Source of the DNA: Gammaproteobacteria bacterium | GTDB lineage: Bacteria; Pseudomonadota; Gammaproteobacteria; Enterobacterales; Permianibacteraceae | Reading direction: 5' to 3' | Length of the DNA stretch: 64,000 nt | Assembly: GCA_016182845.1 (NCBI GenBank) | Contig: JACPFT010000003.1 | Coordinates: forward strand, 1-64,000 | Shown: piece by piece, positions 1 to 64,000 of the stretch | Layout: the number at the start of each line of letters is the position of its first letter | How positions within the stretch are numbered: the stretch's first letter is position 1 | The notes under the pieces: generated by a model | What the model was told of the DNA's origin: nothing | Database searches by the model: none | What the model saw: the letters and a program-made list of their open reading frames with translations, nothing else | Position numbers and translations under genes: made by a program

Positions 1-46
1 CATGCCGCCAGCGTTCAATCTGAGCCATGATCAAACTCTTCAGTTC
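1..46 (-). rRNA. rrs: 16S ribosomal RNA, 5' end only
   Basis: Read on the minus strand, the first 46 bases are the universal start of bacterial 16S rRNA, including the 27F primer site AGAGTTTGATCATGGCTCAG followed by ATTGAACGCTGGCGGCATG. The mature 5' end should lie near position 46 by alignment to E. coli. The rest of the gene is to the left of the window. An apparent long reading frame on the plus strand over 2-502 is an artefact of this stable-RNA locus. Confidence 0.95.
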
Positions 47-177
47 AAATCAAAACTCGATTCGATTCCACTTGCGTCTTTCATCTCTGAATTTAACGAG
101 TGTTCACTCATCGATAATCATCTTGTGTTGTGCACACTGACCATCGCGAGCGCCCACACATCATTGCTTGTTCTAAC

Positions 178-189
178 TGTTAAAGAGCA
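178..189 (-). promoter_or_regulatory. rRNA leader boxA antitermination element
   Basis: The minus strand reads TGCTCTTTAACA, an exact match to the bacterial rRNA boxA. It sits about 130 bases before the 16S start and after two promoters, the expected position for loading NusB/S10 antitermination factors onto RNA polymerase transcribing the rRNA operon. Confidence 0.85.
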
Positions 190-233
190 TTGCGCTGAGC
201 GTCATTCCGACTCTTTCGCGCTAAGGGACGTGC

Positions 234-261
234 ATTTTACGCCACCTTATCATTTTGTCAA
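234..261 (-). promoter_or_regulatory. rRNA operon promoter, proximal (P2-like)
   Basis: On the minus strand TTGACA (261-256) and TAAAAT (239-234) are separated by 16 bases and lie upstream of boxA and 16S. The -35 is perfect for sigma70. The spacing and both hexamers are the same as in the distal promoter at 338-365. The function is inferred from position and consensus only. Confidence 0.65.
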
Positions 262-337
262 CTCTTTTCGCATCGCGCTGCGCGCTTCGCTTTCGTTGAC
301 TTTCGCCGATTTCGTTACCGTTATCAGCGAGGCGCGC

Positions 338-365
338 ATTTTATACTGTTTACTCACCGTGTCAA
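338..365 (-). promoter_or_regulatory. rRNA operon promoter, distal (P1-like)
   Basis: On the minus strand TTGACA (365-360), a 16-base spacer and TAAAAT (343-338) are followed by a GC-rich discriminator (GCGCGCC), as is typical of stringently controlled rRNA promoters. Together with 234-261 it makes a tandem P1/P2 arrangement. I see nothing else between 366 and the msrQ stop codon at 516. Confidence 0.65.
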
Positions 366-515
366 GCACTTGTTTTCAACGCTTTTTTGCGCTTCGGCGG
401 GCTGACCAGCACCCCGTCGAGGTGGCGCATTCTACGGCTTTGGCGTGGATGTGCAAGCACATTTGTTGCAAAATCATGAAAAACTTAGCTTTTGACTACT
501 AAACGTACGTTTTGC

Positions 516-1139
516 TCAATTAACCGACAGCTCGGGCAGCTTGCCGACGCGCCGCGGCACGCGCCGGCGGCTTCTCCAGGCCCAGAACATGCGCGGCAAC
601 AACAGCGACGCGAGGATCAGGCTATAGAGCAGGGGTTGGTTCAGATCGGATTTCACCTGCCACCAGTAGTGCCAGCAACCCAGGATGGCAATGGGATAGA
701 CCAGCTTGTGCAGCCGCCCCCAGCGCCGCCCCAGTTTGCGCATGGCGGCCTTGGTCGAGCTCAGGGCCAAGGGTAGGAGGCCTAGCCAGGCCAAGAAGCC
801 CAGGGTGATGTACGGACGCTCACCCAGGTCTTCCAGCAGATTCTGCCAATCGAAACCTATATAGAGAGAGGTATAGCTCAAGAAATGCAGGCAGGCATAG
901 AAGAAGGCATAGAGCCCGACCATGCGCCGCAGGCTCTGGGGCCAGGACCAGCCGCTCAGCCGACGCAGGGGCGTTATGCTCAGGGTGATCAGCAGGAAGC
1001 GCAAGGCCCAGGCGCCAGTCGTGTGCACCAGGGTCTTCTGGGGGTCGGCGCCCAGGGAAGCCGTCATGGCCCCCCAGAACAGATCCAGGAAAGGCAGGGC
1101 TGCCGCCACAAAGACGAAAGGTTTCAGCCAGAACAGCAT
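516..1139 (-). CDS. msrQ: MsrQ, heme-binding membrane subunit of the MsrPQ methionine sulfoxide reductase
   Basis: A 207-residue protein made almost entirely of membrane helices, of the ferric-reductase-like MsrQ (YedZ) family. It carries heme in the inner membrane and passes electrons to periplasmic MsrP, which repairs oxidised methionines in envelope proteins. Conserved histidines lie in the helices around YACLHFLSY, RLHKLVYP and CWHYWW. The start is placed at MLFWLKPF, because upstream codons in this frame overlap msrP. It follows msrP by 10 bases in the same transcript, the usual msrP-msrQ order. Confidence 0.93.
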   Translation of the reverse strand: MLFWLKPFVFVAAALPFLDLFWGAMTASLGADPQKTLVHTTGAWALRFLLITLSITPLRRLSGWSWPQSLRRMVGLYAFFYACLHFLSYTSLYIGFDWQNLLEDLGERPYITLGFLAWLGLLPLALSSTKAAMRKLGRRWGRLHKLVYPIAILGCWHYWWQVKSDLNQPLLYSLILASLLLPRMFWAWRSRRRVPRRVGKLPELSVN

Positions 1140-1149
1140 GGAAGTGCCC

Positions 1150-2139
<990 letters not shown>

Positions 2140-2211
2140 GGCCGTCTTGTCCGTTCAGAACTGAAGCTTAGACGAGCAAGACGGGCCTTTATTACACGTG
2201 GGCGGGAGAGC

Positions 2212-2997
2212 TTATTCTTCCGGGGTCTTGTCGGCTTCGGTCTTACTGCCTTCTTCGCGCACTTGCCTACGCTGCTTGATCTGCCAAAGCGTCAGCACCG
2301 GTCCCGACAGGGCATAGAGGAAGAACACGCTGAACAGCACGGTAGGCGGATCGTAAAACACGAAGGCGAAGACCAGGATCACCGGGATAACCGCCACGAA
2401 GGGCACCTTACCCTTCCAGTTCACTTCCTTGAAGGAATGGAAGCGGAAGTTGCTGATCATCAAGAGGCCGGTGGTCAGGGTCAGCACAGCCAATAGGAAC
2501 GCCGAGAAGCCGAGGGGATGGGCGCCCTGATCCACGCCGACCCAGACCATGCCGGCCACGATGGCGGCAGCTGCCGGGCTGGGCAGCCCCTGGAAATAGC
2601 GCTTATCGGCCGAACCCAATTGGGTGTTGAAACGGGCCAGGCGCAGAGCAGCACAGGCGGTATAGATGAAGGCAGCAACCCAGCCGAACTTGCCGAGGCC
2701 GGTCAGGGCCCAGTGAAACATGACCAGGGACGGCGCCAGGCCGAAGGCCACCATGTCGGAGAGGGAGTCGTACTCGGCGCCGAAAGCGCTCTGGGTATTG
2801 GTCATGCGCGCCACGCGCCCGTCCAGGCTATCCATGATCATGGCGACGAAGATTGCGATGGCGGCCACTTCGAACTTGCCGGAGGTCGCGGCCAGGATGG
2901 CGTAAAAGCCGGCGAAGAGATTGGCCGTGGTGAACAGATTGGGAAGCAGGTAGATGCCGCGCGGTCGCTGGCTTTCGGTTTCCGATTCCGGGCTCAT
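2212..2997 (-). CDS. pssA: CDP-diacylglycerol-serine O-phosphatidyltransferase (phosphatidylserine synthase)
   Basis: A 261-residue multi-pass membrane protein of the CDP-alcohol phosphatidyltransferase family. The signature D-G-x2-A-R-x8-G-x3-D-x3-D is present as DSLDGRVAR through GAEYDSLSD. It condenses CDP-diacylglycerol with serine, the first committed step to phosphatidylethanolamine. The short charged N-terminus and charged C-terminal tail are usual for the Gram-negative membrane-bound (type II) enzyme. It stands alone in a leftward direction; 2998-3281 upstream holds its untranslated leader and no gene that I can see. Confidence 0.93.
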   Translation of the reverse strand: MSPESETESQRPRGIYLLPNLFTTANLFAGFYAILAATSGKFEVAAIAIFVAMIMDSLDGRVARMTNTQSAFGAEYDSLSDMVAFGLAPSLVMFHWALTGLGKFGWVAAFIYTACAALRLARFNTQLGSADKRYFQGLPSPAAAAIVAGMVWVGVDQGAHPLGFSAFLLAVLTLTTGLLMISNFRFHSFKEVNWKGKVPFVAVIPVILVFAFVFYDPPTVLFSVFFLYALSGPVLTLWQIKQRRQVREEGSKTEADKTPEE

Positions 2998-3281
2998 GGA
3001 GATCCTGATTGGTTCGGCTTGCGCGCAAGGCGCGGGATCGGGCGGCCGCCGCAGGCCGTGCCTGCGCTTTCCACCCTAAGTTATTGAAAGCACACCATAC
3101 CATAAAGGCGGAGTGGGAAGAATCGGCGCGCGTTTCAGAGGCGTTCCCTCAGGGGCTGCGACAGGATGACGCGGCAACCGATTCTCCTTGTTTGACTGTG
3201 AACAATGGCACAGGGTCGGTCTATTGACTAGGCTTGCCTATGTGTCACTATACGCGCCCTGCCAGCCCATCGGATTGCCGA

Positions 3282-3566
3282 ATGTCCGAATCGCTCCCCA
3301 GAAAATTGATCATCAAGGGCGTCACCGCCCAGGGCGAAGTATTCCGCCCCAGCGATTGGGCCGAGCGAATGAGCGGCAATTTGTCGACGTTCAGAAACCG
3401 GCGCATCTACTACTCCCCCCTGCTCCGCCCGGCGGTTCGCGATGGCATCAAGTGCGTGATCGTGGATACAAGCCTGGCCGCGCAGCATCCCAAGCTCTAC
3501 GAAGAGATCCTCGGCTTCGCCACGACCAATGAATTGTGTGTGGAGCAAGAGGGAGGTGAATGCTAA
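3282..3566 (+). CDS. DUF3579 family protein
   Basis: A 94-residue soluble protein matching the DUF3579 family, with the block KLIIKGVTAQGEVFRPSDWAE near the N-terminus followed by a basic, aromatic stretch RNRRIYYSPL. The family is common in beta- and gammaproteobacteria and has no assigned function. I chose the ATG at 3282 (MSESLPRK) because the family usually begins just before this block; a TTG at 3234 would add 16 residues. No good Shine-Dalgarno sequence decides between them. Confidence 0.75.
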   Translation: MSESLPRKLIIKGVTAQGEVFRPSDWAERMSGNLSTFRNRRIYYSPLLRPAVRDGIKCVIVDTSLAAQHPKLYEEILGFATTNELCVEQEGGEC

Positions 3567-3655
3567 GTCGCTGTTTTTGCGACACCTGCCCTTACTTTTC
3601 CCACTCTGCGGGACTATAGTGTTAGCAACCTGACTACCGCTCACGGGTTAAGGAA

Positions 3656-4138
3656 ATGCGCACACGCCCCTTCATGCTCAGCCTCATCCTCGGATTCTCC
3701 GGACTCGCCCTGGCTTCTCTCCACGTCGAGGCTGGCGAGTTGTACAAATGGACCGATGAGAACGGTAAGATCCAGTACACCCAGTTTCCTCCCAAGGACC
3801 GTCCCTACACCACCATGAACATCACGGGGGTCAAGGCGCCTGCCGCCGCCGAGGCTCCCGAGCGACCGGCCGCATCGGACACCGAGACGCCGGAGGGTAA
3901 AGCAGCGGCAGGAGAGAACGGCAAGACCAAGGGCGAAAAGGCCAAGGATCAATCCTCTCAGTTTCTGGCCGCAAAGCGCAGCAACTGCGAGACCGCCCAG
4001 AAGAACTTGAGCACGCTGACCTCGAAGACACGCGTGTCCATCAAGGACAAGGACGGTCAGCCCAGGCTGATGACCGACCAGGAGCGCGCCGATCAACTGA
4101 AGCTGGCTCAGGAACAGGTAAAAACTTACTGTCAGTAA
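3656..4138 (+). CDS. Exported DUF4124-domain protein
   Basis: A 160-residue protein with a Sec signal peptide (hydrophobic residues about 6-26) followed by a DUF4124 domain (ELYKWTDENGKIQYTQFPP), then a low-complexity Ala/Glu/Lys linker and a C-terminal part with two cysteines (SNCETAQ and TYCQ). DUF4124 proteins are small periplasmic proteins of unknown function. It converges on clpB and shares its terminator. Confidence 0.8.
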   Translation: MRTRPFMLSLILGFSGLALASLHVEAGELYKWTDENGKIQYTQFPPKDRPYTTMNITGVKAPAAAEAPERPAASDTETPEGKAAAGENGKTKGEKAKDQSSQFLAAKRSNCETAQKNLSTLTSKTRVSIKDKDGQPRLMTDQERADQLKLAQEQVKTYCQ

Positions 4139-4148
4139 GCTCGCATCG

Positions 4149-4184
4149 AAACACCAAGGGCCCCTTTCGGGGCCCTTGGTGTTT
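4149..4184. terminator. Bidirectional rho-independent terminator between the DUF4124 gene and clpB
   Basis: A perfect 16-bp stem (AAACACCAAGGGCCCC with its complement) around a TTTC loop, ending in T runs on both strands. It lies between two convergent stop codons at 4138 and 4206. Confidence 0.85.
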
Positions 4185-4205
4185 CTGGAGCTCGGCTATC
4201 GGGCA

Positions 4206-6788
<2,583 letters not shown>

Positions 6789-6820
6789 GATGGGCTCTCG
6801 CAAAGGCTGTGTTGACCCTG

Positions 6821-6849
6821 AGATGCCGCCGCGGACGGGAAATTTCAAG
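6821..6849 (-). promoter_or_regulatory. Probable sigma32 heat-shock promoter of clpB
   Basis: On the minus strand CTTGAAA (6849-6843) is a perfect sigma32 -35 element. Fourteen bases later comes CGGCATCT, a partial match to the CCCCAT-T type -10. It lies 33-60 bases upstream of the clpB start and overlaps the end of the preceding acyltransferase gene. Confidence 0.6.
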
Positions 6850-7561
6850 CGTCCGGGTCTTGACCAGGGTCAAGAGGAGTGCGCCCGAGGAGCAGACAGC
6901 CCAAATGAGCGCGAAAATCCGGCGCCGCGATGGCTTCGGCATCGTAGGGAGTATAGGCAAGCACGCGCGCCTCGCTGCGCGCCAGCAAGGAACCCACGAC
7001 CTGGCCGGCGCCGGCCACGCCGACGATGCGCGCCGGGCAGATGGGCACTTGCGCCAGAGTGGCGAGTTTCAGCACTCCGGGCTTGATGGCGTGATGGGGC
7101 TCGCTGTCCAGGTGGATCTTGCCATGGGGAAACAGGGCGACGATTTCGCCGGCTTTCAGGGCGCGCACGGCACTGCGGAAGGCCTGCTCGACGCGGCCGC
7201 TGCGATCCACGGGAATGCAGCCCCCGAGCCGGAACAGCCAAGTCATGCCGAAGCGCTGGTATTCCTCCACCGCGATCATGAAACGCAGGGGCCGCTCGCA
7301 GGCGGAGACCAGCAAGAAGGGGTCGAGGCCGGAGACGTGGTTGGCCACCAGGATAGCGCCACCCTGGGCAGGCAGCTGCAGCGGCTCGGCCTGGAGGCGA
7401 TGAAAACGCCGGCAATAGATGCGCAGCCAGCCGTCCAGGCAGTTGCGTCCGAAGCCGCCCCAGTCGGCGCGGTGGGCGCGATGGCCGACATAGACGAGCC
7501 AGGCCGGCAGCGCGACGGCGGCCAGGCCCGCCAGGGAGGCAAGGATCTGGGCCTCGCTCAT
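6845..7561 (-). CDS. 1-acyl-sn-glycerol-3-phosphate acyltransferase (PlsC family)
   Basis: A 238-residue protein with one N-terminal membrane helix and a PlsC acyltransferase domain. The catalytic H-x4-D is in [11 protein letters not shown]. The second block, usually FPEGT, reads LFPHGK here, so Glu is replaced by His and Thr by Lys. The family transfers an acyl chain to lysophosphatidate or related lysophospholipids; the substrate is not certain. The start codon overlaps the pgeF stop by 4 bases (ATGA), which implies translational coupling. Confidence 0.8.
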
Positions 7562-8328
7562 GCGCCGTCCGCTTCTAGCCAGATCAGGCTGCCGAAGCGG
7601 CCGGTGCCCCGGTCGCGGCGATAAGAGAAGAATTCGTCGGTTTCGCTGTAGGTGCAGCGTCCGCCGCCATGGATCGCCTCGACGCCGGCGGCCCGCAGGC
7701 GGCGGCGTGCCAGGACATAGAGATCGGCGAGCCAGCGGCCTTGGGGACTGGCTCGAAAAGCCTCCGCCGCGCCGGCGTCCCGGTCTACAAAGGCGGCACG
7801 CACTTCCTCGCCCACTTCGAAGGCCGAGGACCCTATGGCCGGACCCAGCCAGGCGAGGATCTCGCCAGCGGGCACATCCAGGGCTGCAACGCTCGCCTCC
7901 AGCACGCCCGCGCAGAGCCCGCGCCAACCGGCATGGGCCGCCGCGACGCGGGACCCCGATTTATCGCAGAACAGCACGGGCAGGCAATCGGCGGTGAGCA
8001 CGGCGCAGACCCTGCCCGGCGTCTCGGTCCAGGACGCATCGGCCTCGGGCGGAATCTCGGTGGCGCCGGCATGGCGATGCACGGCGACGCCATGGACCTG
8101 GTTCAGCCAGAGCGGCGGCTCGGGCAGCGCCAGGGCCTCGGCCAGGCGCCGGCGGTTTTCCGTCACGGCCTCCGCCGCGTCGCCCACGTGCGCGCCCAGG
8201 TTCAGGCTGGCATAGCCGGCGCCGCTCGCGCCGCCGGCACGCCGGCTCACCGCCGCGCGCACCCGGGCCGGCGCCGGCCAGTCAGGCGTGAAGAACAAGG
8301 ACTCAGTAGTCCGGTTGAGCTTCGCCAC
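7558..8328 (-). CDS. pgeF: PgeF, purine nucleoside phosphorylase / peptidoglycan editing factor (YfiH family)
   Basis: A 256-residue protein of the YfiH/LACC1 family. The zinc-site blocks are visible: LNQVHG, TADCLPVLF, AAHAGWRG and the C-terminal GRCTYS. The E. coli member removes wrongly incorporated L-serine from peptidoglycan precursors, and relatives act on purine nucleosides. The start is GTG at 8328 and overlaps rluD by 26 bases, so the two are probably translationally coupled. The rluD-pgeF-clpB order is a common gammaproteobacterial arrangement. Confidence 0.92.
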   Translation of the reverse strand: MAKLNRTTESLFFTPDWPAPARVRAAVSRRAGGASGAGYASLNLGAHVGDAAEAVTENRRRLAEALALPEPPLWLNQVHGVAVHRHAGATEIPPEADASWTETPGRVCAVLTADCLPVLFCDKSGSRVAAAHAGWRGLCAGVLEASVAALDVPAGEILAWLGPAIGSSAFEVGEEVRAAFVDRDAGAAEAFRASPQGRWLADLYVLARRRLRAAGVEAIHGGGRCTYSETDEFFSYRRDRGTGRFGSLIWLEADGA

Positions 8329-9283
8329 GGGCCAGATCCTCGCGCAGCACCTCGATGATATGCATCATGTCGTCCGGAATGGGCCGCGACCATTCCATGA
8401 ACTCGCCGCTGACCGGGTGGGTCAGCCCCAGGCGTGCGGCGTGCAGGGCCTGGCGCTTGAAGGCGCGCAGGGTCTCGCCCAGCTCGGGAATGGCGGCCTT
8501 GGGCAGGCGCACGCGTCCGCCATAGGCCAGATCGCCCACCAGGGGATGGTGGATGTGGGCCATGTGCACGCGGATCTGGTGGGTTCGACCGGTCTCCAGG
8601 CGCACGCGCAGCCAGGTGTGGCCACGGAAGCGCTCGACGACGCGGTAATGGGTCACGGCGGGCTTGCCGCCCTCGCCTTCCACCACGCCCATGAGCTTGC
8701 GGTCGCCGCTGCTGCGGCCTATGGGCGCGTCGATGGTTCCGCCGGCGGTGATGATGCCGTTGGCGATGCACTCGTATTCGCGCAGGAAGGCGCGCGCCTG
8801 CAACTGCTCGACCAGATGGGTGTGGGCCTGTAGCGTGCGCGCCACGACCAGGAGGCCGGTGGTGTCCTTGTCCAGGCGGTGCACGATGCCGGCGCGCGGC
8901 AGGGAGGCCAGGCTGGGATCCTTGTGCAGCAGGGCATTGACCAGAGTGCCGTCCGGGTTACCGGCGGCCGGGTGCACCACCAGGCCGGAGGGCTTGGCGA
9001 TGACCATCAGGTGTTCATCCTCGTAGGCGATGTCCAGGGGAATGTCCTGGCCCTGCCAGTCGCCGCGCTGTTCCAGTTCGGCGGACAGCTCGACGCGCTC
9101 GCCGCCCCAGACCTTGTCCTTACCACGGGTGGCGACGGCGCCGTCCAGGCGGATGCGCCCGGCCTTGAGCCACTCGCTCAATCGCGAACGGGAAAAATCC
9201 GGGAACACTTCGGCGAGTGCCTGGTCCAAGCGCATGCCGGCGATACTGGCCGGAAGCTGGGCGGTGAGTTCTATCGTTTCCAT
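8303..9283 (-). CDS. rluD: 23S rRNA pseudouridine synthase RluD
   Basis: A 326-residue protein with an N-terminal S4 RNA-binding domain (RLDQALAEVFPDFSRSRL) and a RluA-type catalytic domain with the HRLDKDTTGLL motif carrying the catalytic aspartate. RluD modifies three uridines in helix 69 of 23S rRNA. The position divergent from bamD and upstream of pgeF supports RluD rather than RluA or RluC. Length is normal. Confidence 0.94.
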   Translation of the reverse strand: METIELTAQLPASIAGMRLDQALAEVFPDFSRSRLSEWLKAGRIRLDGAVATRGKDKVWGGERVELSAELEQRGDWQGQDIPLDIAYEDEHLMVIAKPSGLVVHPAAGNPDGTLVNALLHKDPSLASLPRAGIVHRLDKDTTGLLVVARTLQAHTHLVEQLQARAFLREYECIANGIITAGGTIDAPIGRSSGDRKLMGVVEGEGGKPAVTHYRVVERFRGHTWLRVRLETGRTHQIRVHMAHIHHPLVGDLAYGGRVRLPKAAIPELGETLRAFKRQALHAARLGLTHPVSGEFMEWSRPIPDDMMHIIEVLREDLARGEAQPDY

Positions 9284-9375
9284 GCTTTTTGCGAATCTTT
9301 GTGCGTGCTTGGCCGCGTATCGGCCAGTCAGTTAGAATGACAGTTTACCATTGAACCCCAGGCGACCCATCGTTC

Positions 9376-10137
9376 ATGAAAATTCATAATCTTTTCGCAG
9401 CCGCCGCTCTGGCCCTGCTGCTGTCCGGTTGCTCGATGTTCGGCGATAAAGAAGAAGAAATCCCCGAAAATACCGCGCAAGAGCTCTACGACGCCGCCAA
9501 GCAGTCGCTCAAGAACGAGAACTGGCCCAGCGCGGTCGGCAAGCTGGAGGCCCTGGACTCCCGCTATCCTTTCGGCCCCTTCTCCCACCAGGGCCAGCTC
9601 GATCTGATCTACGCCTATTACAAGAATGGCGATCACGAGGACGCGGTGAGCAATGCCGAACGCTTCATCAAGTCCAATCCCAGCCACCCGAACGTGGACT
9701 ATGCCTACTACATGAAGGGCCTGGCCCAGTTCCAGGAAGACGAGGGCTTCTTCGCCCAGGCCTTCAACGCCGATCAGTGGAAGCGCGACACCAGCAGCGC
9801 CAAGAAGGGCTTCGACTCCTTCGCTGAACTGCTGCGCCAGTTCCCCAACAGCAAGTACGGCGCCGATGCCCGCCAGCGCATGGTGCATCTGCGCAATCGC
9901 CTGGCCCAGTACGAACTGTATGTCGCCAGCTATTATCTGCGCCGCGAGATCTACGTGGCCGCCGCATCCCGCGCCCGCTACGTGGTGGAGAAGTTCCCGC
10001 AGAGCAATGCGGTGGGCGATGCCCTGGTGGTCCTGGTACAGGCCTATGACCGCCTGAACCTCAAAGATCAGGCCGACAACGCCCGCAAGACCCTGCAGCT
10101 CAACTACCCGGACAAGGCCGCCAGCCCGACGCAGTAA
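9376..10137 (+). CDS. bamD: Outer membrane protein assembly factor BamD (lipoprotein)
   Basis: A 253-residue lipoprotein. The signal ends in the lipobox LLLSGC, and the mature part is made of TPR-like repeats (for example AQELYDAAKQSLKNENWPSA and PNVDYAYYMKGLAQFQ). BamD is the essential partner of BamA in inserting beta-barrel proteins into the outer membrane. It is divergent from rluD across a 92-base intergenic region and is followed by its own terminator. Confidence 0.95.
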   Translation: MKIHNLFAAAALALLLSGCSMFGDKEEEIPENTAQELYDAAKQSLKNENWPSAVGKLEALDSRYPFGPFSHQGQLDLIYAYYKNGDHEDAVSNAERFIKSNPSHPNVDYAYYMKGLAQFQEDEGFFAQAFNADQWKRDTSSAKKGFDSFAELLRQFPNSKYGADARQRMVHLRNRLAQYELYVASYYLRREIYVAAASRARYVVEKFPQSNAVGDALVVLVQAYDRLNLKDQADNARKTLQLNYPDKAASPTQ

Positions 10138-10152
10138 GCATGCCCCACGAGT

Positions 10153-10180
10153 AAGAAAGGCCGCTGATGCGGCCTTTCTT
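10153..10180. terminator. Bidirectional terminator between bamD and glnB
   Basis: A perfect 12-bp stem (AAGAAAGGCCGC with its complement) and a TGAT loop between convergent bamD and glnB. It has A/T-rich ends suitable for termination in both directions. Confidence 0.8.
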
Positions 10181-10196
10181 CATGGCGGCCTCGGAC

Positions 10197-10559
<363 letters not shown>

Positions 10560-10602
10560 TTACGGCGTCTTTTGCGCCTAACCCAGGCTACAAATCCGCG
10601 AT

Positions 10603-12225
10603 TTACGGCCGACCGTAACCATTGGTGATCGGATAACGCCGGTCGCGGCCGAAGTTGCGCTTGCTGACGCGCGGGCCGGGCGCGGCCTGGCGGCGCTTGT
10701 GCTCGCTGATGTCCACCAGCCGGCAGGCGCGGCGCACGGCCTCTTCCGGGTAGCCGGCGGCGATCAGCTCCTCGATGCTCTGATCCTGTTCGATATAGCC
10801 GGCGAGGATGCGATCCAGCAAGCCGTAGGGCGGCAGATTGTCCTCGTCCTTCTGATCGGGCGCCAGCTCGGCGGAGGGGGCACGCTCGATGACGCGGGGC
10901 GGGATCGCCGGGGCGATGCGGTTACGGTATTCCGCCAGGCGGTAGACCTGGGTCTTGAACACGTCCTTGAGCACATCGAAGCCGCCGGCCATGTCGCCAT
11001 AGAGGGTGGCGTAGCCGACCGCCATCTCGCTCTTGTTGCCGGTGGTGAGCACGATGCGCCCGGTCTTGTTGGACAGGGCCATGAGCAGGAGGCCGCGGCA
11101 GCGTGCCTGGATATTCTGCTCCATGACGCCCACGGTCTTGTCGTCCAGGAGCGGATCGAGTCCCGCCATGAAGGCGTGGTACATGGGTTCAATGGAGACG
11201 ATGTCGAATTGCACGCCCATGGCCTCGGCCTGGACACGAGCATCGTCCACCGAGATCTCGGCGGTGTAGCGGAAGGGCATCATCACCGCGCGCACCCGCT
11301 CGGGCCCCAGGGCATCGACCGCGATGGCCAGGGTCAGGGCCGAGTCGATACCGCCGGACAGGCCGATGATGGCGCCGGGGAAGCGGTTCTTCTGCACATA
11401 GTCGCACACGCCCAAGACCAGGGCCTGGTAGACCTCGGCGTCGCGGTCGGCGGCCGGAACCGGGGTCTCGCCCAAGGGATGCACGACCTCGCCCACGGCG
11501 AACTCCACGATCTGTCGCGCCTCGGCGAAGGCCGGCAGGCAGTGCACAATCTCGCCCCGGCCATCGGTGACCAGGGAGCAGCCGTCGAAGACCAGCTCGT
11601 CCTGGCCGCCCACCTGGTTGACATAGACCACGGGCAGGCCGGATTCCTCGGCGCGGGCTTTCAGGATGCGCGCACGCTCGCGGTGCTGCTCGTCGTGATA
11701 GGGCGAGGCATTGGGGCTAAGGATGAGCTTGGCGCCGGCCTCGCGGGCCTGGGCGGCGGCACCGGCATGCCAGAGATCCTCGCAGATGGTCAGGGCCACC
11801 GGCACGCCGGCGATGTCCACGACGCAGGGCGCATCGCCCTTGCGGAAATAGCGTTTCTCGTCGAATACCGAGTAATTGGGCAGATGTTGCTTACGGTAGG
11901 TGGCGAGAATGCGCCCGCCTTGCAGCACGGAGGCGGCGTTGTAGCGCCGGCCGCCGACGAATTCCGGGTGGCCGACCACCTGGGCGATGCCGGGCACCGC
12001 CGATGCCAGCTCGGCCAGGGCCGCCTCGATCTCCCGATGGAAGGCCGGACGCAGCAGCAGGTCCTCCGGCGGATAGCCGCTCAGGGCCAGCTCCGGGAAC
12101 ACCACCAGGTCGGCGCCTTCCGCCTCGGCGGCGCGGGCCTGTTCCAAGAGCTTTCGCGTATTACCGCGTACGTCGCCCACCAGGAGGTTGAGCTGGGCCA
12201 GGGCGATGCGCAGGGTCTGGGTCAT
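10603..12225 (-). CDS. nadE: Glutamine-dependent NAD+ synthetase
   Basis: A 540-residue two-domain enzyme. The N-terminal nitrilase-like glutaminase has its catalytic Glu in FPELALSGYPPEDLL and Cys in LTICEDLWHAG. The C-terminal NAD synthetase has the P-loop IGLSGGIDSAL. It makes NAD+ from deamido-NAD+ using glutamine as nitrogen donor. Its place next to glnB fits a nitrogen-linked step. Length is normal. Confidence 0.95.
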   Translation of the reverse strand: MTQTLRIALAQLNLLVGDVRGNTRKLLEQARAAEAEGADLVVFPELALSGYPPEDLLLRPAFHREIEAALAELASAVPGIAQVVGHPEFVGGRRYNAASVLQGGRILATYRKQHLPNYSVFDEKRYFRKGDAPCVVDIAGVPVALTICEDLWHAGAAAQAREAGAKLILSPNASPYHDEQHRERARILKARAEESGLPVVYVNQVGGQDELVFDGCSLVTDGRGEIVHCLPAFAEARQIVEFAVGEVVHPLGETPVPAADRDAEVYQALVLGVCDYVQKNRFPGAIIGLSGGIDSALTLAIAVDALGPERVRAVMMPFRYTAEISVDDARVQAEAMGVQFDIVSIEPMYHAFMAGLDPLLDDKTVGVMEQNIQARCRGLLLMALSNKTGRIVLTTGNKSEMAVGYATLYGDMAGGFDVLKDVFKTQVYRLAEYRNRIAPAIPPRVIERAPSAELAPDQKDEDNLPPYGLLDRILAGYIEQDQSIEELIAAGYPEEAVRRACRLVDISEHKRRQAAPGPRVSKRNFGRDRRYPITNGYGRP

Positions 12226-12285
12226 GGTGAGTCCGGGTTCACAACTAACTGGCTATTGTCCGTGATCCGCCGAGCCAAGGCTAGA

Positions 12286-12369
12286 AGCCTGTCGGACTTG
12301 GGCGTTCGTCGCGAGGAAAATTCCGGAGTCGGCTATTCCACAGCAGAACAGTGCCCAGTCCGACAGGCT
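12286..12369. repeat. Inverted repeat upstream of pilS
   Basis: AGCCTGTCGGACTTGGGC at 12286-12303 is the reverse complement of 12353-12369 except for one bulged T, with about 49 bases between. The stem would be 17 bp. It sits between the divergent nadE and pilS starts. No transposase is present. It may be a small interspersed palindrome or the remains of an element. Confidence 0.6.
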
Positions 12370-12443
12370 CCGACGGGAAGGCTTGCGCCGCCCCGCACCT
12401 TGGCCGACACTGTAAGCCATTGATTTGTTGACCGAAGACCCCC

Positions 12444-14066
12444 ATGCCTGCGCCCACATCCCCGGTCTTGCCCAGCGCCGCCACGCCCCATGCCGGCGAC
12501 TACGCCTGGAAAGCCCTGCTGATCTTCAGCCTGTACCGCGGCTTCCTGGCCGGCCTGTTCCTGTTCCTGGATCTGACCGACAAGGGGCCCGCCTTCCTGG
12601 GCGGCCTCCTGCCCCAGCTGTTCACGCCAGTGGCCTACGCCTACCTGGGCATGGCCGGCTTCTTCCTGGTGCTGCGCACGCGGCGCATTCCCGGTTACAC
12701 CGCCCAGGTGGTCCTGCAGGTCCTGGTGGACATCGTCGCCCTGGGCCTGTTCATGCATGCCTCCGGCGGCGTGTCCTCGGGCTTGGGCATCCTCATGGCG
12801 GTCTCGGTCATCACTGGCGGCCTGCTCCTGGGCGGCGCCGTGCCCCTGGCCCTGGCCGCCCTGGCCACCCTGTTCCTGCTCGCGGAGCAAGTCCTCCTGG
12901 AGAAGACCGCGCCGGCACAGCCCACCGCCTACAGCCAGGCCGGCATGCTCGGCGCGGTGTTCTTCATCACCACCTATATCGCCATCGGCCTGGCGCAGCG
13001 CATGCGCGAGAGCGAAGCCCTGGTGGATTTGCGCAATGCCGAGCTCGCCAGCCTGCAGCAGCTTAACGAGCAGATCATCCACTACATGGGCACGGGCGTC
13101 ATCGCCGTGGACAGCGTGGGCCGCATCCGCATGATCAACCAGTCGGCCTGGCAGTTCCTGGGGATGCCCTCCCAGGTCCAGGGCCGCGCCCTGGACAGCA
13201 TCAGCCCGGCCTTGATGCAACAGCTGAAACGCTGGCGGCGCGACCCCAATGGCAAGGTCAGCAGCATCCACCCTCTGGCGCGCGGCCCGGAGTTGATGCC
13301 CAATTTCGTCGATGCCGGCGCCGACGGCCTGTCCCTGGTGTTCCTGCAGGACACCACGGCCATGACCCAACAGGCCCAGCATCTGAAACTCGCCTCCCTG
13401 GGCCGCTTGACCGCCTCCATCGCCCACGAGATCCGCAATCCCCTGGGCGCGGTCAGCCACGCCGCGCAGCTCCTGGCCGAGTCGCCGGAGCTGGATCCCG
13501 CCGACCGGCGCCTGACCGACATCATCGCCAAGAATTCCCTGCGCATGAACGACATCATCGAGAACGTGCTCAAGCTGTCCCATCGCAAGGAACCGGTCTC
13601 CGAAACCCTGGCACTGCGCGAATTCGTCGGCAACCTGGCCGAGGAACTGCGCGGCCAGCGGGCGCCCGCCCCCGACATCGAGGTGCACATCGAACCGGTC
13701 AACACGAAAGTGCGCTTCGACCCCAGCCAGTTGCTGCAGGTCCTGGTCAACCTCAGCGAGAACGGCCTGCGCCATAGCGAGGAGCACTGCGGCCGCCCGG
13801 TCCTGGCCCTGCGCGGCGGCCTGGCCTTCGACACCGGCCTGCCCTTCCTGGACGTCATCGACTCCGGCGAGGGGATCAACCCGGAGATCGCCGGCAATAT
13901 CTTCGAGCCGTTTTTCACCACACGCAGCAATGGCACGGGCCTGGGGCTGTACATCGCCCGCGAGCTTTGCGAAGCCAATGACGCCCGATTAGACTATCTG
14001 CCCATTCCCGCCGGCGGCAGCTGCTTCCGGATCCATTTCGCACCGCCCACCGAAGGACGCCCATGA
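12444..14066 (+). CDS. pilS: PilS, sensor histidine kinase of the type IV pilus PilSR system
   Basis: A 540-residue kinase with six N-terminal membrane helices (to about residue 190), a PAS-like segment, a HisKA domain with the phosphorylated His in SIAHEIRNPLGAV, and an ATPase domain with N box NLSENGLRHS, GEGINPEIAG and GTGLGLYIAREL. PilS adjusts PilR activity in response to pilin levels in the membrane. It overlaps pilR by 4 bases, and its position near bamD, thiO and a fimT-like gene is the Pseudomonas-type arrangement. Confidence 0.9.
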   Translation: MPAPTSPVLPSAATPHAGDYAWKALLIFSLYRGFLAGLFLFLDLTDKGPAFLGGLLPQLFTPVAYAYLGMAGFFLVLRTRRIPGYTAQVVLQVLVDIVALGLFMHASGGVSSGLGILMAVSVITGGLLLGGAVPLALAALATLFLLAEQVLLEKTAPAQPTAYSQAGMLGAVFFITTYIAIGLAQRMRESEALVDLRNAELASLQQLNEQIIHYMGTGVIAVDSVGRIRMINQSAWQFLGMPSQVQGRALDSISPALMQQLKRWRRDPNGKVSSIHPLARGPELMPNFVDAGADGLSLVFLQDTTAMTQQAQHLKLASLGRLTASIAHEIRNPLGAVSHAAQLLAESPELDPADRRLTDIIAKNSLRMNDIIENVLKLSHRKEPVSETLALREFVGNLAEELRGQRAPAPDIEVHIEPVNTKVRFDPSQLLQVLVNLSENGLRHSEEHCGRPVLALRGGLAFDTGLPFLDVIDSGEGINPEIAGNIFEPFFTTRSNGTGLGLYIARELCEANDARLDYLPIPAGGSCFRIHFAPPTEGRP

Positions 14067-15409
14067 GCCAGGCCCGCGCCCTGATCATCGACGACGAGCC
14101 GGACATCCTGGAGCTGCTGGCCATCACCCTGGGGCGCATGCGCATCCAAGCCGTCGAGGCCGATTGCATAGCCGCCGCGAAGACGCGTCTCGCCGAGGAA
14201 AAGTTCGATCTCTGCCTGACCGACATGCGCCTGCCCGACGGCGACGGCCTGGATCTGGTGCGCCATGTGCAACAGCAATACGCCGACACGCCCATCGCCG
14301 TGATCACGGCCCACGGCAATATGGAAACCGCCATCCAGGCCATGAAGCTGGGCGCCTTCGACTTCGTGTCCAAGCCGGTGGATCTCAATAAGCTGCGCGA
14401 GCTGGTGGCCAATGCCCTGAAGCTGCGCGAACAGGCCAAGGCCAGCGCCCCCCTGACCCGCCTCCTGGGTTCGACCCCGCAGATCGAGAACCTGCGGGCC
14501 ACCATCATGAAGCTGGCGCGCAGCCAAGCGCCGGTCTATATCAGCGGCGAATCCGGCACCGGCAAGGAGCTGGTGGCGCGCCTGATCCACGAGCAAGGCC
14601 CGCGCGCCGACGCGCCCTTCGTGCCGGTCAATTGCGGCGCCATCCCCACCGAACTGATGGAAAGCGAATTCTTCGGCCACAAGAAGGGCTCGTTCACCGG
14701 TGCCGTGACCGACAAGCCAGGCCTGTTCCAGGCCGCCAACGAGGGCACGCTGTTCCTCGACGAAGTCGCCGACCTGCCCCTGCCCATGCAGGTGAAGCTC
14801 TTGCGCGCCATCCAGGAAAAGGCCGTGCGGCCGGTGGGCGAGGAGAAGGAAATCCCGGTCAACGTGCGCATCGTCTCGGCGACCCACAAGGATCTGGCCG
14901 CCCTCGTGCACCACGGCCAATTCCGCCAGGATCTGTTCTACCGCATCAATGTCATCGAGGTGAAAGTGCCGCCCCTGCGCGCCCGCGCCGAGGATATTCC
15001 GGTACTGGCCGAGCATATCCTCGCGCGGCTCTCGACCGACATCGGCGTCGATGCGCCCCTGCTCTGCAGCAGCGCCCTGCGCGCCCTACAGGCCTATACC
15101 TTCCCCGGCAATGTGCGCGAGCTGGAAAACATCCTGGAACGCTCGCTGACGCTCTGCGAGGGCGATGTCATCGAGGCCGAGGATCTGCGCCTGCCGGAAG
15201 CCCATCCGACGGCCTCGCCGGATGGGCCCGCCGGCATTCCGGCTCTGGAGGATCGCGCGGCTCTGGGCGATTACCTGGGGGATATCGAGAAGGAAGCGAT
15301 CCTCAAGGCCCTGGAGGAAACCCGCTGGAATCGGACCGCCGCCGCCAAGAAGCTAGGCATCACCTTCCGCGCCATGCGTTACCGCTTGAAGAAGCTGGGA
15401 CTGGAATAG
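14063..15409 (+). CDS. pilR: PilR, sigma54-dependent response regulator
   Basis: A 448-residue NtrC-type regulator. The receiver domain has phosphoacceptor Asp in TDMRLPDGDG. The AAA+ domain has Walker A GESGTGKE and a sigma54-contact loop written GSFTGA instead of the usual GAFTGA. The C-terminal Fis-type helix-turn-helix has NRTAAAKKLGITFRAMRYRL. It activates pilin transcription with sigma54 when phosphorylated by PilS. Translation is coupled to pilS by an ATGA overlap. Confidence 0.92.
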   Translation: MSQARALIIDDEPDILELLAITLGRMRIQAVEADCIAAAKTRLAEEKFDLCLTDMRLPDGDGLDLVRHVQQQYADTPIAVITAHGNMETAIQAMKLGAFDFVSKPVDLNKLRELVANALKLREQAKASAPLTRLLGSTPQIENLRATIMKLARSQAPVYISGESGTGKELVARLIHEQGPRADAPFVPVNCGAIPTELMESEFFGHKKGSFTGAVTDKPGLFQAANEGTLFLDEVADLPLPMQVKLLRAIQEKAVRPVGEEKEIPVNVRIVSATHKDLAALVHHGQFRQDLFYRINVIEVKVPPLRARAEDIPVLAEHILARLSTDIGVDAPLLCSSALRALQAYTFPGNVRELENILERSLTLCEGDVIEAEDLRLPEAHPTASPDGPAGIPALEDRAALGDYLGDIEKEAILKALEETRWNRTAAAKKLGITFRAMRYRLKKLGLE

Positions 15410-15420
15410 CCGGAAACGAC

Positions 15421-15449
15421 AAGGGGCGCATTGGCGCCCCTTGGTTTTT
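15421..15449 (+). terminator. Terminator of pilSR
   Basis: AAGGGGCGC and its complement around an ATTG loop, followed by GGTTTTTG, 11 bases after the pilR stop. The next gene is convergent. Confidence 0.85.
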
Positions 15450-15463
15450 GTCCTCGGGTTGAA

Positions 15464-16363
15464 TTATTGGAAATTCACCGTCGTGGTCGCGTTGGCGCTG
15501 ATGCTGACATTCTGCGTCCCGACGAAGATCAGCAGATCGTTGGCGTCGGGCACGTCGTTTATGGCGCCGCAAGTATAGGCCACGGTGTAGGCGCCCGCGC
15601 TCAGGAAGGCCACGCTGTAGCTGTAGACATTATTGCTCAGGCTCACCTGACCGGACGCGATCGGATCGGGGCTAGCTCCATCCACATCGTCCGGCGCCAC
15701 ATCCGCGCCACTGAAGACATAGACCGCGCCCGGATCGGTTCCCGCGCATTGCGCGCCCACCAGGCCCGCCGCAATGGTGCCGGAGAGCTTGCCCACCTGA
15801 CTATTGTCGATCAGGCGCAATACCGGCTTCAGGAAATACCCGGGCTGCCCCGTGGGCTTGGTCACCGATTTGCGCAAATCGAAGTCCACGGTGAAATCCG
15901 CCACGCCGCCGGCGGGAATGGTCAGCCCCTGCACCAGTTTCAGCCCGGTCTCCGAGCCGCTGGGCACGCGCAACTCGAATTGCGCACCGGCCACCTGGAT
16001 ATAGGAGTCCAGCTTGTTGTCGAAATCGGCATTGACCATCAGACGCAACTGAGAATACTGACCCGCCGGCAGGCCCGCCTCGGACAACAGGGGAGCGACA
16101 TTGCCACCCTGCAGGGCCAGGAGATCGATGGACTTGGCCGGGGAGAAACTAAAGGTCAAGGGCGAACCGCTTGCCGGCAGGAGCTCCACGCCGCTGAACT
16201 CCACCACCACCTTCTCGGCATCATCGACCGGCGCATCGCCGACCGACAGCTTGAGTTGACCCGTGGTCGGCGCCGGCGCCGGCGACGAACCGCCGCCTCC
16301 GCCGCCGCAGGCGGTCAACAGACCCATGCCTGCACTCAGGGAAATGAGTACTGCGAGCTTCAT
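15464..16363 (-). CDS. DUF4382 domain lipoprotein
   Basis: A 299-residue exported lipoprotein: signal peptide MKLAVLISLSAGMGLLTAC with the lipobox cysteine, then a Gly/Ser-rich linker, a DUF4382 beta-sandwich domain (LKLSVGDAPVDDAEKVVVEF) and a C-terminal carboxypeptidase-regulatory-like region. The function is unknown; it is probably attached to the envelope surface. The start at 16363 is chosen for the lipoprotein signal and a GAGGA ribosome site. Confidence 0.85.
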   Translation of the reverse strand: MKLAVLISLSAGMGLLTACGGGGGGSSPAPAPTTGQLKLSVGDAPVDDAEKVVVEFSGVELLPASGSPLTFSFSPAKSIDLLALQGGNVAPLLSEAGLPAGQYSQLRLMVNADFDNKLDSYIQVAGAQFELRVPSGSETGLKLVQGLTIPAGGVADFTVDFDLRKSVTKPTGQPGYFLKPVLRLIDNSQVGKLSGTIAAGLVGAQCAGTDPGAVYVFSGADVAPDDVDGASPDPIASGQVSLSNNVYSYSVAFLSAGAYTVAYTCGAINDVPDANDLLIFVGTQNVSISANATTTVNFQ

Positions 16364-16401
16364 GATCGATTCCTCATGGGCAAAGCCCATAGTAGATGAC
16401 C

Positions 16402-17474
16402 TTAAACAGGCTGTGAGCAGGCCCGCTCCGCATCCCATCCGTAGGCGCCGGGCTCGACGATGGCACGACGCGCCAAGAGGCAGTCCGCCAGGAGCCGCGT
16501 CGCCGCGGGCGCCAGCACGACGCCATTGCGAAAGTGACCGGCATTGATCCAGGCGTTCTCCGCCTCCGGCATCCTGCCGATATAGGGGATGCCGTTCGGT
16601 GAAGCCGGTCGCAATCCGGTCCATTGCGCCTCCACAGTATACCCCTCCAGCGCCGGCACGAGAGCCAGGGCGGAGGCTTTCAGGCTGCAATAGGCCGCCT
16701 CGGTGGGCAGGCGCTGGAAGCCCACGTCTTCCAGGGTGGAGCCCACCAGCAAGCGCCCGTCCCGGCGCGGGATCAGGTAGCGGCCCTCGCGCATGACCAT
16801 GCGCTTGAGCTCGGCCGGCGAGGCGCCAAACAACAGCATCTGGCCGCGCATCGGCCGGATCGCCAGGCGCAAACCGAGTTGTTCAGCGAGCAGCGCACTC
16901 CAGGCGCCCGTGCAGAACACATAGGCCTCTGCACGCAGACGGCCCCGGCGGGTCTCCAGTTCCCGGATCCGCCCGCCCGCCAAGGACAGGCTCAACACTT
17001 CGCAACCCTCCAGGATCCGCACACCCGGCATGGCCTCCAGAGCCGCGCGCAGGGCGACCACGAGGCGCGGCGGACGAACCTGCCCGATCTGCGGCATCCA
17101 CAGGGCGCTATGGATCTCTCCACCCAGGCCCGGTTGCAGGGCATGGGCCTGGGCGCCTGGGCCTCGTCCTCGGCATCGAGCATCAGCATGCCGCTCAACT
17201 CGAACTCCGGGTCGATGCCCGTTGTTTCCAGCAGATCGGCACAGAACGCGGGATAGAAATCCTGGGCCCAATGGGCCAGGGCCGTCACCGGCGCGGCATA
17301 GCGCCAGGGATAGAGCGGCGATACGATGCCGCCGCCGGCCCAGGACGACTCGCCGCCCAGCCGGCCCCGCTCCGCCACGGTCACCGACAGCCCTTCCCGG
17401 GCCAGGCTGAGAGCCTGCATCAGGCCAATCACCCCGCCGCCCAGGATCAGCACATCGCCGTCATTTTGCATCAT
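16402..17474 (-). pseudogene. thiO: Glycine oxidase ThiO (FAD-dependent), broken by a frameshift
   Basis: The N-terminal part begins at 17474 after a GGAGG site and has the FAD-binding glycine motif ILGGGVIG and GGESSWAGGGIVSPL. The C-terminal part, including QIGQVRPPRL, RPMRGQM and FRNGVVLAPAAT, lies in another frame. The two meet near 17150, where a GCCCAGGC unit is repeated in tandem. About 14-20 residues expected at that point in relatives seem to be missing, so a small out-of-frame deletion is likelier than a single-base error. Intact ThiO oxidises glycine for the thiazole part of thiamin. A sequencing or assembly error is possible. Confidence 0.8.
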
Positions 17475-17671
17475 GTTCCCGCCTCCCCGGCCGATTGCCG
17501 GCTCATCGAATCCACACCGGCCGACATTCTCGTAAGCCGGAACTGACAAAAGCAAGCGCGGCATGAGCATGCCCGCTTCCGCCTTTCGCGGTTGTCCCGG
17601 CCAGCGGGGATCGGGCAAGTTGGAGGCCAGGCTTGGGAGCAAGCCCGGGCAGCGACCAGGGAGGTCACGAC

Positions 17672-18241
17672 ATGCAGGCAAGCAGCATCCGCCGGAACGG
17701 CTTTTCACTGATTGAACTGATGATCGCCCTGGCCCTGATGGGCATCGCCCTGGGCGGCGGCGTGCCGGCCTTTCGCGGTCTGCTGGAGCGCCAGCGCGGC
17801 TCCGCCTTGCTGATGAGCCTGCAGCAGGACATCGCCCTGGCGCGCAGCCAGGCCGCCCTCAGTCAGCGACGTGTCAGCCTCTGTCCAAGCGCGGATCAGG
17901 TCCATTGCGGCAGCGACTGGAACCAGGGCCGACTGGTGTTCGCCGACGATAACGGCAATGGCAGCCGCGAAGACGGGGAGACCATCCTGCGCCACGACGA
18001 CGCCCCGGTCGGCTTGGCCATGAACTGGCGCTCGGCCCTGCGCAAACCCTATCTGCAGTTCCTGCCCTCGGGCATGACCAACCACGTGAACGGCAGCTTC
18101 GTGCTCTGCAACGAGGCAAAAGACCGACGCAGCGCCCGTGCCCTCATCATCAACAAGATGGGCCGGGCCCGCGCCTCGCGGGACAGGAGTGGGGACGGCA
18201 TCCACGAGGATGCCTCGGGCAGGCCGCTGACCTGCCCCTGA
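17672..18241 (+). CDS. GspH/FimT family pseudopilin
   Basis: A 189-residue minor pilin precursor. The type IV prepilin leader is RRNG followed by FSLIELMIALALMGIA, with cleavage after the Gly and Glu at mature position 5. A GspH domain follows, with cysteines probably in a disulfide. Minor pilins of this kind prime type IV pilus assembly or belong to type II secretion. The start is supported by GGGAGG eight bases upstream. In Pseudomonas the thiO-fimT order is the same, so a FimT/FimU role is likely. Confidence 0.88.
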   Translation: MQASSIRRNGFSLIELMIALALMGIALGGGVPAFRGLLERQRGSALLMSLQQDIALARSQAALSQRRVSLCPSADQVHCGSDWNQGRLVFADDNGNGSREDGETILRHDDAPVGLAMNWRSALRKPYLQFLPSGMTNHVNGSFVLCNEAKDRRSARALIINKMGRARASRDRSGDGIHEDASGRPLTCP

Positions 18242-18256
18242 TTGGGGCTTTGTGGC

Positions 18257-18532
18257 TCAGGCGGTGCCGCAGGGCGCGCAGGCCCCGGGATTGCCCGAGC
18301 AGGCCGGCGCCGAGGAGCCCGATTCCCCCTGCGCCAGGTTCTTCTGGCCCGAGGACTTGAAGTCAGTCTCATACCAGCCGGCACCGCTCAGGCGGAAGCC
18401 CGCCGCCGACACGAGCTTGTTCAGGGCCGGCTTGGAACAGGCCGGGCAATCGCTCAAGGGCGCGTCCGACAGTTTCTGCAGGGCATCGAACTTGTGCTGG
18501 CACTCACCGCACTGGTACTCATAAATCGGCAT
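18257..18532 (-). CDS. FmdB family zinc-ribbon regulatory protein
   Basis: A 91-residue protein with an N-terminal zinc ribbon (YEYQCGECQHKF and SDCPACSK) of the FmdB/putative regulatory family and a low-complexity Ser/Gly/Pro/Cys tail ending CAPCGTA. Many proteobacteria carry it near aspS or ruvC as a stand-alone gene. The molecular role is unproven. Confidence 0.85.
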   Translation of the reverse strand: MPIYEYQCGECQHKFDALQKLSDAPLSDCPACSKPALNKLVSAAGFRLSGAGWYETDFKSSGQKNLAQGESGSSAPACSGNPGACAPCGTA

Positions 18533-18623
18533 AAAAACCTCGTAGAAACAATAACATCGACCCGAACTCCCGAAATGGGAGCGCGACGGGCGGCGAAATT
18601 TTACTCAAAAGCGAAGATATAGC

Positions 18624-18787
18624 CTAGTGGTCCATGCGGGTAATTGGTTGACGTCAGTTCGGATGCATGAAGCCCTGAGACAAGGCGCCGCGACGAGTCA
18701 TAGCAGGGCTATGGCGAGGAGCGGCAACGCTGTATCAGGGTTTCAGGCGCCGAAATCATGTAACCGAATTACTCGCATGGACCACTA
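18624..18787. repeat. MITE-like palindromic element (164 bp)
   Basis: The ends are CTAGTGGTCCATGCGGGTAA at the left and its near-perfect complement at 18761-18787. The inverted identity continues inward (GAAGCCCTGAGACA against TGTATCAGGGTTTC, and CATAGC against GCTATG), so almost the whole unit can fold into one long hairpin. It has no coding capacity. This is the structure of a non-autonomous miniature element or a large interspersed palindrome. Confidence 0.75.
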
Positions 18788-18898
18788 GTGCTCCGATTTC
18801 AAGCCGCCCTGCCTCGCACTCCCCAGTTGGCAATAATGCACTCGACGCGACCGGGCCCCCCGGTCATCGTTGGGTTTTCCCTCAACTGGAGCCGCCCC

Positions 18899-19348
18899 AT
18901 GCTGCGCCTATTATTGATCACCGCCGCCGGCCTCGGCCTGCTGGCCTGCGCTCATGCGCCGCTAGACCGCCGCGCCGAGGCCCAACGGCTGCTGGACACC
19001 GACAAGGCCTTCGCCGCCCTGTCCCTGGAACAGGGCGCCGAAGCCGCCTTCCGGCGCTTCTTCGCTACGAACGGTGTCCAACTCGCTCCACAAGGCGAGC
19101 CGGCTCGCGGCAACGAGGCCGTAGCCGCCAGACTGAAGGGCGATTTCATTCTGGATTGGTTTCCTCAAGAAGCCGAGGTTTCCGCCGCCGACGATATGGG
19201 CTGGACCTGGGGGCGCTACGAACTGCGCCCCGCCAAGAACGCCCCCGTGGTCTCGGTCGGCACCTACCTGGACGTCTGGATAAAACAAGCCGACGGCTCT
19301 TGGCGCATCCGCATCGAGAACGGCAACCAGGCAAAACCCGCGTCCTGA
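18899..19348 (+). CDS. Lipoprotein with NTF2-like (DUF4440/SnoaL) domain
   Basis: A 149-residue protein with a lipoprotein signal (LRLLLITAAGLGLLACAH, Cys at about 19) and a small NTF2-like fold suggested by DTDKAFAALSLEQGAEAAF, GWTWGRYEL and DGSWRIRIENG. This matches DUF4440-type proteins, which bind small molecules or are uncharacterised. The start at MLRLLL is chosen for the signal peptide; 37 further residues could be read upstream but have no signal character. Confidence 0.7.
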   Translation: MLRLLLITAAGLGLLACAHAPLDRRAEAQRLLDTDKAFAALSLEQGAEAAFRRFFATNGVQLAPQGEPARGNEAVAARLKGDFILDWFPQEAEVSAADDMGWTWGRYELRPAKNAPVVSVGTYLDVWIKQADGSWRIRIENGNQAKPAS

Positions 19349-19395
19349 ACCGCTACCCCCGGGACTGACCGGGAGGCCCATGCCCGGCGCCGCCC

Positions 19396-21150
19396 CTACT
19401 GGCAGGCCCGGTACACCTCATCCAGGGACACCCGCCCGGAGCGGGCGAAGCTCAGGCCGTGTGCCATCAGTGGACGCATGCCCGAGGCAATGGCCAGCTC
19501 GCGCATCTGTCCCGAGGTGATATCCGGGGCGATGGCATCGCGGACCCGGTCGTTGAGGGCGAACAGCTCGTACACCGCCACGCGCCCCGCGAAGCCCGTG
19601 CCATGGCACTGTTCGCAGCCCCGGCCGCGCCAGAAGACTTCGCCCTCGCTCAAGCCCAGCAAGCGCCGGCGCAGGGGCGTGACCGTTTCCTCGGTCTTGC
19701 AGTGTGGGCAGCTGAGGCGGACCAGGCGCTGGCCCAGGATGCCGATCACGGTGGATTTGATCAGGCTGGGGCTGATGCCGATCTCCAGGAGGCGCAGGAT
19801 GGCGCCGGGCGCGTCGTTGGTGTGCAGGGTGGACAGCACCAGATGACCGGTCAGGGCGGACTCCAAGGCGAGCTTGCAGGTCTCCTCGTCGCGCATCTCG
19901 CCGATCATGATCACGTCCGGATCGTGGCGCAGGATATGGCGCAGGGTCTGGGGGAAGCCGAAACCGGCGCTGTCCAAGAGCTGGATCTGGCGCATGCCCT
20001 GCAACTCGTACTCCACCGGATCCTCCACGGTCACCACGTTGACCGGGTCCTTGCGGATCTCCTGCAGGGCCGCGTACAGGGTCGTGGTCTTGCCCGAGCC
20101 GGTGGGCCCCGTCACCAGGAGGATGCCCGTGCTGCGCCCAATCATGTCCAGGAACAGGGCCTCGTCCTCGGGCGCGAAGCCGATCTCGCCGATGGCGCGC
20201 AGGCCGGCCTGCTTGTTGAGAATGCGGATGACCACGCTCTCCCCGTAATAGGTGGGGATGATGGAAATGCGCAGGTCGATGCGCTGGCCCTGGAAGGCGA
20301 CGCGGGCATGGCCGTCCTGGGGCAGGCGCCGCTCGGCGATGTTGAGGCGGGAAATGACCTTGATGCGGCTCACCAGGGGCGGCAGCCACTGGCGCTGCAG
20401 GACCTTGACGGGCACAAGCGTCCCCTGCAGCCGGTACAGCAGCTCGACCCGATCCGCGCAGGGGCGCAGGTGGATGTCGGAGGCCTGGCGGCGGATGGCG
20501 TCCTCGATGAAGGAATTGACCAGGCGCACCGTCGGCTTCTGCTTGGCCTGGCGCTCCGCCTCCTTCCACACCGCCTCCTCGTCGACCTCCGGCTCGCCAT
20601 TGCCCAGATAGTTTTCCGGCCACTCGCTGTCCTCGTACTGGCTGAACAGCGCCGCCTGGATCGCCTCCGGCTCGGCCAGGACCTGGAGCACCGGGCAGCG
20701 GGCATAGAAATGCAGGCTCTGCAGGGCGTCGGCGCTCAGGATCTGCTCGGCCGCCAGCACCAGGGCATTGTCCAGGACCATGATCGGCACGACCCGGTAG
20801 CGGCGCGCCAGCTCGGCGCTCAGCAGATGCGTCACTTCCGGTTCCAGGCTGAAATCGGCGAGGCGGATGGTGGGCACGCCCATCAGCGTGTGGAGTGCCC
20901 GCTCCACGGTATCGGGCGTCAGCCAGCCGCGCGCCTGCAGGATCTCGCCCAGGTGCAGGCCGGGATGCCGGGATTGCCAGTCCAGCGCCTCCTGGAGCTG
21001 AGTCTTCTCGAGCTGGTGGGTGGCGAGCAGGTACTGGCCCAATAGCCAGTGGTTGGGCTGCTTGATGAGCTGGAAGAACTCGCGCAAGCCCTCGGGGTCG
21101 TGGATGCAGGGAGCGGCTGTCGCCACGGGGGCAGGCGCGTCGGTGCTCAT
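19396..21150 (-). CDS. GspE/PilB-type assembly ATPase
   Basis: A 584-residue secretion ATPase. The N-terminal part resembles an MshEN (c-di-GMP-binding) module (LHLGEILQARGWLTPDTVER). The core has Walker A GPTGSGKTT, an Asp box (TVEDPVEYEL), Walker B (DPDVIMIGEMRDEET) and His box (LVLSTLHTNDA). A tetracysteine zinc motif is made by CPHC and CEQC. It powers type IV pilus extension, MSHA-like pili or type II secretion; being isolated here, its system is not settled. The start at MSTDAPAP has a better ribosome site than the one nine codons upstream. Confidence 0.88.
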   Translation of the reverse strand: MSTDAPAPVATAAPCIHDPEGLREFFQLIKQPNHWLLGQYLLATHQLEKTQLQEALDWQSRHPGLHLGEILQARGWLTPDTVERALHTLMGVPTIRLADFSLEPEVTHLLSAELARRYRVVPIMVLDNALVLAAEQILSADALQSLHFYARCPVLQVLAEPEAIQAALFSQYEDSEWPENYLGNGEPEVDEEAVWKEAERQAKQKPTVRLVNSFIEDAIRRQASDIHLRPCADRVELLYRLQGTLVPVKVLQRQWLPPLVSRIKVISRLNIAERRLPQDGHARVAFQGQRIDLRISIIPTYYGESVVIRILNKQAGLRAIGEIGFAPEDEALFLDMIGRSTGILLVTGPTGSGKTTTLYAALQEIRKDPVNVVTVEDPVEYELQGMRQIQLLDSAGFGFPQTLRHILRHDPDVIMIGEMRDEETCKLALESALTGHLVLSTLHTNDAPGAILRLLEIGISPSLIKSTVIGILGQRLVRLSCPHCKTEETVTPLRRRLLGLSEGEVFWRGRGCEQCHGTGFAGRVAVYELFALNDRVRDAIAPDITSGQMRELAIASGMRPLMAHGLSFARSGRVSLDEVYRACQ

Positions 21151-21326
21151 CGTCTCGCCCTCGGCAAGGGAAGCCATGGGCTGAGCATGGCCCAGAAACC
21201 GCCACTTTGCCGCTGATCCGGATCAAGTCGGTCCCATGCGCCATCGCCAAACCGGCAACCCGACACCTGGCATCGGCTTTGAGCGATAATGCCCGCCCGG
21301 ACCCGCCATGCTCTTCGAGGTTGCTT

Positions 21327-21761
21327 ATGCTTTTTGGGAATGACCGCCGCCAGTTGCGCCAGATGTATTTCGATGCCTGGGGCAAGTTCCGCCGCCAAGA
21401 GCCCATCACGCCCCTGGAAGCGCAGATCGCCCAGGTCGTCGCCTGGCACCCGGAATACCACCGCCTGTTCGACAAGCCGGAGAAATACCTGGATCAGGAC
21501 TATCTGCCGGAATTCGGCGAAACCAATCCCTTCCTGCACCTAGGCCTGCACTTGGGCATCCGCGAACAAGTCTCCATCGACCGCCCGGCCGGCATCGCCG
21601 CCGTGCACGGCGCCCTCAAATCCCGCCAGGATCCCCACGACGCCGAACACGCCATGATCGAGGCCCTGGCGGAAAGCCTGTGGGAAGCCCAGCGCGCCGG
21701 CACCGCGCCGGACGAGGCCGGCTACCTGGCGCGCCTGCGGCGGCTGGTGGGCGAGGCCTGA
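21327..21761 (+). CDS. DUF1841 family protein
   Basis: A 144-residue soluble protein matching DUF1841: MLFGNDRRQLRQMYFDAW at the N-terminus, YLPEFGETNPFLHLGLHLGI in the middle, and a helical C-terminus. It is widespread in beta- and gammaproteobacteria, with no known function. The start is the first ATG consistent with the family's N-terminus. Confidence 0.8.
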   Translation: MLFGNDRRQLRQMYFDAWGKFRRQEPITPLEAQIAQVVAWHPEYHRLFDKPEKYLDQDYLPEFGETNPFLHLGLHLGIREQVSIDRPAGIAAVHGALKSRQDPHDAEHAMIEALAESLWEAQRAGTAPDEAGYLARLRRLVGEA

Positions 21762-22103
21762 GCGCCCTAAGTCCGGACGGCGCCAATGGGGCCGAAGCCG
21801 CCCTCCCCGCTCCCATTTTCTCCAATCGACCCATAAAATTTTCTTTTAACTGGTCGAACCTCGATTAGTTCATGCAAACCTAGCAAAACCCGGGCGCGAC
21901 GGTCCGGGTTCATTGCCCGCCGCCTTTCTCAAAACCGTTCAAAATCATTTGCTTAACTCGGCGACTTGTCCTAGTTTCAGTTCCGTCCTAGAAAAATAAC
22001 AAGCCTCGGACTGGCTTCTATAATTAAGACGAGGTCGCGCCCCCGAACCCGCGCGCGACCCTCGGCTGCTGCCTGTCGGCCCGAGACCAGAAGGAGTCCC
22101 TAC
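21762..22103 (+). promoter_or_regulatory. Intergenic region carrying the chemoreceptor promoter
   Basis: This is 342 bases without a gene. It is AT-richer than its surroundings. A TATAAT hexamer at 22019-22024 lies about 80 bases before the chemoreceptor start, but I see no good -35 at 16-18 bases. A GAAGGAG ribosome site precedes the ATG at 22104. There is no convincing sigma28 promoter. Confidence 0.4.
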
Positions 22104-24434
22104 ATGAATATCAAGCGCAAGCTGACCTTGATATGCCTCGTGCTCGCCCTGACCCCCGCCCTCCTCATCGGACTGAGCATCGGCATGCTGTCCTACGATT
22201 CCGGCCGTGGCGCCATCCAGGGCATGGCGGAAAACCAGCTGACCGTGATCCGCGACAGCAAGAAGCAGCAGATCGAGGCCTATTACAACACCATACGCAA
22301 CCAGGCGCGCACCCTGGCCAATAGCACCATGGCCGTGGACGCCATGAAGGCCTACACCGGAGCCTTCGCGCAATTCCGGAGCGAACGCGGCCTGACTGGC
22401 GACCTCACCAGCCAGAAGAACCAGCTCGCCGAGTATTATACCGGCGACTTCGCCAGCAACTACGCCAGCCGCAACCCCGGCCAGGACAGCCCCATGCGCG
22501 CCAACCTGGATCGCCTGGACGGCGAGTCCATCGCCCTGCAGCATTTGTTCGTGCGCATGAACCCCAATCCCCTGGGTCAGAAAGACAACTGGGTGGACAC
22601 CGGCGAATCCTCGACCTATGGCAAGGTGCACAAGCTCTACCACCCGCGCTTCCGCGACTTCCTCAAGCGTTTCGAGTACTACGACATCTTCCTGGTCAAA
22701 CCCGACGACGGCGACATCGTCTACACCGTGTTCAAGGAACTGGACTTCACCACCTCCCTGAAAGACGGCCCCTACGCCAACACCAAGCTGGGCGAAGTAT
22801 TCCGCGCCGTCGTCAACAGTTCCGATCCGGAAGCCGTGGCCTTGAGCGATTTCGCGCCCTACACGCCCTCTTACGAAGATCCGGCCGCCTTCGTGGCCAG
22901 CGGGATTTATGAAGACGGCAAGCTTATCGGCGTGCTGATCTTCCAAATGCCCATAGACCGCCTGAACCTCATCATGACCCATGACGGCAAATGGGCCGAG
23001 TCGGGCCTGGGCAAGAGCGGCGAGACCTATCTGGTGGGCGAAGACAAGCGCATGCGCAGCCAGAGCCGCTTCCTCCTGGAGGACAAGCCGGCCTACCTGG
23101 CAGCCCTGCGCGCCGGGAAGTTCGACGAGGAACTAGTGAAAACCATCGAGGCCAAGGGCACGGTCATCGGCCTGCAGCCCGTGGACAGCGAGGGCAGCCG
23201 CGCCGCCCTGGACGGCAAGAGCGGCTTCAGCATCTTCCCCGACTACCGCAACGTGCCGGTCCTGTCCTCCTACACGCCCCTGGCCATTCCCGGCCTGAAA
23301 TGGGCCTTGATGAGCGAGATGGACGAGGAGGAAGCCTTCGCCGCCGCCAACGAGCTGGCCCGCAGCATGACGCGCACGGGCCTCGGCTTGAGCCTGGGCG
23401 TCCTCGCCCTCAGCCTGGTGGCCGGCGCCCTGCTTGCCCGCCGTCTGACCACGCCCATCGTGGAACTGGCGCAGACCGTCACCCGGATCGAGCATGACGC
23501 CAACCTGGCCGTGCGCCTGGACGACGCGCGCGGCGATGAGCTGGGCGATACCGCCAAGGCACTGAACCAGATGCTCGGCAGCTTCCAGACCATGATCCGG
23601 CAGATGACCGAGGCCGCCGGGACCTTAAGCCATGCCACGGACGAGATGGCGGCCCTGACCGTGCAGACCCAGTCCGGGGCTCAACGCCAGGCCATGGAGA
23701 GCGACCAGGTGGCCACCGCCGCCACCGAGATGACCGCCACGGTCCAGGAAGTCGCCGAGAGCGCCCAGCGCGCCGCCCAGGCGGCCCAGGAAGTGGGCGA
23801 CGCCACGGAAGACGGCCAGCGCATCGTATCCACCAATTTGTCGGCCACCCACCGTCTGGCCCAGCAAATCGAGCAGGCCGTCGCCGTGATTCGCCGCGTC
23901 GGCGAGGAATCCCAGCGCATCGGCGGCGTCCTGGAAGTCATCCGCAGCATCGCCGAGCAGACCAACCTGCTGGCCCTCAATGCCGCCATCGAGGCCGCCC
24001 GCGCCGGCGAACAGGGCCGGGGCTTCGCCGTGGTCGCCGACGAGGTGCGCACCCTGGCCCAGCGTACCCAGAAATCCACCGCGGAAATCCAGGACATCAT
24101 CGGCCAGCTGCAATCCACCGCCCGCCAGGCCGTGGACGTCATGGACCGCAGCCACGGCGAAGCCCAGGCCAATGTGCAGAGCGCCGCCGATGCCGGCGCC
24201 GCCCTGGAGCGCATCGGCCGTGCCGTGCACACCATCTCCCAGATGAACGATCAGATCGCCACCGCCGCCGAAGAGCAGCATGCCGTGTCCGAGAACATCA
24301 GCCACAGCATCGTCACGGTCAGCGACATCGCCCAGCAGAACTCCCAGGCGGCCCAGCGCACGGCCCATACCAGCCAGCGTATCGAGCAGCTCGCCAAGGA
24401 GCTGCATGCCCAGGCCTCGCGCTTCAAGGTCTAA
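22104..24434 (+). CDS. Methyl-accepting chemotaxis protein with periplasmic Cache sensor
   Basis: A 776-residue chemoreceptor. A membrane helix at about residues 7-30 and another near 430-450 bracket a large periplasmic double-Cache-type domain of about 390 residues. A HAMP linker ([20 protein letters not shown]) follows, then the cytoplasmic signalling domain with its hairpin tip [19 protein letters not shown]. It would sense a small ligand and regulate CheA. No C-terminal CheR-binding pentapeptide is present. No other che genes are nearby. Confidence 0.93.
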
Positions 24435-24450
24435 GCTTCTGGTCAGCCGG

Positions 24451-24483
24451 AAAAGGCCGTGCTAAAAAGGCGCGGCCTTTTTT
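24451..24483 (+). terminator. Terminator of the chemoreceptor gene
   Basis: AAAAGGCCGTGC and GCGCGGCC form a stem followed by a run of T (CCTTTTTTTA), just after the stop codon at 24434. Confidence 0.7.
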
Positions 24484-24494
24484 ATCACCGGTAG

Positions 24495-24764
24495 TAGGGT
24501 CTGTTCACCTTTACCGCGCCATCGCGTTGCCGCCCCAAAAGGCGCCAGGCGAGGCGCGAAACATGAGGTTTAGTCGTTCTAAATGAATGTTGAGCAACGA
24601 AGCATGGCGCCTTTTGGGACGCAACCCGAAGGGACGGACAGCCTTTGGGCACATTCCGGTGTTGCTCGTCGCTTGTGTGCAATGAGCACACCGCGCTCCT
24701 CGCGCCTTGGACTGTGCCCAAAGGCTGTCCGTCGCGAAGGTGTGGTAAAGGTGAACAGACCCTA
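24495..24764. repeat. MITE-like element with 21-bp terminal inverted repeats, 270 bp
   Basis: TAGGGTCTGTTCACCTTTACC at 24495-24515 is exactly inverted at 24744-24764. Inside are two hairpins: CCCCAAAAGGCGCCA with TGGCGCCTTTTGGGA, and GGACAGCCTTTGGGCACA with TGTGCCCAAAGGCTGTCC. There is no open frame that looks real. The right end is only two bases from the cca start codon, so the element must supply or replace the cca leader. This is typical of non-autonomous transposable elements; two related units may be nested. Confidence 0.8.
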
Positions 24765-24766
24765 AC

Positions 24767-25990
24767 ATGCACATCTTCCTCGTCGGCGGCGCCGTGCGCG
24801 ACCGCCTGCTCGGCCTACCCGTCCAGGAGCGGGACTGGGTGGTGGTGGGCGCCACACCGGAGGAAATGCTCGAGCAAGGCTTCCGCGCCGTGGGCAAGGA
24901 CTTCCCGGTCTTTCTGCACCCGCGAACCGGCGAGGAATACGCCCTGGCGCGCACCGAGCGCAAGACCGGCCGCGGCTACCACGGCTTCGCCGTCCACGCC
25001 GCGCCCGACGTGACCCTGGAAGCCGATCTGCTGCGCCGGGATCTCACCATCAATGCCATGGCCGAGGACGAGAACGGCGGCATCGTCGATCCCTACGGCG
25101 GTCAGGCGGATCTCAAGGCCAGGCTGCTGCGCCACGTCTCCCCCGCCTTCGCCGAGGACCCGGTGCGCATCCTGCGCCTGGCCCGCTTCGCGGCGCGCTA
25201 TGCCCGCCTGGGTTTCACGGTCGCGCCGGAAACGCTGGAGCTGATGCGCGCCATGGTCGCGGCCGGCGAGGCCGATCACCTGGTGCCCGAGCGGATTTGG
25301 AAGGAGATGCAGCGGGCACTCACCGAGGCGAATCCCGAGGTCTTCTTCCAGATCCTGCATGACTGCGGCACCCTGGCCCGCATTCTGCCCGAGCTGGATG
25401 TTCTGGCCGGCATCCCCAACCCGCCCCAGTGGCATCCGGAAATCGATAGCTTCGTGCACGTGATGATGGTCCTGCGGGCCGCGACGCAGCTGTCCGAAGA
25501 CCCGGCGGTGCGCTTCGCGGCGCTCTGCCACGACTTCGGCAAGGGCCTGACCCCGGAGCGCTACTGGCCCAGCCATCGCGGCCACGACGAGGCCGGCGTG
25601 CCGCTCATCGAGGCCGCCTGCGAACGCCTGAAGACCCCCAAGGACTACCGGGAACTGGCCGTTCTGGTTTCTCGCTTCCATATCCGCGTGCACAAGGCCG
25701 CCGAGCTGCGCTGCGCGACCATCCTGGGCATCCTGGAGCAATGCGACGCCTTCCGCCGCCCGGAACGCTTCGAGGCCATGCTCATCGCCTGCGAGGCCGA
25801 TGCCCGAGGCCGGCTCGGCTTCGAGGACGAGCCCTATCCGCAAGGCCAACGCTTCCGCGAGGCCCTGCGCGCGGCCAACGCCGTCGACGTGAAAACCTTG
25901 CTCGCCCGAGGCATCGCCGGCCCGGCCATCAAGGAGGCCGTGCACCAAGAACGGGTCCGGGCTCTGCGCGCGGTGTTCGGACGGGAATGA
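24767..25990 (+). CDS. cca: CCA-adding enzyme (tRNA nucleotidyltransferase) with HD domain
   Basis: A 407-residue multifunctional CCA protein. The nucleotidyltransferase head has FLVGGAVRDRLLG and the RRDLTINAMA block. A C-terminal HD phosphohydrolase domain has ALCHDFGKG and the HRGHDEAG segment. It adds CCA to tRNA 3' ends, and the HD domain has phosphatase/phosphodiesterase activities in gammaproteobacteria. Its start lies immediately after a MITE-like element, so its promoter must lie in or beyond that element. Confidence 0.95.
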   Translation: MHIFLVGGAVRDRLLGLPVQERDWVVVGATPEEMLEQGFRAVGKDFPVFLHPRTGEEYALARTERKTGRGYHGFAVHAAPDVTLEADLLRRDLTINAMAEDENGGIVDPYGGQADLKARLLRHVSPAFAEDPVRILRLARFAARYARLGFTVAPETLELMRAMVAAGEADHLVPERIWKEMQRALTEANPEVFFQILHDCGTLARILPELDVLAGIPNPPQWHPEIDSFVHVMMVLRAATQLSEDPAVRFAALCHDFGKGLTPERYWPSHRGHDEAGVPLIEAACERLKTPKDYRELAVLVSRFHIRVHKAAELRCATILGILEQCDAFRRPERFEAMLIACEADARGRLGFEDEPYPQGQRFREALRAANAVDVKTLLARGIAGPAIKEAVHQERVRALRAVFGRE

Positions 25991-26059
25991 AGGACAGGTG
26001 ACAGCTCGCCAGGCGCTTGCCACACTGCAAAGACCGTTACACCGTCGAAGCCACCGCCC

Positions 26060-27658
26060 ATGACCATGAACGCCTGGACCCGCCGGGACTGGCTCTACGT
26101 CCTGGCCTATATCCCGCTGTACGTCGCCCTGGATTGGGTGAGCTTTATCCATCCGGTGGGCAATTTCGCCATCACGCCCTGGAACCCGCCGCCCGCCTTG
26201 TCCCTGGCCCTCTTGCTGCGTCTGGGTCCGCGGGTCTGGCCGGCCCTGCTGACGGCGGGCTTGTTGGCCGAATGGCTGGTGCGCGGGATGCCCTCCCCGC
26301 CCCTGATCAGCCTGCTGGCGGTGAGCATCACCACCCTGGGCCATGTCCTCGCCGCCCATTGGCTACGCCGGCGCCTGGATACCCAGTTCCAGCAACTGCG
26401 CAGCCTGGCCTGGTTCCTGGGCATCAGCGCCGTCATCACCCTACCCATCGCCGCCAGCTATGTGGGCATGCTCTGGGCCGCCGGCCTGCTCGCCGCCGAG
26501 GGTGTCGCCCAAGCCGTCCTGGTGTTCTGGATCGGCGACGTCCTGGGCATCATCGTGCTCCTGCCCCTCTTGCTCGTGCACGGCGCCGCCCTGACCGCCT
26601 GGCGACCGCGCCGCCCGGCGACGGAGTCTGTCCTCCAGGCCCTGGCCCTCTTGGCCACGCTGTGGCTCGTGTTCGGCTGGGAGTTCACCGACGAATTCAA
26701 GTATTTCTACCTGTTGTTCATGCCCCTGACCTGGATCGCCGTGCGCCACGGCATGCGCGGCGCCACGCCGGGTCTGCTGGCCGCCCAGTTGGCGCTCATC
26801 GCCTTCGTGCACGTGGACGAACCGGGGGCGCTCAGCATGCTGGAATTCCAGATGCTCATGCTGGCCCTCAGCGTGACCAGCCTGTTCCTGGGCATGATCG
26901 TCAGCGAACGCCAGCGCCTGGAGAACGCCTACGCCCAACGCGACGCCCAGCTGCACCATGCCCTGCGCCTGGCGGCCGCCAGCGAGATGACCTCGGCCCT
27001 GGCCCACGAGCTGAATCAGCCGCTATCGGCCATCGCCAGCTATGCGCGAGTGGCCAGCCTGCTGTTCGATGCCGCCGATACGCCCCGCGATCAGATGAGA
27101 AGCACGCTGTCGAAGATCGAACAGGAAGCGGCCCGCGCGGGCTCCGTTGTCCACAAGCTGCGGGAATTCTTCCGTAGCGGCGGCAGCGAGCGCGGCGCTC
27201 ATGCCCTGAGCGAATTGGTGCAAGGCGCCTACGGGCCCTTGCGGCGCCGCGCCGAACAGGCCCAGGTAGAACTCGTTTGCGATATTCCCGCCGACCTGCC
27301 GCCGCTGGACGTGGATCGCGTCCAGATGGAAACCGTCCTGCACAACCTGCTCGGCAATGCCGTGGACGCGCTGCGCGAACACCCGGGACCGCGACGCATC
27401 CAGCTCGGCGCGCGCCGGGACGATGCCTGGGCCCGAATCACCGTGAGCGACAACGGTCCGGGAATTCCCGAGGATATCCGCTCCGACATTTTCGAACCGT
27501 TCATGAGCAGCAAATCCGAGGGTCTGGGTCTTGGGCTCAATATCAGTCGTTCCATCGCCGAAGCCCATGGTGGTAGTCTATTGCTGGACAGCGAGGCGAA
27601 ACACACCTGTTTCGTGCTGCGCCTCCCTCTCATGCACGAGCCTGGACATGTACCCTGA
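26060..27658 (+). CDS. Membrane sensor histidine kinase with MASE1-like N-terminus
   Basis: A 532-residue protein. About eight membrane helices (residues 10-290) resemble a MASE1 sensor. A short coiled linker follows, then a HisKA domain with the phospho-His in ALAHELNQPLSAIASY, and an ATPase domain with NLLGNAVDAL, DNGPGIPEDI and GLGLGLNISRSI. The His-box type (HELNQPL) is that of FixL/TodS-like kinases paired with LuxR-type regulators, which is what follows. It overlaps the regulator gene by 11 bases. The signal is unknown. Confidence 0.85.
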   Translation: MTMNAWTRRDWLYVLAYIPLYVALDWVSFIHPVGNFAITPWNPPPALSLALLLRLGPRVWPALLTAGLLAEWLVRGMPSPPLISLLAVSITTLGHVLAAHWLRRRLDTQFQQLRSLAWFLGISAVITLPIAASYVGMLWAAGLLAAEGVAQAVLVFWIGDVLGIIVLLPLLLVHGAALTAWRPRRPATESVLQALALLATLWLVFGWEFTDEFKYFYLLFMPLTWIAVRHGMRGATPGLLAAQLALIAFVHVDEPGALSMLEFQMLMLALSVTSLFLGMIVSERQRLENAYAQRDAQLHHALRLAAASEMTSALAHELNQPLSAIASYARVASLLFDAADTPRDQMRSTLSKIEQEAARAGSVVHKLREFFRSGGSERGAHALSELVQGAYGPLRRRAEQAQVELVCDIPADLPPLDVDRVQMETVLHNLLGNAVDALREHPGPRRIQLGARRDDAWARITVSDNGPGIPEDIRSDIFEPFMSSKSEGLGLGLNISRSIAEAHGGSLLLDSEAKHTCFVLRLPLMHEPGHVP

Positions 27659-28274
27659 AGCCACCATTTTTCTGGTCGATGACGACCCGGCCATCCGCGA
27701 CAGCCTGGCCCTATTCCTGGGTCTCAAGGGGTTTCGCATCCAGCCTTTCGTCTCCGCCGAGGATTTTCTCGCGACCCATGCCGAACACGAGAGCGACCCC
27801 CAACCGGGGTGTTTGCTGCTGGATATCCGCATGGCGGGCATGGATGGGCTTAGCCTTCAACAGGAACTGAGTCTTCGCGGCCCCCATCTTCCCGTGATCG
27901 TGATGACCGCCTATGGCGACGTGGCCACGACGCGAGCGGCGCTGAAGGCCGGCGCCGTGGATTTCCTGGAAAAACCCATAGACCCTGATTCGTTGCTGAA
28001 AGCCGTCGAGGAAGCCGTGGCCAAGGATTTTCGCCAACGCGAGAGCGCTGCGGAACGCGAGGCCTTGCAAACTCGTATCGCGCAACTTACCGCCCGCGAG
28101 AAGGAGGTCCTGGAGCGCGTTGTCGCTGGCCGCCACAACCGCGAAATCGCCGAGGAACTGGCCATCAGCCCCCGTACCGTGGAAGTCTACAAGTCCCGCA
28201 TCATGGAAAAATGCCAGGTCCGGCGCTTCCCCGATCTCGTGCGCCTGGTCCTGCGCTCCGAAGGGCTACCATAA
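27648..28274 (+). CDS. FixJ-type response regulator with LuxR DNA-binding domain
   Basis: A 208-residue regulator. The receiver domain has its acidic pair in FLVDDDPAI, phosphoacceptor Asp in LLLDIRMAGMDG and Lys in FLEKPIDP. The LuxR/FixJ helix-turn-helix is LTAREKEVLERVVAGRHN through SPRTVEVYKSRIMEK. It is the partner of the preceding kinase, with which it overlaps. The target genes cannot be told from this window. Confidence 0.9.
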   Translation: MYPEATIFLVDDDPAIRDSLALFLGLKGFRIQPFVSAEDFLATHAEHESDPQPGCLLLDIRMAGMDGLSLQQELSLRGPHLPVIVMTAYGDVATTRAALKAGAVDFLEKPIDPDSLLKAVEEAVAKDFRQRESAAEREALQTRIAQLTAREKEVLERVVAGRHNREIAEELAISPRTVEVYKSRIMEKCQVRRFPDLVRLVLRSEGLP

Positions 28275-28669
28275 GGGAAACCCTTACGCGCACCACCGAA
28301 TTTCGCTCTCTGAGCGACCGAGTAGATAGGTAACAAAAAACGTCCGGGGACATAGGTTACACATTATGCCTCTTGAGGCGTCCGAAAGCGCCCTCGACTC
28401 TCATCAAGCGTTCTAATAGCCGGCCTAGGTGAACTGGACCGAAGTACATCGCCTTCCAGGGCGGTCACTGCAGCATGCCGGCCTGGAGGACAGCACGTTG
28501 AAGGCGGCCACCCGGAAAGCGGGGGCCTGTACACGACCCGTCTGCGCGGTTCGCCGCCCACAGGCGCAACTTGGATCGACGGGGAAACCTACGCCTCCGG
28601 CGCCATCGGCGCGTGCGGCTCGGAAATCTTCGATGAGAAAGACCGGATTTTCGGCCTTTTCCTAGAACC
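28275..28669. other. Non-coding stretch with possible decayed gene or element end
   Basis: There is no intact gene over 395 bases. GTCCGGGGACATAGGTTACA near 28343-28362 resembles sequence I have seen beside IS ends, but there are no repeats to confirm this. A plus-strand frame at 28503-28679 (GGHPESGGLYTTRL onward, ending FGLFLEPHA) has no start codon and looks like the tail of a lost gene; I cannot identify it. Confidence 0.35.
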
Positions 28670-29494
28670 TCATGCCTGAGACCAGTCGATCCAGCCAAGA
28701 TACGCCGTCGCCAGGATCAGCAGGCCGAAGGCGATGCGGTACCAGGCGAAGACCTTGAAGCTGTGATTGGCGACGAAGCGCAGGAGGCCACGCACGGCGA
28801 CGATGGCGCTCAAAAACGCAGCGACAAAACCCACCGCGAACATGGGCAGGTCAGCGAGGTCCAGCAAGGCGCGGTGCTTGTAGGCGTCGTAGACCGTCGC
28901 CGCCAGGATGGTGGGTATGGCCAGGAAGAAGGAGAATTCGGTGGCCGCCTTGCGGGAGAAACCGAACAGGAGGGCGCCGATGATGGTAGCGCCGGAACGG
29001 GAAGTACCGGGGATCAGGGCGACGCACTGGGCGAAACCGATCTTCAGGGCGTCCTTCCAATCCATGTCGTCCACGTCGCTGACGCGCACTTCATGCTTGC
29101 GATTTTCCGCCCAGAGGATGACCAGGCCGCCGACGATAAAGGCCGCCGCCACCGACAGGGGATTGAACAGGTATTCCTTGATACGGCTGGCGAAGGCCAG
29201 ACCCAGGAGGGCCGCCGGCAGGAAGGCTAGCAGGAGATTCGCGGTGAACTGCTGGGCCGTGCGTTCCTTGGCCAGACCGGTCACCACGGTGGCGATTTTC
29301 CTCCGGTATTCCCAGCACACGGCCAGGATCGCGCCGGACTGGATGACGATGTCGAAGACCTCGGCTTTTGCGCCGGTGAAGCCGATAAGCGCGCCGGAAA
29401 CGATCAAATGCCCGGTGGAAGAAATAGGCAGAAACTCGGTGAGGCCTTCGACGATACCCTGGATCAGGGCCTGAACCAATAACCACAAATCCAC
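28670..29494 (-). CDS. uppP: Undecaprenyl-diphosphatase UppP (BacA)
   Basis: A 274-residue multi-helix membrane enzyme. The two conserved blocks are [15 protein letters not shown] with catalytic Glu/Ser and [13 protein letters not shown] with the conserved Arg. It dephosphorylates undecaprenyl pyrophosphate on the outer face of the membrane to recycle the lipid carrier for peptidoglycan, and it confers bacitracin tolerance. It is usually near cca, folB and plsY in gammaproteobacteria, as here. Confidence 0.95.
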
Positions 29495-29537
29495 AACGAC
29501 AATCCCTTATAACGACGCAGGCTCGGAGAATGGGATT

Positions 29538-29624
29538 CCGTTCGTCCTGAGCCTGTCGAAGGGCGAACGGAAACGCTTGCCCGCAGCCGGCGATTCGTGG
29601 TTCGACAAGCTCACCACGAACGGC
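29538..29624. repeat. Interspersed GTTCGTCCTGAG...CTCACCACGAACG palindromic repeat, copy 1
   Basis: CGTTCGTCCTGAGCCTGTCG and GGTTCGACAAGCTCACCACG are imperfect inverted halves. The same pair recurs at 35941-36032. This unit is known as a frequent interspersed repeat in many GC-rich proteobacteria; when translated it gives LVEP- and QAQDER-like peptides. It lies between uppP and the next gene. Confidence 0.75.
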
Positions 29625-29645
29625 CAACCCGGGACGGAAAATCAA

Positions 29646-30860
29646 TCACAGCCGCCGGCGCAAATCATTGCCGGCGAAACCCAAGAGCGGCTCCTCGACG
29701 CCCTTCCCTATGGCGATCAGCTTGAACAGCTCGCCCATCTCATGAGGCATGAGCAGGCGCTTCAGCTGGGCGCTCACTTCCAACTGGGTGCGTACGTCCT
29801 CGCCGGCGGCCTGGGCCAGTTCCAGGATGCCGCAGGCGGTCAAGAATTGCCCTTGAGCGGTGAAACCCAGGACATCGGCACCGGCCGCCACGGCGGTCTC
29901 CGCCAGGGCGGTGAAATCCACATGGGCGGTGATGTCCTGCAGACCGGCCAGCACCAGGGGATCGGGATGGGCATGGTGGCGGTAATGGCACATCAAAGTG
30001 CCCGCCCTGCGTTCCGGCAGATAATACTCGCGGCGGGGAAAGCCGTAGTCGATGAGCAGGAGCAGGCCCGCCTCCAGGCTGGCCAACACGCTCGTCAACC
30101 ACGGGCCCTGCACCAGGTTGGCCTCGGACACATAGCCTTCCGGCAGAGGCCCGCCCAACTCCTCGCAGAGCGCCCAATACCAACGGCTCAAGTCCTCGTC
30201 ACCGGCCAGCTCGCACCAGGCGAAGCCCTCGCGCTCCGGACGCACGCCCAGGGGCACGGCGTCGCCGTACTGGACCTTGAACAGCTCCACGGGCATGGCG
30301 TCGACGACCTCGTTACCCAGCATGACGCCGCGAAAGCCCTGGGGCAGGCCGTCGATCCAGCGCACGCGCGGCAGCAGGTGCGGCGCATTGGCCATAAGCG
30401 TGTTGCGCTGGCGCTCCCGCAAGTCGGCGGAGACCTCCAGGATGAGATAGGCCCCGGGCAGGCACTCCAGGGCCTCCAGCTCCAGCAACAGGTCGGCGGC
30501 CATGATGCCGCGCCCGGCACCGAATTCCAGGACATCACCGCCGACGGCACCCAGCATCTGCGCGCACTGGCGCGCCAGGCTGCGAGAGAACAGCGGCGAG
30601 ATCTCCGGCGCGGTGACGAAGTCACCGGCGGCGCCCAGCTTGGCGCTGCCGGCGCTGTAATAACCCAGGCCCGGCGCGTACAGCGCCTGTTCCATGAACT
30701 CGGCGAAGCGGATGGCGCCGCCCTCGCTCACCATGCGCTGGCGCAGACCCTCGGCCAGGCGCATGGCCACGGCGCTGGCATCCTCGCCCGGCGGCGGCAG
30801 GGACAGATCCTTGGCCTGGGTGCGTAAAAGCGCGGCGTAAGGGGATTCGGCAAAGGCCAT
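29646..30860 (-). CDS. MidA/NDUFAF7-like SAM-dependent methyltransferase (DUF185)
   Basis: A 404-residue protein of the SAM-dependent MidA family. The SAM-binding block DVLEFGAGRGIMAADLLLEL and the family block MLGNEVVDAMPVELF are intact, with IDYGFPRREYY further on. The eukaryotic relative NDUFAF7 dimethylates an arginine of complex I; bacterial members are thought to be protein arginine methyltransferases, but this is not proven for this one. Confidence 0.85.
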   Translation of the reverse strand: MAFAESPYAALLRTQAKDLSLPPPGEDASAVAMRLAEGLRQRMVSEGGAIRFAEFMEQALYAPGLGYYSAGSAKLGAAGDFVTAPEISPLFSRSLARQCAQMLGAVGGDVLEFGAGRGIMAADLLLELEALECLPGAYLILEVSADLRERQRNTLMANAPHLLPRVRWIDGLPQGFRGVMLGNEVVDAMPVELFKVQYGDAVPLGVRPEREGFAWCELAGDEDLSRWYWALCEELGGPLPEGYVSEANLVQGPWLTSVLASLEAGLLLLIDYGFPRREYYLPERRAGTLMCHYRHHAHPDPLVLAGLQDITAHVDFTALAETAVAAGADVLGFTAQGQFLTACGILELAQAAGEDVRTQLEVSAQLKRLLMPHEMGELFKLIAIGKGVEEPLLGFAGNDLRRRL

Positions 30861-30913
30861 GCTAGACTCGATTGAAAAATTGGCGTCTAGTTTAGCCTAA
30901 ACGCAGGAAAACC

Positions 30914-31645
30914 ATGACCGAGAACTCGCGCCTCACCGATGCCATCCTGATCACCGGCGCCGGCCGTCGCATCGGCCTGCACCTGGCCGAGCGCCTCTTG
31001 GCCGCCGGGCAGCCGGTCATCGCCCATTACCACCACGAAACCGAGGGCGTCGAGGCCTTGCGCCAGCGCGGCGTCCCCTGCATCGCCGCCGATCTGGAGA
31101 GCCTGGAGGGTGTGAATGCCCTGATCCAGCGCGTGCGCGAACAGGCGGCGAGCCTGCGCGGCCTGGTGCACAATGCCTCCAGCTTCGAGAAGACCGCCGC
31201 CGATCCGGAGCTAGCCTTGGCCCAGTTCGAGCGTTTCCAGGCCATACACGCCCGGGCGCCTTATCTGCTCAACAAGGCCCTGGCGCCACTCTTGCGCCTG
31301 TCCACGGCGGTGCGCGCCGACATCATCCACATCACCGACATCTACGCCGACAAGCCCAACCCGGCCTTCGACGCCTATTGTGCCAGCAAGGCCGCCGCCC
31401 AGAACCTGGCCCTGTCCTTCGCCCAGAGCCTGGCGCCCAAGATCAAGGTCAATGTCATCCAACCCGGCCCGATCCTGTTCAAGGAATGGCACAGCGCGGC
31501 GGCCCGGGAGGCCGTCCTGGAAGAGACCCTGTTCAAGGAGGAAGGCGGCGTCGAGGCCCTGGGCCTCGCGGTGGAATCAATCCTGGCGAACCACTACCAG
31601 ACCGGCGCGATCATCGCGGTGGATGGCGGCCGGCGCCTCGCCTAG
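30914..31645 (+). CDS. folM: Dihydromonapterin reductase-like short-chain dehydrogenase
   Basis: A 243-residue SDR protein. The NADPH-binding block is ITGAGRRIG, with Arg-Arg favouring NADPH. The catalytic Tyr-x3-Lys is YCASK, preceded by IHITDIYADKPNP, which is typical of FolM rather than FabG. FolM reduces dihydromonapterin and dihydrofolate. The neighbouring folK and folB support a pterin role. Its last 69 bases overlap the convergent folK gene. Confidence 0.82.
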   Translation: MTENSRLTDAILITGAGRRIGLHLAERLLAAGQPVIAHYHHETEGVEALRQRGVPCIAADLESLEGVNALIQRVREQAASLRGLVHNASSFEKTAADPELALAQFERFQAIHARAPYLLNKALAPLLRLSTAVRADIIHITDIYADKPNPAFDAYCASKAAAQNLALSFAQSLAPKIKVNVIQPGPILFKEWHSAAAREAVLEETLFKEEGGVEALGLAVESILANHYQTGAIIAVDGGRRLA

Positions 31646-32104
31646 GCACTGATCGTCCAGGACGATGGGGCACGGCCGTCCCGCCGCCACCGGCATGGTC
31701 GCGAAACCCAGCTGGGCCAGCAGTTCCGCCAAGGGCTGAGCCAAATAGACGGCCGAACACAGGCTCGCCGCCTCCAGCCCCGTCTCGCGGCCGCTCAGGC
31801 GCGCCAGCACGTCCAGATCCGCCGGGCGATCCAGGATCTTGCGCAGGGGATTGCCCCGATCCCGCCCCAGGCGCTCCTCAATGACGACGCAGGCCGATTT
31901 GAAGGCCGCCGCATCCAGTTCCGTAGGCACGAAGACGCAGAAATTGACGAAATCCTGGGGACTGGCCACCGCCTCGGGCGCCGTGTAGTAGATGCGCGAA
32001 ACCAGCAGATCGCCGAAACACGCCAGCAGTTGCTCCAGGATGAGGGCAGCATGCTTCTCCGGCTCCAGGTTGGAGCCTATGCCCAAAATATAACCAGGGC
32101 TCAT
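31577..32104 (-). CDS. folK: 2-amino-4-hydroxy-6-hydroxymethyldihydropteridine pyrophosphokinase (HPPK)
   Basis: A 175-residue HPPK protein with LGIGSN at the start, the central GRDRGNPLRKILDRPADLD corresponding to the ATP/Mg-binding segment, and a divergent C-terminus. It transfers pyrophosphate to the pterin substrate in folate synthesis. It is placed in the same direction as the MBL-fold gene and folB. The end overlaps folM tail-to-tail by 69 bases. The divergent active-site blocks lower my confidence in activity, not in family. Confidence 0.8.
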   Translation of the reverse strand: MSPGYILGIGSNLEPEKHAALILEQLLACFGDLLVSRIYYTAPEAVASPQDFVNFCVFVPTELDAAAFKSACVVIEERLGRDRGNPLRKILDRPADLDVLARLSGRETGLEAASLCSAVYLAQPLAELLAQLGFATMPVAAGRPCPIVLDDQCLGEAPAAIHRDDRAGLVVVRQD

Positions 32105-32117
32105 ACGCAGAGAGTGC

Positions 32118-32849
32118 TCATAGCGCAAACTCCTGCCCCTGAAACGCCACCCCGGCGAAATCCCGCTCGATCTCCGCCCGGTACTGCTCAATATCGTCGC
32201 CGTAATGCACGGCCCACAGCCTCCGGCGCACGGTCTCGGGGTATTGCTCTTTCAGCTCCCAGAGCGTGGCATGGGCAGGGTTGCCGCGATACAGGCTGCA
32301 ATCGTGGATGATGGGCCGCGAACTCCGGTCCTCGGCCAGCCAGGGCATGCAGCGGGTATCGGCGGTGACGATGAGCTTGTCGTTAAGCACCAGGCCGAAA
32401 CTGTCCTTTCCGGCGGTGTGCGGCGTGGGGAACAGCCGAAAATTCACGCCGTCGAAGCGGAAAGCCTGGTCCTCCACCACCACCGGCTCGAAGAAATCCG
32501 AGAGGCTGTTCTGACCGGAACTGGAATAGCCCATGGTGCCGAACAGGCACTCGTGCCAGAGCTTGTGCAGGATTTCCGCCGTGCCATGGAGCTTGACGCG
32601 CTTGCCGTAGCCGTAGCGCGACTCGTAGCCGATGCGCTCCAGGCCGTGCACATGATCGCCATGGAGATGGGTGATGAACACCGCGTCCAGAGCGGCGAGG
32701 CACATGCCCCGCTCGCGCAGGGCATACTTGATGGTGAAGCCGGCGTCGATGGCGAGCCGCTGGCCGGACAGCCCGGTTATGAGATAACCGCTGTTCCAGT
32801 AATCCAAGGCCGTGGAATCGCCGGTGCCGAGCACCGTCAAGCGGCTCAT
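32118..32849 (-). CDS. Metallo-beta-lactamase fold hydrolase (RNase Z-like)
   Basis: A 243-residue protein with the metal-binding HxHxDH motif in THLHGDHVHGLE, further His/Asp ligands in PTPHTAGKDS and VTADTRCMP, and a C-terminal AVHYGDD. It resembles small ribonuclease Z-like hydrolases but lacks the exosite arm. The substrate is unknown. It lies between folK and folB and overlaps folB by 4 bases, so it is expressed with folate genes. Confidence 0.75.
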   Translation of the reverse strand: MSRLTVLGTGDSTALDYWNSGYLITGLSGQRLAIDAGFTIKYALRERGMCLAALDAVFITHLHGDHVHGLERIGYESRYGYGKRVKLHGTAEILHKLWHECLFGTMGYSSSGQNSLSDFFEPVVVEDQAFRFDGVNFRLFPTPHTAGKDSFGLVLNDKLIVTADTRCMPWLAEDRSSRPIIHDCSLYRGNPAHATLWELKEQYPETVRRRLWAVHYGDDIEQYRAEIERDFAGVAFQGQEFAL

Positions 32850-33199
32850 GCCGCGCGCCGCTCGATGGTGACGGCCACTTCCCGGGCATTGCGCAGGATG
32901 CGCGGCTTGGCGACCCGGACCCTGACCCAGGGCGTGGCGAACTCGGCCAGGAGTAACTGCGCCACGCGTTCCGCCACGGTCTCGATAAGCAGGAACTGCC
33001 CGTTCTCAAGGAGTTCCGTGACCCGCAGCGCCACGGCGCCGTAGTCGATGGCGTCGTCTATGGCATCCGTGGCCGCCGCCCGCGCCACGTCGGTGCCCAG
33101 TTCCAGGTCCAGGACCAGGTTCTGCTTGATGCGCTTTTCCCACTCGAAGACGCCGATGCGCGTCGGGACGGTAAGCTCGCTGATGCTAACGATATCCAT
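32846..33199 (-). CDS. folB: Dihydroneopterin aldolase
   Basis: A 117-residue aldolase: MDIVSISELTVPTRIGVFEWE opens the protein, IDYGAVALRVTELLENG and FLLIETVAERVA follow, and KPRILRNAREVAVTIER ends it. It splits dihydroneopterin to the hydroxymethyl pterin used by FolK. It is divergent from plsY, the common gammaproteobacterial arrangement. Confidence 0.94.
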   Translation of the reverse strand: MDIVSISELTVPTRIGVFEWEKRIKQNLVLDLELGTDVARAAATDAIDDAIDYGAVALRVTELLENGQFLLIETVAERVAQLLLAEFATPWVRVRVAKPRILRNAREVAVTIERRAA

Positions 33200-33268
33200 T
33201 TCCTTTAATCCTGGCCGGGAAAAGCGAACTGATTATACTAGGCGTTTTTACGCGAAAGCAGTGACTCA

Positions 33269-33874
33269 ATGAACATGCTCGATCTGGCCCTGGCCCTCGT
33301 CGCCTATCTGTTTGGCTCCATCTCCACCGCCATCGTGACCTGCAAGCTCATGGGCCTACCGGACCCGCGCACGGTGGGCTCGGGCAATCCCGGCGCCACC
33401 AATGTCCTGCGCCTGGGGGGCAAGAAGGCCGCCCTCATCACCCTCGTCGGCGACAGCGTGAAGGCCGTGATCCCGGTCCTGATCGGCAAGGCCTTCGGCC
33501 TGGAGGAATTGAGCCTCGGCATCCTCGCCGTCGCCGCCTTCCTGGGCCATCTCTTCCCCGTGTTCTTCCGCTTCCAGGGCGGCAAGGGCGTCGCCACCGC
33601 CGCCGGCGCCATCCTGGCCCTGGACTGGGTCCTGGGCCTGGGACTGCTGGGCGTCTGGCTGGGCATGGCCCTGGTGTTCCGCTACTCCTCCCTGGCCGCC
33701 CTCACCGCCTCCATCGCCTCGCCCATCCTCGCCTGGTTCCTGCACCCGGCCTACGCCTGGGCCTGCCTGGCTATGTCCATCGCCCTCGTCTGGCGCCACA
33801 AGAGCAATATCCAGAAGCTCCTGGCGGGTGAGGAAGACAAGATTGGGGCGAAGAAGGAAAAGAAAGAGGCCTAG
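33269..33874 (+). CDS. plsY: Acyl-phosphate:glycerol-3-phosphate acyltransferase
   Basis: A 201-residue membrane enzyme with the three PlsY motifs: FGSISTAIV, GSGNPGATNVLR and FLGHLFPVFFRFQGGKGVAT. It makes lysophosphatidate from acyl phosphate and glycerol-3-phosphate. The tail is highly charged (Lys/Glu). It is convergent with tsaD; no clear terminator separates them. Confidence 0.95.
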   Translation: MNMLDLALALVAYLFGSISTAIVTCKLMGLPDPRTVGSGNPGATNVLRLGGKKAALITLVGDSVKAVIPVLIGKAFGLEELSLGILAVAAFLGHLFPVFFRFQGGKGVATAAGAILALDWVLGLGLLGVWLGMALVFRYSSLAALTASIASPILAWFLHPAYAWACLAMSIALVWRHKSNIQKLLAGEEDKIGAKKEKKEA

Positions 33875-33984
33875 CCGTGGGGCGGATTAGGCCGGAGGCC
33901 GTAATCTGCCATTCTCCTGGACACGTCAACGAAGATGGCGGGTTACGCTGCGCTAACCCCCACCCTAGACTAGATTCAAACCGC

Positions 33985-35004
33985 CTACGGCGCACTCAGC
34001 TCCGCGATCGGCCAGCGCGGCCTGACCGTGATGCCCGGCCCCTCCGCCGCCCCCGCCTTGAGGCGCTGCCAGCCCGCATAGGCGATCATGGCGCCGTTGT
34101 CGGTGCAGAATTCCGGGCGCGGGTAGTAGACCCGGCCGTTCAGGCTATCCATCAGAGTCTTCAGCTGCTCGCGCAGATGGGCATTGGCGCTCACCCCGCC
34201 GGCGATCACCAGGCGCTTGCGGCCCGTGGCCTTCAGGGCGCGCTTGCACTTGATGGCCAGGGTATCCACCACCGCCTCCTGGAAGGCCAGGGCGATATCG
34301 GCCATGGCCTGATCGTCGCCCAGGCGCGGCCGTATGGCCGTGGCGGCATGGGTCTTCAGGCCCGAGAAGGAGAAATCCAGGCCCGGTCGGTCGCACATGG
34401 GGCGCGGAAACGCGTAGAGCCCGGGCCGGCCCCGCTCGGCCAGGCGCGCCAGGTGAGGACCGCCCGGATAGGGCAGGCCCATGATCTTGGCGGTCTTGTC
34501 GAAGGCCTCGCCGGCGGCATCGTCGATGGACTCGCCGAGGATGCGGTACCGACCCACGCCCTCGACATCGACCAAGAGCGTATGCCCGCCCGAGACCAGG
34601 AGGGCCAGGAAGGGGAAGTCCGGTTGCTCATCTTCCAGCAGCGGCGCCAGCAGATGCCCCTCCATATGGTGCACACCGATGGCCGGCACGCCCCAGGCGA
34701 AGGCCATGCTCCGGCCGATGGCGGCGCCCACGAGGAGCGCGCCCACCAGACCCGGGCCGGCAGTGAAGGCCACGCCGTCGATGCTGGCGGCATCGCAGCC
34801 GGCCTGGTCGAAGCACTCGCGGATCAGGGGCAGGGTCTTGCGCACATGGTCGCGAGAGGCCAGCTCCGGCACCACGCCGCCGTATTCGGCATGCAGGGCG
34901 ATCTGGCTGTACAGCGTGTGCGCCATCAGACCCCGCTCGCTGTCGTAGATGGCGACGCCGGTCTCGTCGCAGGAAGATTCGATACCCAATACGCGCATAA
35001 ACAC
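33985..35004 (-). CDS. tsaD: tRNA N6-threonylcarbamoyladenosine transferase TsaD
   Basis: A 339-residue ASKHA-fold enzyme. It opens [20 protein letters not shown], and the metal-binding histidines lie in [19 protein letters not shown] and [10 protein letters not shown] complete the family blocks. With TsaB, TsaC and TsaE it makes t6A at position 37 of ANN-decoding tRNAs. It is divergent from rpsU, the classic arrangement. Confidence 0.96.
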
Positions 35005-35080
35005 CGGTTCCGGAACTACAATCTAGGGCGCACAGTATAGCCGGAAAGCGCGGAGCCTGGCCGCGCGGCGACGGCCCCCT

Positions 35081-35109
35081 TTGCATCGGGGGTAAATTCG
35101 GAGTAGAAT
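35081..35109 (+). promoter_or_regulatory. Promoter of the rpsU-yqeY-dnaG-rpoD operon
   Basis: TTGCAT (35081-35086), a 17-base spacer and TAGAAT (35104-35109) lie 53 bases before the rpsU start. This is a good sigma70 match in the expected place for the macromolecular synthesis operon. Confidence 0.6.
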
Positions 35110-35161
35110 CCGCGACCTTTCTAGGCAAGGTCCTATCCATTCAACACCGAGGTGAATTTTA

Positions 35162-35377
35162 ATGCCCGCTGTCAAGGTTAAAGAGAACGAACCGTTTGAC
35201 GTTGCCCTGCGTCGCTTCAAGCGCGCCTGCGAAAAGGCCGGTCTTCTGGCCGAAGTCCGTTCCCGCGAGTTCTACGAGAAGCCGACCGCCGAGCGCAAGC
35301 GCAAGAAAGCCGCTGCCGTGAAGCGCCACGCCAAGAAGATGCACCGCGAAAACACGCGCATGACGCGCATGTACTAA
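35162..35377 (+). CDS. rpsU: 30S ribosomal protein S21
   Basis: A 71-residue ribosomal protein: [20 protein letters not shown] and the basic tail [21 protein letters not shown]21 helps initiation on natural mRNAs. It is the first gene of the classic rpsU-dnaG-rpoD operon. Confidence 0.97.
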
Positions 35378-35392
35378 GCGTTAGCGCGGTAG

Positions 35393-35854
35393 ATGACCAT
35401 GACTGAATCGACCCTGCTCGCCCAGATCAAGGACGGCATGAAGGACGCGATGCGCGCTCAAGAAAAAGAGCGCTTAGGCGTCATCCGCCTGGTTCTGGCT
35501 GCCGTGAAGCAGGTCGAAGTTGATCAGCGTATCGAATTGGACGATGCCGCCGTGCTCGCCATCCTCGATAAGATGGTCAAACAGCGTCGCGAATCGATCA
35601 AGCAATACGAGAGCGCCGGCCGTCAGGATCTTGCCGATAAAGAAGCGGCCGAAATCACAGTCATCCAGGGGTATTTGCCCCAGGCGCTGACCGAGGCGGA
35701 ACTGCTTGCGCTGATCGATAAGGGTATCGCCGAGACCGGTGCAGCCGGCATGGCCGGGATGGGCAAGCTCATGGCTTGGCTCAAACCCCAGGTCCAGGGC
35801 CGGGCCGACATGGGCGCCGTCAGCGTCCATATCAAGGCTAAGCTCGCCGTCTAA
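35393..35854 (+). CDS. yqeY: GatB/YqeY domain protein
   Basis: A 153-residue helical protein of the YqeY family (LLAQIKDGMKDAMRAQEKER, GAAGMAGMGKLMAWLKPQ), homologous to the tail domain of the amidotransferase GatB. It is often found between rpsU and dnaG; the function is unclear but probably tRNA-related. A second ATG is two codons downstream. A terminator follows. Confidence 0.9.
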   Translation: MTMTESTLLAQIKDGMKDAMRAQEKERLGVIRLVLAAVKQVEVDQRIELDDAAVLAILDKMVKQRRESIKQYESAGRQDLADKEAAEITVIQGYLPQALTEAELLALIDKGIAETGAAGMAGMGKLMAWLKPQVQGRADMGAVSVHIKAKLAV

Positions 35855-35876
35855 GCGCCCTCGCTGGTACGCAACG

Positions 35877-35906
35877 AAAACGCCGGATACACTGTCCGGC
35901 GTTTTT
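35877..35906 (+). terminator. Terminator between yqeY and dnaG
   Basis: An 11-bp stem AAAACGCCGGA with its complement, loop TACACTG, followed by GTTTTTGTTTTTG. It lies 23 bases after the yqeY stop and would limit readthrough into dnaG, as the known internal terminator does in enterobacteria. Confidence 0.85.
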
Positions 35907-35940
35907 GTTTTTGGGTTTTGGACGAACGGGTTGCCTCACC

Positions 35941-36032
35941 CCCGTTCGTCCTGAGCTTGTCGAAGGGCGAATAGATGTCGGCCTCCGGCGCCCCGCCGTT
36001 CATGGTTCGACAAGCTCACCACGAACGGCGGA
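35941..36032. repeat. Interspersed GTTCGTCCTGAG...CTCACCACGAACG palindromic repeat, copy 2
   Basis: CCGTTCGTCCTGAGCTTGTC and GGTTCGACAAGCTCACCACG form the same pair of halves as at 29538-29624, here between the terminator and dnaG. Confidence 0.75.
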
Positions 36033-36057
36033 TTAGGCATCTCACATTCAGGAACCC

Positions 36058-37788
36058 ATGGCCGGCAGAATCCCCCAGTCCTTTATCGACGACCTCATGG
36101 CGCGCACCGACATCGTCGAGTTGATCGGCGAGCGCGTGCCGCTCAAGAAGGCCGGCAAGGACTACACCGCCTGCTGTCCCTTCCACAACGAGAAGACCCC
36201 CTCCTTCAGCGTCGTGCCCAACAAGCAGTTCTTCCACTGCTTCGGCTGCGGCGCCCATGGCACGGCCTTGGGCTTCGTCATGGAATACGATCGATTGTCC
36301 TTCGTCGATGCCGTGGAAGCCCTGGCCGAGCGCCTGCACATCCCGGTGCCCCGTGAGGGCGGCGGCGGGAGTGAGGACGGCGGCCAGTACAAGCGCCTCT
36401 ACGAGGTCATGGAACAGGCCAATACCTGGTTCCAGAGCCAGTTGCGCAGCCATGTCGAAGCGCCGCAAGCCATTGATTACCTGAAGAAACGCGGGCTATC
36501 GGGCGAAGTGGCCAAGAGCTTTGGCCTAGGCTATTCCCCCTCCGAGTGGACCGGTCTCGCCGATGGCCTGGGCCGCGAGCAGGAACTGCGCAAGCTCCTC
36601 TTGGCCGGCGGCCTGCTCAAGCAGCACGAGTCCGGCCGGGTCTACGACCTCTACCGGTCGCGCATCATCTTCCCCATCCGCGATCGGCGCGGCCGCGTCA
36701 TCGGCTTCGGCGGGCGCGTACTCGACAAGAGCGAGCCGAAATACCTCAACTCGCCAGAAACCGAGATCTTCCACAAGGGCCGGGAGCTCTACGGCCTCTA
36801 CGAAGCCCGCCAGGCTAACCGCAAGCTGGAGCGCGTGCTGGTGGTCGAGGGCTATATGGACGTGGTGGCCCTGGCCCAGTTCGGGATCACCAATGCCGTC
36901 GCCACCCTGGGCACCTCCACCACCTCGGACCATGTGCAGGTCCTGTTCCGCACGGTCTCGGAGATCGTGTTTTGCTTCGACGGCGACCGGGCCGGGCGCG
37001 CCGCCGGCTGGCGTGCCCTGGAAAACACCCTGCCCAATCTCCAGGACGGCCGCGCCGTGCGCTTCATGTTCCTGCCCGAGGGCGAGGATCCGGACAGCCT
37101 GGTGCGCCAGATCGGCAAGGACGGCTTCGAGGCCCTGATGCGCGAGGCCATGCCCCTGAGCCAGTTCCTGTTCGACAAGCTGGCCCAGGACATCGACATC
37201 AAGAGCCTGGACGGCCGCGCCCAGCTCCTGGCCAAGCTCAATCCCCTGGTATCCAGTATCCCCGGCACCATCTACCGGCAGATGCTGGACGACGAGGTTA
37301 AGCGCCGCCTGGGCATGGGCGAGCGCCCCGTCGAGGAGCGGCCCCGCGCCCCGCAGCGCCATCACGCCCAGCACGAGGCGCGCCAGCAGCCCTCCCTGGT
37401 GCGCAAAGCGCTGAAAGCCCTCCTGGAACGTCCCGAGCTGGCTCGGCGCCTGCCCGATACGGCTCTGTTGCGCGAGCTGCATCTGCCCGGCCTTCCCTTG
37501 CTCTGCTCGGTACTGGATTTCCTGCGCGAGCAGCCCGCAGCCTCGACCGCCCAGCTCCTGGAGCGCTGGCGCGGCACCACCGAGGGCGAGCACCTGACCA
37601 AGCTGGCGGCCCGCGAGGCCTTGCTGCCCGACGACGCCTTGGAAAGAGAGCTCCTCGACACCATTGCCCAGCTGCTGGGCCAGGCGCGGGCCCAGGGCAT
37701 CGAGCGCCTGCAGGCCAAGGCGCGTCTCTCCGGCCTCAGTCCGGAGGAAAAACGCGAACTGGCGCAGCTGCTTACCTCCCGCGCCTAG
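36058..37788 (+). CDS. dnaG: DNA primase
   Basis: A 576-residue primase. The N-terminal CHC2 zinc domain is CCPFHNEKTPSF through FHCFGCGAHG. The TOPRIM catalytic core has VLVVEGYMDVVAL and a second acidic block FCFDGDRAG. The C-terminal helicase-binding domain is helical and less conserved. It makes RNA primers for replication with DnaB. It sits between yqeY and rpoD. Confidence 0.96.
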   Translation: MAGRIPQSFIDDLMARTDIVELIGERVPLKKAGKDYTACCPFHNEKTPSFSVVPNKQFFHCFGCGAHGTALGFVMEYDRLSFVDAVEALAERLHIPVPREGGGGSEDGGQYKRLYEVMEQANTWFQSQLRSHVEAPQAIDYLKKRGLSGEVAKSFGLGYSPSEWTGLADGLGREQELRKLLLAGGLLKQHESGRVYDLYRSRIIFPIRDRRGRVIGFGGRVLDKSEPKYLNSPETEIFHKGRELYGLYEARQANRKLERVLVVEGYMDVVALAQFGITNAVATLGTSTTSDHVQVLFRTVSEIVFCFDGDRAGRAAGWRALENTLPNLQDGRAVRFMFLPEGEDPDSLVRQIGKDGFEALMREAMPLSQFLFDKLAQDIDIKSLDGRAQLLAKLNPLVSSIPGTIYRQMLDDEVKRRLGMGERPVEERPRAPQRHHAQHEARQQPSLVRKALKALLERPELARRLPDTALLRELHLPGLPLLCSVLDFLREQPAASTAQLLERWRGTTEGEHLTKLAAREALLPDDALERELLDTIAQLLGQARAQGIERLQAKARLSGLSPEEKRELAQLLTSRA

Positions 37789-37819
37789 CTTCGCCATAGC
37801 GGGAAAGCGCCCAAGCCTG

Positions 37820-37825
37820 TATAAT
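37820..37825 (+). promoter_or_regulatory. Possible internal promoter -10 before rpoD
   Basis: A perfect TATAAT lies in the 120-base gap between dnaG and rpoD, 84 bases before the rpoD start. No convincing -35 is visible at 16-18 bases upstream, so the call is weak; rpoD commonly has its own promoters here. Confidence 0.35.
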
Positions 37826-37908
37826 TGAGCGTTTTCGCACCGCATTCGTCCACAGGAAACCTGCAGCCCCCGGGCTGACGGGAATCCCACTTATTTCGGA
37901 AGAGGTCC

Positions 37909-39741
<1,833 letters not shown>

Positions 39742-39763
39742 GCCCGAGGGCCGTGTATTGGCG

Positions 39764-39798
39764 AAAAGGGCGAAGCAAAACTTCGCCCTTTTGCGTTT
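39764..39798 (+). terminator. Terminator of the rpsU-rpoD operon
   Basis: AAAAGGGCGAAG and its exact complement around CAAAA, followed by TTTTGCGTTTT, 22 bases after the rpoD stop. Confidence 0.85.
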
Positions 39799-39847
39799 TG
39801 GCGCTGGCCTAAAAATCGGATCTTGTTATAATTCAGGCCCTTCTCGC

Positions 39848-39925
<78 letters not shown>

Positions 39926-40115
39926 CCTTCCCTTCCGGGGGCCTTCGAGCCTAACACGGCGTTTAGCCATCAGAATCAAGCGATTACAGGCTCTTGCAGC
40001 CTCAAGAACAGTCTAGCCGATTGCCTTGGCGCTTGCTCGCAGTAATGCGACATGGCCCCAATTGAGCACCACCATTGAACCATAGTTGAACCATGGTTCA
40101 CCGCCTGGCCCCCCA

Positions 40116-40442
40116 TCAAGCTGCCTCCGGTAGCCCCTCCCCACGCCAGACCACGGAATGTTCCTCCAAGCACCAACCAGGGGCCAGCACCAGGGCCAAG
40201 CTACGGGCAGCCGTCCAGGTCTGCCGGCTCACTTGAAGCTCACCAATCGCTCCCCTGAACTCCTTCACAGACAACCGGCACTCCCCCTGCCTGCGCACTT
40301 CCTCTAGGTGTTCCGCGATGCGCTTGGCTGCCTGGGCGATCTTCTGGGTCCTGCCTCCCTCCTCCGCCGTTTCCCAGGTCGTCCAGTTAACTCCCGGCAG
40401 AACGGCCCTAAGCCGCACCTCAAGGCTAGTAGTGTTATGCAT
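40116..40442 (-). CDS. Hypothetical protein next to the island's left end
   Basis: A 108-residue predicted soluble protein, rich in Ala, Glu and Arg with a likely helical middle (RTQKIAQAAKRIAEHLEEVR). I do not recognise it. No strong ribosome site precedes the ATG at 40442. Base composition here (39926-40620) is less GC-rich than the core, which suits mobile DNA. The 190 bases between the tRNA and this gene hold only short repeats such as GAACCAT (near 40075-40100). Confidence 0.4.
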   Translation of the reverse strand: MHNTTSLEVRLRAVLPGVNWTTWETAEEGGRTQKIAQAAKRIAEHLEEVRRQGECRLSVKEFRGAIGELQVSRQTWTAARSLALVLAPGWCLEEHSVVWRGEGLPEAA

Positions 40443-40488
40443 AAGTCAGACTTGGCACGGCTTCGCCTGTGACACGCCGCCGATCACA

Positions 40489-40522
40489 GCGAGAGAATTC
40501 GGCCGGAGTCCCGGTCTATTGC
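40489..40522 (+). promoter_or_regulatory. Putative ECF-sigma promoter of the first ECF gene
   Basis: GCGAGAGAATTCG, ten bases, then CGGTCTATTGC. The same two blocks with exactly the same spacing occur at 51687-51720 before the bufferin precursor gene; 23 of the 24 block positions agree. Such a bipartite shared motif is what an ECF factor recognises, so this is probably the autoregulated promoter of the sigma gene starting at 40635. The long leader (113 bases) is unexplained. Confidence 0.65.
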
Positions 40523-40634
40523 AGCAGTAGCACGAAATTCGTTCGGGCATAAGAGTGATAGAAGTGTTGGAAGCCGATCTTGTCGAGTGCGGTGACTACG
40601 TCGCCTTTCCCATCGCCGGCATGGAAAGTGGCGC

Positions 40635-41159
40635 ATGAGCCTGCATGCCGATTTCACGGCCTTGGTGCGCACCTACGCGGGCGACCTCTTCCGCTACGCG
40701 CATTGGCTGTGCCGCGATTCGCACCGAGCCGAGGATTTGGTGCAAGAGACGCTGCTGCGCTCCTGGCGGGCCTTCCCCAAGCTGCGCGAAACGGGATCGG
40801 CCAAGGCCTGGTTGCTCACTACGCTACGCCGCGAGCTGTTCCGGGAGGGCGCGCCGAGCCAAGACTTGAGCCTGGACGATCCCGAACTGGACTTCGGGGC
40901 CGAAGCGGCCCTGCAACACATCCACGAAATGGACAGCGTGCTCGATGCCGAGCGTTGTCTCGGCCGGCTCCCCGAAACCTATCGCGAGGTGCTGATGCTG
41001 CAACTGCATTTCGGCTATTCCACGCTGGAAATCGCCGCTGTGCTCGGCATCACCGAGCCGGCCGTTGCCAACCGCCTATTGCGTGCCCGGCGCGCCCTCT
41101 CCGCCCTGGCCGAGCCGCAGGATGGCACGGTGGTGCCCTTCCGCAGGAGGTCCCTATGA
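40635..41159 (+). CDS. ECF RNA polymerase sigma factor, copy 1
   Basis: A 174-residue ECF sigma factor. Region 2 contains FRYAHWLCRDSHRAEDLVQE and region 4 LHFGYSTLEIAAVLGITEPA with the -35-binding helix-turn-helix. It overlaps its anti-sigma gene by ATGA. A close paralogue (43266-43832) shares HADFTALV, HRAEDLVQETLLRSW and GSAKAWLLTTLRRE. By context and the shared upstream motif it probably controls the bufferin operon of the same island, as ECF factors do for related bufferin loci. Confidence 0.9.
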   Translation: MSLHADFTALVRTYAGDLFRYAHWLCRDSHRAEDLVQETLLRSWRAFPKLRETGSAKAWLLTTLRRELFREGAPSQDLSLDDPELDFGAEAALQHIHEMDSVLDAERCLGRLPETYREVLMLQLHFGYSTLEIAAVLGITEPAVANRLLRARRALSALAEPQDGTVVPFRRRSL

Positions 41160-41854
41160 ACTGTCCGTCTTTTCAGCGTCTGGCGCTGATCGATCCGCAG
41201 CACCTGCCGCCCGAGGCCCTGAACCATGCCGAGCGTTGTCCGCGCTGTCAGGCGGCCCTCAAATCCCTACGCCACAACGATGCGCTGCTGCGCGCAGCCC
41301 TTGTCGCCACGAAGAGCGACGGGCTACAGGCGCGCGTTCTCGCCGACGCCGGCGTCGACCGCAGCCGCCGGCATTTCGGTCTGGGATTGGCGGCGGGCAT
41401 CGGCTTTGCCGTCTTGGGCGGCGCGCAGTGGCTGCGCCTAAGCGCGCAAGCGGGTTCGGATCAGCTCTGGGTCGATGCGCTCAGCCAGCACTTCGAAGAC
41501 GATCCCGAACATCTGCGGCCGGCCGACCCCGAGGCGGGTAACCGCTTGGCACGCGCCCTGGCCGATCTGGGCGGCGAACTCCAGGTGACGCTCCCCCCCG
41601 TGGTACGCGCCGGGTTGTGCAAACTCAAGCACCGGACGGCGGCACACCTGGTGTTCGAATTGCCCGACGAGCGCGTCGTGGTTTTTCTGCTGCCCCATGA
41701 GCGGATCGATGCGCACTTCAAAGTCGCTGGCTGGTATGGCGAGTTGCAACCGGTTTCAGGCGGTACTGTCGGCGTCCTGGCCCGCCACGCACAGAGTCTG
41801 CGGCAGTTCCACGCTGCGTTGGGCGATGGCCTGCGCTTTCTTCCGGCGGTCTGA
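41156..41854 (+). CDS. DUF3379-type membrane anti-sigma factor, copy 1
   Basis: A 232-residue protein with an N-terminal zinc-finger-like anti-sigma motif H-x3-C-x2-C (HAERCPRC), one membrane helix (GLGLAAGIGFAVLGGA) and a periplasmic DUF3379-like domain (HFEDDPEHLRP, AHLVFELPDERVVVFLL). It should hold the ECF factor inactive until a periplasmic signal, perhaps copper or thiol stress, relieves it. The copy at 43829 has exactly the same length. Confidence 0.85.
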   Translation: MNCPSFQRLALIDPQHLPPEALNHAERCPRCQAALKSLRHNDALLRAALVATKSDGLQARVLADAGVDRSRRHFGLGLAAGIGFAVLGGAQWLRLSAQAGSDQLWVDALSQHFEDDPEHLRPADPEAGNRLARALADLGGELQVTLPPVVRAGLCKLKHRTAAHLVFELPDERVVVFLLPHERIDAHFKVAGWYGELQPVSGGTVGVLARHAQSLRQFHAALGDGLRFLPAV

Positions 41855-41923
41855 TCTCCCCCGATCGGCCGCCCTACCTCTCCGCCACCCTCGTGGCGGT
41901 TCACAGTCCATAGGAGTGTTCAC

Positions 41924-42304
41924 ATGAAAATCGCGCACTGGCTCTTCGCTGCCGGCCTGGGTCTCATCGGCAGTCTCGCCCATGCCCTGGAAGTCGCCCC
42001 CTATTCGGCGAGTGCCCTCGCCGCCGCGCAGAAGGACGGCAAGCCCGTCGCCCTGCACTTTCACGCCGGCTGGTGCGCGACCTGCCGTGCTCAGGAGAGG
42101 GTCCTGAACGAGCTGAAAGCCGACAAGTCCCTGGACCTCACCGTGTTCGTGGCCGATTACGACAAGGAAGAGGCCCTGAAGCAGGCACACCAAGTGCGCA
42201 AGCAATCGACCCTGATCGTCTACCACGGCGACAAGGAAACCGCGCGCCTGATGGGCGAGACCGATGCGGCCAAGCTCGAAACCGCCCTCCGTACCGCCCT
42301 GTAA
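41924..42304 (+). CDS. Periplasmic thioredoxin-like protein
   Basis: A 126-residue protein with a Sec signal (LFAAGLGLIGSLAHA) and a thioredoxin fold whose active site is WCATC (C-x2-C). It lies between the two ECF/anti-sigma pairs and just before a CcdA-like transporter that could keep it reduced. Likely jobs are keeping cysteines of the bufferin or of c-type cytochromes reduced. A CCGCCAC/GTGGCGG hairpin precedes it at 41881-41899. Confidence 0.88.
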   Translation: MKIAHWLFAAGLGLIGSLAHALEVAPYSASALAAAQKDGKPVALHFHAGWCATCRAQERVLNELKADKSLDLTVFVADYDKEEALKQAHQVRKQSTLIVYHGDKETARLMGETDAAKLETALRTAL

Positions 42305-42311
42305 TTCGCAC

Positions 42312-42334
42312 TGGCATGTCGCTTCGCGACATGC
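42312..42334 (+). terminator. Perfect hairpin after the thioredoxin-like gene
   Basis: GGCATGTCGC, TTC loop and GCGACATGCC form a perfect 10-bp stem 8 bases after the stop codon. No T run follows, so it may be an mRNA-stabilising or attenuating stem rather than an intrinsic terminator. Confidence 0.5.
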
Positions 42335-42433
42335 CCCCTCTCCCGGCGCTTCGCGCCACCCTCCCTCCCGAAGGGGGAGGAGAACAAGGCAGTCGTCGCT
42401 AGGCGACTTTCACCGTAATTCGAGGAGCGCGCC

Positions 42434-43168
42434 ATGGACACGACCTTTCCCCTCGCCCAGCTCGGGCTCAGTTTGACCGCCGGCAGCCTGACGACGCTGT
42501 CGCCCTGTGTCTTGCCGCTGCTACCCCTGGTGGTGGGCGGCGCCATGCAGGCGAACCGCTGGGCGCCGGTGGCCATGGGCCTGGGCATGTCGCTGTCCTT
42601 CGCGCTGCTCGGCGCCGTGGTCGGCCTGTTCGGCCCGGCGCTGGGCATCGACGGCGACGGCCTGCGCGTCGTCGGTTCCTGGCTATTGATCGCCTTGGCC
42701 TTGGTGCTCCTGGTGCCGGCCCTGAGCCGGCGCTTCAGCACCCTGATGACACCCATCGCCAGTCTGGCCGGCGACGCCACGGCACGCCTGCGCGGCAATT
42801 CCCTGAGCGGCGCCTTCGCCCTGGGCGCCCTGCTCGGCATGGTCTGGAGTCCCTGTTCGGGCCCCCTGCTCGCCGCCGCGCTGACCCTGGTGGCAAGCGA
42901 GGGCCAGGCCGGACAAGGCGCCTTGCTGCTCGGTCTGTTCGGCCTGGGCGCAGCCCTGCCCCTGATCGCCGCCGGCTATGCGTCGCGACGGGGTTTCGGT
43001 CGGCTGCGCGACTGGGCGCTGAGCCGCGCCGAGCGCGTCAAGCGGGTCTTCGGTGTCGTCATGGGCGGTTTGGGGCTAGCCATCCTCACCGGGGGCGACA
43101 AATGGCTGGAAGCTCGAATCCTTGAACTGCTGCCCGATTCCTGGGTCCTGCTGAGCGTGGCGGTTTGA
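42434..43168 (+). CDS. CcdA/DsbD-like membrane thiol-disulfide transporter
   Basis: A 244-residue protein with six or more membrane helices. Each half of the pseudo-symmetric fold carries a conserved cysteine: SPCVLPLLPLVVGG and WSPCSGPLLAAAL. The family moves reducing power from cytoplasmic thioredoxin to periplasmic acceptors. It probably reduces the thioredoxin-like protein encoded just upstream. A GAGGAG site precedes the ATG. Confidence 0.88.
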   Translation: MDTTFPLAQLGLSLTAGSLTTLSPCVLPLLPLVVGGAMQANRWAPVAMGLGMSLSFALLGAVVGLFGPALGIDGDGLRVVGSWLLIALALVLLVPALSRRFSTLMTPIASLAGDATARLRGNSLSGAFALGALLGMVWSPCSGPLLAAALTLVASEGQAGQGALLLGLFGLGAALPLIAAGYASRRGFGRLRDWALSRAERVKRVFGVVMGGLGLAILTGGDKWLEARILELLPDSWVLLSVAV

Positions 43169-43265
43169 GTCCAACCGGCAAGCCTGTACCCAAACACACA
43201 AAGAGTTGCTTTCATCTTTTCGACACAACTGAACAGGCTCGTCAAGTGCGTCGGGAGGCGCTAAG

Positions 43266-43832
43266 ATGCCAGCCCTTCGTGACAGCCAAGGCACTGAGCG
43301 CATGAGCCCGCACGCCGATTTCACCGCCCTGGTGGCCGCCTACGCGGACGATCTCTACCGGTATGCCCGCTTCCTCTGCCGTGATCCCCATCGCGCCGAA
43401 GATCTGGTGCAGGAGACCCTGCTGCGCTCGTGGAGCGGCTTTGGTTCATTGCGCAAACTGGGTTCGGCCAAAGCCTGGCTCTTGACCACCTTGCGCCGTG
43501 AGCACTTCCGCGATGGCAAGGCGGCTCAGGAACTCAGCCTGGACGATCCCGAGCATGGCCTCACGGATGCCGAGTTGACGCAGGAAGCCCATGATCTGGA
43601 CGGCGTCCTGGATGCCGAGCGCCGACTGGACGCCCTGCCGGCGGCCTACCGGGAAGTCTTGATCCTCCAGCTGCATTTCGGTTATTCCACGCTCGAAATC
43701 GCCACGCTCCTGGGGATCACCGACGCCGCCGTCGCCAATCGCTTGCTGCGCGCGCGCCGTGCCCTGGCGAGCGCGGCGGAATCAGAAACCCCGGCTTGCA
43801 CGGTTGTCCCCTTCCAGCGGAGAGCGCGATGA
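43266..43832 (+). CDS. ECF RNA polymerase sigma factor, copy 2
   Basis: A 188-residue ECF factor, paralogous to the one at 40635. Region 2 has YRYARFLCRDPHRAEDLVQE and region 4 LHFGYSTLEIATLLGITDAA. The start at 43266 is decided by GGGAGG seven bases upstream; an internal ATG at 43302 aligns with copy 1. I do not find the bipartite motif of copy 1 upstream, so the two factors may have different targets. Confidence 0.88.
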   Translation: MPALRDSQGTERMSPHADFTALVAAYADDLYRYARFLCRDPHRAEDLVQETLLRSWSGFGSLRKLGSAKAWLLTTLRREHFRDGKAAQELSLDDPEHGLTDAELTQEAHDLDGVLDAERRLDALPAAYREVLILQLHFGYSTLEIATLLGITDAAVANRLLRARRALASAAESETPACTVVPFQRRAR

Positions 43833-44527
43833 ATTGCCAAACCGTTCGCCACGCGGCCCTCGTCGATCCGGCGCGCCTGCCCGCCGAGGCGCAAGCCCAT
43901 GTGGGAGGCTGCACCTCCTGCCAGGCCTTCCTGGGTTCGCTGCATCATAACGACGCCCTGCTGCGCAAGGCCTTCGCGACGACCCAGAGCGCGTGCCTAG
44001 CGGAGCGCGTGCTCGCCGAGAAAGGCTTTGACCGCAGCCGACGCCGCTTCGGCTTGGGCCTAGCCGCCAGCATCGCGCTTGGCGGCCTGGGTGCCGCGTC
44101 CTGGCTGCGTCAAAAGCCGGCTCCGCTGTCGGCACAGGACTGGGCGAAGCTCATGACCGAGCATTTCGAGGCCGATCCGGAGCACTTGCGCCCCGGCGAT
44201 CCCGAGGCCCCCGCTCGCTTTGAGCGCGCCCTGGCCGATCTGGGCGGGACACGCAGGGCCGACCTGCCGCCGCTGTTGCGCGCCGATTTATGCCACTTGC
44301 AGGGCCACAACGCCGCGCATCTGGTGTTTGAAGTGGATACTCGGCGCGCCGTGGTGTTTCTGGTGGGACAGGATGTCGGTCCTGCCCATTTCGCCGTGGG
44401 CGACTGGCAGGGCGAGTTGCGCCATGTGGTCGGCGGTACGGTGGGCATCATCGCCCCGGATCTCGCGACCGTGCGCAAGCTGGGGGATGTCTTGGCGGGA
44501 AATCTCGCCTTGTCCGCCGTGGTATAG
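43829..44527 (+). CDS. DUF3379-type membrane anti-sigma factor, copy 2
   Basis: A 232-residue protein, the same length as copy 1, with HVGGCTSC (H-x3-C-x2-C), a membrane helix (GLGLAASIALGGLGAAS) and the periplasmic block HFEADPEHLRPGDPEA. It overlaps its sigma gene by ATGA, as copy 1 does. The pair clearly arose by duplication of the sigma/anti-sigma unit. Confidence 0.85.
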   Translation: MNCQTVRHAALVDPARLPAEAQAHVGGCTSCQAFLGSLHHNDALLRKAFATTQSACLAERVLAEKGFDRSRRRFGLGLAASIALGGLGAASWLRQKPAPLSAQDWAKLMTEHFEADPEHLRPGDPEAPARFERALADLGGTRRADLPPLLRADLCHLQGHNAAHLVFEVDTRRAVVFLVGQDVGPAHFAVGDWQGELRHVVGGTVGIIAPDLATVRKLGDVLAGNLALSAVV

Positions 44528-44542
44528 TGGCGGCGGCTCGGG

Positions 44543-45526
44543 TCAGCCGCCGGTCATGCTCATAAAGCGCAGGATTTGCACGTCGCTGGCGACGTCGAAA
44601 TGATGCCGCTCCGGTTTCAGCTCCATCGCGGCCAAAATGGCCGATTTCAATGCCTCCGTGTCACCGGGATGGGCGCGCACGACGCGCCGTAGGTCCAGGG
44701 AGTGTTCATTGCCGAGGCAGAGCAGTAGACGGCCCTCGGCCGTCAGGCGCACCCGGTTGCAGCTGCCGCAGAAATTGTGGCTGAGCGGCGAGATGAAGCC
44801 GATGCGCGAATCGCTTCCCGCCAGGCGGAAATAGCGCGATGGCCCGCCGGTGGATTCGGTGCTCGGAATCAAGGCATGCCGTGACTCGATATGCCGGCGG
44901 ATCTCCTCGCTGGACATATGGGTTCTGGCGCGATCGTGCTCGCTGATCCGCCCTAAGGGCATTTCCTCGATGAAGGAAATATCCAGGCCCCCTGCGGCCG
45001 CGTACTCGACGAGATCCAGGATCTCGTGGTCATTGCGTCCCTTGAGCACGACGCAATTGAGCTTGATGCGCTCGAAACCCTGCGCCCGTGCCGACTCGAT
45101 TCCCTTGAGAACGGTATCCAGATCGCCGACGCGGGTCAGCTCGCGAAAGCGCTCCGCATCCAGCGTGTCGATGGAGACATTGAGACGGCGCACGCCAGCG
45201 GATTTCAGGGAGCCTGCCATCTTGTGCAATTGCGAACCGTTGGTCGTCAGCACCAGTTCCTTCAATCCTGGCATCGCGCCCAGCTCCTCGCACAGCCAGA
45301 GCACATTGTGGCGAACCAGGGGTTCGCCGCCGGTGAGGCGGATCTTGCTGACGCCCAGTTCGACGAAGGCACGCGCGACGGTAGCGATTTCTTCCAGGGT
45401 CAGCAGCTGTGCACGGGGCAGGAACTGCATGTCTTCGCTCATGCAATACACGCAACGGAAGTCGCAGCGATCGGTGACCGAGATGCGCAGATAATTCACC
45501 ACGCGCCCGAAGCGGTCTTTTAGCAT
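44543..45526 (-). CDS. moaA: GTP 3',8-cyclase MoaA (Moco biosynthesis)
   Basis: A 327-residue radical SAM enzyme. The N-terminal cluster site is CDFRCVYC (C-x3-C-x2-C), the C-terminal cluster site is [10 protein letters not shown] with a later Cys (LLLCLG), and the required C-terminal Gly-Gly is present (MTGG). It starts Moco synthesis by rearranging GTP. It is convergent with the second anti-sigma gene. With moaE and the remnants of moeA and mobA it suggests the island arrived with its own Moco cassette for the AioA-like enzyme. Confidence 0.95.
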
Positions 45527-45584
45527 GTCCGGGATTCCATTCGTCGTATTCGCTCGTGCACGAAGGCGAAAACTTCCGTTACCA

Positions 45585-45621
45585 CGCCCCAAAGCCCGGG
45601 GAGAGTTCAGGCTTTGGGGCG
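45585..45621. terminator. Stem-loop between the porin and moaA
   Basis: CGCCCCAAAGCC and its complement (12-bp stem) with a 13-base loop lie just after the porin stop on the minus strand. There is no T run, so it may be weak or act in RNA stability. Confidence 0.55.
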
Positions 45622-45635
45622 CAGGCGTCGGTCAA

Positions 45636-46877
45636 TCAGAACGTGAACTGCATCTGCACGCCGGCAATGGTTTCCTTGCCGTAGTCGACGGAGTTCACGC
45701 CCTGGGTGCTCTTACCTTCGTCGTAGACGAAGATTTCCGGACGGATGGTCAGGCCGCGTGCCATCCACGGCGTTTCGATGGGCCAGCTCAGGCCGAGCAT
45801 GGTGCTGTCGTGATCGGCACGCTGTGCCGCCGTCTTCGCGCCATCGGCTTCGCTCTCCATCGCGCCGTAAACCAGGTGCAGCACGCTGGAGGTGTTCTTG
45901 GTGGTGAAGCGCCAGCCGAGATCGACCCAGTAGCTCTGGTTGTCGGTGTCGCCGATTTCGGTGTTCGCGCCATCGACGAAGAGACGAGCGCCGCTGCCCA
46001 GAGCCGCCGCGCTATTGGCCAGGGAATAGCCGGCATTGCGCCAGTTGCTGCCGATGTTGTATTCCGCAGAGGCCTCGAAGGGACCGACGCCGGTCTGCAC
46101 ACCCAGGGACGCCGCCCAGGTGGTGACCTCGTCGTCGCTGCCGGATTTCACGCCGTTGTAGCCCTGCTTCTGGTAGGAGAAGCCGGGGAAAATGCGCACG
46201 TCGTAATAGTTGAAGGCGGCGCCCACATCGAGGCGCGGCAGGGAGGATTCGCGCGCCGGCTTGGTGGCGAGTTCGGCGGGCAGGTCGAGCTCCTTGCCCT
46301 GGTTCGGGTCGAACAGCGCGACGGCGATGGCGCCGTGCTGATCCGGGAAGGTGTAGGTCGCGCGCAGCTGCGGATTGCGGCCCGCGTCCAGATCGCCATA
46401 ACCCTTGCCGGTGTTGTGGCTGCCGCCGACCGCGGCCGGGGTGTTGGAGGCGCTGGCCGGCGCGTTGTTGCCGATCAGCTGGCTGGGAAACAGCGGCGAG
46501 AACGGCGAGGACGACTGGCCGGCGAGGATCTGCCAACGATCGTTGATCTTGTAGGTGCCATAGGCCTGGCGGGTGTTGACGCCAGTCGCGCCACTGGCGC
46601 CGCCTATGCCCATTTCGATGTACATGCCGAGGTTGTCTTCATTGCTCCAGGAAGCACGCAGACGCGTGATATTGGGCAATTCCAGCTTGCTGCCGTGGTA
46701 GTCGTCGGCATCGGGGGCGGCGCCGTTGACGAGGCCGCCGCTGTTGCTCGCATCATCGCGGTTGATGCTGTACAGGTCGGTGAAGATGATACCCCCGAAG
46801 GAGGTCTTGGCCAGGGCATCGGGCGCGGCCATCGCGGATAACACGGCGGCGGCGAGGGTCACTGCGTACTTCGACAT
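45636..46877 (-). CDS. Outer-membrane porin-like beta-barrel protein
   Basis: A 413-residue protein with a Sec signal (YAVTLAAAVLSAMAAPDALA), alternating aromatic beta-strand pattern throughout and the C-terminal Phe (GVQMQFTF) needed for Bam-dependent insertion. It resembles phosphate/anion-type or generic proteobacterial porins. It ends the cytochrome-Rieske-AioA transcript, so it may bring that enzyme's substrate, likely an oxyanion, into the periplasm; this is inferred from position. Confidence 0.8.
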   Translation of the reverse strand: MSKYAVTLAAAVLSAMAAPDALAKTSFGGIIFTDLYSINRDDASNSGGLVNGAAPDADDYHGSKLELPNITRLRASWSNEDNLGMYIEMGIGGASGATGVNTRQAYGTYKINDRWQILAGQSSSPFSPLFPSQLIGNNAPASASNTPAAVGGSHNTGKGYGDLDAGRNPQLRATYTFPDQHGAIAVALFDPNQGKELDLPAELATKPARESSLPRLDVGAAFNYYDVRIFPGFSYQKQGYNGVKSGSDDEVTTWAASLGVQTGVGPFEASAEYNIGSNWRNAGYSLANSAAALGSGARLFVDGANTEIGDTDNQSYWVDLGWRFTTKNTSSVLHLVYGAMESEADGAKTAAQRADHDSTMLGLSWPIETPWMARGLTIRPEIFVYDEGKSTQGVNSVDYGKETIAGVQMQFTF

Positions 46878-47013
46878 GGTGGTTTCCTTTCAATAAATGG
46901 AGGTCGGATCGCAAAATTTCGGTGTAAGGAACCCCGGGCCAGGCAGTGGCCCCGAGTTCGGGCGTTTTCCGGGATGATTCGGGCCAACGCGATTCCCGCG
47001 CCGGCCCGGTGGC

Positions 47014-47445
47014 TTAGTTCGGTTCCAAGGTCTGCAGCAGCGGATCCTCCTGAACCTTCGAGTCCTTCTTCTTGGCCGGCTTTTCCTCAACCGGTTTTTC
47101 GCTAGGCGTTTCCCGGACCGATGCCTTTAGCTCCGGCTTGGCACTGGAAGCCTTGGTTTCGGGAGCCGCATCCGGCATCGCCGAGGGCTTTTCTGCAGGC
47201 GCCGGGGCGGATTTTGCCGGCTTCGGCTCAGCCGCCGACTTGAGCAGCGGATCCTCTTGCACGCGGCTGTCCACACCTTGCGGCAAATCGGTCGGCAAGG
47301 CCCGTTCCGAAACCTGGTCGGTCTTGGGCTTGACGGTCTTGAGGATCGGGTCCTCCTGGACGGGCTCGTTGCGCGGCTCGGCCGCCGAGGCCATCCCCGA
47401 GACCAGGGTGGCGAACATGGACAAGAGCAGGGATTTTTTCATCAT
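47014..47445 (-). CDS. Small secreted protein with three VQEDPLL repeats
   Basis: A 143-residue protein not recognised as a named family. Residues 1-22 are a Sec signal peptide. The mature part is Pro/Ala/Lys/Glu-rich and probably disordered. Three copies of a short motif stand out: VQEDPILK at 29-36, VQEDPLLK at 62-69 and VQEDPLLQ at 131-138, the last near the C-terminus. Two similar motifs occur in the late insertion of the AioA-like subunit encoded immediately upstream. AGGAGA precedes the start. It may be a partner, tether or assembly factor of that enzyme. Confidence 0.75.
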   Translation of the reverse strand: MMKKSLLLSMFATLVSGMASAAEPRNEPVQEDPILKTVKPKTDQVSERALPTDLPQGVDSRVQEDPLLKSAAEPKPAKSAPAPAEKPSAMPDAAPETKASSAKPELKASVRETPSEKPVEEKPAKKKDSKVQEDPLLQTLEPN

Positions 47446-47470
47446 GACGATTCTCCTGATGCCCCCGGCA

Positions 47471-50329
47471 TCAAACGATGTGGCGCGGAGCAAGGCTCAT
47501 GCGGGTGAAGTCGTTCTTGTATTCCGACTCGCCGAGTTTCTTCAGCCGGCCGACGCCGAGCTTGAATCGGTAGCGTTGGCTGACCGGGTCGAGCACGCGC
47601 GGCGCCAGGGAATTACCCGGATTCTCGGTGTCGAGGAAATAGGTAAAGGCCACGCCGGGACGGATGGCATCGGTCACTAGCGCCACGGCGCGGAAATCGC
47701 CATGGATATGCTTGATATGACCGGCCTTCTGCAAGGCGCTGAAGGTCATGGGCTCGACATCGTCCCAACCGACGCGGATCGCCTCGGCGGCAGTGGGCTC
47801 GCGATCCAGGGGGCGGATCTCAAGCGACTCGGCTTTACGTACCGTGGCAAGCAGCGTGTCGTCCTGGACGGCATCATCGACCTGATCGGCGGAGAGGTTC
47901 TCGCCAACACTCGCCGGGCCGCCGAAGGTGTCGAACAGCGGATCGCTCTGCACTGACTTGTCACCATCTTCGACGCGCACGACACCCCGGGCTTCCTCGG
48001 AGTATTCCATGAAGCCGCCGGTCTGCACTGGCACCCGATCCGACCACACTAGGAGCATGTCGCCGCTCTCGATGCCGCGCGCCTTGGCATCGTCCGGATG
48101 CAGTTCGATGAAGTTGTGCGGCCAACGCTGCTTCTGGTATTCCCGGCGCTTCTTGTCGTCGAAGCCGGACTGCCAGAACTCGTTGATGCGGCCCGTCGTC
48201 ACCCAGAGCTCGTCGTCCTGGGGCTTGATGTGCTCGTAAAAGTCGGCGAACAGCTCCCAGGGCGTCTTGAGCAGATTGGCCTTGCCGGAGGTCGTGCCGA
48301 AGAAGCGCAGGATATTGCCGGTGAACGGCGTCGCGCCCATGGGCGTGCCCAGCTTGAGCGTCGAATCCTGCAGGCGCTGCGTGCCCACCAGCTTGCCGTC
48401 TTCCCAGCGCACCGGCGCCTGGATACCGGTCGTGCCGAATTCCCGCAGCATCTGATGGCCGGACTTGCCGTGGGTCTTGGCGAATTCGACGAGCTGCAAA
48501 TAGCTGGTCACGCCGCTACGCCCGTGCCAGGCGGCCTCTTCGAAGATCTCGTTGCTGTCTTTCCAGTCGAAGCCGGAATAGCCCATGCGCTTGCCGATCT
48601 GGGCGGCGATCCACCAGTCGGCCTTGGCTTCGCCCGGTGCATCGTAAAACTTGGAATACAGGCGGATGCGCCGTTCGCCGTTGGCACGCGTCAGGTCCTG
48701 TTCGCCCCAACCGGAGGCCGGCAGGACGATGTCGGCGAACTCGGTGCCAACGGGCGCCACCGGGTAGATGTCCTGATCCACGAGCACCATGCCGCCGCTG
48801 TCCACGCGCTGCTTGAGCACCGCGAGCAGATGCGCCGGATCCAAGCTGGTCGGCTGATGCGGATTGCCGCGCGTGAGTTTCTGCAGGCTCTCGCGCAAGC
48901 CGGACGAGGCGGTCATGGCCTGCACCCAGGTCGTGCCGACCACATAGGTAAAGCGGGCCTTGCCCATTTCCATCCAGCGGTCGAGGTCCACGGGCTTCTT
49001 GAGCCGGCCGGGGAACTTTTCGGCGACCTTTTCCCAAGGATAATTGCCGCCTTCCATCATGCCGCGCTGGTGACCGCCCAGGCGCGAGATGACCTGGCCG
49101 GGCCGATTGCCGGCGCCGCAAATCAAGCCCAGGGAGGCCAGAGAGGCGGTGTTCAGGTAATTATTCGACCAGTAATTGCCCTTCTCGAAATTGATCGAGG
49201 TCTTGGGGCGGGTGCCGTCAGCCTTGGGCTTGGCCATCCACTCCGCCGCCAGGCGAATTTTCTCGGCCGGCACGCCGGTGACGCGCACGGCCTCGTCGAG
49301 CTTGGCATAGGGAACCGACAGCAGCCAGCGCTTGTAATCATCGAAGCCATCGGCCTGGAAGGTTTCGGTGTCGCTCTCGGCGCGATTGTTGATGTGGTCG
49401 CGGAGGAAATCCTTGTCTTCCCAACCGTTCTCGACGATGACGCGGGCGATGGCCAGTTGCAGGATCGTGTCCGTGCCGGGAATGACCTGCAGCAGCATGC
49501 CGCCGTTCTTCTCGGCAAAGGCGACGCCCGTGGTCTTGCGCGGCAGGACGTAGATCACCTTCATGCCATTGCGGATGCCCTTCATGATCCACTCGTTGAA
49601 CACGATGGTCTTGGTCTCGAAGGGGTCGGTTCCGGACAGGAACAAGGTGTCGGCGATGGACATGTCCTCGTAGCTGCTGGAAAACGGCTCGATGCCGGCA
49701 TCGGTCATGCCGGGGGTATCGGAGCCGGCGCCGGTCGGCTGGTCATGAACGGCGAAGGCCGCCGTGCGCACATCGCGCAAGGCCAGCTTGGTCAGGGCAT
49801 AGGTGTTCTCGAAATACTGATAGGAGAACATCTTCATGGCCCAGGCATCTTCGCCATGCTTGTCGATGACATAGCGGGAGATGTTGGCCACCAGATCCAG
49901 GGCCACATCCCAGGACACGCGTTGCAATTTGCCGTCGACGCGCACCATGGGATAGAGCAAGCGGTCGGAAGTCAGCGAGTCGGGGTTGTAGCATTTCTTG
50001 GCAATGGTGCCGCCGCGTATGCTGTGATCGCCGCCGACGTTGACGACCTGGATTTCGCTATCCGGGATCACGGCGATATGGTGAGGCTTGCCATTGACCG
50101 AAACGACATTGTGCTGGTTCGGGCTGATCCACTTGCCGCTCATCATGGCAACCGGATAATCCGCCTTGAGGGCATTTTCGCCCGCCGTCGGCCCACCCTC
50201 TTTACCTACCGGCCAACGGTAGACCTTGTAGCCGCAAGCGACGACGCAGTATTCGCACGCGGTCGTGAAGACCTCGGCGTCCTTGGGCGGCAAGGGAACG
50301 TGATCATTGTGCTCTTCGTACTTTTCCAT
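47471..50329 (-). CDS. AioA/IdrA-family molybdopterin oxidoreductase, catalytic subunit
   Basis: A 952-residue molybdo-bis-MGD enzyme, closest to arsenite oxidase AioA and iodate reductase IdrA. The cluster site is Cys25-x2-Cys28-x3-Cys32, and there is a fourth cysteine at 113 (AKKCYNP), where AioA has a Ser nearby, so a 4Fe-4S cluster is possible. Of the four AioA pocket residues, His195, Arg416 and His420 (RLGGHQ) appear kept, but Glu203 is Ser and the nearby Arg197 is Gln. A segment of about 100 residues near 760-860 is extra compared with AioA and contains VQSDPLFDTF (793) and VQDDTLLATV (821). No signal of its own; export would be with the Tat-signal Rieske partner. The substrate is not known. 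Confidence 0.85.
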   Translation of the reverse strand: MEKYEEHNDHVPLPPKDAEVFTTACEYCVVACGYKVYRWPVGKEGGPTAGENALKADYPVAMMSGKWISPNQHNVVSVNGKPHHIAVIPDSEIQVVNVGGDHSIRGGTIAKKCYNPDSLTSDRLLYPMVRVDGKLQRVSWDVALDLVANISRYVIDKHGEDAWAMKMFSYQYFENTYALTKLALRDVRTAAFAVHDQPTGAGSDTPGMTDAGIEPFSSSYEDMSIADTLFLSGTDPFETKTIVFNEWIMKGIRNGMKVIYVLPRKTTGVAFAEKNGGMLLQVIPGTDTILQLAIARVIVENGWEDKDFLRDHINNRAESDTETFQADGFDDYKRWLLSVPYAKLDEAVRVTGVPAEKIRLAAEWMAKPKADGTRPKTSINFEKGNYWSNNYLNTASLASLGLICGAGNRPGQVISRLGGHQRGMMEGGNYPWEKVAEKFPGRLKKPVDLDRWMEMGKARFTYVVGTTWVQAMTASSGLRESLQKLTRGNPHQPTSLDPAHLLAVLKQRVDSGGMVLVDQDIYPVAPVGTEFADIVLPASGWGEQDLTRANGERRIRLYSKFYDAPGEAKADWWIAAQIGKRMGYSGFDWKDSNEIFEEAAWHGRSGVTSYLQLVEFAKTHGKSGHQMLREFGTTGIQAPVRWEDGKLVGTQRLQDSTLKLGTPMGATPFTGNILRFFGTTSGKANLLKTPWELFADFYEHIKPQDDELWVTTGRINEFWQSGFDDKKRREYQKQRWPHNFIELHPDDAKARGIESGDMLLVWSDRVPVQTGGFMEYSEEARGVVRVEDGDKSVQSDPLFDTFGGPASVGENLSADQVDDAVQDDTLLATVRKAESLEIRPLDREPTAAEAIRVGWDDVEPMTFSALQKAGHIKHIHGDFRAVALVTDAIRPGVAFTYFLDTENPGNSLAPRVLDPVSQRYRFKLGVGRLKKLGESEYKNDFTRMSLAPRHIV

Positions 50330-50341
50330 GAGTTCCTTCCC

Positions 50342-50869
50342 TCAACCGAGATTGGAGTGGCGGCCGTAAACCAGGCCCATGATGCCGACGGCATAGATGT
50401 CGTCGCCTTCGACTTCCAGCATGACCTGCGGCAAGGATTCGGTGGCATGACCGGCGATGACCATGCCATGCCTGGTCAAGTCGAAGGTCGTCAAATGCAT
50501 GGGACAGGGGCCGATCGCCTTGTATTCCCCTTTATAGGCGCCATGCAGGGGACCGCCCATGTGCGTGCAGAAATGGCTGAAGGCCACCACGTCCTTGGCC
50601 GGGCCGACGCCGCCGCCGCCTTCCGTGCCCAGTTTCACCAGCAGGTTCGACGACAGCATGTCGTCGAAGGGGTAGCGAAACTCGATAGGCTCGTCCGTCT
50701 TGAGTTGGCTCAGCTTGGCGATGGCCTTGCGCTCGAAGCGCTTCCCCTTCAAGGAAACCGCCCCGACAAGGCCAGGGATGGAGGTCATGATCAGGGTTGT
50801 CGCCCCCGCCAGTAGCATCTGGCGGCGCGACAGGCAAAAATGTTCGGAAGTGGACGCCGATTCGCTCAT
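50342..50869 (-). CDS. Rieske iron-sulfur subunit (AioB/IdrB type) with Tat signal
   Basis: A 175-residue protein. The twin-arginine signal is SRRQMLLAGATTL. The 2Fe-2S Rieske site is FCTHMGGPLHG (C-x-H) and GPCPMHLTTFDL (C-x2-H), with the AioB-like end VYGRHSNL. It carries electrons between the molybdenum subunit and the cytochrome and pulls the folded complex through Tat. Thirteen bases separate it from the catalytic gene. AAGGA eight bases upstream supports the ATG at 50869. The 300 bases between it and the cytochrome gene hold nothing recognisable. Confidence 0.9.
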   Translation of the reverse strand: MSESASTSEHFCLSRRQMLLAGATTLIMTSIPGLVGAVSLKGKRFERKAIAKLSQLKTDEPIEFRYPFDDMLSSNLLVKLGTEGGGGVGPAKDVVAFSHFCTHMGGPLHGAYKGEYKAIGPCPMHLTTFDLTRHGMVIAGHATESLPQVMLEVEGDDIYAVGIMGLVYGRHSNLG

Positions 50870-51169
50870 TCGCATATTCCTTTTGACTCGATAAATTCGT
50901 TGGCTCGGTAGGCTCAAATTGCTGCAAATTGCTGTAAGCCGCCCGTCGCGAGTTGCCAGCGAGCAAACCTCATTCCCGCGACCAAGACTCACCCTTACCC
51001 ATGCCCATTGCACCAATGGAGAAGGATACGATTCACTCATGCATTACCACGGCCGCTGTGGGTCGATGCCCGAGCCGAGTTTCAGGATCTCGAGGGTGCA
51101 CGAACCCATGGAGCAGGATCTCCCCTGCCCCCATCCGTCTGTCTTGGGCGTTGTGGACTCGCGGCGGCG

Positions 51170-51508
51170 TTACTGGCTCTTGGAAACCATGTAGTCGACG
51201 GCAGCCTTAACCTCATCGTCCGTGCAACTCATGCAAGTGCCCTTGGGGGGCATGACATTAATGCCCTTCAGCGCATTGGCCTTGAGTACGTCCGCCCCCT
51301 TGGCGGCACGGGCTTGCCAGGCGGCTTTGTCGCCGAATTTCGGCGCGCCGGCGGCACCGGAGGAATGGCACATGGCGCAAGTGCTGTCGTATACCTGCTG
51401 GCCGGATTTCGGCTTGGCGGCATCGGCCAGGCTGACGGGGGAGAGAGCGAGCGCGCCGATCATTCCGGCGATGACCATTGCGCATTTCAGCGTTTTTTTG
51501 GCTTGCAT
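51170..51508 (-). CDS. Periplasmic c5-type cytochrome c
   Basis: A 112-residue monoheme cytochrome with a Sec signal ([20 protein letters not shown] onward), heme site CAMCH, axial Met in INVMPPKGT and a CMSC disulfide typical of cytochrome c5. It leads the transcript that continues to the Rieske and AioA-like genes and would exchange electrons with the Rieske subunit. An ATG at 51520 is an alternative start. Confidence 0.88.
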
Positions 51509-51585
51509 GTTGGCGTCCATTTCATTGGTAGCTTTTTCCGGCGGCGAGTGAAGCACGAGATCTGCGTTCGTTACAAGGGGGGGCA

Positions 51586-51668
51586 ACAAATATTCACAAA
51601 CCCTCAAATATTTGTGACCAACCTCTCAAATTGCAACTTCCCCTCCCCCATCGCAGAAAAAATATTTG
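51586..51668. promoter_or_regulatory. AT-rich AAATATTTG repeats in the divergent region
   Basis: ACAAATATT (51586-51594) and AATATTTGT (51607-51615) form a 9-bp dyad, and AATATTTG occurs again near 51661-51668. The block lies between the divergent cytochrome and bufferin genes and differs sharply in composition from its surroundings. It could be an operator or promoter region for the cytochrome-AioA transcript. Confidence 0.45.
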
Positions 51669-51686
51669 GCAGCTCGCAACAAATCC

Positions 51687-51720
51687 GCGAGAGAAATCGC
51701 GTTGCCCTCCGGTCTATTGC
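51687..51720 (+). promoter_or_regulatory. Putative ECF-sigma promoter of the bufferin operon
   Basis: GCGAGAGAAATCG, ten bases, CGGTCTATTGC, ending 40 bases before the precursor gene. It matches the motif before ECF gene 1 in both blocks and in spacing, while the spacer sequences differ, which argues for selection on the blocks themselves. Confidence 0.68.
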
Positions 51721-51760
51721 GATGTCAGGGACTTCCTGGCCACCTTACGGAGAGACAACG

Positions 51761-52039
51761 ATGAGCGACGCTCGCAACCTGATCAAGCAAACCGCCCTGG
51801 CGATGGCCTGTGTCGCCGCCGTGGCCACCGCCCTTCCCGCTCAAGCGGCCAAGCCCGGCATGGAAAAATGCGCCGGCATCGCCAAGGCTGGTAAAAACGA
51901 TTGCGGCACCAGCAAGCATTCCTGCGCTGGCCAGGCGGCTCAGGACGGCAATGCCGAAGAATGGGTTTATGTGCCGACCGGCGCCTGCGAAAAGATCGTC
52001 GGCGGCAGCTTGAAAGCCATGGACAAAGCCAAGAGCTAA
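51761..52039 (+). CDS. bufA: Bufferin precursor peptide (DUF2282, BufA-type)
   Basis: A 92-residue precursor of the DUF2282 family. A cleavable Sec signal covers about residues 7-30. The core has four cysteines at 37, 48, 55 and 76 in the family pattern (EKCAGI, NDCGTS, HSCAGQ, GACEKI). Known bufferins are RiPPs in which cysteines are converted to thiooxazoles by a DUF692 enzyme, and the exported product binds copper. The enzyme genes follow directly. The start has GGAG about eight bases upstream. Confidence 0.88.
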
Positions 52040-52044
52040 TCTCG

Positions 52045-52890
52045 GTGAGCACTAGCTTCCCTGGTTCTCTGCGCAAACCCACGCCGCTACTAGCTGGCGT
52101 GGGTCTGCGCTTTGCGCATTTAGCGGATTTTGAGGCGCAGAGACCGGATGTCGGTCTGCTCGAACTGCACACGGAAAATCTCTTTGGCTTATCGCCGAGT
52201 GTGCACCGGCGCCTGGAAGCATTGCGCGGCGATTATGCATTCTCCTTGCATGGGGTCGGCCTTTCCCTGGGTTCCGCGCAGGGCATGGATCCGCTGCATC
52301 TGGCCAAAATCGCGCGACAAATTCGGCGCTACAAGCCGAGCCTGGTTTCCGAGCACCTGGCCTGGAACCGCGCCGACGGTATCAGCGTGCCCGACTTGCT
52401 GCCGCTGCCCATGACCAAAGAAGCCTTGCAGACAGTTTCGCGCAATGTGCAACAGGTTCAAGAAGCCATTGGCACCGTGATTGCCGTGGAAAATATTTCC
52501 GCCTATGCCCGTTGGACGCAGGCCGAGATGAGCGAAGCCAGCTTTTTAAGCGAGCTGAGCCTACGCACCGGCTGCAAGCTGCTGGTCGATCTCAATAATC
52601 TGCATGTCAACCAACTCAATCACGGCGATGCGCCGCTGGATTTTTTGGAGACTATTCCACACGCCAGCGTGGTGGAGTTTCACCTGGCCGGTCCCAGCGA
52701 AATAGCCGGCGCATGGATCGATACTCACGCCACGCCGGTACCCGAGCCGGTCTGGGCACTGTACGAGACGGCCTTGCGGCGATTCGGCCCACTACCCACC
52801 ATCGTCGAATGGGACCAGGACTTGCCGGCGCTGGAAGAATTGGTGGCGCACGCTTCCCGAGCGCAGCGCCTGCTGAAGCAGGCCGCGTAA
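52045..52890 (+). CDS. bufB: DUF692 multinuclear non-heme iron oxidase (MNIO), BufB-type
   Basis: A 281-residue TIM-barrel enzyme of the DUF692/MNIO family. Conserved metal-site blocks are visible: LLELHTEN, SLHGVGLSLG, VSEHLAWN, VAVENIS, LVDLNNLHVN, EFHLAGP, DTHATPVPEPVW and VEWDQD. It uses two or three iron ions and oxygen to modify precursor cysteines. The start is GTG at 52045, five bases after the bufA stop. It overlaps bufC by one base. Confidence 0.9.
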   Translation: MSTSFPGSLRKPTPLLAGVGLRFAHLADFEAQRPDVGLLELHTENLFGLSPSVHRRLEALRGDYAFSLHGVGLSLGSAQGMDPLHLAKIARQIRRYKPSLVSEHLAWNRADGISVPDLLPLPMTKEALQTVSRNVQQVQEAIGTVIAVENISAYARWTQAEMSEASFLSELSLRTGCKLLVDLNNLHVNQLNHGDAPLDFLETIPHASVVEFHLAGPSEIAGAWIDTHATPVPEPVWALYETALRRFGPLPTIVEWDQDLPALEELVAHASRAQRLLKQAA

Positions 52891-53720
52891 TGATGCCCAC
52901 GCTCGCGGAATGCCAACGGGCTTGGATCGGCGCCTTGCGCCAACCCGAGGATGCGATACGTTACGCGACGGCAGTCGCAGGTTGGCAAGGAGGCCAGCGT
53001 AGCGGCGCTCAGGCGCTGGCGGTCTATGTCAACAACTCCCGAGCGACGCTAATCCAGGCCTTATCGCTGTCCTATCCGCTCAGCCTGCGCCATGCCGGCA
53101 CGTCCCTGTTTCATCGCGCCGCCGTCCGCTGCTTGCGCGACTATCCGCCTCGCTCCGGGGATCTTGGCGAATACGGCGCGGATTTTCCCGCTGTGCTTCG
53201 AGACACGGCGGCAGAGATGCACAGAGACGATGCGGCTTGGCTCGCTGATCTCGCGCGCTGCGAGTGGCTGCTGGATCAACTGCCGAGAAAGACCGCCCAT
53301 CCCGCGTGGACTCGTGCCGACAGCACGGCATTGGCGCCGGAACATTGGCTGGGGCTGCGTCTTTCACTGGCGCCGCAGGCGGCGTGCTTCATCGGCGACG
53401 AGCCGGCATACACCGAACTCGCCGAGGCATTTATGGCGCAGGCGTCCGATGCGACCGGTTTTCCGCTGTGCGAGTATTTCTCGGCGGATGGTGAATGCGA
53501 GGGCTTGTTGCTGGTGGCACAGACAGGCTCGGTGCAGCTCCTGGGACTGCGGGCGGACGAGTGTGCCTGGGTTGCTCGGCTGCAAGACTCGCCATCCATG
53601 ATGGCGGCGACGGAAGCGACCCTGACCCGCTGGCCCGGGTTTGACTTACTGTCGCTGTTATCGCGCCTGTTCGACGCCGGCGCCTTGCTGCGAATCACTG
53701 ACGATGGAGAAATGGAGTGA
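52890..53720 (+). CDS. bufC: DUF2063 partner protein (BufC-type)
   Basis: A 276-residue protein. The N-terminal DUF2063 domain (LAVYVNNSRATLIQALSLSYP, DYPPRSGDLGEYG) serves as precursor-recognition partner of the MNIO enzyme in characterised systems. The C-terminal half is less conserved. The start codon overlaps the bufB stop (TAATG), so the two are translated together and probably form a heterodimer. Confidence 0.88.
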   Translation: MMPTLAECQRAWIGALRQPEDAIRYATAVAGWQGGQRSGAQALAVYVNNSRATLIQALSLSYPLSLRHAGTSLFHRAAVRCLRDYPPRSGDLGEYGADFPAVLRDTAAEMHRDDAAWLADLARCEWLLDQLPRKTAHPAWTRADSTALAPEHWLGLRLSLAPQAACFIGDEPAYTELAEAFMAQASDATGFPLCEYFSADGECEGLLLVAQTGSVQLLGLRADECAWVARLQDSPSMMAATEATLTRWPGFDLLSLLSRLFDAGALLRITDDGEME

Positions 53721-54205
53721 TGGCAATATTGAACGCCCCGGTCAGACGCCTGCATGGATGGATGATGCCTCTGGACGGCTGGATGCAGGCGATATTTCTG
53801 TTGGCCTTGCGCCTGATCCTGGCGGATATCTTCTTACGGGCCGGCTTACTCAAACTGCAGGCCTGGGACAGCACCCTGATGTTGTTCGAGTACGAGTACG
53901 CCGTGCCCTGGCTTTCCCCCACCCTCGCCGCATGGCTGGGCACTGCGGGGGAGATAGTTTTTCCTTCCTTATTAGTATTGGGCTTTGGCGGCCGATTCGC
54001 GGCCCTGGGCCTATTGGCGCTAAATCTGGTGGCCGCGATCAGTTACCCCGACATCAGCGCGGCGGGCATCAAGGATCATGTGCTGTGGGGCTGGTTCTGC
54101 GCCATGCTCGCCGTGTTTGGCTGCGGCCGATTTTCGTTCGACGGCTGGATGGTGGCATCCTGGCGGGGGCATGCGGTATCGCCCCAGGCCCAGGCGGCAT
54201 ACTGA
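53720..54205 (+). CDS. bufD: DoxX family membrane protein (BufD-type)
   Basis: A 161-residue protein with four membrane helices and DoxX signatures (LILADIFLRAGLLKLQAWD; GEIVFPSLLVLGFGGR). DoxX-like proteins are usual last genes of bufferin operons; their role, perhaps quinone- or oxygen-linked redox, is unclear. The ATG at 53720 overlaps the bufC stop; a GTG one codon upstream is an alternative. A terminator follows. Confidence 0.85.
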   Translation: MAILNAPVRRLHGWMMPLDGWMQAIFLLALRLILADIFLRAGLLKLQAWDSTLMLFEYEYAVPWLSPTLAAWLGTAGEIVFPSLLVLGFGGRFAALGLLALNLVAAISYPDISAAGIKDHVLWGWFCAMLAVFGCGRFSFDGWMVASWRGHAVSPQAQAAY

Positions 54206-54215
54206 AGGCCTCTAG

Positions 54216-54250
54216 CCGCGCCCCGGATGACCGGGGCGCGGTGGTTTTTC
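54216..54250 (+). terminator. Terminator of the bufferin operon
   Basis: CCGCGCCCCGG and its exact complement around ATGA, followed by TGGTTTTTC, 10 bases after the DoxX stop. Confidence 0.85.
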
Positions 54251-54540
54251 CGTTTCACCGCGGCACAGTCCGTCGGTCTACGCTTCTTCGTGGAACCCGC
54301 CTTGCGGACGCAGCTGGGCTTACCACGGGAGCGTGCCTTGCGCGTGCCACTGGCCCATGAAGCCGTCAACAAATCCGGCCTGCGCTTTTTCTAAAAGGCC
54401 AGTCTGTGCCTCGACGGCGAAGGCCGCCTGAGCCTGCGTTTACTGCCTGGCCAGGAGTCCTTCCGCATCCTGCCCATGCTCGACGCCAATGTTTGGGCGG
54501 TAATGCCGGAAACGCCGGCGACTTTAAGTGCCGGTAAGCC
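54242..54540 (+). pseudogene. moeA: Remnant of molybdopterin molybdotransferase MoeA (C-terminal part)
   Basis: One frame reads FVEPALRTQLGLPRERA, then an in-frame TAA at 54392-54394, then RLSLRLLPGQESFRILPMLD and ANVWAVMPET. This is the C-terminal region of MoeA with a stop in the middle. The catalytic domains are absent. It abuts the bufferin terminator and runs up to the moaE start. MoeA inserts molybdate into molybdopterin; this copy cannot work. Confidence 0.75.
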
Positions 54541-55035
54541 ATGGATCCGATATTCTGCGCGGTCACCGATATCGCCACCGGCCGGCTGGATCTGGCCGAG
54601 GCCTTGGATTTCATCTCCGATCCCGGCCTTGGCGGCATCGCCCTGTTTCTGGGCCGCGTGCGCCATTTGAATCACGACCGGCAAGTGACCGGCATCAGTT
54701 ACGACATGTTCGATGCCCTGGCCCTAACCATGTTCAAGTCCATCGCACAACAGGCCGCCGCTGAGTTCGGTCCCGAGGTCAAGGTCTATGTCGCCCATGC
54801 GCACGGCCGACTCGCCATCGGCGACCACGCGGTCGTCGTCGCGGTGGGCACGCCGCACCGCGACGCCGCCTTTCGCGCCTGCCGCCAGGTCATCGAGGCG
54901 GTCAAGCACCGCGCGCCCATCTGGAAACAGCAGCATTTCGAGGACGGCGACAGCGCGTGGAGCGAGGGCTGTTCGCTCTGCGAACCGCATGCACACGGCG
55001 AAGCCGCAGACGTGCACCATGGCCATGCCCACTGA
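54541..55035 (+). CDS. moaE: Molybdopterin synthase catalytic subunit MoaE
   Basis: A 164-residue MoaE. Family blocks are GRVRHLNHDRQVTGISYD, AHAHGRLAIGD and the active-site stretch HRDAAFRACRQVIEAVKHRA with PIWKQ. It moves sulfur from MoaD to make the dithiolene of molybdopterin. The tail is unusual, Cys- and His-rich (CSLCEPHAHGEA, HHGHAH), perhaps metal-binding. No moaD is nearby, so it must use one from elsewhere. Confidence 0.92.
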   Translation: MDPIFCAVTDIATGRLDLAEALDFISDPGLGGIALFLGRVRHLNHDRQVTGISYDMFDALALTMFKSIAQQAAAEFGPEVKVYVAHAHGRLAIGDHAVVVAVGTPHRDAAFRACRQVIEAVKHRAPIWKQQHFEDGDSAWSEGCSLCEPHAHGEAADVHHGHAH

Positions 55036-55294
55036 GCCCATGCACTGCCTGGGCGTGGTACTGGCCGGAGGCCGGTCCTCGCGCATGGGTAGCGACAAGG
55101 CCCTGCTCAACTGGCAGGGCCGCCCCCTGATCGAGCATATGCGTGCACTGCGGCTCTCGGCCGGCGCCGGGCAGGTGCTGTTCAGCGGTATCAGTGGGCC
55201 TCAGCTCGATGTCTTGTTAGCGGGCGGCAGCTTGCGCAAGCGCCGCGCCTCGTTAAGGCGAGAGGCCGAGGTGCAAGGAAACGGCGGTAACTGA
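55019..55294 (+). pseudogene. mobA: Truncated molybdenum cofactor guanylyltransferase MobA
   Basis: Begins 17 bases inside moaE. The nucleotide-binding start is intact (GVVLAGGRSSRMGSDKALL, WQGRPLIEH) and family-like sequence continues to about ISGPQLD (residue 64); then it changes to an unrelated Arg-rich tail and stops at 91 residues, against about 190-200 normally. The break lies about 110 bases from the island's right end, so the gene was cut by deletion or by the integration boundary. MobA makes the bis-MGD form that an AioA-type enzyme needs. Confidence 0.85.
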
Positions 55295-55322
55295 ACTCGC
55301 CACGAAGGGCCCCCACAGCTGC

Positions 55323-55368
55323 GACTCATAATCCGTTGGTGCTGGGTTCGACTCTCAGGGGCCCACCA
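55323..55368 (+). repeat. Right-end attachment repeat: 3' fragment of tRNA-Ile2
   Basis: GACTCATAATCCGTTGGTGC and the following bases through CCACCA copy 39879-39925, with one substitution and one missing G. The 5' half of the tRNA is absent, so this cannot be a working tRNA. It marks the end of the island. Confidence 0.85.
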
Positions 55369-55385
55369 TCTCTTCTCCAGAGGCA

Positions 55386-55844
55386 TCAGCCTCGCCCAGG
55401 CCGCGTCAGCCAGCGCCCGGCGGCTTTCTTGTAGTCACGGTAAGCCTCGCCGAACACCGCCTCCACCACCGCCTCCTCGCGCGGGATCACGACGCGTTCC
55501 ATATACAGGAAGAAGCCTTGGGGCAGGATCAGGCCGACCAGGGAATTGGCGGCGAGCTGCAAGCCGATGAGCGCCAGCAGCATGCCCAGGTACATGGGAT
55601 TGCGGCTCAGCCGGTACAGCCCCTCGGTGACTAGCTTATCCGGGGCCAGGGTGGGATCGACGGTCGTGCCTCGACGCCGAAACAGGCCAGCGGCCGTGAG
55701 CAATAGGGCAAGTCCCAGCGCCATCATGACCCCCCCCAGGTATCGAATCACCGGCCCCAGCTCGATCCAAGCGGGCATCAGGGCGTTCCATATCCCGGAA
55801 ACGAGCATCAGGACCAGCATCAATATCAGCGGGTAACGGCTCAT
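55386..55844 (-). CDS. Isoprenylcysteine carboxyl methyltransferase-like membrane methyltransferase
   Basis: A 152-residue protein with three or four membrane helices and the ICMT/PEMT-type C-terminal block LYRLSRNPMYLGMLLALIG and EEAVVEAVFGEAYRDYKK. Bacterial members methylate unknown small or lipid substrates. It overlaps the MerR-family gene by 4 bases and is read with it. It often accompanies metal-resistance genes. The start at 55844 is the first ATG with a signal-like helix after it. Confidence 0.8.
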   Translation of the reverse strand: MSRYPLILMLVLMLVSGIWNALMPAWIELGPVIRYLGGVMMALGLALLLTAAGLFRRRGTTVDPTLAPDKLVTEGLYRLSRNPMYLGMLLALIGLQLAANSLVGLILPQGFFLYMERVVIPREEAVVEAVFGEAYRDYKKAAGRWLTRPGRG

Positions 55845-56299
55845 GCACGCTCTCCGCGCCGAGTCCGGCGGATCGCCTGCTTCGGTTCCGGCGTCAGGGG
55901 GCTGAGGCTGGCTAGGTCCTGAAGGATCGCGCAGCGGGGTGCATCGTCGCCGGGGCAGGCGGCGTACAAGGTTTCCAGGGTCCGCTTCATGGCCTGCAGT
56001 TCTTGCAGCTTGTCGTCCAGCTCCGCCAGGTGACGGGCGGCGACGGCCTTGACCTCGCGACTGGCACGCCCGCTGTCCGACCACAGGCCGATCAGCTCCC
56101 CGATCCGCGTCAGGGAGAAGCCCAGGGCACGCGCCTGGCGGATGAAGCGCAGGATGGACAGCTCGCGCTCACCGTATTGCCGATAGCCCGAGGCCGTGCG
56201 CTCGGGCGGAACCAGCAGGCCCATCTCCTCGTAATGGCGGATCATCTTGGCGGTGATCCCACTGGCCTGTGCGGCCTGGCCGATGTTCAGGGGGTGCAT
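55841..56299 (-). CDS. cueR: CueR-like MerR family copper-responsive regulator
   Basis: A 152-residue MerR protein. The helix-turn-helix is NIGQAAQASGITAKMIRHYE. The metal loop is ACPGDDAPRCAIL, with the CPGDD and second Cys of CueR-type copper sensors. The C-terminal 20 residues are Arg-rich and extra. It should bind the two divergent MerR-type promoters directly upstream. Its natural target, copA, survives only as a remnant on the other side. Confidence 0.88.
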   Translation of the reverse strand: MHPLNIGQAAQASGITAKMIRHYEEMGLLVPPERTASGYRQYGERELSILRFIRQARALGFSLTRIGELIGLWSDSGRASREVKAVAARHLAELDDKLQELQAMKRTLETLYAACPGDDAPRCAILQDLASLSPLTPEPKQAIRRTRRGERA

Positions 56300-56329
56300 G
56301 GGCGTCGCCTCCTTGGAATGGCAGGACTC

Positions 56330-56360
56330 AGTCTAAAGCTTGCCCTCATGGCAAGGTCAA
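56330..56360 (-). promoter_or_regulatory. MerR-type promoter for the cueR-like operon
   Basis: On the minus strand TTGACC (56360-56355), a 19-base spacer and TAGACT (56335-56330). The spacer contains the dyad CTTGCC-ATGAG-GGCAAG. The long 19-base spacing with a centred dyad is the hallmark of MerR-family activation by DNA distortion. Confidence 0.75.
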
Positions 56361-56379
56361 GCGCCCGCATGCAAAGGCC

Positions 56380-56410
56380 TTGAGCTTGCCATCATGGGAG
56401 GCTTCAGAAT
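56380..56410 (+). promoter_or_regulatory. MerR-type promoter for the copA remnant
   Basis: TTGAGC, a 19-base spacer (with CTTGCC-ATCAT-GGGAGG) and CAGAAT. It aligns base for base with the promoter on the other strand, so both are probably CueR targets. Confidence 0.72.
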
Positions 56411-56444
56411 CGGTCCGTCACCAACGCCAAGAGGGCCGTCACGC

Positions 56445-56834
56445 ATGAATACCTCCTATTCCCGCGAATTCGCCATCCAAGGCATGAGCTGCGTCATGCG
56501 CGTCGAAAAGGCCTTGCGCCGAGTTCCAGGTGTCGAAGCGGCCAGCATCAACCTGGCCACCGAATTGGCCACGGTCCACGCCGGGCCGGAAGTCAGCGAC
56601 GCGGAACTGGTCCAGGTCGTGGCCAGCGCCGGATTCAAGGCCAACCGTCAGGCGGCCCGAGCCAAGCCGGCCAAGCCGGCGCGCGCCTGGCCGGATGGGT
56701 GGCCCGTGGCCATGGCGGCCCTGGGTCTCCTGAATCCCATCGTGGCCGGTGCGGCCATGGCCTTCAGCAGCGTCAGCCTGGTGAGCAATTCCCTGCTGCT
56801 GAAGCGCTGGAGTCCAGACAACTCCCAATCGTAG
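56445..56834 (+). pseudogene. copA: Collapsed copper ATPase (copA): N-terminal HMA domain joined to the last membrane segment
   Basis: An intact frame of 129 residues. The first 70 are an HMA domain (REFAIQGMSCVMRVEKALRR, INLATELATVHAG), but the usual C-x2-C of GMTCxxC has only one cysteine. The last 45 (WPVAMAALGLLNPIVAGAAM, SSVSLVSNSLLLKRW) match the final helices of CopA-type P1B ATPases. The 600-700 residues between, including the whole pump, are gone. It is still preceded by a CueR-type promoter. It could be a dead remnant or a small metal-binding membrane protein. Confidence 0.7.
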
Positions 56835-56850
56835 GAGGAAGGAGCCATGC

Positions 56851-59037
56851 TCAAGCGCAAACCCGGTTGCGCCCTTCGCTCTTCGCCCGGTACAGGGCCT
56901 TGTCCGCCAGCTCCAGCAGGCGTTCCGGCGTATCGGCCACGAGGTCCAAGGAATCGGCGAGGCCGATGCTTACCGTACAACTCAGGCGCTGCTCGCGAAC
57001 CGGGACCGTCAGCTCGGCGATCTGCAGGCGCAGGCGCTCGGCGAAGGCGCGGGTGCCGGCGCCGCTGACCCCGGGCAGGAGGATGACGAACTCCTCGCCG
57101 CCCCAGCGTGCCACGCAATCGGTCTCCCGCGCCGCCTCGCGCAGGATCCGTGCCACGGCTACCAGGACGGCATCGCCGGCGGCATGGCCATGGGCGTCGT
57201 TGATAAGCTTGAAGTGATCGATGTCCATCAGCAACAGGGAGAAGGCACTGCCGAAGCGTTTGGCGCGTCGCCACTCCTTGCCCAGCTCGTGGCTCAGATA
57301 GCGCCGGTTGCGCAGGCCCGTCAGCTCGTCGGTGATGGCCAGCTCCTCCAGCATGCTGGCCTTGTGGCTCAGCTCCTCGGTCCGCTCCACGACCTTGCTT
57401 TCCAGCTCCCGGTTCGAGGCTTCCAGGGCCTGATTCAGGCGCTCGCGTTCATCCATGGAATCCAGCAACTGCAGATGGGACTTGGCCATGCGCGCCACCA
57501 TGGCGTTGAAGGCGCGCAGAAGGCTCATCAGCTCGCGGGCGCCCTGCTCCGCCGAGAGCGGAACCTGCCGCGGCAGACTGCTCATGTCCAGGCTCTCCGC
57601 CCGGCGGTTGAGCAGGACCAGGGGCTCCAGCATGCGCGCCGCGCGGCGTTGCGCCAGGCGCCCGATCAGGCCCAGCAGCGCCAGGGCCATGACGCAGGTG
57701 AGCAGGGAGCGCATATTGAACAGAAAGATCTCCGGCTTGAGATCGTAGAGCATGAGCACGGTCCAGCGCGGGCTGGCCAGCTCCCGCCAGCGTACCAGGT
57801 GGAGGCGGTATTGCTGGCGGCGCAGATCCTTGAGCAAGACCTCATGGCTAGGCAGCGGCCGGCTCAGCAGCCGGCGTAGGGTCTCCGGCGCCTCGCTGTC
57901 GTAGGCCAGCCCCAGGACCGCGTCGGCCTGCACCACATGCTGGCGGGAATCCAGGATCAGGGCCCGCAGGGCGCCATGGTCGACGTCACGCCCCACCCGT
58001 TGCGGGAATGCATCCAGGTCCAGGGAAGCCTCGACGACGCCCAGAAACCGGCCCTCGTACACGACCGGCACGCTCAAGGCCACAACCAGCTTGCGCGTCG
58101 CATAGCCCCGGCCCAGGAACACATCCGAGACATAGGGCTTTAGCGTGCGCCGGCTCTCCTGGAAATAAGCCCGGTCGGCGGCATTGCTCCCGATGGCCGG
58201 ATCCTCGGGCGCGGGTTCCTGGGACACGGCGCTGCGCACCACGCCGTCCTGATCCAGGACCCACAGGCTCATGATCGCCGTGGAATTCGCCCGCAAGGCG
58301 GCGACGAGGCCCTGGGCCCGCAGGTAATCGGGCCGGCCCTCCACCAGCATCTGGTTGGCGACGATCCTCAAGGCCTGGAACTGGCGGTCCAGATGCAGCT
58401 GGATACGCGCCGCCGCCTCCTCGCGCTCGTGGTCCACATCCTTGGCGATCTCGGCCAGGTGGTTATGCAGATAGCCGTGATTGACCATGATGCTCAGCAC
58501 CAGCAGGGGCGCCAGGCCGAAGACGATCAGCCAGTGGCTGAGCTGGTGCTGGAAGGAAATGCCCTCCCGGCTCTGCACTTCGCTGGAATACAGGACCCAC
58601 TGCCTGGCCAGGAGCAGGTTCAGGGCCGCATTGCCGCCCATGGCCAGCATGCCAGGCCAGTACACCGCCAGCGGCACCTCGGTGAAGGCCGAGGTCACCC
58701 ACAGGGCGATGGGCCAGGCCACGACCAGCCAGTAGATGAGCACGGACCCCCACAGGGACAGCCGCAATCGACCCAGGAGCAAGGCGAAGACCAGGACTTC
58801 AAGCAGCGGACGGTAGACCGCCGTGGTCCCCAACAGGGGCAGGGCCGCCATGGCCGCAGCCACGAGGGCGGGACGCCAACCGAAGCGGAACAAGATGTAG
58901 AAATAGCCGATGCCGGCCAGGTAGAGGGCCACGCTGAAGATGGGCGGACGGCTCACCTCGTTGAGCAGGGCGCCGACCGAGCCCAGGACCAGCGCCTGAA
59001 TCCAGGGCTTGCTCCACGCTTCACGCCATGCGACCAC
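56851..59037 (-). CDS. Membrane diguanylate cyclase with Cache-like sensor
   Basis: A 728-residue protein. Several N-terminal membrane helices (residues about 10-180) are followed by a periplasmic Cache-like domain, a further helix, a HAMP-like and coiled-coil linker (NQALEASNRELESKVVERTE) and a GGDEF domain with the active signature WGGEEF. It should make cyclic di-GMP. The start is placed at GTG 59037, because GGAGGAAG lies six bases upstream, whereas the frame's first ATG is inside the groEL terminator. It is convergent with the copA remnant. Confidence 0.85.
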   Translation of the reverse strand: MVAWREAWSKPWIQALVLGSVGALLNEVSRPPIFSVALYLAGIGYFYILFRFGWRPALVAAAMAALPLLGTTAVYRPLLEVLVFALLLGRLRLSLWGSVLIYWLVVAWPIALWVTSAFTEVPLAVYWPGMLAMGGNAALNLLLARQWVLYSSEVQSREGISFQHQLSHWLIVFGLAPLLVLSIMVNHGYLHNHLAEIAKDVDHEREEAAARIQLHLDRQFQALRIVANQMLVEGRPDYLRAQGLVAALRANSTAIMSLWVLDQDGVVRSAVSQEPAPEDPAIGSNAADRAYFQESRRTLKPYVSDVFLGRGYATRKLVVALSVPVVYEGRFLGVVEASLDLDAFPQRVGRDVDHGALRALILDSRQHVVQADAVLGLAYDSEAPETLRRLLSRPLPSHEVLLKDLRRQQYRLHLVRWRELASPRWTVLMLYDLKPEIFLFNMRSLLTCVMALALLGLIGRLAQRRAARMLEPLVLLNRRAESLDMSSLPRQVPLSAEQGARELMSLLRAFNAMVARMAKSHLQLLDSMDERERLNQALEASNRELESKVVERTEELSHKASMLEELAITDELTGLRNRRYLSHELGKEWRRAKRFGSAFSLLLMDIDHFKLINDAHGHAAGDAVLVAVARILREAARETDCVARWGGEEFVILLPGVSGAGTRAFAERLRLQIAELTVPVREQRLSCTVSIGLADSLDLVADTPERLLELADKALYRAKSEGRNRVCA

Positions 59038-59110
59038 GACTGCCTTCCTCCAACGCTGATTTTCAAGTATAGCCAGGGGACGGCGCGCGGCCGGGCAGGC
59101 GGCCCTGAAA

Positions 59111-59141
59111 AGCAAAACCCCGCGCGAGGCGGGGTTTTGCT
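59111..59141 (-). terminator. Terminator of groESL
   Basis: AGCAAAACCCCGC and its complement form a perfect 13-bp stem with a GCGAG loop, 23 bases after the groEL stop on the minus strand. The arms end in T-rich sequence. Confidence 0.85.
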
Positions 59142-59163
59142 TGAGGCTAACTGGAAGCCGGAC

Positions 59164-60816
<1,653 letters not shown>

Positions 60817-60972
60817 TCAAAGTTTGATAAGTCAGATTCGGCAGCGCCGCCGGCCAGGAGGGCCGGCCCGGAAAGCCGGCGCTACGCCGGATTTCCGCGA
60901 GCGTAGTCCGGACATGTGCCGGACTCGCGACGACGGACGTAGGGCAGGAAGCCCGAAGTCCGTCATAGACGG

Positions 60973-61263
60973 TTAACCTTCGATGACCGCCATGATTTCG
61001 TCTTCGCGCATCACCAGCAGCTCTTTACCGTCGACCTTGATCTCGGTGCCGCTGTACTTGCCGAACAGGACCTTGTCGCCGGCCTTCAGGTCCAGGGGAC
61101 GCACGGAGCCGTTTTCCAGGATCTTGCCCTTGCCCACGGCCACGACTTCGCCGCGGATCGGCTTTTCGGTGGCGGTGTCGGGGATGACGATGCCACCGGC
61201 GGTGGTGCGCTCTTCTTCCATACGGCGGATAACGACGCGATCATGCAGCGGACGAATGTTCAT
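60973..61263 (-). CDS. groS: Co-chaperonin GroES (Hsp10)
   Basis: A 96-residue co-chaperonin ([18 protein letters not shown], mobile loop [12 protein letters not shown], end [10 protein letters not shown]). It caps GroEL rings. Start at 61263 with AGGAGA upstream. It is under a CIRCE element. Confidence 0.98.
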
Positions 61264-61388
61264 CAGTAGTTTCTCCTGATAGTTAAAAACATTAACAACG
61301 TCTATTGAGGGTGATGCCTGGGCAAAGCCCGGGGATGCCGCAATAAATGGGGGCGCATGGCCCCGCTTCAAGGGCTAGCGCTAATTAT

Positions 61389-61415
61389 TTAGCACTCAAC
61401 AGCGACGAGTGCTAA
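61389..61415 (-). promoter_or_regulatory. CIRCE operator of groESL (HrcA binding site)
   Basis: TTAGCACTC-N9-GAGTGCTAA is a perfect CIRCE inverted repeat, 126 bases before the groES start. HrcA would bind it and repress groESL until heat shock. Confidence 0.95.
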
Positions 61416-61442
61416 TCATAGCGAGGCAAACAGGAGCGTCAA
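61415..61442 (-). promoter_or_regulatory. Sigma70-type promoter of groESL
   Basis: On the minus strand TTGACG (61442-61437), a 16-base spacer and TATGAT (61420-61415) lead directly into the CIRCE element, so bound HrcA would block the start site. Confidence 0.75.
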
Positions 61443-61573
61443 GGGGAGACAAGAGGGGGAATTGGTCCGCGAACGGAGGGCGCTACCGGAAGCGCAGCAT
61501 GAGGGCCATGCTGCCAGCCATGACGTGGGGCACGACTCCCTGCCCCACGCCACCGCCGAGAGTTCGAAGACTG

Positions 61574-62032
61574 TCAGTCCACGCGCTCGAACTCGCCATC
61601 CACGGTGCGCCCGCCCGTCCGGGTGGCGGCATTATGCTCAGGCTCGGTGACGCTTTCGTGACGTTGCTCCACGCCCTCGTCCGGCGGCGCCTTACGGCGG
61701 CGCCAGGCCTGGCGCAGTACGGGGAAGAGGCAGAGCAAGGCCAGGACATCGGTCAGGAAGCCGGGTATGAACAGCAGGAGTCCCGCCAGGAGGCGGAAGC
61801 CCTGGCCGAACAACAGTCCCGGCAGTTCCTCGGGACGCAGGCGCTGCTTGGGCAGGCCCGCACCGCGCATCAGCTGCACGCCCAAGACCATGGCGGCCAG
61901 GATGGCCAGGACGGCATTGCCGAAGCCGATGCGCGCCGAGACCTGGGTGAACAGGAAGACCTCGGCGATAGGATACAGAAGCAGTAGCCAACCCAGGCCG
62001 GGCGGCAGGCGTTGCATGCGGATCATCATCAC
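61574..62032 (-). CDS. fxsA: FxsA family membrane protein
   Basis: A 152-residue protein with two to three membrane helices (WLLLLYPIAEVFLF; AILAAMVLGVQLMRGAG; LLLFIPGFLTDVLALLCL) of the FxsA family, and an acidic disordered tail. E. coli FxsA overproduction relieves F-plasmid exclusion of phage T7; the normal role is unknown. It is classically next to groES. The 300 bases between it and groES contain the groESL control region and a CGTGGGG/CCCCACG stem at 61524-61549. Confidence 0.88.
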   Translation of the reverse strand: MMMIRMQRLPPGLGWLLLLYPIAEVFLFTQVSARIGFGNAVLAILAAMVLGVQLMRGAGLPKQRLRPEELPGLLFGQGFRLLAGLLLFIPGFLTDVLALLCLFPVLRQAWRRRKAPPDEGVEQRHESVTEPEHNAATRTGGRTVDGEFERVD

Positions 62033-62172
62033 TCACTCGGGACAGTCGCCGATTCTCCCATTCCGTGACTTTCACCCGCAGTCGCCGGATTTCCAAGGAG
62101 TTTCTATACTCGAAGCTGAAGCCAGCCTCCTATCATGCTCCCCGATCTGGGGGCCCCCAGGATAAATACAAG

Positions 62173-63798
62173 ATGATCGAGAGCACCGCCGCCCAGCAAA
62201 AAGCCGAATTGCGCCGCCTGTTCGCGTCGCGCATGCCCAAGAAACTGCGTCAGCTCCTGGAACTCTGGCAGCTGCAGGCGAGCCAGGGCTGGACGCCGGC
62301 CAGCCTGGCCGATTTCATCGAGCACTGCGAACGCGTCAAGCTCTCGGCCGCCAATTTCGAATTCAGCGCCGTGGAATCGGTGTTGCACGAGGTAGCCACC
62401 CTCTACAGCCTGGTGCAGGGCGGCCATCCGGAGCCGGGCGAGGCCCAGCTCCAGGCCCTGCAATCCAGCCTGCGCCAGCTGGCCGAACAGCTGGAGGGCC
62501 CGGACGGCCATGCGGGCGCGCCCGCGCAGCCGGCCATGCTCAGCGCCACCGATGAACAGGCCTTGATCCTCGCCATCGGCGATCCGGCCCTGAACGAGGA
62601 GCTGTGCCGCCAACTCAGCTACTTCGGTTACCGTGCCCGCGGCGTCGCCGATGCGCAGGCCCTGAGCGACGCGGTGGACGAGCAGACCCCGGCTGCCCTG
62701 GTGGCCGAGCTGGCGCTACCGGGCATCGCCGAGGCGATCGCGAAGGTTCAGGACGCGCGCAGCACCCACCTGCCCTGCGTGCTCCTGGGCGGGGACGACG
62801 ATCTGGACTCGCGCCTGGCGGCGGTGCGTGCCGGCGGTGATGCCTATTTCGAGCAGCCCCTGTCCCTCTCGGTCCTGATCCAGCGCCTGGACGAGCTGAC
62901 CACCCTCGCCTCTCCCGAGCCCTACCGCATCATGGTCGTGGAGGATTCCCGCGCCCAGGCCAAGCATGCCGACATCGTGCTGAAAAGCGTCGGCTTCGCC
63001 AGCCACGTGGTCACCGAGCCCCTGCTGCTCATGGAGGCCCTGGTGGCCTTCCATCCCGAACTGATCCTCATGGACATGCAGATGCCGGATGTGTCCGGCG
63101 TGGAGCTGGCGCGGGTGCTGCGCCAGCATCCGGCCTACCAGAGCATCCCCATCGTCTTCCTGTCCGCCGAGGACGATGCCCAGAAGCGCCTCACCGCCCT
63201 GACCGTGGCCGGCGACGACTTCCTCACCAAACCGCTGCGCGCCGACCAACTGGTGGAGGCCGTGACCAACCGCGCCCAGCGCGCTCGCGCCAACCGGGCG
63301 CAACAGGCCGCCGATCCCCTGACCCATCTGCTCAATCGCCAGCATTTCATGAATGCCCTGGAGGTCGAGGTATCTCGGGCCAGCCGCACTAGCACGCCCT
63401 TGGCCCTGGCGGTCCTGGACATCGACGCCCTGGGCGCCATCAACAGCCGCTTCGGCCAGCATGTGGGCGATCATGTCTTGCAAACCCTGAGTCGGCTGCT
63501 CAGCCAGCGCCTGCGTAAGACCGATCCCATAGGCCGCATCGGCGACGACCGCCTGGGCCTCATCCTGCCCAATTGCAATGCCGCCAATGCCGTGAGCCTG
63601 CTCACCCAGCTCTGCCGGCAGTTCGCCAGCCTGCCGCACCGGGGCATGGACGGCGACACCCAGGCGCGCTTCTCGGGGGGCCTGGCCCTGCTCGACGATT
63701 TCGCGGTCGGCCCCTTGATGGGCGCCGCCGAATCCGCCCTAGGCGAAGCCAAGCGCCAGGGCGGCAACCGCATCGTCCTGGCCGGGGCGCATGCTTAG
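62173..63798 (+). CDS. Response regulator with two receiver-like domains and a degenerate GGDEF domain
   Basis: A 541-residue protein. The N-terminal 110 residues are helical and Hpt-like (IEHCERVKLSAANFEF has a His in a suitable position). Then comes a receiver-like domain lacking clear phosphorylation residues (about 125-245), then a canonical receiver (MVVEDSRAQ, LMDMQMPDVSG, FLTKPL), then a GGDEF-fold domain whose signature reads RIGDDRLG instead of RxGGDEF. It is therefore probably not a cyclase and may act as a c-di-GMP- or partner-binding output. Confidence 0.82.
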   Translation: MIESTAAQQKAELRRLFASRMPKKLRQLLELWQLQASQGWTPASLADFIEHCERVKLSAANFEFSAVESVLHEVATLYSLVQGGHPEPGEAQLQALQSSLRQLAEQLEGPDGHAGAPAQPAMLSATDEQALILAIGDPALNEELCRQLSYFGYRARGVADAQALSDAVDEQTPAALVAELALPGIAEAIAKVQDARSTHLPCVLLGGDDDLDSRLAAVRAGGDAYFEQPLSLSVLIQRLDELTTLASPEPYRIMVVEDSRAQAKHADIVLKSVGFASHVVTEPLLLMEALVAFHPELILMDMQMPDVSGVELARVLRQHPAYQSIPIVFLSAEDDAQKRLTALTVAGDDFLTKPLRADQLVEAVTNRAQRARANRAQQAADPLTHLLNRQHFMNALEVEVSRASRTSTPLALAVLDIDALGAINSRFGQHVGDHVLQTLSRLLSQRLRKTDPIGRIGDDRLGLILPNCNAANAVSLLTQLCRQFASLPHRGMDGDTQARFSGGLALLDDFAVGPLMGAAESALGEAKRQGGNRIVLAGAHA

Positions 63799-63820
63799 GA
63801 GGCAGGGCCCTGATGCCGCG

Positions 63821-64000
63821 ATGAAACGCCCCGCCCCCTGGCCGGCCCCCTGCCTGTTCGGTCTGGCACTCGCCGCCTGCCAGCCCCCATCCCCCGCGAG
63901 CCTGCAGGGCTATGTGGAAACCGAGATGCTGGAGCTCGGCGCCGCCAGCGCCGGCCGCCTGGAAGCACTGCCGGTCGTCCAGGGCGCCCAGGTGAGTGCC
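63821..64000 (+). CDS. HlyD/MFP-type periplasmic adaptor lipoprotein, 5' part
   Basis: The first 60 residues of a protein that runs off the window. A lipoprotein signal (CLFGLALAACQ) is followed by LQGYVETEMLELGAAS and AGRLEALPVVQGAQV, the membrane-proximal and lipoyl-domain start of YbhG/HlyD-type adaptors of ABC exporters. The rest of the exporter should follow to the right. Confidence 0.75.
   Translation, partial: MKRPAPWPAPCLFGLALAACQPPSPASLQGYVETEMLELGAASAGRLEALPVVQGAQVSA

Follow-up and report, generated by a model that had tools for sequence, protein, structure and literature searches.

The closest described relatives of the enzyme studied here are the iodate reductase Idr of Denitromonas iodatirespirans and Pseudomonas sp. 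SCT and the arsenite oxidase AioAB. The window, by which we mean the whole 64-kb stretch of DNA that was analyzed, encodes catalytic and Rieske subunits homologous to those of Idr. The catalytic subunit was assigned with Pfam and NCBIfam, and the NCBIfam match, TIGR02693, names it the large subunit of arsenate reductase (azurin). It has the same fold as arsenite oxidase (Z of 43, 32% identity), and AioA chains align to it only up to about residue 770, before an extra segment. The relevant genes are as follows.

51170 to 51607, minus strand: c-type cytochrome, upstream of the Rieske gene
50342 to 50875, minus strand: Rieske small subunit (IdrB/AioB-like) with a Tat-type leader, SRRQMLLAG
47471 to 50329, minus strand: IdrA/AioA-like molybdopterin catalytic subunit, 952 amino acids
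47014 to 47445, minus strand: small secreted, low-complexity protein, 143 amino acids
45636 to 46877, minus strand: outer-membrane porin, the proposed partner, with a predicted porin fold and no Pfam family
44543 to 45592, minus strand: moaA (molybdenum cofactor synthesis)

The enzyme loop and the small protein share a repeated motif

The extra segment of the enzyme and the small protein share a repeated short motif. The small gene lies between the enzyme gene, immediately upstream, and the porin gene. Its reading frame opens with an ATG at 47445 and a Sec-type start, MMKKSLLLSMFATLVSGMASAAE, and translation confirmed the first-pass annotation in its account of a 143-residue secreted protein with three copies of VQEDP[IL]L[KQ] (VQEDPILK, VQEDPLLK, and VQEDPLLQ), the last of them near the C terminus. 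The same annotation had placed VQSDPLFDTF (residue 793) and VQDDTLLATV (residue 821) of the AioA-like subunit inside a segment of about 100 residues that AioA lacks. Both motifs are present where they were described, and the extra segment is real, but its net length is closer to 80 residues, since the stretch from VPVQTGG to PMTF measures 94 residues in the window enzyme and 97 to 123 in the 11 other loci that carry the segment (the carriers), as against 14 to 19 in the 71 relatives kept without it.

47753 to 48034, minus strand: extra segment of the catalytic subunit, residues 766 to 859, with 787 to 851 predicted to be disordered
47924 to 47953, minus strand: enzyme motif VQSDPLFDTF, residues 793 to 802, D796 invariant in a 10-row alignment
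47840 to 47869, minus strand: enzyme motif VQDDTLLATV, residues 821 to 830, D824 invariant in the same 10 rows
47342 to 47361, minus strand: small-protein motif copy 1 (VQEDPIL)
47243 to 47262, minus strand: small-protein motif copy 2 (VQEDPLL)
47036 to 47055, minus strand: small-protein motif copy 3 (VQEDPLL)

The window insertion has only two clear motifs rather than three. When aligned by sequence alone, the otherwise hypervariable insertions keep D796 and D824 invariant, and D32, in the first motif, is the sole invariant column among the aligned small proteins. The insertion was predicted by AlphaFold2 (57 sequences) to be mostly disordered, with a pLDDT of about 34 and no ordered contact to the core. 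Low-confidence helices at residues 797 to 802 and 825 to 834 coincide with the motifs, and further helices at 814 to 822 and 847 to 850 lie off them. Across the family the motif follows a looser pattern, about [IVL]xx[PE]DPLLxx[LV], and the VQ form is special to the lineage of the host genome. Family searches with the small protein recognized none, giving stray matches only (E values of 0.057 to 0.76). No such shared-motif case was found described in the open-licence PMC literature, an absence that carries little weight.

The similarity is not expected by chance

We rejected a chance or low-complexity origin of the similarity on the strength of shuffles and of the ORF background, with L018 by itself not reaching significance. 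The shuffle test used a profile built only from the small proteins of other lineages and composition-preserving shuffles (n = 3,000). The two best windows of the insertion in our enzyme beat shuffled insertions at a P value of 0.0033 (0.0117 for the single best window), and of the nine other carriers in the test, eight reached its floor (0.0003) and L018 gave 0.057. The shuffled control, named in the first-pass annotation as a possible refutation, thus favored a genuine similarity in nine of ten carriers. A Fisher combination over 7 lineages gave approximately 1.6e-14, a value bounded by the shuffle floor and one that counts related lineages as independent. Among 4,664 six-frame ORFs, the small-protein motif profile found at least two matches in only 16, namely 11 of the 12 small proteins, most of which had trained the profile, and 5 of the 12 enzymes with the insertion, none of which had, with no other ORF; only those five insertions reach two profile matches at 10 bits.

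The motif had been described as rare. The exact pattern VQEDP[LI][LI] has three sites in the 3.8-Mb host genome, all in the small protein gene. With one mismatch allowed, a fourth site appears elsewhere, and a backward control pattern gives three. The match of motifs within a genome is weak (P = 0.035); because the hand alignment was anchored on D, the D counts of these motifs carry no evidence. A single look-alike (e.g., QKDTIIGV) occurs in the short loop of 18 of the 71 relatives; such QKDTI-type matches are probably coincidence.

Insertion, small protein, and porin are inherited together

The extra segment was found in twelve loci, in bacteria from two phyla. Carrier genomes include Thiomargarita and Sulfurimonas-like bacteria. 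Considering ORFs of less than 260 amino acids that start within 400 bases of the enzyme end, a small protein with at least two motif copies stands directly downstream of the enzyme in 12 of 12 carriers and in 0 of 71 relatives lacking the segment; two relatives (L050 and L080) had no qualifying downstream ORF, and three (L041, L042, and L048) had a single chance match. An insertion without the small protein, which if widespread would have spoken against the original proposal, was not seen among the twelve carrier loci. The longest reading frame of the small gene overlaps the enzyme stop in L019 to L023 and L112, and in the 11 carriers with a complete small gene the last motif is at or near the C terminus. 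A porin-fold gene comes next in 10 of the 12 carriers and in none of the 71 relatives, and two carriers came to light through the porin profile alone and proved to have both insertion and small protein. The three components are co-inherited as a rare, coherent module. The twelve carriers form one clade, and co-inheritance within one clade represents one origin, so that every part co-occurs with every other. The species scan, which used two peptide patterns, did not pick up L112 and L113, in which the cluster peptide is different, and the carrier list is therefore incomplete.

In a tree built by a quick method, the 12 carriers grouped with 72 IdrA-like rows, separated with full support (100) from three AioA sequences. 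The carriers differ from Idr by one extra residue in the active-site loop (T199), present in 12 of 12 carriers and in 0 of 71 others. They differ further in gene content, having the extra loop, the small motif protein, and the porin, whereas the di-haem peroxidase genes IdrP1/P2 lie beside the genes in 69 of 71 relatives and in 0 of 12 carriers (for L019 and L113 there was too little upstream DNA); none occurs in the 64-kb window. The carrier clade therefore gives a way into the question of what IdrP1/P2 do. It may be that neither name, arsenate reductase (azurin) or iodate reductase by descent, is right for this enzyme.

A predicted porin with strong profile matches only in carriers

The barrel model of the porin (pLDDT of 65, 8 sequences) has about 16 strands, as read from the DSSP string, with a long loop after strand 5. 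Its best match was DcaP (Foldseek E of 6.8e-15; Z of 24.8 over 304 residues), followed by other porins. The porin has no sequence match to the PDB copy of DcaP, and the likeness is a fold match of a middling model. No sequence relatives were found in Pfam, among PDB sequences, or in 72,556 plasmid records. Porins with such a fold typically assemble as trimers that have three equal sites, and by analogy with its fold relatives the window porin would be trimeric as well. One turn drew our attention.

45753 to 45785, minus strand: porin residues 365 to 375 (WPIETPWMARG), an 11-residue turn and candidate docking site

If the strand count is right, this turn would face the periplasm. The best-conserved 12-mer of the porin begins in a long periplasmic turn of the model, although porins of this kind may often have a turn that is long and conserved. 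Across ten carrier genomes, the porin profile gave one match each in nine, of which eight were full-length copies in the operon and one (L023) was an 84-residue fragment on another contig. The L017 genome had no porin by profile, and the L017 contig ends in the small gene. Three further scans (298, 294, and 369 genomes) returned only carriers already known, one of them under a second identifier, and there was no strong match outside carriers. Two weak matches, L115 (E of 8.7e-6) and L114 (E of 6.7e-5), were dropped, as they come from stretches without such an enzyme.

A proposed docking motif for a shared partner

The same motif occurs in predicted disordered parts of both proteins, three times in the small protein and two or three times in the enzyme loop, and we therefore propose that both bind the same periplasmic partner. 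Of the ideas in the first-pass annotation, this one is best supported, with tethering, assembly, and electron transfer as candidate roles. The porin was among the partners listed, and the co-occurrence favors it. Our main reading, to which we give a probability of roughly 45%, is that a disordered, multivalent docking motif allows enzyme and small protein to share a binding partner, for which the co-encoded porin is the likeliest candidate, with the enzyme held at its mouth. The docking element would begin with a hydrophobic residue, continue with an acidic/proline N-cap (PD or ED), and end in PLLxxL/V, and it would probably form a small helix when bound. Three equal sites on a trimeric porin from the next gene would fit the three copies per small protein. 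Through its loop, the IdrA/IdrB-like enzyme would be held at the inner mouth of the porin encoded with it, and the small protein would bridge, pre-load, or compete for the same porin sites. An oxyanion substrate would be let in, or a reactive product let out, at the outer membrane, and such passage could explain why IdrP1/P2 genes are missing from the cluster. The AlphaFold2 folds are of single chains. What the data show is the shared motif, the co-inheritance, the predicted disorder and porin fold, and the lack of IdrP beside the genes; that the motifs bind, form a helix in doing so, and have the porin as their partner is what we infer, together with the stoichiometry, the substrate, and the purpose. 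More doubtful is the wider proposal that a periplasmic respiratory molybdoenzyme is held at a dedicated trimeric porin by disordered motifs, with the small protein as adaptor or competitor, in an arrangement that channels or vents reactive oxyanion chemistry through the outer membrane, replaces the peroxidases, and would be a new organization of periplasmic respiration.

Both proteins might instead dock to the Rieske subunit, a c-type cytochrome, or a periplasmic protein that is not linked to the operon; the small protein would then serve as a scaffold for electron transfer or assembly, and the porin would do no more than supply substrate. A Rieske homologue is indeed present in 12 of 12 carriers, and nine of ten aligned sequences show its twin-arginine leader, L019 being the exception, but Rieske subunits are also found in 70 of the 71 relatives without insertion and small protein, and so do not explain the gain. 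The cytochrome gene upstream in the window, and nearby haem-motif genes in L015 and L017, are consistent with a cytochrome partner, whereas no haem-motif (CxxCH) ORF adjoining the operon was seen in L016, L018, or L020 to L023. An unlinked partner would account for the co-inheritance nearly as well as the porin does. On balance we consider a partner other than the porin rather unlikely. It is improbable that the small protein is a dedicated assembly or trimerization factor for the porin, mimicked by the enzyme loop in a way that couples porin maturation to enzyme export; the location of the small gene, its overlap with the enzyme stop in six loci, and the C-terminal placement of the last motif would suit such a factor, but the protein matches no known family.

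The motif could also be a relic, the insertion having been captured from the small gene, or both segments being acidic/proline low-complexity sequence, with no present role for the motif. Both segments are low-complexity and repeat-like, and the look-alikes in short loops of relatives are in line with this, but the motif aspartates are conserved between linkers that can hardly be aligned, and the shuffles, which preserve composition, fall short in all carriers tested except L018. Shared ancestry without shared function thus has little probability. Very unlikely, finally, is regulation in cis, with the motifs of the loop bound to the surface of the enzyme itself and the small protein as their competitor. 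It would be consistent with a motif present in both proteins, but cis docking was not seen in the AlphaFold2 model, where the insertion is undocked; an undocked prediction is itself weak evidence.

Comparison with known systems

These results define a rare module of enzyme loop, motif protein, and porin. If the motifs bind the porin, a periplasmic enzyme would here be coupled to its own pore through linear motifs, and the motifs supply short peptides for testing porin binding. DcaP, a homotrimeric 16-stranded barrel according to PMC12338516, and other 16-stranded porins share the predicted fold of the carrier porin. Unlike them, the carrier porin has no detectable sequence family in Pfam or PDB sequences, and its strong matches come only from operon carriers. 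For the docking itself, the closest parallel is colicin E9, whose two disordered epitopes, OBS1 and OBS2, sit in two subunits of OmpF, with OBS1 doing so from the periplasmic side, as stated in PMC8561637. If the docking reading is right, both cases involve a disordered segment with short epitopes placed in the subunits of a trimeric porin. The colicin is a bacteriocin that enters from outside, whereas here the cell's own periplasmic proteins would carry the motifs, and the likeness is one of working.

Co-occurrence of the segment, the small protein, and the porin

The catalytic subunit gene of the window sits in a row of six genes, given here in order of transcription.

Operon genes in the window, all on the minus strand
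51170-51607, minus: c-type cytochrome
50342-50875, minus: Rieske subunit with a Tat-type leader
47471-50329, minus: IdrA/AioA-like catalytic subunit, 952 residues
47014-47445, minus: secreted protein, 143 residues
45636-46877, minus: beta-barrel protein (the predicted porin)
44543-45592, minus: moaA

The extra segment of the enzyme, counted between VPVQTGG and PMTF, is 94 residues long in the window, versus 14 to 19 at that place in 71 relatives without it. The relatives were the best 80 of 375 from one scan of a collection of 84,980 species, and nine of them (L015 to L023) carry the segment, six gammaproteobacterial (including Thiomargarita, Alteromonadaceae, and Algicola) and three campylobacterotal (Sulfurimonas and Helicobacteraceae), with eight of the nine labelled metagenome-assembled. 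Two additional carriers, L112 and L113, from genomes in the families of L021 and L018, were recovered through the porin profile alone, giving twelve with the window. The species scan, which used two peptide patterns, missed both, so the carrier list is incomplete.

Within at most 10 kb of DNA on either side, a small protein with at least two motif copies was encoded directly downstream in all twelve carriers, and a porin was present in ten. The contig of L017 stops inside the small gene, and the porin of L023 is an 84-residue fragment on a different contig. Neither the small motif protein nor the porin was found in the 71 loci without the segment (0/71 each), and the case that the first-pass annotation had set against its own reading, an insertion occurring widely without the small protein, was not seen in these loci. 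The porin is the only further operon gene gained along with the segment and the small protein. In eight profile scans of overlapping sets of 10, 228, 345, 42, 54, 298, 294, and 369 genomes, all full-length strong porin matches lay within carrier operons; besides these, the scans gave the L023 fragment and two weak matches, which were dropped. In a tree by a quick method (SH-aLRT support only), built after removal of the segment, which thus could not drive the grouping, all twelve carriers clustered together (support 99) among the IdrA-like sequences, with the window as the deepest branch of the cluster and three AioA sequences outside (100). On this tree, the carriers seem to have arisen once and then spread by descent and transfer, so that the co-occurrence counts do not represent independent events.

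Several neighboring features were also observed. Divergent from the operon, genes for a DUF2282 peptide, an MNIO enzyme (MbnB/TglH/ChrH family), DUF2063, and DoxX lie in a row (51761-54205, plus strand), which we take to resemble a bufferin-type metal-binding peptide operon. In region 40635-44527 (plus strand), a sigma-70-family gene at 40635 (Pfam) and a second similar one at 43266 (by eye) each precede a gene whose product begins with a similar Cys pair, and a thioredoxin-like and a DsbD-like gene lie between the two sigma genes. The Rieske open reading frame (ORF) of the Sulfurimonas-like L019 (353-1216) has a C-terminal extension of more than 100 residues, absent from the other nine aligned.

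The shared motif

The motif copies noted in the first-pass annotation, in the small protein and at enzyme residues 793-802 and 821-830, are present as described. Hand alignment on the D of 29 small-protein and 28 insertion copies from ten carriers gave a pattern of approximately [IVL]xx[P/E/D]D[P/x][LI][L/M]xx[L/V], the D being absent from one small-protein copy, in L015. In sequence-only alignments of ten rows, G782, D796, D824, and W855 were the only invariant positions in enzyme residues 773-859, and D32 was the sole invariant column of the small proteins; these alignments agree with the hand-aligned pattern. Motifs from the same genome were slightly more alike than expected (P=0.035, hand-aligned), partly because VQ occurs in both window proteins. 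On the Thiomargarita contig L015 (about 4460-4600), a direct repeat at the small-gene start doubles the ribosome-binding/start region, as judged by eye.

Chance was a rival explanation for the similarity. A motif profile trained on small proteins from other lineages was scored on the insertions against shuffles, and the two-window P was 0.0033 for the window, 0.0003 (the floor) for eight other carriers, and 0.057 for L018, so that similarity above chance held for all of those tested but L018. As background, a profile from ten small proteins was run at 10 bits over 4,664 six-frame ORFs of at least 60 residues from the first Met (83 loci, spurious frames included). Sixteen had at least two matches, comprising 11 small proteins (ten with three matches, the truncated one of L017 with two) and five enzymes (three matches in L017 and L019, two in L016, L022, and L023), and no other ORF among the 4,664 did. 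Seven carrier enzymes, the window's included, fell under two matches at this cutoff, and the sixteen do not include the L019 small protein, which starts at a TTG.

Structural models and a docking proposal

The predicted enzyme model (57 sequences; mean pLDDT 82, pTM 0.85) best matched arsenite oxidase 8ch9_G (Z 43.3, rmsd 2.3, 762 aligned). In the model, the segment emerges from the core after strand 757-769 and before strand 872-885, and residues 787-851 have a pLDDT below 50; within this stretch, short modelled helices at 797-802 and 825-834 coincide with the two motifs, and others at 814-822 and 847-850 lie off them. The barrel model (8 sequences; pLDDT 65, pTM 0.66) resembles 16-stranded porins, most closely DcaP (6eus_A; Foldseek E 6.8e-15, Z 24.8, rmsd 3.3, 304 aligned), followed by chitoporin, OmpK, OmpF, and others. 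By our strand count on this model, and excluding the near-copy L021, conservation is higher in periplasmic turns (0.75) than in strands (0.67) and is 0.37 in outer loops. The most conserved 12-mer, PIETPWMARGLT (0.88), starts in an 11-residue periplasmic turn by the same count, and the turn NEDN is equally conserved for its length (0.86).

Two exported proteins that are encoded together and inherited along with one porin both contain disordered segments that repeat the motif, which points to a common partner on which they dock. This supports the general interpretation offered earlier, binding of the same partner or mimicry, and we put the probability of a shared docking function for the enzyme segment and the small protein at roughly 0.8. 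Enzyme and small protein would each dock on the common partner through the disordered repeated motif. The porin is a tentative candidate for that partner, at slightly under even odds, and three motif copies per small protein would fit a porin trimer.

Comparison with iodate reductases

The active-site loop HDQPTGxGxDTPG contains an additional residue, T199 (codon at 49733-49735, minus strand), in 12/12 carriers versus 0/71 relatives. To judge from sequence, it may mark a different substrate, and iodate should accordingly not be assumed. Homologs of IdrP1/P2, the di-haem peroxidases of iodate reductase clusters, were found in 69 of the 71 relatives without the segment, the exceptions being L066 (a 3-kb contig) and L024 (with 770 bases of upstream DNA), and in none of the 12 carrier loci, where the upstream DNA of L019 and L113 is too short to tell. 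PMC8692401 describes idrABP1P2 synteny in every IdrA-clade neighborhood examined there, and AioA without such peroxidases. Measured against that work, the carrier clade breaks the pattern of the IdrA clade. Because no peroxidase genes were found in the carrier loci, we class the enzyme as IdrA-like, a variant rather than Idr itself.
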